Source of the DNA: an uncultured Nocardioides sp.
GTDB taxonomy: Bacteria > Actinomycetota > Actinomycetes > Propionibacteriales > Nocardioidaceae
Assembly: GCF_902805925.1 (NCBI RefSeq)
Contig: NZ_CADCUP010000115.1
Span: forward strand, 1-34,382
Reading direction: 5' to 3'
DNA: 34,382 nt
Below the pieces are notes generated by a model that saw only the letters and a list, made by a program, of their open reading frames with translations, searched no databases and had not been told where the DNA came from. The position numbers were made by a program, and so were the translations under genes. Below are positions 1 through 34,382 of the stretch, piece by piece; the first letter of the stretch is position 1, and each line of letters opens with the position of its first letter.

Positions 1-2
1 CC

Positions 3-685
3 CCCGTCCCCGCGGCCTCCCCACAGCGCCGCTCGGCCCGCGTGCCACTGGCCGTGCTGGGGGCCGTGGCGGCCGTGGCGCTGCTGACCCGGTTCGGCGG
101 GGCGATGCGGAGCCCACCCACGCGTTCCTGGACACGGTCAAGAGCCGGCCCGTCGCCTACAGCTCGTGCCAGCTCATCCAGGTGGCCGTGTACCCGGCCG
201 GAGGGCCGCCCGATGCCGAGCGGCTCGTGCGCGAGGCGGTGGCCGTGATGCGCAGCGCCACCGGGCTCGACATCGTCGTCTCCGGCGCCTTCGGCGGCCA
301 TGCGCCGAACTGGAGCTTCGAGGCCGGGCCGACCCACCCCGACGATCCGATCAGCGTCTCCTGGCAGGACGGTGACGCGATCGCCGAGCTGACCGACCAC
401 ACCGCCGGGCTGGGGGGCAGCCGCACCGTCGACGGCCCCAACGGCAGCCGCCGCCTGGTCGCGGGCACCGTCGCCCTGTCGAGCGACTACTACCGGCAGC
501 TGACCGAGCGGGGCGACGACGACGAGGCGCGAGCGGTGCTGCTCCACGAGCTCGGACACGTGTTCGGCCTCGCCCACGTCGACTCCTCGCGCGAGCTGAT
601 GGCGGAGTCCCTCAGCGAGGTCACGTCCTTCGGCCCCGGTGACCTCGAGGGGCTGCGGCTCCTGGGGCAGGGGCCGTGCATCTAG
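3..685 (+). CDS. Matrixin-like zinc metalloprotease, 5'-partial, apparent frameshift near 99-104
   Basis: This is probably a membrane-anchored, extracellular zinc endopeptidase of the matrixin/metzincin type. The main frame ends at 685 and carries HELGHVFGLAHVDSS followed by LMAES. That is the HExxHxxGxxH zinc site, an Asp after the third His, and a candidate Met-turn. Translation in this frame is convincing only from about base 104. Upstream, the frame starting at base 3 has the GC-rich codon use expected of a gene and encodes a basic stretch followed by a hydrophobic segment (PLAVLGAVAAVALL), a plausible N-terminal anchor. One extra base in the G-rich run 99-104 would join the two frames. 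The gene is therefore either frameshifted (pseudogene) or carries a sequence error. The true start lies before the window. An unbroken start at GTG 182 would lose the anchor. Confidence 0.7.
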   Translation, partial: RPRGLPTAPLGPRATGRAGGRGGRGAADPVRRGDAEPTHAFLDTVKSRPVAYSSCQLIQVAVYPAGGPPDAERLVREAVAVMRSATGLDIVVSGAFGGHAPNWSFEAGPTHPDDPISVSWQDGDAIAELTDHTAGLGGSRTVDGPNGSRRLVAGTVALSSDYYRQLTERGDDDEARAVLLHELGHVFGLAHVDSSRELMAESLSEVTSFGPGDLEGLRLLGQGPCI

Positions 686-728
686 CGGCGGCACGACCGC
701 CGTCCCGGCCCCGATAGGCTCCCAGCCC

Positions 729-1226
729 GTGAGAGCCCCCCACCCCCCGTACGAGCAGCTCGCCGACCTGCCGGCGTACGCCGTCCAGCCCGTCCCGGTG
801 GCCTTCGAGGACGCCAACGGCCACCTCAACGTGCGGCACTACACCGGCATCGCGAGCGAGGGGCTCGACGAGTCGCTGGTGCCGCAGGGGATCTCGCAGA
901 ACTGGCCGGCCAAGGGGCACGCGTGCTTCTCCGCCGAGCACCACCTGGTCTACCTCGCCGAGATGCGCACCGGCGACATGATGTCGACGCGCGTGCGGCT
1001 GCTCGGCCGCTCGGAGCGGGCGGTGCACGCGCTGGTCTACCTGCTCGACGACTCCCACGAGCGGCTGAGCTTCGTGATGGAGGAGGTGTTCCTCCACATC
1101 GACATGGAGACGCGGCGCACGGCGCCGTGGCCCGAGGACGTCGCCGCGGCGCTCGACGAGCGGATCGCCGAGGACGCCCGGCTGCCGTGGGAGCCGGACG
1201 TCTCCGGCTCGATGGGGCTGCGCTGA
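729..1226 (+). CDS. Hot-dog fold acyl-CoA thioesterase
   Basis: The 165-aa product resembles 4-hydroxybenzoyl-CoA thioesterase-type hot-dog proteins, which hydrolyse acyl-CoA thioesters in the cytoplasm. The diagnostic stretch is FEDANGHLNVRHYTG near residues 26-40, with the D-x-N-G-H-x-N signature of the active-site loop and helix. The length is normal for a single hot-dog domain. I chose GTG at 729 because it lies 43 bases after the preceding stop and gives a normal N-terminus. An upstream in-frame start would overlap the protease gene. It is convergent with the four-gene unit ending at 1237, which contains two CoA-ester lyases, so a related acyl-CoA role is possible. The actual substrate cannot be read from sequence. 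Confidence 0.75.
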   Translation: MRAPHPPYEQLADLPAYAVQPVPVAFEDANGHLNVRHYTGIASEGLDESLVPQGISQNWPAKGHACFSAEHHLVYLAEMRTGDMMSTRVRLLGRSERAVHALVYLLDDSHERLSFVMEEVFLHIDMETRRTAPWPEDVAAALDERIAEDARLPWEPDVSGSMGLR

Positions 1227-1236
1227 CGCCGACCCC

Positions 1237-1986
1237 TCAGGTGCGGGTGAGCCAGTCGAGGACGAGCGCGCGCAGGACGTCGGGCCGCTCGTGCGGCAGC
1301 GCATGGCCGGCGTCGTCGAGGACGGCGAGCGAGGCGTGCGGGTAGTGCTCGACCAGGCCGGCTGCGGCGGCGTACCCCACGGTCGAGTCGAGGCGTCCGG
1401 CCACGACGAGCGTGGGACCGGCGTACGGCGGCCCGGCAGCGGGCGCGAGCTCCCACCGCTCGCCCATCCGCTCGAGCGCCGCGTGGTCGACCAGCGCGGC
1501 GGCGGGGGCGACGTGGCGCTCGTACCGCTCCAGCATCTCCGGTGTCTGCACCACGAAGTAGCCGCGGAAGCCGTCGTCGCCGAGGTCGCCCGTGCCGGCG
1601 ACGACGCGGTGCTCCGGGACGTCGCGCAGCCCGGGCAGGAGCGGGCAGACCAGCGCGAGCCCGGCGACCTGGTCCGGCGTCCTCCCGGCCATCGCCTGCG
1701 CGTAGTAGGCGCCGGCCGAGTGTCCGACCAGGAGATACGGCGCCCCGCCGGTGACCTGGGCCGCGAAGCCGAGCAGCGCGTCGAGGACGTCCTCGGCGCT
1801 CCGCATCTCCTCGGGAGCCGCGGTCCGGCCCATGCCGGGCAGGTCGGGATAGATGCGGCGGAGCCCGTCGACGGCCGCGAGGACGGGCTCGAAGCACGCC
1901 TGCGTCTCGTGGTGGTCCACGCCGATGCCGTGCAGCACCAGGACGGGTCGCCCGGTGCCGTGCTCGACGTGGTGCACCGCCGTCAT
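1237..1986 (-). CDS. Alpha/beta hydrolase
   Basis: A 249-aa cytoplasmic alpha/beta-hydrolase fold protein. The oxyanion-hole motif LVLHGIG lies near residues 17-22. The nucleophile elbow GHSAG puts Ser at about residue 90. The acidic residue is probably Asp200 in VVAGRLDS and the catalytic His is near 228 in DDAGHALPH. The lid region contains DLPGMGRT. The ATG at 1986 overlaps the stop of the upstream gene in an ATGA arrangement, which supports this start and translational coupling. It is the last gene of the minus-strand unit with two CoA-ester lyases and a sortase-fold protein. Substrate is unknown; esterase, lactonase or thioesterase activity are all possible. Confidence 0.85.
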   Translation of the reverse strand: MTAVHHVEHGTGRPVLVLHGIGVDHHETQACFEPVLAAVDGLRRIYPDLPGMGRTAAPEEMRSAEDVLDALLGFAAQVTGGAPYLLVGHSAGAYYAQAMAGRTPDQVAGLALVCPLLPGLRDVPEHRVVAGTGDLGDDGFRGYFVVQTPEMLERYERHVAPAAALVDHAALERMGERWELAPAAGPPYAGPTLVVAGRLDSTVGYAAAAGLVEHYPHASLAVLDDAGHALPHERPDVLRALVLDWLTRT

Positions 1987-2642
1987 GCCGGCTCGGCGAA
2001 CCATAGCGTGCGGTGGCTCCAGTCGCCGGGACCCCGGCGCTCGCCGGAGCGCACGAGAATGACCACCCGCGGTGGTCCCTCGCCGCTGTCGAGCTCGGGC
2101 ATGGCGGTCTCGGCGGTGACCTCCTCGCGGCGCACGACGTCGTAGCAGAGCCGCTCGCCGGCGCCCCCGCGCACGACGAGCCCGTCGCCGGTCTCGAGCC
2201 CGGCCAGCAGCGCGTTGCCCAAGGCAGAGCCGTCGGTCGAGGTGGGCGCGGTGAAGAGGGCGTCGCCGCGGGGGCTGCCGGGCGCGACGCCGGGGGCGTC
2301 CCACGCGAACCGGTCCTGGCTGGCGGCGGTGACCGGCGGCACGCCGACGGCACCGTCGTCGTCGCGCGCCACGGCCAGCACGAGGGCGCCGGTCGTGACG
2401 TCGTCGACGGCGATCGAGGTCGGCGTGAAGGGACCCGAGGCGGCGCGGCAGGCCAGCTCGGTGCGCGGCGGCTGCCGCGAGGGCCTCGGGGTGCCGCTCG
2501 GCGCCGGCGTCGGCGTGCTGCTCGGGCGCAGCGGGTCGACCGCCACCGAGCCGCCGGGGTCGTCGCGCCGCTCGAGCACGACGACGACCGCCGCCACGGC
2601 GACGAAGAACGCCGCGACCACGAGCAACCGGCGGGGGATCAC
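1983..2642 (-). CDS. Membrane-anchored sortase-fold protein lacking catalytic His and Cys
   Basis: The 219-aa product has an N-terminal hydrophobic anchor (about residues 5-23), a Pro/Ser/Thr-rich linker (about 35-58) and a C-terminal domain patterned like actinobacterial class E/F sortases. It shows PTSIAVDDV, then GDALFTAPTS, ALGNALLAGLETGD, VVILVRSGER and WSHRTLWFAEP. In active sortases the TAxT segment contains the catalytic His and the LVTC segment the catalytic Cys. Here Pro133 and Ser199 occupy those places, while the late Arg (R211) is kept. I infer a non-catalytic, surface-exposed sortase-like domain rather than a transpeptidase. The GTG at 2642 lies 9 bp after the CitE-like gene, and the stop overlaps the downstream hydrolase. 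No LPxTG-type substrate gene is visible in the window. Confidence 0.65.
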   Translation of the reverse strand: MIPRRLLVVAAFFVAVAAVVVVLERRDDPGGSVAVDPLRPSSTPTPAPSGTPRPSRQPPRTELACRAASGPFTPTSIAVDDVTTGALVLAVARDDDGAVGVPPVTAASQDRFAWDAPGVAPGSPRGDALFTAPTSTDGSALGNALLAGLETGDGLVVRGGAGERLCYDVVRREEVTAETAMPELDSGEGPPRVVILVRSGERRGPGDWSHRTLWFAEPA

Positions 2643-2651
2643 ACGTCCACG

Positions 2652-3521
2652 CTATGCCTGGAGGGCGTCGATCGCGTCGTGCAGGGCCAGCACGCGTCGG
2701 GCGGTCTCGACGTGGAGGTTCTCGATCATCCGGCCGCGGTAGGTCACCACGCCGGAGGTGCGTGACTCCCAGGCCTCCAGGACGCCGCGGGCGTCCTCGA
2801 GGGCCGCCTCGCTCGGCGCGAACGCCTCGTTGGCGCCGGCCACCTGCCCGGGGTGGATCAGCGTCTTGCCGTCGAAGCCCATCTCCCGGCCCTGGCGGCA
2901 CTCGGCGAGGAAGCCGTCGGTGTCCCGCACGTCGTTGTAGACGCCGTCGAGGATCGCCCTGCCCGCGGCGCGGGCGGCCAGCAGCGCCAGGCCCAGGCCC
3001 GCGAGCAGGGGCTGACGGCCGGGGACGTGCTCGGCGTACAGCTCCTTGGCGAGGTCGTTGGTGCCCATCACCAGCACGGTCAGCCGGTCGGAGGCCGCCG
3101 CGATCTCCTCCGCGTGCAGCATGGCGTACGGCGTCTCGATCATGGCCCACAGCCTCGTGTGCTCGGGCGCGTGGTGCCGGTCCAGCGCGTCGACGAGCGC
3201 GAGCACCGCGTCGGCGCTGTCGACCTTGGGCACGACGACGGCGTCGGGCCCCGCCTGGGCGGCGGCCGCGAGATCGGCGTCGTGCCACTCGGTGTCGGCG
3301 CCGTTGACCCGGATCGTCACCTCGCGCCGGCCGTAGGCGCCGCTCTCCGCGGCCGCGCAGACGGCGAGCCGTGCCGAGGGCTTGTCGTCGGGGGCCACGG
3401 CGTCCTCCAGGTCGAGGATGAGGCCGTCGCAGGGCAGCGACCTCGCCTTCTCCAGCGCCCGCTGGTTGGAGCCGGGCAGGTAGAGCACCGAGCGGCGCGG
3501 GCGGAACACCTCGGCGCTCAT
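2652..3521 (-). CDS. CitE-like HpcH/HpaI family CoA-ester lyase
   Basis: A 289-aa member of the CitE/HpcH TIM-barrel family, which acts on malyl-, citramalyl- or related beta-hydroxyacyl-CoA esters using Mg2+. Visible family motifs are SVLYLPGSN near the N-terminus, [48 protein letters not shown] and [10 protein letters not shown]. The acidic residues of LDLEDAV and IETP are the usual metal ligands. The ATG at 3521 overlaps the upstream lyase stop (ATGA). In the ethylmalonyl-CoA pathway of Rhodobacter a second, shorter Mcl paralogue acts as (3S)-malyl-CoA thioesterase. Pairing with the longer lyase here suggests a similar division of work, but citramalyl-CoA lyase is equally possible. Confidence 0.85.
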
Positions 3522-4621
3522 GCGTGCACCCCGCCGTCCACGTCGATCGCGTCGTACTGCTCCCTCAGGGCCGGATCGACGGCGGCCAGCTGCTCGGCCA
3601 GCGCCACCATCACCCGGCACTGCTTGACCGAGGCGTCGTCCTCCATCCTGCCGTCGAGCATCACCGCGCCGGTGCCGTCGCCCCCGTCGGCATGCAGGGC
3701 GGCGATGACCCGGCGGGCGTGGGCGACGTCCTCGACGCCGGGGGAGAAGACACGGTTCGCGATGGCGACCTGCGTGGGGTGCAGGCTCCACGCGCCGACG
3801 CAGCCGAGGAGGAACGCGTTGCGGAACTGGTCCTCGCAGGCGGTCTCGTCGGCGATGTCGCCGAACGGGCCGTAGTAGGGGTAGATGCCGTGCATCGCGC
3901 ACGCGTCGACCATCCGGGCGATCGTGTAGTGCCACAGGTCCTGCTGGTACGTCGCCCGCTCGGCGTCGTACCTGGTGGTGCCCAGGTCGTCGCGGGGCGG
4001 GTCCTGGCGCACGAGGTAGCCGGGGTGGCCGCCGCCGACGCGGGTGGTCTTCATGCGGCGGTCGGCGGCGAGGTCGGCCGGGCCGAGGGAGAGGCCCTGC
4101 ATGCGCGGGGAGGCCGCGCAGATCTCCTCGATGTTCGCGACGCCGCGGGCGGTCTCGAGGATCGCGTGCACGAGCAGCGGCCTCTCCAGCCCCGCCTTGG
4201 CCTCGAGCTGGGCGAGCAGCCGGTCGACGTAGTGGATGTCCTCCGCGCCCTGCACCTTGGGCACCATGACGACGTCGAGCCGGTCGCCGATCGCGGGCAC
4301 CAGCGTGGTCAGGTCGTCGAGCACCCAGGGGCTGTCCAGGCTGTTGACGCGGGTCCAGAGCTGGGTGGGCCCGAAGTCCGTGCTCCGGGCGACCTCGATC
4401 AGCCCCGCCCGTGCGGCCTCCTTGTTCTCCGCCCGGACGGCGTCCTCGAGGTTGCCGAGCAGCACGTCGACCGTGCCGACCATGGCGGGCACCTTGGCGG
4501 CCATCTTGGCGTTGCCGGGGTCGAAGAAGTGGATCGCCCGGCTCGGCCTGGCCGGCACCTCGCGGAGCGGGGCCGGGGCGCCCACGGCGAGCGGGGCGAA
4601 GAAGTCCTTGGCGGGTCGCAT
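3518..4621 (-). CDS. mcl: L-malyl-CoA / beta-methylmalyl-CoA lyase
   Basis: A 367-aa HpcH/HpaI-superfamily lyase closely resembling the Chloroflexus-type malyl-CoA lyase. That enzyme reversibly cleaves malyl-CoA to acetyl-CoA plus glyoxylate and beta-methylmalyl-CoA to propionyl-CoA plus glyoxylate. Recognisable blocks are [10 protein letters not shown] near residue 31, [73 protein letters not shown] and YYGPFGDI. Length and motif order match that subgroup and are longer than the proteobacterial Mcl1 type. It is the first gene of the four-gene minus-strand unit. A role in acetate or C2 assimilation through the ethylmalonyl-CoA pathway is inferred; ccr and other pathway genes are not in the window. 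Confidence 0.85.
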
Positions 4622-4634
4622 GCGCCGGAACCTA

Positions 4635-4652
4635 CCCCCCCGTGGCCGGGGG
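4635..4652 (-). terminator. Possible small GC hairpin between the DUF1992 gene and mcl
   Basis: A run of C (4635-4641) faces a run of five G (4648-4652) across a short loop. It lies in the 66-bp gap between the stop of the DUF1992 gene (4688) and the mcl start (4621), both on the minus strand. It could end DUF1992 transcription. There is no T-tract, so the call is weak, and the same bases may belong to the mcl leader. Confidence 0.25.
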
Positions 4653-4687
4653 AGGCATGACGGATGCCACGGACGTGGAGCGCCCGG

Positions 4688-5254
4688 TCAGGTGCGGCGC
4701 CGCCGGCGCAGCCAGCCGCGGGGCCGCTCCTCGGCGTCCTGGCGCTGCTGCTCGGCCAGCGCCCGGCGCTGCGCCTCCTGGCGCGCCGTACGACGCCCGA
4801 GCCAGGCCTCGACCTCGGCCTCCACGTCACGCTGCCGGGTGACCATGGCGGGCGCGGTCGGGCTGGTCGGCGGGGTGTAGAGCGCCTTGTGGACGCGCAC
4901 GTTGAACTCCTCGAGCTCTTGGCGCACGCCCTTCTCGGTGGTGATCCGGTCGAGCCGGTCGTCGAGCTCGGCGTCCTCCTTGCGGATCGCGAGGGCGGGT
5001 GGCAGCACGCCGGTGATCTGCTCGCGCTCGACCAGCTTCTTGACCCACCAGTCGGGGTCGTTGTCCTTGCCGAGGTCCTCGATGGGCTTGCCGTACCCGG
5101 GCAGGTCGTCCCACTCCCCGCGCTCGATGGCGCGCTGCACCTGCAGGTCGACCCACCTGGTCTGGTTGCTGATCCGCGCCGCCGCGGCGGACCGGCCCGT
5201 GCGCTCGTCGCGCGCGGGCAAGCGGTCCGCGGCGGTGCGCCGCTCCTCGCTCAT
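4688..5254 (-). CDS. DUF1992 (DnaJC28-conserved-domain) protein
   Basis: An 188-aa cytoplasmic protein with the DUF1992 domain, named after its presence in DnaJ subfamily C member 28; there is no J domain here. The conserved part runs from about residue 30 to 100. It includes WVDLQVQRAIERGEWDDLPG, YGKPIEDL (the family's G-x-GKP-L element) and the following NDPDWWVKKLVERE. The C-terminus is long, basic and Arg/Gln-rich, probably helical, ending in a run of Arg. The ATG at 5254 begins MSEERRTAADRL; an upstream in-frame ATG at 5311 would run into the inverted repeat and gives an atypical N-terminus. Molecular function of the family is unknown to me. Confidence 0.8.
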   Translation of the reverse strand: MSEERRTAADRLPARDERTGRSAAAARISNQTRWVDLQVQRAIERGEWDDLPGYGKPIEDLGKDNDPDWWVKKLVEREQITGVLPPALAIRKEDAELDDRLDRITTEKGVRQELEEFNVRVHKALYTPPTSPTAPAMVTRQRDVEAEVEAWLGRRTARQEAQRRALAEQQRQDAEERPRGWLRRRRRT

Positions 5255-5301
5255 GTGACGAGCGTACGTGGGGGCGGGGAGGCGCTGGCGGGCTCGCGCA
5301 C

Positions 5302-5389
5302 GGTTCATCATGGTATGCAGACCAATGCGCAGTTCCCACGGGGTGTACGTCGTGGGAACTGCCGGCTCACCGACATACCTTGATGAACC
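5302..5389. repeat. Nested inverted repeat, 88 bp
   Basis: The outer arms 5302-5317 (GGTTCATCATGGTATG) and 5374-5389 match in inverted orientation at 15 of 16 positions. Inside them, 5329-5340 (GCAGTTCCCACG) and 5351-5362 form a perfect 12-bp inverted pair around a 10-base loop. The element is clearly more AT-rich than its surroundings. It fills most of the gap between the nitroreductase stop (5402) and the DUF1992 start (5254), both on the minus strand. It could be a terminator-like cruciform, an operator for a dimeric regulator, or one copy of a dispersed palindromic (REP/MITE-like) element. The sequence alone does not decide. Confidence 0.8.
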
Positions 5390-5401
5390 AAACCGGGGCG
5401 C

Positions 5402-6001
5402 TCAGGACCAGCCCCCGCGGTGCACCACGTCGGTCCAGGGGGTACGGCGCCGCCGCGCGGGCGAGCCGGCCGCCCCGCCGTCGGCGCGGTGGCCGATGGT
5501 GATCGCGCCGATGGGCTCGTGGCTCTCGGGGACGGCGAACTCGCGGCGGACGTCGCCGAGGTGCTCCGGCGGGATCCCGAAGAAGCAGGCGCCGAGGCCC
5601 TCGTCGGTGACCGTCTGGAGGATCAGCAGGGAGGCCATCGCGGTGTCCAGGTGCCAGAAGGGCATCGACCAGCGCGCCTCGTCACGGTCGCTCCACCCCT
5701 TGTCGGGCTCGGCGTAGCGGTCGAGGTAGGCGGCCTTGCTCGAGCAGGGCAGCACCACCACGGGAGCGCGCATCATGCCGGCGAGCCAGGAGCTCGGGGC
5801 CGACGGGTCGGCGGTGCACCGCCAGAAGCGGCCGACGTCCTCGGGGGTGTCGAGCACCACGAAGGCCCAGCCCTGGGTGAACCCGGCGCTGGGCGCCCGG
5901 GTCGCGTTGGCGAGGCAGCGGTCGACGACGGCCGGGTCGACCGGGCGGTCGGCGTAGCTGCGGACCATGCGTCTGCGTCGTACGACGTCCTGGAACTCCA
6001 T
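5402..6001 (-). CDS. Nitroreductase family protein (FMN-dependent)
   Basis: A 199-aa NAD(P)H-dependent FMN oxidoreductase of the nitroreductase fold. The N-terminal RRRRMVRSY (about residues 8-16) is the usual FMN-phosphate-binding arginine motif. APSAGFTQGW follows near 37-46, and TDEGLGACFFGIPPEHL contributes to the flavin site in the C-terminal half. The length is typical. The ATG at 6001 lies directly before MEFQDVVRRRR, the normal family N-terminus. It is divergent from the M20 amidohydrolase at 6101, with a 99-bp shared upstream region holding a 14-bp palindrome. The natural substrate is not evident; mycobacterial homologues include deazaflavin-type relatives, but the Arg motif favours FMN. 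Confidence 0.85.
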   Translation of the reverse strand: MEFQDVVRRRRMVRSYADRPVDPAVVDRCLANATRAPSAGFTQGWAFVVLDTPEDVGRFWRCTADPSAPSSWLAGMMRAPVVVLPCSSKAAYLDRYAEPDKGWSDRDEARWSMPFWHLDTAMASLLILQTVTDEGLGACFFGIPPEHLGDVRREFAVPESHEPIGAITIGHRADGGAAGSPARRRRTPWTDVVHRGGWS

Positions 6002-6031
6002 GGGACGAGCATGCCCGGTCCGGCTGGACAG

Positions 6032-6045
6032 TCTCGGATCCGAGA
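6032..6045. promoter_or_regulatory. 14-bp perfect palindrome in divergent intergenic region
   Basis: TCTCGGATCCGAGA is self-complementary and sits 31 bp from the nitroreductase start and 56 bp from the amidohydrolase start. A position between two divergent genes fits an operator for a dimeric regulator. No regulator gene lies next to it, so the ligand and protein are unknown. Confidence 0.4.
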
Positions 6046-6100
6046 GCGGGGTACGGCGCGCCCGGTTGCTGCGTCCGGTGACGGACGGTGGACTGTGGCG

Positions 6101-7306
6101 GTGAGCTTCGAACGCATGTGGCGCGACCTGGCCCCGGTCGGGCGCGACGCGGCCAGCGGCGGCTACTTCCGGCAGCCGTGGACCGGCGCGGAGTCGGAGC
6201 TGCGGGCGTGGTTCGGCGAGGAGGCCGCCGCGCGCGAGCTGGACGTCGAGGTCGACGGCCTCGGCAACACCATCGCCTGGTGGGACCCCGCCGGAGCGGG
6301 TCGCCGCGGCGGGGTGCTGACCGGCTCGCACCTCGACTCCGTGCTCGACGGCGGCGCGTACGACGGCCCGCTGGGGGTGGTGTCCGCGCTGGCCGCGGTC
6401 GACGTGCTCCGCTCGCGCGGTGAGGCCGTCGCCTCCCCGATCGGGATCGGGGTGTTCGTGGAGGAGGAGGGCTCGCGCTTCGGCCTCGCCTGCCTCGGCT
6501 CGCGCCTCGCGACCGGCGCGACGACGTGGGACCGCGCGCGGGAGCTGCGCGACCGCGACGGCACCTGGCTGCCCGACGCGGTGTCCGCAGCCGGCCTCGA
6601 CCCGTCGCGCGGGCTGGTCGACCTGTCGGGGATCACGGCCTTCGTGGAGCTGCACGTGGAGCAGGGCCGCGACCTCGTCGACCGCGGCGCGGCCATCGGG
6701 GTGGCCAGCGAGATCTGGCCGCACGGGCGCTACCGGTTCGACTTCCGCGGCGAGGCCAACCATGCCGGCACCACCCGGATGGAGGATCGCCGAGACCCGA
6801 TGCTGACCTATGCGATGACCGCGCTGGCCGCCAACAAGCAGGCGCGGACCGCCGGGCAGCGCGCCACCTTCGGCCGCGTCGAGGTGACGCCCAACGGCAC
6901 CAACGCGGTGCCGTCGCAGGTGACCGCGTGGCTGGACGCGCGCTGCGACAGCGACGCGACGCTGGCCGCCCTGGTCGGCGACATCGAGCGGCAGGGCACC
7001 GACCGCGCCGGCCGCGACGGCACCCACCTGGCGGTGACCGCCGAGTCGGTGTCGGGCGCAGTGCGCTTCGACGCCGGGCTCGCGCAGCGGATCGCCGCCG
7101 ACCACGAGGGCGGTGACTGGCCGGTCATCCCGACCCAGGCCGGCCACGACGCCGGCATCCTGTCGGCGGCCGGGATCCCGACCGCGATGCTGTTCGTGCG
7201 CAACCCGACCGGCGTCTCGCACTCGCCCGAGGAGTCGGCCGACACCGCGGACTGCCTGGTGGGTGTCCAGGCGCTGGCCGACACCCTCGCGCGGCTGGCG
7301 TCATGA
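6101..7306 (+). CDS. M20-family amidohydrolase (allantoate amidohydrolase / N-carbamoyl amino acid hydrolase type)
   Basis: A 401-aa dinuclear-metal amidohydrolase. The metal and catalytic motifs are intact: GSHLDSV (His77), YDGPLGVV (Asp88), VFVEEEGSRFG (Glu cluster at 121-123), FVELHVEQG, and the late AGHDAG His. HAGTTRMEDRRDPM starts the dimerisation domain. Members hydrolyse allantoate, N-carbamoyl amino acids or related N-acyl amino acids. Its stop overlaps the hutF start (ATGA), so it is translated with histidine-degradation genes. I infer that it acts on N-formyl-L-glutamate in place of a classical HutG, rather than on allantoate. GTG 6101 gives VSFERMW; GTG 6095 is an alternative. Confidence 0.85.
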   Translation: MSFERMWRDLAPVGRDAASGGYFRQPWTGAESELRAWFGEEAAARELDVEVDGLGNTIAWWDPAGAGRRGGVLTGSHLDSVLDGGAYDGPLGVVSALAAVDVLRSRGEAVASPIGIGVFVEEEGSRFGLACLGSRLATGATTWDRARELRDRDGTWLPDAVSAAGLDPSRGLVDLSGITAFVELHVEQGRDLVDRGAAIGVASEIWPHGRYRFDFRGEANHAGTTRMEDRRDPMLTYAMTALAANKQARTAGQRATFGRVEVTPNGTNAVPSQVTAWLDARCDSDATLAALVGDIERQGTDRAGRDGTHLAVTAESVSGAVRFDAGLAQRIAADHEGGDWPVIPTQAGHDAGILSAAGIPTAMLFVRNPTGVSHSPEESADTADCLVGVQALADTLARLAS

Positions 7307-8607
7307 CGTCGTACCTGCTGGAGAGGGCGTGGATCGACGGCGCGGTGCACGACGAGGTGCTGGTCGTCATCGGCGACGGCCGCTTCACCACCGTGGAGAC
7401 GGGGGCGGAGGCGGGCGGCGCCGAGCGCGTCCCCGGCCTCACGCTGCCCGGCCTCGCCAACTGCCACAGCCACGCGTTCCACCGCGCGCTGAGGGGGCGC
7501 ACGCAGCGGGAGCGCGGCACCTTCTGGACCTGGCGGGACCAGATGTACGCCGTCGCCGGGCGCCTGGACCCCGACTCCTACCACGCGCTGGCCCGGGCGA
7601 CGTACCGCGAGATGCTGGCGGCGGGCATCACGACGGTGGGGGAGTTCCACTACCTGCACCACCAGCCCGACGGCACGCCCTACGACAACCCCAACGCGAT
7701 GGGGCACGCGCTGGTCGCGGCCGCGCGCGACACCGGCATGCGCATCACGCTGCTCGACACCTGCTACCTCAGCAGCGGCTTCGGCGAGCCCCCGACCGGC
7801 GTGCAGGTGCGGTACGACGACGGCTCGGCCGCCGCCTGGGCCGAGCGGGTGGCCGCCCTCGACGAGCCCGACGGCGTCGTCGTCGGCGCCGCCGTCCACT
7901 CCGTGCGCGCGGTGCCGCGCGACGCCCTGCCCACCGTGGTCGAGACGGCGGCGGGCCGGCCGTTGCACGCGCACCTGAGCGAGCAGGTGGCGGAGAACGA
8001 GGCCTGCCTGGCGGCGTACGGCGTCACCCCCACCCGCCTCCTCCACGACGCCGGCGCCCTCGGGCCGAGGACCAGCGCCGTGCACGCCACCCACCTCACC
8101 GACGAGGACGTCGCGCTGCTCGGCGGCGCCCGGACCTGGGCCGGCCTCTGCCCGACCACCGAGCGCGACCTCGGCGACGGCATCGGCCCGAGCCGGCGGC
8201 TGCACGAGGCCGGCAGCCGGCTCACGCTGGGCTCCGACAGCCACGCCGTCATCGACCTCTTCGAGGAGATGCGAGCCGTCGAGCTCGACGAGCGGCTGGC
8301 CACCCGGCGGCGCGGCCACTGGACCGCCGACGAGCTGCTCGTCGCGGCCACCCGCCACGGCCACGCCAGCCTCGGCGTCGCCGACGCGGGCACGATCGCC
8401 GTGGGCGCCCGGGCCGACCTCGTCACCCTCGACCTCGCCAGCCCCCGCACCGCCGGCACGGGCGCCGGTGCCGAGACGGCCGTCTTCGCCGCGGTCGCCG
8501 AGGACGTCACCCGGGTCGTCGTCGACGGCCGGGTCGTCGTGCGACAGGGTGACCGGCGGGAGATCGGCCGCGAGCTGGCCGCCGCGATCGAGGGGGTGTG
8601 GGCATGA
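7303..8607 (+). CDS. hutF: Formimidoylglutamate deiminase HutF
   Basis: A 434-aa amidohydrolase-superfamily enzyme that converts N-formimidoyl-L-glutamate to N-formyl-L-glutamate plus ammonia, the five-step route of histidine breakdown. The first metal motif is [14 protein letters not shown] near residues 53-66. Further markers are [19 protein letters not shown] (metal His), [13 protein letters not shown] and the metal Asp in [15 protein letters not shown]. The C-terminal composite beta-sandwich part includes [16 protein letters not shown]. Both ends are ATGA overlaps, with the amidohydrolase upstream and hutI downstream, so the three genes form one operon. HutF with a downstream amidohydrolase implies N-formylglutamate as intermediate. 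Confidence 0.93.
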
Positions 8608-9782
8608 CGGGCAGCGCCGTGAGCACGGTCGTCACCGGCATCGGGGAGCTCGTCACCAACGACCCCGCGCGCGAGGGGCTGCTGGGACTGGTGAGCGACG
8701 CCGCCGTCGTCGTGGAGGGCAGCCGGGTCGCGTGGGTCGGGCCGGCGGCCGAGGCGCCCGCCGCCGACCAGCAGTACGACGTCGGCGGCCGCGCGGTCGT
8801 GCCCGGCTTCGTCGACTCCCACTCCCACCTGGTGTTCGCCGGCGACCGGGCCGTCGAGTTCGCCGCCCGGATGACGGGCGAGGCGTACTCCGCCGGCGGC
8901 ATCCGCACCACCGTCGCCGCCACCCGGGCCGCCACCGACGAGCAGCTCACCTCCCACGTCGCCCGCCTCGTGCAGGAGATGGCCCGGCAGGGCACCACGA
9001 CACTGGAGATCAAGAGCGGCTACGGGCTGAGCGTGCGCGACGAGGCCCGCAGCCTGGCCGTGGCGCGACAGTTCACCGAGGAGACGACGTTCCTCGGCGC
9101 CCACGTCGTGCCCGGCGGCACCGACCCCGCGGCGTACGTCGACCTGGTCACCGGCGCGATGCTCGAGGCCGCCGCGCCGTACGCCCGGTGGATCGACGTC
9201 TTCTGCGAGGACGGCGCGTTCGACGCCGACCAGGCCCGCACCGTGCTGGCGGCCGGGGCGGCTGCGGGGCTGCGCGGCCGCCTGCACGCCAACCAGCTGA
9301 CGTACGGCGCCGGCGTCCGCCTCGCCGCCGAGCTCGGCCTGGTGGCGGTCGACCACTGCACGTTCCTGTCCGACACCGACGTCGACGCCCTGCGCGACAG
9401 CGGGACGATCGCGACGCTGCTGCCGGGCGTGGAGTTCTCGACCCGGCAGCCCTACCCCGACGCGCGCCGCCTCCTGGACGCCGGCGTGCGCGTGGCGATC
9501 GCGAGCGACTGCAACCCGGGCTCCTGCTTCACCAGCTCCATGCCGTTCTGTGTGGCGCTGGCCGTGCGCGAGATGCGGATGAGCCCGGCGGAGGCCGTGC
9601 ACGCCGCCACCGCCGGCGGCGCCGCGGCCCTCGGCCGCGACGACGTCGGGGTGCTGGCACCCGGGACGCGGGCCGACCTGGCCGTGCTGGACGCTCCCAG
9701 CCACGTCCACCTGGCCTACCGGCCCGGCGTGCCCCTGGTGTCGGGGGTGTGGCGGGGCGGCAGGCCGCTCGGCGCCCTCTGA
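8604..9782 (+). CDS. hutI: Imidazolonepropionase HutI
   Basis: A 392-aa zinc amidohydrolase that opens 4-imidazolone-5-propionate to N-formimidoyl-L-glutamate, the HutF substrate. Family motifs are [15 protein letters not shown] near residues 71-85, [30 protein letters not shown] (metal His), VDHCTFLSD and [16 protein letters not shown] (metal Asp). The length is normal. I chose ATG 8604, overlapping the hutF stop, over GTG 8598. It is the last gene of the operon; no hutU or hutH follows. The next genes are a 51-aa protein and a LuxR regulator, beyond a spacer with CTGAGGT repeats. Confidence 0.94.
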
Positions 9783-9859
9783 GGTAGGCGCGCGGCGCAT
9801 CTGAGGTAGCCGGGCGCGCAGGGATAGGGCAGGACGCCCATGTGCGGTGCCACCTCAGG
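9778..9859. repeat. CTGAGGT repeats downstream of hutI
   Basis: TCTGAGGTAG occurs at 9778-9787 and again at 9800-9809, 22 bp apart (about two helical turns). The inverted form CCACCTCAGG follows at 9850-9859. The spacing and mixed orientation look like binding sites for a dimeric or multimeric regulator acting on the small gene and LuxR gene downstream. The first copy overlaps the hutI stop, so chance remains possible. Confidence 0.35.
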
Positions 9860-9898
9860 GACGCAACCTCTTCTCACACCACCGAGAAGGGGAACCAG

Positions 9899-10054
9899 AT
9901 GTACACCACGCAGAGCTACCTCAACGCCGAGATCGAGTACCGCACCGCCAAGGTCCGGGACTCGTGGGGAGGCCGCCGCCGGCGCAGCGGACGGGACGAG
10001 CGCGTCCCGACCGCCCGCCCGGTGCCGGGTGACCGCACCCGGTCCAGCCGCTGA
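9899..10054 (+). CDS. 51-aa protein of unknown function
   Basis: ATG 9899 follows a strong Shine-Dalgarno region (GAGAAGGGG, about 7 bases away). It encodes a 51-aa product beginning MYTTQSYLNAEIEYRTAKVR. The first 23 residues could form an amphipathic helix rich in Tyr and acidic/basic pairs. The rest is Arg-rich and probably disordered, with four Arg in a row at 26-29. There is no signal peptide, Cys or membrane segment. It sits alone between hutI and a LAL regulator that starts 49 bp later. I do not recognise the family. The clean ribosome-binding site and non-random N-terminus argue that it is a real gene. Confidence 0.6.
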   Translation: MYTTQSYLNAEIEYRTAKVRDSWGGRRRRSGRDERVPTARPVPGDRTRSSR

Positions 10055-10103
10055 CCGGGGGCCACCCGTGGCAAACCCCGCGACGCTGTCGGTGGATCAC
10101 GAC

Positions 10104-13046
10104 ATGATGTCGACCGTGCCCACCCGCAGCGCCGACCTCGTCGGACGCGATGCCGAGCTGACGGAGCTGAGCTCCCGGCTCGGCATCGCCGCGTCCGCGA
10201 CCCGCGGCAGTGACCGTCCGATCGTCCTCCTCGCGGGGGACGCCGGCGTCGGCAAGACGCGGCTCCTCACCGAGCTCCGCGACCGCGCGCACGCCGCCGG
10301 CTGGCAGGTCGTCGCGGGCCACAGCCTCGACCTCGGCGACAGCGCCCTGCCCTACCTCGCCTTCTCCGAGATCCTCGGCCGGCTCGTCGCGGAGCAGCCC
10401 ACCACCACCGCGGCGGTCCTCGACGACCACCCCGCCCTGGCGCGCCTCCAGCCGGGCCGCCGCATCCGCACCCTCGACGACGGCCGCGAGGACGGCGGCC
10501 TCCAGCGCGCCGACCTGTTCGAGGCGGTGCACGCGCTGCTCACCCGCGCTGCCGCCGGGTCGCCGCTGCTGGTGATCGTGGAGGACACCCACTGGGCCGA
10601 CCAGTCCACGCGAGACCTCCTCAGCTTCCTGTTCACCCGGCCCTTCGCCACCCCCGTGCACCTCGTCGTGTCCTACCGCTCCGACGACCTCCACCGCCGT
10701 CACCCGCTGCGTCGCCAGGTGGCCGAGTGGGCCCGGCTGCGCGGCGTGGAGCGCATCCAGCTCGAGCCGCTCGCCGCCCTCGACGTACGCCGCCTGGTGC
10801 GGCTGCTGCACCCCGACCCCATCGCGGAGTCCGACGTCGCCGACATCGTCAGCAGGGCCGAGGGCAACGCCTTCTTCGTCGAGGAGCTCGTCGGGGCGAC
10901 CTGGGCCACCGGCGGTGTGCCGGCCGACCTCGCCGACGTCCTGCTCGTGCGGCTCGACCGCCTCGACGACTCCGCTCGCCAGGTCGTGCGCACCGCCGCC
11001 GTCGCCGGCCGGCAGGTCTCACACCACCTGCTGGCCGCAGCCTCCGGCGTCGACGAGCGTGCCCTCGACGGCGCCCTGCGCGACGCCGTCGAGTCCAACG
11101 TCCTGGTGCCGGTGCGCGACGCCTACGCCTTCCGGCACGCGCTGCTGGGCGAGGCCGTCTACGACGACCTGCTGCCCGGCGAGCGGGTGCGGTTGCACGG
11201 CTCCTACGCCCGGGTGCTGCGCAGCGGCGAGGCCGCCGGCACCTCCGCCGAGCTGGCCCGGCACGCACGCCTGGGCCAAGACCCCCGAACCGCCCTCTTC
11301 GCCAGCATCGAGGCCGGCCACGACGCGGTGCGCGTGGGTGGTCCGGAGGAGGCGGCGCAGCACTACGAGCAGGCGCTGACGCTGCTCAGCGACCCTGCCG
11401 TCGGCGACCTGGCCGAGGTCGACGTGCCGGACCTGGTCGTGCGCACCGCCGACGCCCTCACCGCGGCCGGCCACGTGCCCCGCGCCAACGCCGTCCTGCG
11501 CGAGCAGCTCGAGCAGCTGCCCGACGACGCCCACGACGTCGACCGCGGCCGCCTGATGACGAGCCTGGCCCTGGGCCTGATCATCACCGACGCACCCGAC
11601 GACGAGCTCGAGATGGCGCGCCGGGCGGTCGAGCTGGTCGCCGACGCGAGTCCGCAGCAGCGCGCGAAGTCGCTGGCCGGCTACGCCCGCATCCTCAGCG
11701 CGCACCTGCGCCACGACGAGGCCCGGGACGCCGCCACCGAGGCCCTCGCGCTCACCCGCCAGCTCGACATGCCCCGGCTCAGCGCCGACATCCACACCAC
11801 GCTGGCGGGGCTCGACCGACGGGCGATGGTGGACGAGATCGGCGTCTCCCTGCGCGAGGTGATCGGCCAGGCTCGCGCGGCCGGCGCGGTCAACGCCGAG
11901 CTGCGGGCCCGCTACCTGCTGGGTCGCTTCCACCAGGACCGGGCGGAGCTGGAGGAGGCCCTCACGGCGTACGCCGCCACCCGGGCGCGGGGCGCCGAGG
12001 TGGGCACGCCCTGGGCGCCGTTCGCGTTCGAGGCCCGGTTCATGGAGGTGGCCGTGCTGGTCGTGGCCGGCCGGTGGGACGACGCGATGGCCCTGGCCGA
12101 CATGTCGGGGGAGGTGCCGCCGCCGATCTACGAGGCCATGCTCGAGGCGGTGTCGGCCCACGTGATGGCCGGCCGCGGCCGGGCAGGGGCCGGCGAGCGG
12201 GCCCGATCGGTGCGCGGCTACTGGTCCAAGGAGGGCATCGTCGCCATCACCGCGGCCACGACGCTCCTCGAGCTCGCCGAGCAGGCCGGCGACGTGGGCC
12301 TCGCCATGACGACCTACGACGACATCGTCGGGGTGCTGTCGAAGACGTGGCACGAGCGCTTCCAGGCGCGGCTCCGGCTCTCGGCGCAGGCGCTCGGCGT
12401 GCTGGGCACCGCCGCGCCGCGGCTGAGCGCCGCCGAGCGGGCCGAGCTCGCAGAGGTCGCGGACGACCTGCTGGCCGACGGGCACGGCGTCTACGACTAC
12501 CACCGGGAGCTCGGGGTGGAGTTCGGCCCGGAGGCGCAGGCGTGGATCGTCCGGCTCGACGCCGAGCACCTGCGCTGGCGCTGGGCCGCCCAGGTCGACG
12601 CCCCCGGCGAGGGCGACCTGGTCGCCGCGTGGCGCGACACCGAGCAGGTGTTCCTCGCCTACGGCCACGTCCACGAGCTTGCCCGGGTGCGTGCCCGCCT
12701 GGCGGCGATCCTGCGCAGCGGCGACCCGGCTGCCTCAAGGGCCGTCGCCGATGCTGCGCGAGCCACCGCCCACGAGCTCGGTGCCGCGCCGCTGGTCGCC
12801 GAGCTGATCGCCCTGGGCTCGCAGCCGGCGCGTCGTGAGCCCGCAGCCGTCGACGCCCTCACCCCGCGGGAGAGCGAGATCCTGGCGCTGGTTGCGCAGG
12901 GCCGCACCAACGGCGAGATCGGCAAGCAGCTGTTCATCAGCGTGAAGACCGTCTCCGTGCACGTCTCCAACATCCTCGGCAAGCTCGACGCGGCCTCCCG
13001 CACCGAGGCGGCCGCGATCGCGCGCCGCCGGGGGCTGCTGGTCTGA
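10104..13046 (+). CDS. LAL-type LuxR-family ATPase transcriptional regulator
   Basis: A 980-aa large ATP-binding LuxR regulator related to MalT. The N-terminal AAA/STAND ATPase starts with LVGRDAEL. Walker A GDAGVGKT lies near residues 45-52 and Walker B-like LLVIVEDTHWAD near 152-163. A long helical, TPR-like middle follows (about 380-880). The C-terminal LuxR helix-turn-helix is at about 915-975, with LTPRESEILALVAQGRTN, IGKQLFISVKTVSVHVSNIL and LDAASRTEA. ATG 10104 is 7 bases after GGTGGA; ATG 10107 is equally possible. No ligand can be assigned. The palindrome and GGGAT repeats just after its stop, ahead of the Asp/Gly-peptide cassette, make that cassette a candidate target (inference). 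Confidence 0.92.
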   Translation: MMSTVPTRSADLVGRDAELTELSSRLGIAASATRGSDRPIVLLAGDAGVGKTRLLTELRDRAHAAGWQVVAGHSLDLGDSALPYLAFSEILGRLVAEQPTTTAAVLDDHPALARLQPGRRIRTLDDGREDGGLQRADLFEAVHALLTRAAAGSPLLVIVEDTHWADQSTRDLLSFLFTRPFATPVHLVVSYRSDDLHRRHPLRRQVAEWARLRGVERIQLEPLAALDVRRLVRLLHPDPIAESDVADIVSRAEGNAFFVEELVGATWATGGVPADLADVLLVRLDRLDDSARQVVRTAAVAGRQVSHHLLAAASGVDERALDGALRDAVESNVLVPVRDAYAFRHALLGEAVYDDLLPGERVRLHGSYARVLRSGEAAGTSAELARHARLGQDPRTALFASIEAGHDAVRVGGPEEAAQHYEQALTLLSDPAVGDLAEVDVPDLVVRTADALTAAGHVPRANAVLREQLEQLPDDAHDVDRGRLMTSLALGLIITDAPDDELEMARRAVELVADASPQQRAKSLAGYARILSAHLRHDEARDAATEALALTRQLDMPRLSADIHTTLAGLDRRAMVDEIGVSLREVIGQARAAGAVNAELRARYLLGRFHQDRAELEEALTAYAATRARGAEVGTPWAPFAFEARFMEVAVLVVAGRWDDAMALADMSGEVPPPIYEAMLEAVSAHVMAGRGRAGAGERARSVRGYWSKEGIVAITAATTLLELAEQAGDVGLAMTTYDDIVGVLSKTWHERFQARLRLSAQALGVLGTAAPRLSAAERAELAEVADDLLADGHGVYDYHRELGVEFGPEAQAWIVRLDAEHLRWRWAAQVDAPGEGDLVAAWRDTEQVFLAYGHVHELARVRARLAAILRSGDPAASRAVADAARATAHELGAAPLVAELIALGSQPARREPAAVDALTPRESEILALVAQGRTNGEIGKQLFISVKTVSVHVSNILGKLDAASRTEAAAIARRRGLLV

Positions 13047-13057
13047 GTCGCCGTGCA

Positions 13058-13104
13058 GGGATCCCCGGATATCCGGGGATCGCAACAGGGATTGCAGCCG
13101 GGAT
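13058..13104. promoter_or_regulatory. 22-bp perfect palindrome plus GGGAT direct repeats
   Basis: A perfect palindrome occupies 13060-13081, with GATCCCCGGAT as one half. GGGAT occurs on the plus strand at 13058, 13076, 13088 and 13100, the last three exactly 12 bp apart. The block begins 11 bp after the LuxR stop and ends about 100 bp before the Asp/Gly peptide gene. The palindrome could be a tail-less terminator hairpin for the regulator. The regularly spaced repeats look more like operator boxes such as those bound by MalT-family proteins. Both roles may coexist. Confidence 0.5.
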
Positions 13105-13207
13105 CGCGACGCCCCCTCACCCGCTCCGGTGTAGCCGGGGCTTGACCTGCCCGGTAGGACTGGAACCACGCGGTGGACCCTCCGCCGTCCCATGCAAGGA
13201 GGCAGCG

Positions 13208-13420
13208 ATGACGACGACTCCCCAGGACCCGACCGGTGGCCTGAGCGACGAGGAGATGAGCACGTCCACGACTCCCCAGGCGAGCTCCAACACCAGCCCT
13301 GCCGACGCCGACGGCAGCGACGGCGCTGACGCCGACGGCACCGACGGCGGCTCCAGCGACGCCGACGGGTCCGACGCCGACGGGTCCGACGGCGGCGACG
13401 CCGACGGCACCGACGGCTGA
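13208..13420 (+). CDS. 70-aa Asp/Gly-repeat peptide, candidate modified-peptide precursor
   Basis: ATG 13208 follows an excellent Shine-Dalgarno sequence (AAGGAGG, 13197-13203). The product has an N-terminal part (1-32, MTTTPQDPTGGLSDEEM then a second TTPQ block) and a C-terminal part (33-70) of DADG(S/T)DG units, with 14 Asp in 38 residues. It contains no Cys, Lys, Arg, His or aromatic residue and no hydrophobic segment. The units resemble DxDGxDG calcium-binding loops but lack the GGxGxDxUx pattern of RTX repeats. The next gene, a JmjC/cupin oxygenase, begins 9 bases after the stop. This suggests that Asp residues here could be hydroxylation targets. A simple Ca2+-binding acidic peptide is the main alternative. 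Confidence 0.75.
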   Translation: MTTTPQDPTGGLSDEEMSTSTTPQASSNTSPADADGSDGADADGTDGGSSDADGSDADGSDGGDADGTDG

Positions 13421-13422
13421 GG
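13419..13422 (+). promoter_or_regulatory. Shine-Dalgarno overlapping the peptide stop, supporting a CTG start at 13430
   Basis: GAGG at 13419-13422 overlaps the TGA of the peptide gene and is followed after 7 bases by CTG 13430, in the same frame. No ATG, GTG or TTG is available in this frame before GTG 13496, although the coding sequence clearly begins earlier. The site decides the start of the oxygenase gene. Confidence 0.45.
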
Positions 13423-13429
13423 TCGCGCC

Positions 13430-14557
13430 CTGTTCGCTCTCGACCTGCTCAGCGGTGACGCCCAGGCCTTCGCGCACAAGGTCTGGGCGTCTCGCGTGCA
13501 CCTGCACCAGGCCGATCCCGACCGGCTCGTCGGGCTGCTCTCGCTGGACGACGTCGACGCGCTGCTGACGAGCACCGCCATCCGCACCCCTGCCGTGCGG
13601 GTGGCGCAGGACGGGTCGGTGCTGCCGGAGGCGTCGTACACGCGGTCGGGCTCGCTGGCGGGCAAGCCACTGACCGGACTGGTCGACCCGCGCAGGCTCT
13701 TCGACCTCGTCGACGGCGGCGCCAGCGTGGTCCTCCAGGGCCTGCAGCGCTACTGGCCCCCGCTCACCCGGCTCGTCGCCGAGCTCGAGGCCGAGCTCGG
13801 CCACCCCTGCCAGGCCAACGCCTACCTGACGCCGCCCGGCTCGCAGGGCTTCGCCGTGCACTCCGACTCCCACGACGTCTTCGTCTTCCAGACCCACGGC
13901 ACCAAGCTGTGGGAGGTGCACCACGACGGCGGCGTGCAGGACGTCCTGCTCGAGCCCGGCCTGGTGATGTACCTCCCCACCGGCACGCCGCACGCCGCCC
14001 GTGCGCAGGAGTCCGCCTCGCTGCACGTCACCGTCGGCATCAACCAGCTCACCTGGCGACACCTCGTCGACCGGGCGGTGCGCCCCCTGCTCGACGCCGT
14101 CGACGACGGCCACCTGCCCGCGGCGTACGTCGACGACCCGGCCGCCCTCGCCGAGCGGCTGGCCGAGCGGCTGGACGCCCTGGCGGACGCCGTGCGGGGG
14201 CTCGACGCCGACGCGCTGGCGCGCCGGCAGGTGGAGGGCTTCCTCGCCTCCCGCCCCGTGTCGCTCGCCGGCGGCCTGCGCGACCGCTTCGCCCTGCCGG
14301 ACCTCACCGGCGACACCGTGCTGGGGCGGCGCGCAGGCCGTCCGTTCCGCCTGGTCGACCCCGGTGAGGGGAGGGTGCGCGTGCTGCTGGGCGACCGGCA
14401 CCTCGACGTGCCCGCCCGGGTCCGCCCGGCGCTCGAGCGGGTCGCCGCCAGCGCGCGGCTGAGCCCGTCCGACCTGCACGACCTGCTCGACCCGGGCAGC
14501 GCGCTCGTCCTGTGCCGGCGACTGGTGCGCGAGGGTGCGCTCACGGTGCTCCCGTGA
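13430..14557 (+). CDS. JmjC/cupin-type Fe(II)/2-oxoglutarate oxygenase
   Basis: With a CTG start the product is 375 aa. The JmjC core shows FAVHSDSHDVFVFQTHGTKLWEVH, giving the HxD iron ligands His144 and Asp146. The distal His188 is in VMYLPTGTPHAA. This layout matches the YcfD/MINA53/NO66 group of ribosomal and peptide oxygenases, which hydroxylate protein side chains using 2-oxoglutarate and O2. The C-terminal half (about 230-375) is helical/winged-helix-like, as in that group. The N-terminal stretch LFALDLLSGDAQAFAHKVW looks genuine, so the first GTG (13496) would truncate it. It follows the Asp/Gly peptide with probable translational coupling. Substrate assignment to that peptide is inference. 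Confidence 0.8.
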   Translation: MFALDLLSGDAQAFAHKVWASRVHLHQADPDRLVGLLSLDDVDALLTSTAIRTPAVRVAQDGSVLPEASYTRSGSLAGKPLTGLVDPRRLFDLVDGGASVVLQGLQRYWPPLTRLVAELEAELGHPCQANAYLTPPGSQGFAVHSDSHDVFVFQTHGTKLWEVHHDGGVQDVLLEPGLVMYLPTGTPHAARAQESASLHVTVGINQLTWRHLVDRAVRPLLDAVDDGHLPAAYVDDPAALAERLAERLDALADAVRGLDADALARRQVEGFLASRPVSLAGGLRDRFALPDLTGDTVLGRRAGRPFRLVDPGEGRVRVLLGDRHLDVPARVRPALERVAASARLSPSDLHDLLDPGSALVLCRRLVREGALTVLP

Positions 14558-14564
14558 GCAGGCG

Positions 14565-15452
14565 GTGAGCCGCTGCGCGGGGGCCAGCCTCGCTCGCGCC
14601 GACGAGCTCGCCGGCTCCGCCTCGACGGTGCGGTCGTTCCTCCTCGTCGAGGACCCCGGCCCGTGGGGTGCCGACATCCTCCGCGACAGCCGGCTCCCCG
14701 CCGCGGCGCGGGCCGCCCTCGGCGCGGTGCCCGCGGTGCGTCCGCTCCTCGTCCGGCGCAGCGGTCGCCGGCAGGCCGGCGACGGCGTCCACGTGTTCGC
14801 CGTCCATGTCGGCACCTCCGGCGGCTGGGCCGAGGCCACCCGCCTCGACTCGGTGCACGACGTCGCCGACCTCGACCTGACGCCACTGTCGCTGGGCCGC
14901 TCGATGGGGCTCGACCCGCACCCCGACCCCCTGGTGCTCGTCTGCACCCACGGCCGGCACGACGCGTGCTGCGCCGAGCGCGGCCGCCCCGCCGCGGTCG
15001 CCCTCGCGGGCGCGGGGCTGGACGCCTGGGAGTGCTCGCACATCGGTGGCGACCGCTTCGCCGGCAACCTGCTCGTCCTGCCCGAGGGCATCTACTACGG
15101 CCGGGTCGACGCCGACGTCGTCGAGGGCCTGGTGCGCCGCCACCTCGCCGGCACGCTGGACCTCGACCGGATGCGCGGGCGCAGCAGCCTGCCGATGCCC
15201 GTGCAGGCCGCCGAGGTCGCCGTGCGCCGCCACCTCGACGCCCCGGCGCCGTCCGACGTCCGCCATCTCGGGCACCGCGGCGCCGACGGGATCGTGGCGG
15301 CCCGCTTCGGCGTCCCGGGCGGCGAGGCCGTCGTCCGCGTGCGCACCACCGCGGGCCCCGAGACGGCGCTGCTGACCTGTCAGGCGATCCGTTCCTCACG
15401 CCTGCCCCGCCATGAGATCCTCGGGATCGAGCTGACGGGAGTCTCGCCATGA
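14565..15452 (+). CDS. Sucrase/ferredoxin-like thioredoxin-fold [2Fe-2S] protein
   Basis: A 295-aa protein of the sucrase/ferredoxin-like family, which has a thioredoxin-like fold and binds a [2Fe-2S] cluster. Likely ligand motifs are LVCTHGRHDACCAERGRP (Cys127, Cys135, Cys136) and WECSHIGGDRFAGNLL (Cys157, His159), followed by LPEGIYYGRV. GTG 14565 lies 7 bp after the oxygenase stop, and the gene's own stop overlaps the P450 start (ATGA). Because a bacterial class I P450 needs a small iron-sulfur donor, this coupling suggests it feeds electrons to the P450. It could instead serve the oxygenase or a separate redox role. Confidence 0.85.
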   Translation: MSRCAGASLARADELAGSASTVRSFLLVEDPGPWGADILRDSRLPAAARAALGAVPAVRPLLVRRSGRRQAGDGVHVFAVHVGTSGGWAEATRLDSVHDVADLDLTPLSLGRSMGLDPHPDPLVLVCTHGRHDACCAERGRPAAVALAGAGLDAWECSHIGGDRFAGNLLVLPEGIYYGRVDADVVEGLVRRHLAGTLDLDRMRGRSSLPMPVQAAEVAVRRHLDAPAPSDVRHLGHRGADGIVAARFGVPGGEAVVRVRTTAGPETALLTCQAIRSSRLPRHEILGIELTGVSP

Positions 15453-16837
15453 CCCACGCCGGGGCACGGTCCGGGACCGACGAGGTCGCCGACCTCGCGG
15501 CCGGCCGGCTGCGCGCGATGCGGGCCTTCGGCGGCCGCAGGCCGCGCCCGGTCGACCGGACGGGCCTGCCGCCCGGCCCCGGGTGGCCGGTGGTCGTGCA
15601 GAGCGCGGCGCTGCTGCGCTTCCGGCACCGGTTCGTGCCGTGGCTGCACCGCCGCTTCGGCGACGTGTTCACCCTGCGTCTGATCCCGGCGGGGCGCCCG
15701 CTGGTGCTCTTCACCCGGCCCGAGCACGCACGCGAGGTCTTCGCCGGCGACCCGGAGGTCTTCCACGCAGGCAAGGCCAACGCGATCCTCGGCCCGATGA
15801 TGGGCGAGCACTCGGTGCTGCTCCAGGACTCCTCGGGGCACAAGCGGGCCCGCACGCTGCTGATGCCGGCGTTCAACGGCCACGCCCTGCGCGGCTACGC
15901 CGGGCTGGTCACCGAGGTGGCCCGGGCCGAGGTCGGCTCGTGGCGGCCGGGCCAGGAGCTGCGCGCGCTCGACCGGATGAACTCCCTCACCCTCGAGGTG
16001 ATCCTGCGCGTCGTCTTCGGGGTGACCGACGAGGCCCGGCTGGCCGCGCTGCGGCCCCGCGTCAACCGTGTGGTCGACATCTCCCCGGCCATCCTGCTCG
16101 GCTACGGCTGGCCGCGGCTGCGGCGCCTCGGGCCGTGGCGGCGCACCATCGAGAACGCGGTCGAGCTGGACCGGCTCATCTACGCCGAGATCCGGGAGCG
16201 CCGTCGCGCCCCCGACCTCACCGAGCGCACCGACGTGCTCTCACAGCTGATCTGCGTCGAGGACGGTGGCGACGCGCTCACCGACACCGAGCTGCGCGAC
16301 CAGCTCGTCACCCTGCTGCTCGCGGGCCACGAGACCACCGCCACCGCTCTCGCCTGGGCGCTCCACGAGATCGGCCGCGACCCCGCGCTGCGCACCCGCT
16401 CCCGGGAGGCGGCCCGCAGCGGCGACGACGCCTGGCTCGAGGCCGTGCTCAAGGAGTCGATGCGCCTGCACCCCGTGATCCCGATGGTGGTGCGCACCCT
16501 GACGAGGCCGGCGACCGTCGCCGGCCACGACCTGCCCGCCGGGGTGACGGTCGGCGTCTCGATCCTCATCTCGCACGCCCGCGCGGACAACCACCCGGAG
16601 CCCGAGGCGTTCCGGCCCGAGCGCTTCCTCGGCCAGAACCCGCCCACCGGCACGTGGATCCCCTTCGGCGGCGGCGTGCGCCGGTGCATCGGCGCCGGCT
16701 TCTCCCTGATGGAGGGCGTGGCCGTCCTGCGCGAGGTGCTCACGGCCCACGACGTCACCGCGGTCGGCGACGACGAGCCCAAGGTCCGCAACATCACCAG
16801 CGTGCCGCGCCACGGCGCGCGCATCCGGCTGGACTGA
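15449..16837 (+). CDS. Cytochrome P450
   Basis: A 462-aa soluble cytochrome P450 with a complete set of signatures. These are the I-helix oxygen-activation motif AGHETT (about residues 291-296), the K-helix ExxR in KESMRLHP (about 337), the PERF meander FRPERFLG, and the heme loop FGGGVRRCIGAG with Cys413 as thiolate ligand. The N-terminus has no membrane anchor. The overall pattern resembles actinobacterial P450s of the CYP135/CYP138-like group; that placement is approximate. It overlaps the ferredoxin-like gene by 4 bp and is followed 54 bp later by an MFS exporter. Substrate is unknown. Confidence 0.93.
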   Translation: MTHAGARSGTDEVADLAAGRLRAMRAFGGRRPRPVDRTGLPPGPGWPVVVQSAALLRFRHRFVPWLHRRFGDVFTLRLIPAGRPLVLFTRPEHAREVFAGDPEVFHAGKANAILGPMMGEHSVLLQDSSGHKRARTLLMPAFNGHALRGYAGLVTEVARAEVGSWRPGQELRALDRMNSLTLEVILRVVFGVTDEARLAALRPRVNRVVDISPAILLGYGWPRLRRLGPWRRTIENAVELDRLIYAEIRERRRAPDLTERTDVLSQLICVEDGGDALTDTELRDQLVTLLLAGHETTATALAWALHEIGRDPALRTRSREAARSGDDAWLEAVLKESMRLHPVIPMVVRTLTRPATVAGHDLPAGVTVGVSILISHARADNHPEPEAFRPERFLGQNPPTGTWIPFGGGVRRCIGAGFSLMEGVAVLREVLTAHDVTAVGDDEPKVRNITSVPRHGARIRLD

Positions 16838-16891
16838 CACCACCACGAATCCGGGTGCCGACGTCGCCCCGTGGTGCCACCATGTCCTCCC

Positions 16892-18184
16892 GTGACCTGG
16901 CGCGACCGGGTGCGGGCGCTCCGCATCGACCTGACCCCGCTGCGGGAGTCCCGTGACTTCCGGCTGCTCTTCGTCGCCGGCACGGTGTTCTACCTCGGCG
17001 CCATGGTCACCTACGTCGCCATCCCCTTCCAGGTCTACCGGCTGACCGGCTCCAGCTTCATGGTGGGCGCCGTCGGCCTCGCCGAGCTCGTGCCGCTGGT
17101 CGTCTTCGGCCTGTACGGCGGCGCCCTGGCCGACCACGTCGACCGCCGGAGGCTGCTCGTGTGGTGCGGGGTCGCGCAGGCGGTGCTGACGGCCGCGCTG
17201 GCGGCGAACGCCTTCCGCGACCGCCCGAGCCTGGTGCTGGTGTTCGTGGTCGCCGCGGTGCTGACGTCGTGCTCCTCCCTGCAGCGGCCCTCGCGCGAGG
17301 CGCTGATGCCGCGCACGGTCCGCCACGACCAGATCACCGCCGCCAACGCCCTGACCGGCCTCGGCATGGACCTCGGCGTCCTGGTCGGGCCGAGCGTCGG
17401 CGGTCTGCTCATCGCCTACGTCGGCCTCGAGTGGTGCTTCGTGGTCGACGTCGTGGCGCTCGTCGTGGCGACGCTGCTCTACGTCGCGATGCGGCCCTAC
17501 CCCCACACCGACGAGACGACGCCGCCGAGCCTGGCCGGCATCTGGGCCGGCGTGAGGTACGCCCTGGGACGCAAGGACCTGCTCGGCACCTACGTCGTCG
17601 ACCTCGCCGCGATGTTCCTCGCCATGCCGGTGGTGCTCTTCCCGGCGCTGGCGCAGGAGGTCTTCGAGCGGCCCGAGGCGCTGGGGCTGCTCTACACCGC
17701 CGAGTCCGTGGGTGCGCTGACGGCCACGGCGCTGAGCGGCTGGACCGCGCGCGTCCACCACCACGGCCGCGCCATCGTGGTGGCCGCGGCGGTGTACGGG
17801 GTGATGATCGGCCTGGCGGGCCTGATGCCGAGCCTGTGGCTGGTGGTCGCGTTCCTCGCGCTCGCCGGGGCGGCCGACACCATCTCCGCGATCTTCCGCA
17901 GCACCGTGTGGAACCAGACCATCCCCGAGGGCATGCGGGGTCGTCTCGCCGGCATCGAGATGCTGTCGTACTCCCTCGGCCCGCTGGGCGGCCAGGTGCG
18001 CGCCGGCACGGTCGCCGACCTGTGGTCGGTGCGCGGGTCGATCGTCAGCGGCGGCTTCGCCTGCGTCGCCGGGGTGGTCCTGACCGCGGCGGCGCTGCGC
18101 GACTTCTGGACCTACGACGCGCGCACCGACGAGCACGCCGTCGCCGAGCGCGCGGTGCGCCAGGCGCGCGGCGAGCCGGCCTGA
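16892..18184 (+). CDS. MFS transporter (EntS-like exporter group)
   Basis: A 430-aa major facilitator superfamily protein with about 12 hydrophobic segments. The first is FRLLFVAGTVFYLGAMVTYV. The loop 2-3 motif appears as GGALADHVDRRRLL, typical of the DUF894/MFS_3 branch that includes siderophore and drug exporters. Export of a small molecule or peptide from the cytoplasm is the usual role. I chose GTG 16892 (VTWRDRVRAL); GTG 16871 adds seven residues. No clear ribosome-binding site is visible. It is the last plus-strand gene after the P450, so it may export the cassette product, or be independent. A 14-bp tandem repeat covers its stop. Confidence 0.87.
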   Translation: MTWRDRVRALRIDLTPLRESRDFRLLFVAGTVFYLGAMVTYVAIPFQVYRLTGSSFMVGAVGLAELVPLVVFGLYGGALADHVDRRRLLVWCGVAQAVLTAALAANAFRDRPSLVLVFVVAAVLTSCSSLQRPSREALMPRTVRHDQITAANALTGLGMDLGVLVGPSVGGLLIAYVGLEWCFVVDVVALVVATLLYVAMRPYPHTDETTPPSLAGIWAGVRYALGRKDLLGTYVVDLAAMFLAMPVVLFPALAQEVFERPEALGLLYTAESVGALTATALSGWTARVHHHGRAIVVAAAVYGVMIGLAGLMPSLWLVVAFLALAGAADTISAIFRSTVWNQTIPEGMRGRLAGIEMLSYSLGPLGGQVRAGTVADLWSVRGSIVSGGFACVAGVVLTAAALRDFWTYDARTDEHAVAERAVRQARGEPA

Positions 18185-18210
18185 CCCAGCCGGCCTGACC
18201 CAGCCGGCCC
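18174..18210. repeat. 14-bp tandem repeat over the MFS stop codon
   Basis: The unit AGCCGGCCTGACCC starts at 18174 and 18188 and continues partially from 18202, about 2.6 copies. The first copy contains the MFS stop codon. It ends just before the convergent minus-strand gene at 18214. Replication slippage is the simplest explanation. Confidence 0.7.
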
Positions 18211-18213
18211 GAA

Positions 18214-18924
18214 TCAGGCGACCGAGGGCGGCCGCTGCGCGGGCACGACCGGCTCCCACCGGCCGTCGACCCGGGTCACCTCGGCCGCGCGCGACCCGTG
18301 GCCCTCAGGGCCCACGGGCTGCCAGTGGGCCCGGGAGCTCGTCCAGGCGTGGCCCGGCCTCGGACCGAGCGCCCCGGCGACCCGCCCGGCCGCCTCCCCG
18401 GAGGGCGAGGGGTCGACGTCGGCCGTGGCGCCGAGCAGCGCCGTACGCCACGCACGCTCGGCGGCGTCACGCCGCGTCTCCAGCGTCTCGCGCAGCGTCC
18501 AGCAGCGGTCGTACGCCGACCAGGCCGCCCGCAGCGCGGCGGTGTCCTCGTGACGCTCGGTCGGGTGGGGCGGCCAGACGGCCGCCGCACCGACCTCGAG
18601 CCCGCCACCGTGCGCGATCCCGCGCAGCTGCTGGAGGAGCACGCGGAGGTCGTCGAGGTCGCGCGACAGCTCGTCGGCCGCGCCACCCAGCGCCTCGAGC
18701 TCCAGCGCGGTGGCGAGCGCGACCTCGCGCTGGAGCAGGCAGGTGCTGCGGAACCGGTCGCCGGCCACCCCGTCGAAGGAGTCCGCGGGCACTGCGGACC
18801 CGGCACGGAGGACGGCGCCGCAGCCCAGGAGCCGTGCGCCGAGCGCGCGGAGGTCGTCGGCGAGGTGGCGCACGTCGGAGGGCTCGGCCTCGAGGAGGTC
18901 CACGGGCACGGGGTTCCAGGCCAT
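18214..18924 (-). CDS. ESX/WXG-like helical protein, hypothetical
   Basis: A 236-aa protein with no clear catalytic motif. The N-terminal 110 residues are strongly helical. They include DSFDGVAGDRFRSTC, which resembles the turn region of WXG/ESX-like proteins (G-x-A-x-x-F), followed by long heptad-like stretches such as LEALGGAADELSRDLDDL. A second helical part follows (about 130-165), then a Pro/Gly-rich tail (TSSRAHWQPVGPEG onward). There is no signal peptide. ATG 18924 lies one base after the stop of the small upstream partner. Together they look like a type VII-secretion-style pair, but no EccC, EccD or YukD genes are present. Confidence 0.6.
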   Translation of the reverse strand: MAWNPVPVDLLEAEPSDVRHLADDLRALGARLLGCGAVLRAGSAVPADSFDGVAGDRFRSTCLLQREVALATALELEALGGAADELSRDLDDLRVLLQQLRGIAHGGGLEVGAAAVWPPHPTERHEDTAALRAAWSAYDRCWTLRETLETRRDAAERAWRTALLGATADVDPSPSGEAAGRVAGALGPRPGHAWTSSRAHWQPVGPEGHGSRAAEVTRVDGRWEPVVPAQRPPSVA

Positions 18925-18925
18925 G

Positions 18926-19207
18926 TCAGGGCCTCCACAGTCGGGCGTCGAGCAGGCCGGCGACATCGGCGTCCGTGCGCCCGGTGTCGGCGAGCAGCCG
19001 GTCGAGGTCGTCGGCGGTCGCCGCCGCGGCCCGCGAGACGCCCGTCGCGGCCCTCACCAGGCGGTCGATGCCGGCCCGGCTGTCACCCGCGAACGGCAGC
19101 CGTGGCGGGAGCGTGATGTCGGCCCGGCGGTCGACGGCGCGGGCGGCGTCGTCGAGGTCGCGCGCGATCCGGCGCAGTGCTGGGGCGTCGATGGTGTAGG
19201 TGTCCAT
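18926..19207 (-). CDS. Small helical ESX-like protein, hypothetical
   Basis: A 93-aa Ala/Arg/Asp-rich protein, MDTYTIDAPALRRIARDLDD at the start. It is predicted helix-turn-helix in overall shape (helices about 8-30 and 47-75) with a central PPRLPFAGDSRAG turn. Size and layout match ESX, EspC-like and WXG100-like small partners, though the Trp-x-Gly motif itself is absent. Its stop is one base before the start of the 236-aa partner, so the two are co-translated. Secretion is possible but unproven. Confidence 0.6.
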   Translation of the reverse strand: MDTYTIDAPALRRIARDLDDAARAVDRRADITLPPRLPFAGDSRAGIDRLVRAATGVSRAAAATADDLDRLLADTGRTDADVAGLLDARLWRP

Positions 19208-19335
19208 GTCGCAGGCCTGCCCACCATGGCGACGCGGAAACGAGGCCGTCCGCCTGCTGTGGACGAACGGGTGGTCCGGAGCGGCCGGGTCATCAGGGAC
19301 AATGGGGGACCGACCCCGTACGCAGGAGGACCACC

Positions 19336-19899
19336 GTGGCGGACCGCACGTCCGAGCCGACCGGACGCCCCGTGCTGAGCGGCCTCCTCGCCCTCGTCGG
19401 GGTGGGGCTGGTCGTGGGGCTGCTCGCCGGGCTCACGGCGCTGATGGTCACCAAGGTGCTGGGCGTCGGGGCCGACGCGGGCGGCTCCCCGCAGCAGGCA
19501 CGGTCGCAGGAGCGGCTGTACATCCCCGATCCGGTCGAGACCGAGAGCCCCAGCGGGCCGCTGATGACCCTGGATCCCGACTCCCCGACAGTCGCGCCCG
19601 ACGACACGGGGTCGTCGTCGGCGCCCGCTGCGCCGATCACCCTCTCGGTCGGTCAGGCGCAGGTCTCGCCGATGGGCCAGATCGACCTCTCCGGCACCTA
19701 CCCGCGGGGCGAGGGTGCGATCCTCCAGGTGCAGCGCCTCGAGAACGGCGCCTGGGCCGACTTCCCGGTCACGGTGTCGGTCAGCGGGCGCACCTTCGCG
19801 ACGTACGTCATGACGAGCAGGCCTGGGGAGAACAAGATGCGGGTGGTCGACACCGACACGGGCACGGCGTCCAACGAGATCACCGTCACCGTCGGCTGA
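19336..19899 (+). CDS. Membrane-anchored protein with C-terminal Ig-like beta domain
   Basis: A 187-aa protein with one membrane segment at about residues 14-42 (LSGLLALVGVGLVVGLLAGL). A Pro/Ser/Thr/Asp-rich linker follows (about 50-100), then a C-terminal beta-rich domain (about 101-187) with ITLSVGQAQVSPMGQIDLSG and ends ASNEITVTVG, typical of bacterial Ig-like extracellular domains. The N-terminus would be cytoplasmic and the domain outside. GTG 19336 is 6 bases after CAGGAGGA, a strong ribosome-binding site. A possible -10 (GACAAT, 19298-19303) precedes it. It is divergent from the ESX-like pair and overlaps the EamA gene by 14 bp at the 3' end. Confidence 0.8.
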   Translation: MADRTSEPTGRPVLSGLLALVGVGLVVGLLAGLTALMVTKVLGVGADAGGSPQQARSQERLYIPDPVETESPSGPLMTLDPDSPTVAPDDTGSSSAPAAPITLSVGQAQVSPMGQIDLSGTYPRGEGAILQVQRLENGAWADFPVTVSVSGRTFATYVMTSRPGENKMRVVDTDTGTASNEITVTVG

Positions 19900-20824
19900 C
19901 GGCCAGGCCCTCCGCCTCGTCGACGTCGACGCCGACCGGCGCCGCGGTGCGGCGTCGCCGCAGCAGGGACACGACGGCCGGCTGCCCGGCCAGCACGCCG
20001 CCGAGGACGAGCATCATGCCCAGCGCCTGCGCGAGCCCGAACGCCTCGGCTGCCAGGGCCACGCCGAGGAGGGTGCCGACCACGGGGTTGACCAGGCCGA
20101 TCAGCGCGACGCCGCCGGCGGCCATCCGGGTCAATCCGCGGAACCAGCAGTAGTAGGCCAGGCCGGTGCCGACCAGCGCCAGCCAGGTGTAGCCCAGCGC
20201 CGCCGGGGCGTCGATGGCCGGCGGCGCGCCCTCCACCAGGAACGCCACCGGGAGCAGCACGAGGCCGCCGACGACCAGCTGCCACGACATCAGCGTGAGC
20301 AGGTCGACGGGTGCGGGCCAGCGCTTGACGAGCACGAACCCGAGCGCCGAGACGAGCACGGAGCCGAAGGCGCCGGTCAGGCCGAGCGGCGTCACACCGT
20401 CGGGGCTCTGCAGCACCAGGAGGGCGACGCCGGTGAGCCCGACGAGGGCGGCCACCGCACGCAGCGCACCGGGTCGCTCCCCGATGAGCAGCCAGGCGAT
20501 GCCCATGACGGCCAGCGGAGAGAGAGCCTGGATCGTTGCGGCGAGCCCGCCGGGCAGGTGGTAGGCGGAGACGAAGATCAGCGGGAAGAACAGCCCGATG
20601 TTGCACAGGCCCAGCACGACGGCCTTCCCCCACCAGGAGCCCTGCGGCAGCTGGCGGCGCCAGGCCAGCAGGGCGAGGCCGATGGGCAGGGCCCGCAGCA
20701 GCGCCGCGAAGAGCGGGCGGTCGGGCGGCAGCAGCCGCTCGGTCACGATGTACGTCGTTCCCCAGGCCGCGGGGGCGACCGCGGTCAGCAGCACCGTGGT
20801 GAGGGCCGCTCGGTTACTTTCCAT
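19886..20824 (-). CDS. EamA/DMT-family transporter
   Basis: A 312-aa drug/metabolite transporter with ten hydrophobic segments in two five-helix EamA repeats (about 8-138 and 148-290). The repeat starts AAWGTTYIVTERLLPPDRP resembles RhaT/YdcZ-type members. The second repeat includes GLVNPVVGTLLGVAL. Members export amino acids or small metabolites. ATG 20824 begins MESNRAAL; ATG 20832 would add MFS. On its own strand TAATAT lies 7 bases before the ATG, suggesting a nearly leaderless transcript. It is divergent from a MarR regulator 39 bp away, the likely controller. No direct substrate clue is present. Confidence 0.88.
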   Translation of the reverse strand: MESNRAALTTVLLTAVAPAAWGTTYIVTERLLPPDRPLFAALLRALPIGLALLAWRRQLPQGSWWGKAVVLGLCNIGLFFPLIFVSAYHLPGGLAATIQALSPLAVMGIAWLLIGERPGALRAVAALVGLTGVALLVLQSPDGVTPLGLTGAFGSVLVSALGFVLVKRWPAPVDLLTLMSWQLVVGGLVLLPVAFLVEGAPPAIDAPAALGYTWLALVGTGLAYYCWFRGLTRMAAGGVALIGLVNPVVGTLLGVALAAEAFGLAQALGMMLVLGGVLAGQPAVVSLLRRRRTAAPVGVDVDEAEGLAVSRR

Positions 20825-20857
20825 GGAAAACATATTACCTTCCCGAGAAGATATAGT
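20814..20857. promoter_or_regulatory. Divergent EamA/marR promoter-operator
   Basis: The AT-rich gap contains a perfect palindrome TTTCCATGGAAA (20818-20829) covering the EamA start codon. A direct repeat TTAC(T/C)TTCC occurs at 20814 and 20835, 21 bp apart. TATAGT (20852-20857) is 6 bases before the marR ATG. ATATTA (20832-20837) is TAATAT on the minus strand, 7 bases before the EamA ATG. Both promoters would give nearly leaderless mRNAs, and MarR binding at the palindrome could block both. Confidence 0.55.
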
Positions 20858-20863
20858 CCAGAC

Positions 20864-21358
20864 ATGGAACCGGACCACGTCGGCAGGCTGATGGAGCAGT
20901 GGCGCGTCGAGCGCCCCGACCTCGACGTCTCGCCCATGGGGGTGATCGGGCGCCTCCACCGGCTCTCCGCCGCGTTGCACGACCAGCTGCGGCCGGTCTT
21001 CGCCGCGGCCGGCCTGTCCGACGGCGAGTTCGACATCCTGGCCTCGCTGCGCCGGTCCGGCGCGCCGTACGAGCTGACGCCGGGGGAGCTGAGCGCCACC
21101 ACGATGGTGACGTCGGGGGCGGTGACCAAGCGGCTGGACCGGCTGGTGGGCGCTGGTCTCGTGAGCCGCTCGGTCTGCGCCGACGACGCCCGCTCGCGGC
21201 GCATCCGCCTCACGCCGGGGGGCCTCGCGCTCGTCGACCGGCTGGTCGGCGAGCACGTCGCCAACGAGCACCGGCTGCTCTCGGGCCTCACCGAGGCCGA
21301 GCGCAGCCGGCTCGCGTCGTTGCTGGAGAAGTGGGGCAGGAGCGACCAGGTGGGCTGA
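20864..21358 (+). CDS. MarR-family transcriptional regulator
   Basis: A 164-aa winged-helix dimeric regulator. The core begins VIGRLHRLSAALHDQLRPVF. The recognition region is ELTPGELSATTMVTSGAVTKRLDRLVGAGLV, and the wing is SVCADDARSRRIRLTPGGLALV with the conserved D-x-R-S/R-x3-I-x-L-T element. Length and motif order are standard. ATG 20864 lies just downstream of TATAGT, so the transcript may be leaderless. It probably represses the divergent EamA transporter and itself, released by a small ligand. It is convergent with the aldo/keto reductase, one base apart. Confidence 0.92.
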   Translation: MEPDHVGRLMEQWRVERPDLDVSPMGVIGRLHRLSAALHDQLRPVFAAAGLSDGEFDILASLRRSGAPYELTPGELSATTMVTSGAVTKRLDRLVGAGLVSRSVCADDARSRRIRLTPGGLALVDRLVGEHVANEHRLLSGLTEAERSRLASLLEKWGRSDQVG

Positions 21359-21359
21359 G

Positions 21360-22205
21360 TCAGGCGGGCACGTGGTCGAACCGGTCCGGGTGGGGGCCGG
21401 TGCGGCCGTCCTCGCCCCGGTCGAGCCCGTCGAGGGCCGCCATGTCGTCGGCGGAGAGCTCGAAGTCGAAGATCTCGAAGTTCTGCCGCATCCGGTCGAC
21501 GTTGACCGACTTGGGGAAGACGATGTCGCCGCGCTGCACGTGCCACCGCAGGGTGACCTGGGCGGGCGACCTGCCGAGGCGCTGGGCCACGGCGCCGATC
21601 GTCGCGTCGTCGTTGACGGCGCCCTGGGCGATCGGCGACCAGGCCTCGGTCTTGACGCCGTGGCGGGCGTTCGCGGCGCGCACCGCCTCGTTGGCGAAGA
21701 GCGGGTGCACCTCGACCTGGTTGACCACGGGGACGACGCCGGTCTCGTCGACGATCCGGTCGAGGTGGTCGGGCTGGAAGTTCGAGACGCCCACGGAGGC
21801 GGCGCGGCCGTCCTCGACGAACGAGGCGAGGGTCTGCCACGTGGAGACGTAGTCGCCGTCGTACAGCGTCGGCAGCGGCCAGTGGATGAGGAACAGGTCG
21901 ATCTGCTCGAGACCCAGACGCTCCAGCGTCTCCGCCAAGGAGCGCTCGGCGTCCTCGGGCCGGTGGAACCCGTTGTTGAGCTTGGAGGTGATGTAGAGCT
22001 CCTCGCGCGGGATGCCGGCGTCACGGATCGCCTGGCCCACACCCGCCTCGTTCTCGTACATCTGCGCGGTGTCGATGTGGCGGTAGCCCACCTCGAACGC
22101 CTTGAGGACGGTGTCGGCGGTCTCCGGCGGAGGCACCTGGAAGACACCGAACCCCAGCTGGGGGATGGACGTGCCGTTGATGAGATCGATCGTCGGAATC
22201 GTCAT
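21360..22205 (-). CDS. Aldo/keto reductase
   Basis: A 281-aa NADPH-dependent aldo/keto reductase of the AKR5/2,5-diketo-gluconate reductase-like group. The TIM barrel starts IPQLGFGVFQVP. The catalytic tetrad is visible: Asp in GYRHIDTAQMYENE, Tyr in the same motif, Lys in LYITSKL and His in LFLIHWPLP. GVSNFQPDHLDRI and VNQVEVHPLF are the usual signatures, and IVFPKSVNVDRMRQN is the NADPH 2'-phosphate-binding segment. ATG 22205 gives MTIPTIDLINGT, a normal start. It is monocistronic in appearance, divergent in neither direction. Substrate is undefined, as for most of the family. Confidence 0.92.
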   Translation of the reverse strand: MTIPTIDLINGTSIPQLGFGVFQVPPPETADTVLKAFEVGYRHIDTAQMYENEAGVGQAIRDAGIPREELYITSKLNNGFHRPEDAERSLAETLERLGLEQIDLFLIHWPLPTLYDGDYVSTWQTLASFVEDGRAASVGVSNFQPDHLDRIVDETGVVPVVNQVEVHPLFANEAVRAANARHGVKTEAWSPIAQGAVNDDATIGAVAQRLGRSPAQVTLRWHVQRGDIVFPKSVNVDRMRQNFEIFDFELSADDMAALDGLDRGEDGRTGPHPDRFDHVPA

Positions 22206-22257
22206 GCAGGGGTCTACAACGCGACGGGCCCGATCATTCCCCGCCCGGCGGCTGCGG

Positions 22258-23796
22258 TCACTCGGGCACGGCGGGGTGGTCGGCGGACACGTGCAGCGAG
22301 CCACCGATGGTGACGCCCCGCTCGTCGATGGTGAGCTCCCGGACGGCGTTCTCGTGGCTGCTGCCCCGCATCCGCTGGATGTGGACGCCTCGGCGGATGG
22401 TGGCGCCGCTCTCGTGGTGGCGCAGCACGATGATGGTGTCCACGAGGCCGGTGATGTGGTTGGACGTCGAGGAGCCGCCGGCCCCGGCCGGCGGGGAGGC
22501 GGTGATGAGGGTGACCAGGCCGACGCTGCGGACGAACGCGGTGATCCCGAGCAGGAAGCCGTGGTAGGAGTGCTCGGAGCCCAGGCGCTCCAGTGCCGAC
22601 AGGCCGTCCAGCACCAGACGGGTGGGCCGCACCCGCTGGACGAGCTCGAAGACCTCCACGAGGTGGTCGTCGAGGGAGGCGACCTCGGGATAGAGGGACA
22701 CCACGTGCAGGTTGCCCTGCTCCTCGTGCTTCACGAAGTCCGACCCCAGGGCGGCGCCGCTGACCCGCACCTGCTCGTGGGACTCCTCGAAGGCCATGAA
22801 CAGGACGGTCTCGTCGTGGTCCAGTCCGCCGGCGGCGAACTGGATGGCCATCATCGTCTTGCCCGCGCCGGTCGGGCCGGAGACCAACGTGGTGGACCCG
22901 CTGAAGAGCCCGCCGTGGGTGAGCTCGTCCAGGCCGGCGATGCCGCTGGGGACCCGCTCCACGGTGTGCGGGGGCAGAGCCGGCACGGTGACGGGCAGCA
23001 CCCGCAGACCCTCGCCCGGCACGATGGTGAACGGGACGTCGCCCTTGTGGTGCATCGCCCCGCGCATCTTGAGCACCTCCACGGTGCGCCGCCGGAAAGT
23101 GCCCTCGTGGATGTTGCGCAGCAGCACCACGTTGTCGGCGACGAACTCCTCGACCCCGTAGTGCGTCAGGGAGCCACCCGGATCGTCTCGGGTCTCGATC
23201 GTGAGCACCACGGTGAGGCCCATCTGGCGCAGCTGCAGCACCAGGCCGCGCAGGAGCTGGCGAGCCAGGACGACGTCGGCCTCGAAGGAGAGCACCGCGT
23301 TGATGCTGTCCAGCACCAGGCGCTGGGCGCCGACCCGGTCCACCGCTGCGCCGATCTGGGCGGCCAGGGTCTCCACGTTGTAGGCGGGCCGCTCGCCTGC
23401 CAGGCGCGGGGTCAGCGGCGAGCCGTCGACGAAGCGCCAGTCACCGGAGGCCTCCCAGCTCTCGACGTCCCACCCGAGGGTGGCCAGGTTCGTCCGCAGG
23501 TCCGCGGCAGGCTCCTCGAGGGTGACGAAGACCCCGGGCTGTCCCGAGCGCACGCCCTCGGCCAGGAACTGTGCGGCGAAGAGCGTCTTGGCAGCACCGG
23601 CCGGCCCGGCGACCACGGTGGTACGCCGCGCCGGCAGACCCCCCATGGCGACCTGGTCGAACCCACCGATGCCGGTGGCCACCTTGGCGATCGCAGCGCC
23701 GGACTCGTAGCCGTCCCGCCCGATCGCCAGCCGCCCCGCCAGTCGAGCGGCTGCGGCGGGGGACGCCGGTGACGGCGGCCGAGACGCCTCCCTCAT
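22258..23796 (-). CDS. KaiC-like double RecA ATPase
   Basis: A 512-aa protein with two RecA/KaiC domains (about 35-265 and 280-495). The first P-loop is GPAGAAKT (64-71), where Ala replaces the usual Gly before Lys. The second is canonical GPTGAGKT (307-314). The paired catalytic glutamates are present in VTLEEP (94-95) and MAFEES (337-338). Where cyanobacterial KaiC has the phosphorylated Ser431-Thr432, this protein has Thr449-Gly450 in SNHITGLVDTI, so at most one residue could be phosphorylated. There is no kaiA or kaiB nearby. ATG 23796 overlaps the stop of the RsbW-like gene (ATGA), suggesting a joint signalling role rather than a clock. Confidence 0.9.
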   Translation of the reverse strand: MREASRPPSPASPAAAARLAGRLAIGRDGYESGAAIAKVATGIGGFDQVAMGGLPARRTTVVAGPAGAAKTLFAAQFLAEGVRSGQPGVFVTLEEPAADLRTNLATLGWDVESWEASGDWRFVDGSPLTPRLAGERPAYNVETLAAQIGAAVDRVGAQRLVLDSINAVLSFEADVVLARQLLRGLVLQLRQMGLTVVLTIETRDDPGGSLTHYGVEEFVADNVVLLRNIHEGTFRRRTVEVLKMRGAMHHKGDVPFTIVPGEGLRVLPVTVPALPPHTVERVPSGIAGLDELTHGGLFSGSTTLVSGPTGAGKTMMAIQFAAGGLDHDETVLFMAFEESHEQVRVSGAALGSDFVKHEEQGNLHVVSLYPEVASLDDHLVEVFELVQRVRPTRLVLDGLSALERLGSEHSYHGFLLGITAFVRSVGLVTLITASPPAGAGGSSTSNHITGLVDTIIVLRHHESGATIRRGVHIQRMRGSSHENAVRELTIDERGVTIGGSLHVSADHPAVPE

Positions 23797-24266
23797 GAGC
23801 CCCCTGCCTCGGCACGGGCGGCGGCGCCGTCCGCCACCACGTGGCTGTCCTCGTACCGGAGGCGGAACCACACCGTCTTGCCGCCCTCGGGATGCTTGGT
23901 CGTCGCCCAGCACTGCGCCAGCGCGGCGACCAGCTTCAGCCCCCAGCCGCTCTCGCGGTCGGCGTACGGCTCCTGCAGCGTCGTGGCCAGGTCCAGGTCG
24001 TGCACGCCCACCACCAGCGACCGCCGGCCGACGAGGATGCCCACCGCGATCACCGTCCGGGCGTGCAGGACGGCGTTGGTCACCAGCTCACTGGTCAGCA
24101 GGAGCAGGGTGTCCTCGGTCTCCTCGGGCAGCTCGGGCGCGTGGGAGCACACGAACCGCCGGGCTTGTCCGGTCGAGCGCGGCACCGGGTCGAGCTCCAG
24201 GTAGTGACTCTCCTGCAGCTGGTCGCCGTCGCTCAGGACCTCGGAGGGCATGGGGTGATAGGTCAC
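23793..24266 (-). CDS. RsbW-like ATP-binding anti-sigma/regulatory protein
   Basis: A 157-aa GHKL/HATPase_c_2 protein of the RsbW/SpoIIAB type. The N-box is LLLLTSELVTNAVLHA (about residues 56-71). The G1 region is VHDLDLATTL, weaker than in kinases, where DxGxG is expected. The G2-like part is ESGWGLKLVAALAQCWATT, ending GGKTVWFRL. Such proteins bind and phosphorylate anti-anti-sigma factors or sequester sigma factors. I chose GTG 24266, which follows GGGGAGGGG at good spacing; ATG 24251 is the alternative. It is co-translated with the KaiC-like ATPase. No sigma factor or STAS-domain partner lies nearby. Confidence 0.87.
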   Translation of the reverse strand: MTYHPMPSEVLSDGDQLQESHYLELDPVPRSTGQARRFVCSHAPELPEETEDTLLLLTSELVTNAVLHARTVIAVGILVGRRSLVVGVHDLDLATTLQEPYADRESGWGLKLVAALAQCWATTKHPEGGKTVWFRLRYEDSHVVADGAAARAEAGGS

Positions 24267-24286
24267 GCCATCCCCTCCCCGGGCGC

Positions 24287-24302
24287 GGCAGCCGCGGCTG
24301 CC
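24287..24302. promoter_or_regulatory. 16-bp perfect palindrome upstream of the RsbW-like gene
   Basis: GGCAGCCGCGGCTGCC is self-complementary and lies about 20 bases upstream of the GTG 24266 start on the minus strand, just before its ribosome-binding site. It could be an operator or an RNA hairpin in the leader. In GC-rich DNA a chance palindrome of this kind is plausible. Confidence 0.3.
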
Positions 24303-24396
24303 TCTCATGTCGTATGGGCGACGAGCTCGCCTTGCCCGTTACTTTACGCCGCCCAGAGCCCTTGTTGCGGCGGACGCACCAGCTTCCTGCGTCGGC

Positions 24397-24687
24397 TCAC
24401 AGCGGCTGGTAGTCGATCTCGAGGAAGTCCTCGACCTCGCCGACCCAGCGGTCGGCGACGAACGCCGTGTGCACCGGGTGCTGGTCGTAGGCGTCGTACG
24501 CCGCCTGGTCGGCGAACTCCATGGAGAACCCGAAGGTGAAGTCGTTCTTGGGGCTGGTCTGGCGCAGCTGCTCGAAGCGCTGGACGCCGGGGATCGCGGC
24601 GAGGTCGAGGGCGGCGACCAGGAAGTTCGCCTCCTCGGCGGAGCCGGTGGGATGGCTGAGGCGGAAGGCGACGGTGTGGCGGATCAC
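24397..24687 (-). CDS. Dabb (stress-responsive A/B barrel) family protein
   Basis: A 96-aa single-domain dimeric alpha/beta-barrel protein. The opening MIRHTVAFRL, the middle DFTFGFSMEFADQAAYDAY and DQHPVHTAFV match the Dabb pattern, in which the central His lies in a conserved H-x-x-H-x-x-F element. The start is GTG 24687, immediately before the hallmark HTVAFRL. Some relatives catalyse polyketide cyclisation, but most have no known activity. It is divergent from dnaK with a 198-bp gap that contains the HAIR site. No operon partner is visible. Confidence 0.85.
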   Translation of the reverse strand: MIRHTVAFRLSHPTGSAEEANFLVAALDLAAIPGVQRFEQLRQTSPKNDFTFGFSMEFADQAAYDAYDQHPVHTAFVADRWVGEVEDFLEIDYQPL

Positions 24688-24776
24688 GCCCGCAGCGTAG
24701 TGCGAGGGCGCGCTCGGGTCGCCCGCCGGTTCGGGAACAACGACCGCCCCGGCCTGCGTTGTGCCCAGTGAGCGAA

Positions 24777-24797
24777 GTTGAGTTGAACCGGCTCAAC
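24777..24797. promoter_or_regulatory. HAIR (HspR-binding) site upstream of dnaK
   Basis: GTTGAGT, seven bases, GCTCAAC. This fits the HspR-associated inverted repeat consensus CTTGAGT-N7-ACTCAAG with small changes at the ends. It lies 89 bp before the dnaK ATG. HspR with DnaK as co-repressor binds such sites in Streptomyces and mycobacteria. The hspR gene is the fourth gene of this operon. Confidence 0.85.
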
Positions 24798-24885
24798 CTT
24801 CCTGGCAGACTCGCAGCAGCGGGTCAGACGCCCGCCCCCAGACATCCGCACCAGACATCGCAGCAACTCACCCCGGAGGTAATCC

Positions 24886-26750
<1,865 letters not shown>

Positions 26751-26754
<4 letters not shown>

Positions 26755-27314
26755 CCGAGCCTCTCGACGACCAGACCGAGACCGAGGCGCCCGTGGACTC
26801 CTCCACGGGCGCCCCGGCCGGGCCGGACGACGCGGTCGACGCCGCCGAGCGCCTCGAGGAGGAGCCGGGGACCGACCTCCCCGCCGAGAGCCCGGAGGCC
26901 GTGGCGCTCGCCGAGCGCACCGCCGACCTCCAGCGGCTTCAGGCGGAGTTCCTCAACTACAAGCGGCGGGTCGACCGTGACCGCGACCTGCTGCGCGAGA
27001 ACGCGACGTACGCCGTGCTGACGCCGATCGTCGAGGTCCTCGACAACATCGACCGGGCCCGCGAGCACGGCCCACTCGACGAGGGCTTCAACGCCGTGGC
27101 CGAGCAGCTTGAGCGGGTGGTCACCACGCTGGGGCTGACGAAGTACGGCACGCCGGGCGACCCGTTCGACCCGACGATCCACGAGGCGCTCAGCCACATC
27201 GGCGAGGATGCCGACGTCGAGGTGACCACCTGCAAGGTGATCGCCAAGGCGGGCTACAAGATCGGTGACCGTGTGGTGCGCGCGGCGCAGGTGCTGGTAG
27301 TCGATCCTGCCTGA
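26751..27314 (+). CDS. grpE: Nucleotide exchange factor GrpE
   Basis: A 187-aa GrpE, the ADP/ATP exchange factor for DnaK. The first 55 residues are acidic and disordered. A long helix with [17 protein letters not shown] follows (about 64-80), the dimerisation coiled coil. The C-terminal beta-wing is near [12 protein letters not shown] and [18 protein letters not shown], both standard GrpE signatures. The GTG start overlaps the dnaK stop, so translation is coupled. There is an 81-bp gap to dnaJ. The acidic N-terminal extension is common in actinobacterial GrpE. Confidence 0.96.
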
Positions 27315-27350
27315 GAGCCTCGGGCAGCGACGCACCACCACCGTGCTGAA

Positions 27351-27378
27351 ACAGCAGTGACGAGACAGCAGTGACGAC
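27351..27378. repeat. 14-bp tandem duplication between grpE and dnaJ
   Basis: ACAGCAGTGACGAG at 27351-27364 is followed directly by ACAGCAGTGACGAC, 13 of 14 bases the same. It lies in the 81-bp spacer before the dnaJ ribosome-binding site. It is probably a slippage duplication with no evident function. Confidence 0.7.
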
Positions 27379-27395
27379 AGCGAGGGGAGGCGCGC

Positions 27396-28571
27396 ATGAG
27401 CGCTACCGACGGCATGCGTGCCGACTGGGCGGGCAAGGACTTCTACGCGGTCCTCGGCGTCAGGAAGGACGCCACGGCCGAGGAGGTCAAGAAGGCCTAC
27501 CGCAAGCTGGCACGCGAGAACCACCCCGACTCCAACCCCGGTGACGACGCCAAGCACGACCGCTTCAAGGCCGTCGCCGAGGCGTACGACGTCGTGGGTG
27601 ACACCGAGAAGCGGGCGAAGTACGACCAGATGCGCGACCTCTACCGCTCCGGAGGCAGCTTCGGCGGCGGGGGCGGCGGGTTCGGCGACGCCGCGGGCGC
27701 CGGCTTCGACATCAACGACTTCCTGCGTGACCGCGGCGCCGCCGGCGGCGGTGGCTTCGGGGATATGTTCGGGGACCTGTTCGGCCGGGGGCAGCGCCCC
27801 CGGCCCCAGTCCCGGCCCCGCAAGGGCGCCGACGTCGAGACGACGGCCACCATCTCCTTCACCGACGCCATCCAGGGCGTGACCGTGTCGCTCCGGCTCA
27901 CCTCCGACGCCCCGTGCCCCGACTGCAACGGCACGGGCGGCAAGCCCGGCACCAAGCCGCACGTGTGCTCGGAGTGCGACGGCGCCGGCTTCGTGGTCTC
28001 CTCGGTCGGCGGGGCGTTCTCGATGAACGAGACCTGCCCCGCCTGCGGTGGGCGCCAGCTCGTGTACGACGAGCCCTGCCCGACGTGCCACGGCAACGGC
28101 CGTGGTCTCTCCGCCCGGACCATCGCCGCCCGTATCCCCGCCGGCGTGCGGAGCGGGCAGCGGATCCGGGTCAAGGGGAAGGGCGCGGTCGGTGAGAACG
28201 GCGGCCCGGCGGGCGACCTGCTGGTGACCGTCAAGGTCAGCGGGCACCGCATCTTCGGGCGCAAGGAGGACAACCTCACCGTCGACGTCCCGGTCTCCTT
28301 CGCCGAGGCCGCACTGGGCGCGGAGATCACCGTGCCGACGCTCGCGGGCCCACCGGTGACCCTGAAGATCCCCGTCGGCACGCCCAACGGCCGCACCTTC
28401 CGGGTGCGCGGCAAGGGCGCCCCCCGCAAGGACGGCACGTACGGCGACCTGCTCGCCACCGTGCAGGTGCAGGTGCCGGCCAAGCTCGACCCGGCCGCGC
28501 GGGAGGCCGTCGAGGCCTACCGCGCCGCCACGGCCGGGATCCCGCTGCGGGCGAACCTGTTCGAGTCATGA
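27396..28571 (+). CDS. dnaJ: Co-chaperone DnaJ (Hsp40), DnaJ1 type
   Basis: A 391-aa type I J-protein. The J domain is at about residues 12-80, with the HPD motif in ENHPDSNPGDD. A Gly/Phe-rich region follows (about 85-130). The zinc-binding domain has four Cys pairs: CPDCNGTG, CSECDGAG, CPACGGRQ and CPTCHGNG (about 173-235). The third pair has lost the usual G-x-G. The C-terminal substrate-binding domains follow. ATG 27396 is preceded by GAGGGGAGG. The stop overlaps hspR (ATGA). It stimulates DnaK ATP hydrolysis and delivers substrates. This gene is the stress-operon copy; a second dnaJ elsewhere would be usual in this phylum. Confidence 0.97.
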   Translation: MSATDGMRADWAGKDFYAVLGVRKDATAEEVKKAYRKLARENHPDSNPGDDAKHDRFKAVAEAYDVVGDTEKRAKYDQMRDLYRSGGSFGGGGGGFGDAAGAGFDINDFLRDRGAAGGGGFGDMFGDLFGRGQRPRPQSRPRKGADVETTATISFTDAIQGVTVSLRLTSDAPCPDCNGTGGKPGTKPHVCSECDGAGFVVSSVGGAFSMNETCPACGGRQLVYDEPCPTCHGNGRGLSARTIAARIPAGVRSGQRIRVKGKGAVGENGGPAGDLLVTVKVSGHRIFGRKEDNLTVDVPVSFAEAALGAEITVPTLAGPPVTLKIPVGTPNGRTFRVRGKGAPRKDGTYGDLLATVQVQVPAKLDPAAREAVEAYRAATAGIPLRANLFES

Positions 28572-28987
28572 GCACGTTCGTCCCGCCGACTCCCGACGCG
28601 GCCGTCTACGTCATCTCGGTGGCCGCCGAGCTGACGGGCCTGCACCCGCAGACCCTGCGCACCTACGAGCGGATGGGCCTGATCATGCCGGGCCGCACGG
28701 GCGGCGGCGGGCGTCGCTACTCCCACCGCGACCTCGAGCGGCTCCGGCTGATCGCCGGCCTCACCTCGCGGGGCATCGGCATCGAGGGGGTGCGCCAGAT
28801 CCTGGACCTCGAGAACCAGCTCCAGGCGCTGCGTGCCCGCAACGCCGAGCTGCAGGCCGAGGTCGACGCCGCCCGCGACGCGCTGCGTCGTACCCCCTCG
28901 GCGGTGAGCACGCCCACCAGCCGGGTGCCCGCACTGCGGGCCCCGACGCTGAGCAACCAGGTCGTCGTCTGGCGCCGGTCCCGCTAG
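28568..28987 (+). CDS. hspR: Heat-shock repressor HspR (MerR family)
   Basis: A 139-aa MerR-type repressor. The N-terminal winged helix includes VYVISVAAELTGLHPQTLRTYERMGLI and GGRRYSHRDLERLRLI. A coiled coil follows (LDLENQLQALRARNAELQ, about residues 80-105). A basic tail ends VVVWRRSR, the typical HspR C-terminus. It overlaps dnaJ by 4 bp. In Streptomyces HspR binds HAIR operators together with DnaK, so free DnaK reports folding stress. Both HAIR sites in this window, at dnaK and clpB, are its expected targets. The stop codon lies in a CTAG shared with the convergent gene. Confidence 0.95.
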   Translation: MSTFVPPTPDAAVYVISVAAELTGLHPQTLRTYERMGLIMPGRTGGGGRRYSHRDLERLRLIAGLTSRGIGIEGVRQILDLENQLQALRARNAELQAEVDAARDALRRTPSAVSTPTSRVPALRAPTLSNQVVVWRRSR

Positions 28988-29760
28988 GCCCAGTGACCCG
29001 GCCTGGCCAGGCCGGCCGGCAACCGGGTGGCGGTGTCGCCCCGGGCGGCGTTGACCTGCGGCTGGGTCAGGAACACCGCGCCGGCCAGGTCGGCGCCCCG
29101 CAGGTCGGCGCCACGCAGGTCCGCCCCGAGCACGTCGGTCAGGGTCAGGTCGACCGACCGGAGATCGGCGCCCAGCAGCAGGGCCCCGCGCAGCGAGGCC
29201 CTCACCAGGAGCACGTCGCGCAGGTCGCGCCCGGACAGGTCCGTGCCCTCGCGGTCGTCGCCGGCTCCCCGCAGCCGCAGGCTGGCGATGCGCAGCTCCG
29301 CGCCCACCTCGGCCCGGAGCTCGTCGAGGTCGATGCCCAGCACCGACTCGGCGTCACCGTCGCCGAGGGCGGCGATGCGACCGGCCAGCCCTGCCGCCGT
29401 CGCCGCGGGCGAGCGCCGGTCGACCTCGGCGAGGTGGACGAGCATCTCGTGCAGCTGGCGCATCGCCGAGAGGACGGCCGACATCTCGCCCAGGTTGTCG
29501 TGCTCGCGCCAGGAGGTGCCGGCGTACGTCCCCTGGGAGACGCGCTGCCCGGCACCGAAGCACTCGAACACCGTGCACCCGGGCCAGCCGCGCTCGCGCA
29601 GCCGGTCGTGGATGCCGCAGGCGTCGTCGTCCTGCAGGTGGTGGCACGGGGTGCCGCCGTCCTTGTCGGTCCCGAAGCCCGACCCGGCCCGGAAGGGCAG
29701 CAGCACGCAGCAGAGGCCGAAGCACCGCGAGCAGTCGGAGACGAGCTCGAGGTGCGTCAC
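28984..29760 (-). CDS. Cys-cluster and pentapeptide-repeat fusion protein
   Basis: A 258-aa protein. The N-terminal 75 residues contain DCSRCFGLCCV, then PCHHL, ACGIH and GCTVFECFG. This Cys spacing (C10, C13, C17, C18 and further single Cys) resembles YkgJ-type zinc/iron-binding clusters. A helical middle follows (about 85-165). The C-terminus (about 173-235) has pentapeptide repeats of A(D/S)L type, such as DLSGRDLRDVLL and GADLRGADLRGADL, forming a right-handed quadrilateral helix. GTG 29760 overlaps the stop of a receiver-domain gene. A role as its partner is inferred; the biochemical function is unknown. Such repeats can mimic DNA or act as scaffolds. Confidence 0.8.
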   Translation of the reverse strand: MTHLELVSDCSRCFGLCCVLLPFRAGSGFGTDKDGGTPCHHLQDDDACGIHDRLRERGWPGCTVFECFGAGQRVSQGTYAGTSWREHDNLGEMSAVLSAMRQLHEMLVHLAEVDRRSPAATAAGLAGRIAALGDGDAESVLGIDLDELRAEVGAELRIASLRLRGAGDDREGTDLSGRDLRDVLLVRASLRGALLLGADLRSVDLTLTDVLGADLRGADLRGADLAGAVFLTQPQVNAARGDTATRLPAGLARPGHWA

Positions 29761-30266
29761 CCGGCGGTGGGCGCCGGCCGCTCGACGTAGTCGCGGCCGA
29801 GCGGATAGGGCCGCACGGGCCGCACGGGGCCGGCGTGGGCGACGCGCTGGAGGTGCCCGATCAGGGTCTTCGCCGAGACGCCCTTGATGATGTAGGCGTC
29901 GGCCCCGGCGTCGAGGGCGGCCTCGGTCATGTGGGTGGCGCTGATCGCCGAGCAGATGACGATCTTCGAGCGGGGGGACTGCTCCAGCAGCAGGGGCAGC
30001 ACCTCGAGACCGGTGACGTCCGGCATGGCCAGGTCGAGCAGGATGATGTCGGGCTGGCCCTCACGGACGACCTCGAGCGCGGTCATGGCGTCGGAGGTGT
30101 CGCTCAGGATGCGGAAGCCCCGCGACTCCAGCGCGATGCGCAGGATGTCGCGCAGGTCGTCGTCGTCGTCGACGACCACCACGCTGATCGGCTTCTCCTC
30201 GACCGGCGCAGGGACCTCGGGGTCGGGAGCGGCCTCCGAGACCGGCTTCCTGCGAAACAGCTTCAC
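29757..30266 (-). CDS. Receiver-only response regulator (CheY-like)
   Basis: A 169-aa protein consisting of one receiver domain (about residues 27-145) with short disordered ends and no output domain. The acidic pocket is VVVDDDDDLR (33-36). The phosphorylation site is Asp78 in IILLDLAMPD. The switch position is Ser106 in VICSAISA and the conserved Lys is Lys128 in YIIKG. ATG 30266 begins MKLFRRKPVSE. It is divergent from clpB, with TAGCAT (30296-30301, minus strand) as a possible -10. It is co-translated with the Cys-cluster/pentapeptide protein. No kinase lies in the window, so its phosphodonor is unknown. Confidence 0.88.
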   Translation of the reverse strand: MKLFRRKPVSEAAPDPEVPAPVEEKPISVVVVDDDDDLRDILRIALESRGFRILSDTSDAMTALEVVREGQPDIILLDLAMPDVTGLEVLPLLLEQSPRSKIVICSAISATHMTEAALDAGADAYIIKGVSAKTLIGHLQRVAHAGPVRPVRPYPLGRDYVERPAPTAG

Positions 30267-30353
30267 ATCTTCCTCCGCGTCGGACTGCGATCGTCATGCT
30301 ACGGCGACATCGCGCCGGCCGGGTGGCGTACCCCCCGGCGTGGTCGGTTCTGG

Positions 30354-30387
30354 AACTCTCCAGAGTTGAGTGGAATGGACTCAACTC
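30354..30387. promoter_or_regulatory. HAIR (HspR-binding) site upstream of clpB, with an overlapping second repeat
   Basis: GAGTTGAGT (30363-30371), seven bases, then ACTCAACTC (30379-30387) form a perfect 9-bp inverted repeat that contains the HAIR core. A second repeat AACTCT-CC-AGAGTT (30354-30367) shares its left half. The site is about 80 bp before the clpB start and about 90 bp before the divergent response-regulator start. TGATAT (30397-30402) is a possible clpB -10. Confidence 0.88.
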
Positions 30388-30467
30388 CGGGTGCGTTGAT
30401 ATCACTGACGACAGACTGGTCCCGCGGCCGTCGTGGCCGTGGCGGAAGGAACAGGAGCAGAGCAGCA

Positions 30468-33059
30468 GTGAGCCAGTTCGGAGCAGACAAGTTCACCACC
30501 CGCAGCCGCGACGTGATCGAGGCTGCCCAGCTGTCCGCGACGACCGCGGGCAACTCCACCACCGAGCCCGTCCACCTGCTCGTGGCCCTCCTCCTGCAGG
30601 AGGACGGCGTCCCGGCCAGCCTGGTCACCAAGGCCGGGGCCGACGCGCCCGCCCTGGTGCGCGCGGCCGCCGCCGAGCGCGACGCCCTGCCCAAGGCCAC
30701 CGGCTCGACCGTCCAGCAGCCCGCGGCCTCGGCATCGCTCACGCGCGTGCTCGCCGGCGCGATCGACCTCGCCTCCTCGATGAAGGACGACTACGTCGCC
30801 ACCGAGCACCTCTTCATCTCCCTGGCGACGGTCGAGTCGTCGGCGAGGAAGGTGCTCAGCGACGCCGGGCTCACCGCCGACGGCCTGCGCGAGGGCCTGA
30901 CGGCCGTCCGCGGCAACCGCCGGGTGACCAGCCAGGAGGCTGAGTCGACGTACGAGGCGCTGGAGAAGTACTCCGTGGACCTCACCACCGCCGCCGAGGA
31001 GGGCCGGCTCGACCCGGTCATCGGCCGCGACGCCGAGATCCGCCGCGTGGTGCAGGTGCTGTCGCGGCGCACCAAGAACAACCCCGTGCTCATCGGCGAG
31101 CCCGGCGTCGGCAAGACCGCCGTCGTCGAGGGGCTGGCCCAGCGGGTGGTGGCCGGCGACGTGCCCGACTCGCTCAAGGGACGCCGCGTGCTCAGCCTGG
31201 ACCTGGCGGCGATGGTGGCCGGGGCGAAGTACCGCGGCGAGTTCGAGGAGCGGCTCAAGGCCGTGCTGGAGGAGATCAAGGACGCCGGCGGCCAGGTCAT
31301 CACGTTCATCGACGAGCTGCACACGGTCGTGGGCGCGGGCGCGGGCGGCGACTCCGCCATGGACGCCGGCAACATGCTCAAGCCCATGCTGGCGCGCGGG
31401 GAGCTGCACATGATCGGCGCCACGACGCTCGACGAGTACCGCGAGCGCATCGAGAAGGACCCCGCCCTGGAGCGCCGCTTCCAGCAGGTCTTCGTCGGCG
31501 AGCCGAGCGTCGAGGACACCATCCAGATCCTCCGCGGCATCCAGGAGAAGTACGAGGCCCACCACGGCGTGCGGATCACCGACGCCGCGCTGGTGGCCGC
31601 GGCGACGCTGAGCGACCGCTACATCACCGGGCGCCAGCTGCCCGACAAGGCGATCGACCTCATCGACGAGGCCGCCTCCCGGCTGCGGATGGAGCGGGAG
31701 TCCTCACCCGAGGAGATCGACCAGCTGCGCCGCCAGGTCGACCGGCTCACCATGGAGGAGTTCGCGCTCGCCAAGGAGACCGACGAGGCCTCCGCCGAGC
31801 GGCTCGCCGTCCTGCGCGCCGACCTCGCCGACCGCCAGGAGGAGCTCCGCGGGCTGGAGGCCCGGTGGGAGCGCGAGAAGTCCTCGCTCGAGGGCGAGGG
31901 CGAGCTGCGGCGGGCGCTGGACCACCTCAAGATCGAGGAGGAGCGCTACCTGCGCGACGGCAACCTGGAGGGCGCGTCGAAGATCCGCTACGAGTCGATC
32001 CCCAACCTGGAGCGGCAGATCCGGGAGATCGAGAAGACCGAGGCCGCCGACCTGGAGCCCCTGGTCGGCGAGGAGGTCGGCGCGGAGCAGGTCGCCGAGG
32101 TCGTCGAGGCCTGGACCGGCATCCCCACCGGTCGGATGCTGCAGGGGGAGACCGCCAAGCTCCTCGAGATGGAGTCGGTGATCGGCCGGCGGCTGATCGG
32201 CCAGCAGGCGGCGGTCAACGCCGTGAGCGACGCCGTACGCCGCTCCCGGGCGGGGATCTCCGACCCCCACCGGCCGACCGGCTCGTTCCTCTTCCTCGGC
32301 CCCACCGGCACGGGCAAGACCGAGCTCGCGAAGGCGCTGGCCGACTTCCTGTTCGACGACGAGCGGGCGATCGTGCGGATCGACATGAGCGAGTACTCCG
32401 AGAAGCACTCGGTGGCCCGCCTGGTCGGTGCCCCGCCCGGCTACGTCGGCTACGACGAGGGCGGCCAGCTCACCGAGTCGGTGCGCCGCCGGCCCTACGC
32501 CGTGGTGCTGCTCGACGAGGTCGAGAAGGCCCACCCCGAGGTCTTCGACATCCTGCTGCAGGTGCTCGACGACGGCCGCCTCACCGACGGCCAGGGCCGC
32601 ACCGTCGACTTCCGCAACACCCTGCTGATCCTCACCAGCAACCTGGGCTCGACCTTCCTGGTCGACCCGACGCTGGACCCCGAGGTCAAGAAGGACTCGG
32701 TGATGGGCGTCGTCCGGGCGCACTTCAAGCCCGAGTTCCTCAACCGCCTCGACGAGGTCGTGCTGTTCGACGCGCTCGGCCGCGACGAGCTGACCCACAT
32801 CGTGGACCTGCAGCTGGTGCTGCTGGAGAAGCGGCTGGCGGTCCGACGGATCGCCATCTCGGTGTCCGAGGAGGCGCGGGACTGGCTCGCCGAGACCGGC
32901 TACGACCCGGCGTACGGCGCCCGCCCGCTGCGCCGGCTGGTGCAGAGCGCGATCGGCGACCCGCTGGCCCGGATGCTCCTCGGGGGCGAGGTGACCGACG
33001 GTGGCTCGGTGAGCGTCGACGTCGGCGCCGACGGGCTCGTGCTGAAGGCGGAGGGGTGA
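30468..33059 (+). CDS. clpB: ATP-dependent disaggregase ClpB
   Basis: An 863-aa Hsp100 disaggregase that works with DnaK/DnaJ/GrpE to rescue aggregated proteins. The N-domain starts [20 protein letters not shown]. The first AAA+ module has Walker A GEPGVGKT near residue 210 and Walker B ITFIDELH. The coiled-coil M-domain (about 400-530), absent from ClpA, is rich in Glu/Arg/Leu. The second module has GPTGTGKT near 611, [13 protein letters not shown] and the sensor region ILTSNLGS. There is no IGF/L loop for ClpP, as expected for ClpB. GTG 30468 gives the normal N-terminus and follows AGGAG. The upstream HAIR places it in the HspR regulon. Confidence 0.97.
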
Positions 33060-33164
33060 GCGGCGCGGCGCGGGTGGCCCGCGGCCCGGTGCAGACGCGG
33101 ACCGCGATGGCGCACCCGGTGCTCGATGACGGCGGGCCTTGTCGGTGAATGGTGGAATGGTGCC

Positions 33165-34202
33165 GTGAGCGACTCCGGCAAGACCCTCCCGCGACCCCGT
33201 CAGGTGACGTGGGCCGCGTGGATGATCATGCTCGGGTCGGTCTTCGTCGTCGTCACCGGCTACGAGGTGGTCGCCGGCCTGCGCACGCTGGACTCCCGCA
33301 CCGCCGTCCAGGACTTCCTCGCCGAGCCGCCCGGCAGCGGCCTGGGCCTCTCGGTCGAGGACGTGCTGACGGTGATGCACGTCAGTGCCCTGGTCGCCGC
33401 GTTCTGTGCCACCGCGGCCGCCGTGCTCGGGTACTACGTCCTGCAGCGCCACCGTGGTGCCCGGGTGGTGCTCGCGGTGCTCGCGGTGCCGCTGTTCCTC
33501 ACCGGGATCGTCACGGGCGGGTTCATGTCATCCCTGGTGGCGGTGGCCGCCCTGGTGCTGTGGCTGCAGCCGGCCCGCGACTGGTTCGACGGCAAGGCCG
33601 CGCCGCCCCAGCCCGATCGTGACGACGCCCGGCGCTCCGCGGTGTGGCCGCCGCCGGTGGCCGAGCAGCCCCCGGTGCCGCCCACGGGGCCCAGGCCGTT
33701 CCAGGCATTCGGCCGAGGGGCGACCACGATGGCCGTCCCGACCGGAGCGCCGGCCCCGGTGCGGGCCCCGGCACGGCGCCCCGGCACCGTGGTGGTGGCG
33801 GCGATCGTCACGTGGGTGGTCGCGGGCTTCGCGCTCGTGTCGTCGCTCGCGGCCATCGCCGTCGTGGCGTCCTCGCCCGACCTGGTGCTCGACGAGGTGG
33901 CCCGGCAGAACCCCGAGCTCGCCGACCAGGGGGTCACCGAGTCCGCGCTGGTCGCCGCGACGTACGTCATGGGAGGGCTGGTCGCCCTGTGGGCCGGGCT
34001 CGCCTGCGTGTGCGCAGCGGTGATGCTGCGTCGCAACACCCCGGCCGCGCGGGCCCTCACCGTCTCGTCGGTGGCCACGGCGGCCTTCTGCCTCGTCGGC
34101 AGCCTGGCCTCCCCGGCGCTCGCGGTGCCTGCTCTGGCGGCCGTCGTCGTGATGGCCCTGATGCGCCGGCCCGAGGTGCGCTCGTGGTTCGCCTCGCGCT
34201 GA
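33165..34202 (+). CDS. Multi-pass membrane protein, hypothetical
   Basis: A 345-aa protein with two membrane blocks. Residues about 10-140 hold three or four segments (WAAWMIMLGSVFVVVTGYEV first). A cytoplasmic Pro-rich linker follows (about 150-215), then a second block of four segments (about 218-335, starting TVVVAAIVTWVVAGFALV). The loop DLVLDEVARQNPELADQG is probably external. The C-terminus is short and basic. I do not recognise a family. GTG 33165 closely follows GGAATGGTGCC, a layout typical of leaderless actinobacterial genes; ATG or GTG alternatives upstream (33126) would add a Trp-rich stretch. It is convergent with the aminotransferase 12 bp away. Confidence 0.75.
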   Translation: MSDSGKTLPRPRQVTWAAWMIMLGSVFVVVTGYEVVAGLRTLDSRTAVQDFLAEPPGSGLGLSVEDVLTVMHVSALVAAFCATAAAVLGYYVLQRHRGARVVLAVLAVPLFLTGIVTGGFMSSLVAVAALVLWLQPARDWFDGKAAPPQPDRDDARRSAVWPPPVAEQPPVPPTGPRPFQAFGRGATTMAVPTGAPAPVRAPARRPGTVVVAAIVTWVVAGFALVSSLAAIAVVASSPDLVLDEVARQNPELADQGVTESALVAATYVMGGLVALWAGLACVCAAVMLRRNTPAARALTVSSVATAAFCLVGSLASPALAVPALAAVVVMALMRRPEVRSWFASR

Positions 34203-34214
34203 CCCGCTGCCGGC

Positions 34215-34382
34215 TCAGGCGGTGAGGTCGGCGCCCGAGAGGCGCCGGAGCCCCTCGGCGATCACGTCGTCCTCCTTGCAGAACGCCCAGCGCACCAGCT
34301 GCCGACCCGCCTCGGCGTCGTCGTGGAAGCCCTGGGTCGGGACCGCCACGACCCCGGCCCGCTCGGGCAGAGACCGGCAGAA
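34215..34382 (-). CDS. Aminotransferase class I/II, C-terminal fragment (cut by window end)
   Basis: The minus strand is open from the window edge to TGA at 34215, giving 55 residues. They include LPERAGVVAVPTQGFHDD, LVRWAFCKEDDVIAEGLRRL and end SGADLTA. The R-W-A-F-C-K-x-D-x-V-I/L segment is typical of the C-terminus of fold-type I PLP aminotransferases. The closest resemblance is to the kynurenine/methionine aminotransferase or DapC-like group, which contributes the carboxylate-binding Arg. The PLP-lysine region lies outside the window, so substrate cannot be assigned. Confidence 0.75.
   Translation of the reverse strand, partial: FCRSLPERAGVVAVPTQGFHDDAEAGRQLVRWAFCKEDDVIAEGLRRLSGADLTA

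Follow-up and report, generated by a model that had tools for sequence, protein, structure and literature searches.

A dispersed palindromic element of Nocardioides occurs and varies together with a family of nuclease-like genes

The window, i.e. the whole 34,382-nt stretch of an uncultured Nocardioides sp. contig (NZ_CADCUP010000115.1) analysed here, contains a nested palindrome that separates a gene with a DnaJ-homologue C28 domain from a nitroreductase gene, both on the minus strand (Table 1). The palindrome described in the first-pass annotation proved to be real, with both arm pairs found where they had been placed: the outer arms of 16 nt are paired at 15 positions, leaving one mismatch, and surround an inner stem in which 12 of 12 positions are paired around a 10-nt loop. 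The gene setting and the AT-richness that had been claimed for the element were likewise confirmed, its GC content being 0.57 and that of the 300 bp on each side 0.74-0.75. The structure is far beyond chance. Folded as single-stranded DNA, it reaches -28.7 kcal/mol (z -7.3), with none of 200 shuffled sequences folding equally well, and the minus-strand RNA of the element folds with a z of -6.7. No T run, which is a feature of intrinsic terminators, follows the stem within 5200-5500.

Table 1. Coordinates of the palindromic element and its neighbouring genes in the window
Feature	Position	Strand	Basis
88-bp palindromic element, one of 11 genome copies	5302..5389	.	arm check, genome DNA search, alignment
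Outer arm with a consensus close to GSTTCATCAWGGTATG; single mismatch to the opposite arm	5302..5317	+	arm check, copy alignment
Inner stem, left arm	5329..5340	+	arm check
10-nt loop; middle TGCA in 9/11 copies, TGTA in window copy	5341..5350	.	copy alignment
Inner stem, right arm	5351..5362	-	arm check
Outer arm, opposite side	5374..5389	-	arm check, copy alignment
DnaJ homologue C28 domain gene; start 48 bp from element	about 4688..5254	-	PF09350, 7e-18
Nitroreductase-family gene, start approximate; stop at 5402, 13 bp from element	5402..6028	-	PF00881, 1e-21

When further copies were sought in the same genome (3.23 Mb, 234 contigs), as the first-pass annotation had proposed, a DNA search with the palindrome returned 20 matches at 11 places, i.e. 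the window copy and ten others that are about 72-80% identical to it. All 11 copies are exactly 88 bp long, align without gaps and share the same geometry; both ends consist of GSTTCATCAWGGTATG or a close variant, the termini, as read by eye, follow the pattern G-N-TTC..GAA-N-C, and a preferred flank, YT, is present on one side of every copy. In 10 of the 11 copies, the central arms carry CATGG (CATGC in one) on one arm and CACGG on the other, so that the central stem has an inbuilt mismatch, T.G on one strand and C.A on the opposite one. The corresponding columns 38/51 form a Watson-Crick pair in just 13 of 48 elements, 11 of which are the copies of this genome. This mismatch, as well as an internal loop of the outer stem at columns 17-18/71-72, recurs across genomes and is reminiscent of the bulge needed by E. 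coli TnpAREP, as described in excerpts from PMC8266576. Among the three alternatives that had been offered for the palindrome, that of a dispersed palindromic element is supported by these copies, whereas a structured RNA and a double operator are left as candidates; a known RNA family was rejected, as no Rfam family matches the window at the gathering threshold.

Two of the 11 copies, situated on another contig and 1.14 kb apart, enclose a single gene that encodes a protein of 313 aa, and pairs with about the same spacing in four further genomes (G010, G048, G148 and G173) each enclose a homologue of this protein. Its first half matches AbiEi models (PADLOC AbiEi, residues 11-179, 9e-15). The AbiEi_4 domain falls just below the Pfam cut-off in the protein itself (24.6 vs 25 bits), and is found in 35 of 40 homologues (E 0.1). 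Residues E204, D237, E248, D250 and K254 are invariant across the 40 homologues, and the C-terminal ones (D...ExDxxxK) may be read from the alignment as a PD-(D/E)XK arrangement resembling that of DUF559. Profile alignment with E. coli YcjD (DUF559) yielded an E value of 5.5e-4 at a low probability of 30, with D..EFDG aligned to D..ELDG, while the alignment with a Vsr profile was marginal (E 0.05); DUF559 is matched by 3 of the 40 homologues, and REase_MTES_1575 also by 3. The NCBIfam search returned nothing below E 0.1 for the protein, and solved structures searched by sequence gave nothing below E 0.4 and no convincing PDB relative. The N-terminal and middle parts resemble AbiEi, the antitoxin of the AbiE type IV toxin-antitoxin system, from which the protein differs in its additional, putatively nuclease-like C-terminal domain. 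No AbiEii nucleotidyltransferase toxin partner is encoded between the two ends, where there is only the single gene. A phage or plasmid origin of the gene was rejected, as there were no phage matches, one plasmid match at 27% and, in two alignments, no match among viral contigs. A partial relative of the putative nuclease, with 27% identity, is encoded on a Collinsella record of 900 kb that is catalogued as a plasmid (NZ_OY725717.1:412209-412760).

Bracketing of the gene by repeats extends to its relatives. Among 50 family loci, which are fetched homologues of 33-100% identity and represent a part of all matches (a short locus, L147, a split gene, L121, and loci repeating a gene already included were dropped), 47 carry a common, mostly inverted repeat in the 350 bp on either side of the gene, with scores higher than the 99th percentile of mismatched pairs. 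Many of these flank repeats are palindromic themselves, in two or three blocks. The three exceptions comprise L132 and L133, in which a palindrome of 88-92 bp is confined to one side, and the borderline L134. None of 299 random placements of the same size exceeded the cut of 28, the maximum being 17.5. In a draw of 118 genomes from the class, 29 carry such a gene at E 1e-40. With three short loci left out of this draw, the flank test was passed by 16 of 17 loci from other families, four of them barely above the cut (L182, L188, L189 and L194; L191 fails), and by 10 of 10 loci from the own family, two of which were already among the 50. Several side observations concern the ends themselves. The upstream end of the gene in G145 (L105, about 2520-2690) looks like several tandem element units, 171 bp of which can be aligned with the downstream end; the ends of seven loci of family f17 (L173, L174, L176-L178, L180 and L181) start with GAAATGATCACGTTC or a similar sequence, the long first hairpin seemingly missing. 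The genome that harbours the window also encodes a second, distant homologue of the putative nuclease (L123, G000:C169:14072-14962; 40%), which is bracketed by a different palindromic repeat.

A second element type was found with a query taken from the end of a G012 homologue that is only distantly related (40% identity). Counting both strands and overlapping pieces, the query gave 80 matches in G012, 73 in G022 and 53 in G190, and no matches in 21 of 35 genomes. This type occupies at least 26 separate places in each of G012 and G022, and the gene lies between two copies in G012, G022, G190 and G192. Nineteen solo copies of G012 share the left boundary, which is preceded by NTT in 17, and two of the nineteen (L205 and L206) have a further unit on the right. 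The termini of most G012 copies, as read by eye, are CAGCGATC..TGAC.

The palindromes differ between genomes, and solo copies match the gene ends of their own genome. When solo copies were compared with the gene ends of 19 genomes, 25 of 31 ranked their own genome first (24 of 30 when L036, a gene end in its own right, is left out); the failures comprise one copy each from G106, G001, G015, G192 and G008, as well as the window copy, which ranks its own genome third. With one solo copy per genome (n=19, L036 included), the mean match was 53.1 vs 23.9 after shuffling (0/20000). The R1 model of the element matches 20 of 59 genomes of the genus and 32 of 149 of the family (own genome included), with a patchy copy number. 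A close gene, defined by a cut of 275 bits that was picked after the scores had been seen, is present in 10 of 19 element-bearing genomes of the genus vs none of the 19 element-free genomes that entered the test out of 39 (Fisher p 4e-4). Elements are also present in every one of the 10 genomes of the family draw, again including the own genome, whose gene matches exceed 290 bits, vs 32/149 overall; the picture below 290 bits is mixed. Among element-bearing genomes, the median number of element matches is 18.5 with a close gene vs 4.0 without. Nine of the 19 element-bearing genomes of the genus, as well as G080 (28 model matches), lack a close homologue of the gene, possibly owing to gene loss or to a more distant partner. 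In G080, two fetched homologues (L120 and L121) have no adjoining element of the window type. The repeat family and the nuclease-like gene family occur and vary together. The palindrome of the window is, on balance, probably a solo, non-autonomous, REP-like copy, whose partner would be the AbiEi/PD-(D/E)XK-type gene bracketed by two copies.

The gene is found in conserved synteny in G012, G022, G007, G190, G192 and at one locus of G030, and among the solo copies examined (24 in each of G012 and G022), 17 of the 24 from G012 have an orthologous copy in G022, not counting L322, which shares only a neighbour. The conserved gene locus in six genomes, together with these orthologous copies, suggests that movement is slow. 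Orthologous copies are 95.1% identical and non-orthologous ones 90.0%, and the adjoining 40-bp flanks are 37-67% identical in 24 of 34 cases and 77-97% in 10 of 34, these values being ungapped at the best shift and thus lowered by indels, and part of the 'flank' being a further element unit in the L300, L302 and L303 pairs. One G012 copy is missing from G007, G019 and G030, while another is common to G022 and G030 and missing from G007 and G019. The conservation of orthologous copies, combined with such patchy absences, suggests that copies come and go slowly and that those present are maintained. No base-exact empty site was found for the window locus, whose neighbour genes are kilobases apart in the relatives compared by eye among the matches listed, nor for two G012 sites, at which the element is missing in some relatives and the intergenic DNA is too diverged for an exact junction. 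In a set of 40 elements, pairing is seen in 843 of 1040 cells of the outer arms (z 12.8 vs shuffled rows) and in 528 of 680 cells of the centre (z 10.7), and is weaker inside the 26-bp end units (z about 4); since the elements were recruited with a long-hairpin model, these counts do not separate one long hairpin from three short ones.

The position of the copies relative to genes raises the most serious alternative, namely that the elements are bidirectional terminators or 3'-end stabilisers of mRNA that spread long ago and were kept for this role, with the nuclease gene merely using two of them. All 11 copies of the own genome are intergenic and lie, by a crude gene caller, 2-31 bp from the 3' end of a gene; five have convergent neighbours and none has divergent ones. 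In nine stretches of this genome (the window and eight loci, L011 being left out), gaps of 30 bp or more are divergent in 20 of 46 cases when free of the element, and gaps containing it in 0 of 10. Similarly, among the 36 copies of G012 and G022 with both neighbours called, 27 are convergent, 9 tandem and none divergent, the same crude caller placing 10 of 48 copies in overlap with an ORF. Terminators would account just as well for this position behind stop codons, and the conservation of orthologous copies amid otherwise diverged intergenic DNA also speaks for them. However, the stem of the window copy is not followed by a T run, and a terminator has no need of a genome-specific primary sequence or a fixed length of 88 bp, nor of resembling the ends of a particular gene family. 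As a full account of the elements, the terminator role is considered unlikely, although it is compatible with a nuclease partner, as both can hold, and a terminator function may explain why copies are kept.

The AbiEi-like part of the protein suggests another explanation, in which it acts as a repressor or a regulator of the nucleoid type and binds at the scattered solo copies, which would form a regulon or a chromosome-organising set. The AbiEi_4 domain in most homologues, the fixed geometry of the elements and the maintenance of orthologous sites are all consistent with operators, but the copies lie behind stop codons, none of those whose neighbours are both called is flanked by divergent genes, and a regulator would not require invariant nuclease-type residues. 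This explanation appears quite improbable.

It is very unlikely that an unrelated transposase, now lost or encoded elsewhere, has mobilised the elements as MITEs or REPs, the nuclease being a passenger or defence gene: the 16-nt arms do constitute terminal inverted repeats, and the patchy copy number and the preferred flanks (YT and NTT) would suit such elements, but the target duplications predicted in the first-pass annotation are absent from 11/11 own copies and, by flank comparison, from 19/19 G012 solo copies of the related type, no HUH Y1 gene was detected in 20/20 element-bearing genomes (PF01797 being the only transposase family searched), and it is the nuclease family that is bracketed consistently. 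In control genomes, PF01797 was positive in 5 of 14, and a RAYT/HUH mobiliser was rejected on the basis of its absence from the 20 element-bearing genomes. With PF01797 as the only transposase family searched, the lack of HUH Y1 genes and of target duplications argues against the two standard mobilisers.

The reading of a solo palindrome with a bracketed partner gene has its closest counterparts in REPIN/RAYT systems and TIRtrons. In excerpts from PMC3116915, PMC8266576 and PMC3733652, REPIN/RAYT systems are described as dispersed extragenic palindromes of paired inverted units with an imperfect stem, whose gene is flanked by cognate repeats and in which repeat and protein co-vary. The Nocardioides system resembles the 'REPtrons' formed by REPIN/REP and RAYT (TnpAREP), as judged from the same excerpts, in that dispersed extragenic palindromes are cognate to a bracketed gene; it differs in that the enzyme appears, from its sequence, to be AbiEi/DUF559-like instead of an HUH tyrosine transposase, and in that the elements are 77-88 bp long and, as read by eye, carry no terminal GTAG or CGTC tag. 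TIRtrons, in an excerpt from PMC3733652, are RAYT-like genes that encode HUH tyrosine transposases and have long, partly self-complementary terminal inverted repeats, which also form repeat families. They share with the present system, as far as that excerpt describes them, a gene between inverted ends, some partly self-complementary, that are also found as repeat families, but no HUH tyrosine transposase is present in the genomes tested here. These two systems are the closest in logic, and membership fails on the enzyme and the terminal tag. In the parts of the cited papers relevant here, REPs have no dedicated partner enzyme other than the HUH tyrosine transposase, and for some REP families no partner is known (PMC3733652).

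A prior description of a repeat and nuclease partnership was not found among the best matches listed in a search of the open-licence literature with few terms. In Neisseria, the GIY-YIG nuclease Ssn is paired with dispersed palindromic repeats; it has a different nuclease fold and belongs to a different lineage from the present system, and no paper on it was found among the best matches listed in the open-licence literature.

If the protein is indeed the partner of the palindrome, it would presumably recognise it as a cruciform, a hairpin or a duplex, and its cutting could then cause the element to be copied, or transferred by gene conversion, from one intergenic site to another, after which solo copies would be retained as harmless, or helpful, hairpins behind stop codons. 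The nuclease may thus spread, maintain or only bind the palindromes. More broadly, and tentatively, stand-alone AbiEi-type PD-(D/E)XK nucleases and their cognate palindromes might constitute a two-part, vertically inherited system throughout this class of high-GC bacteria, in which the nuclease copies, converts or maintains genome-wide palindromes at the 3' ends of genes; such a system would parallel REPIN/RAYT but be driven by a nuclease, with an independent origin and a diversification into many pairs of repeat and enzyme.

Bacteria commonly carry REP-like palindromes, and a second, unrelated partner enzyme would, if true, indicate that the partnership of repeat and enzyme arose on more than one occasion. 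A role would also be suggested for a gene family labelled in libraries mainly by its AbiEi domain, and many natural repeat/enzyme pairs would become available in which recognition and movement may be tested.
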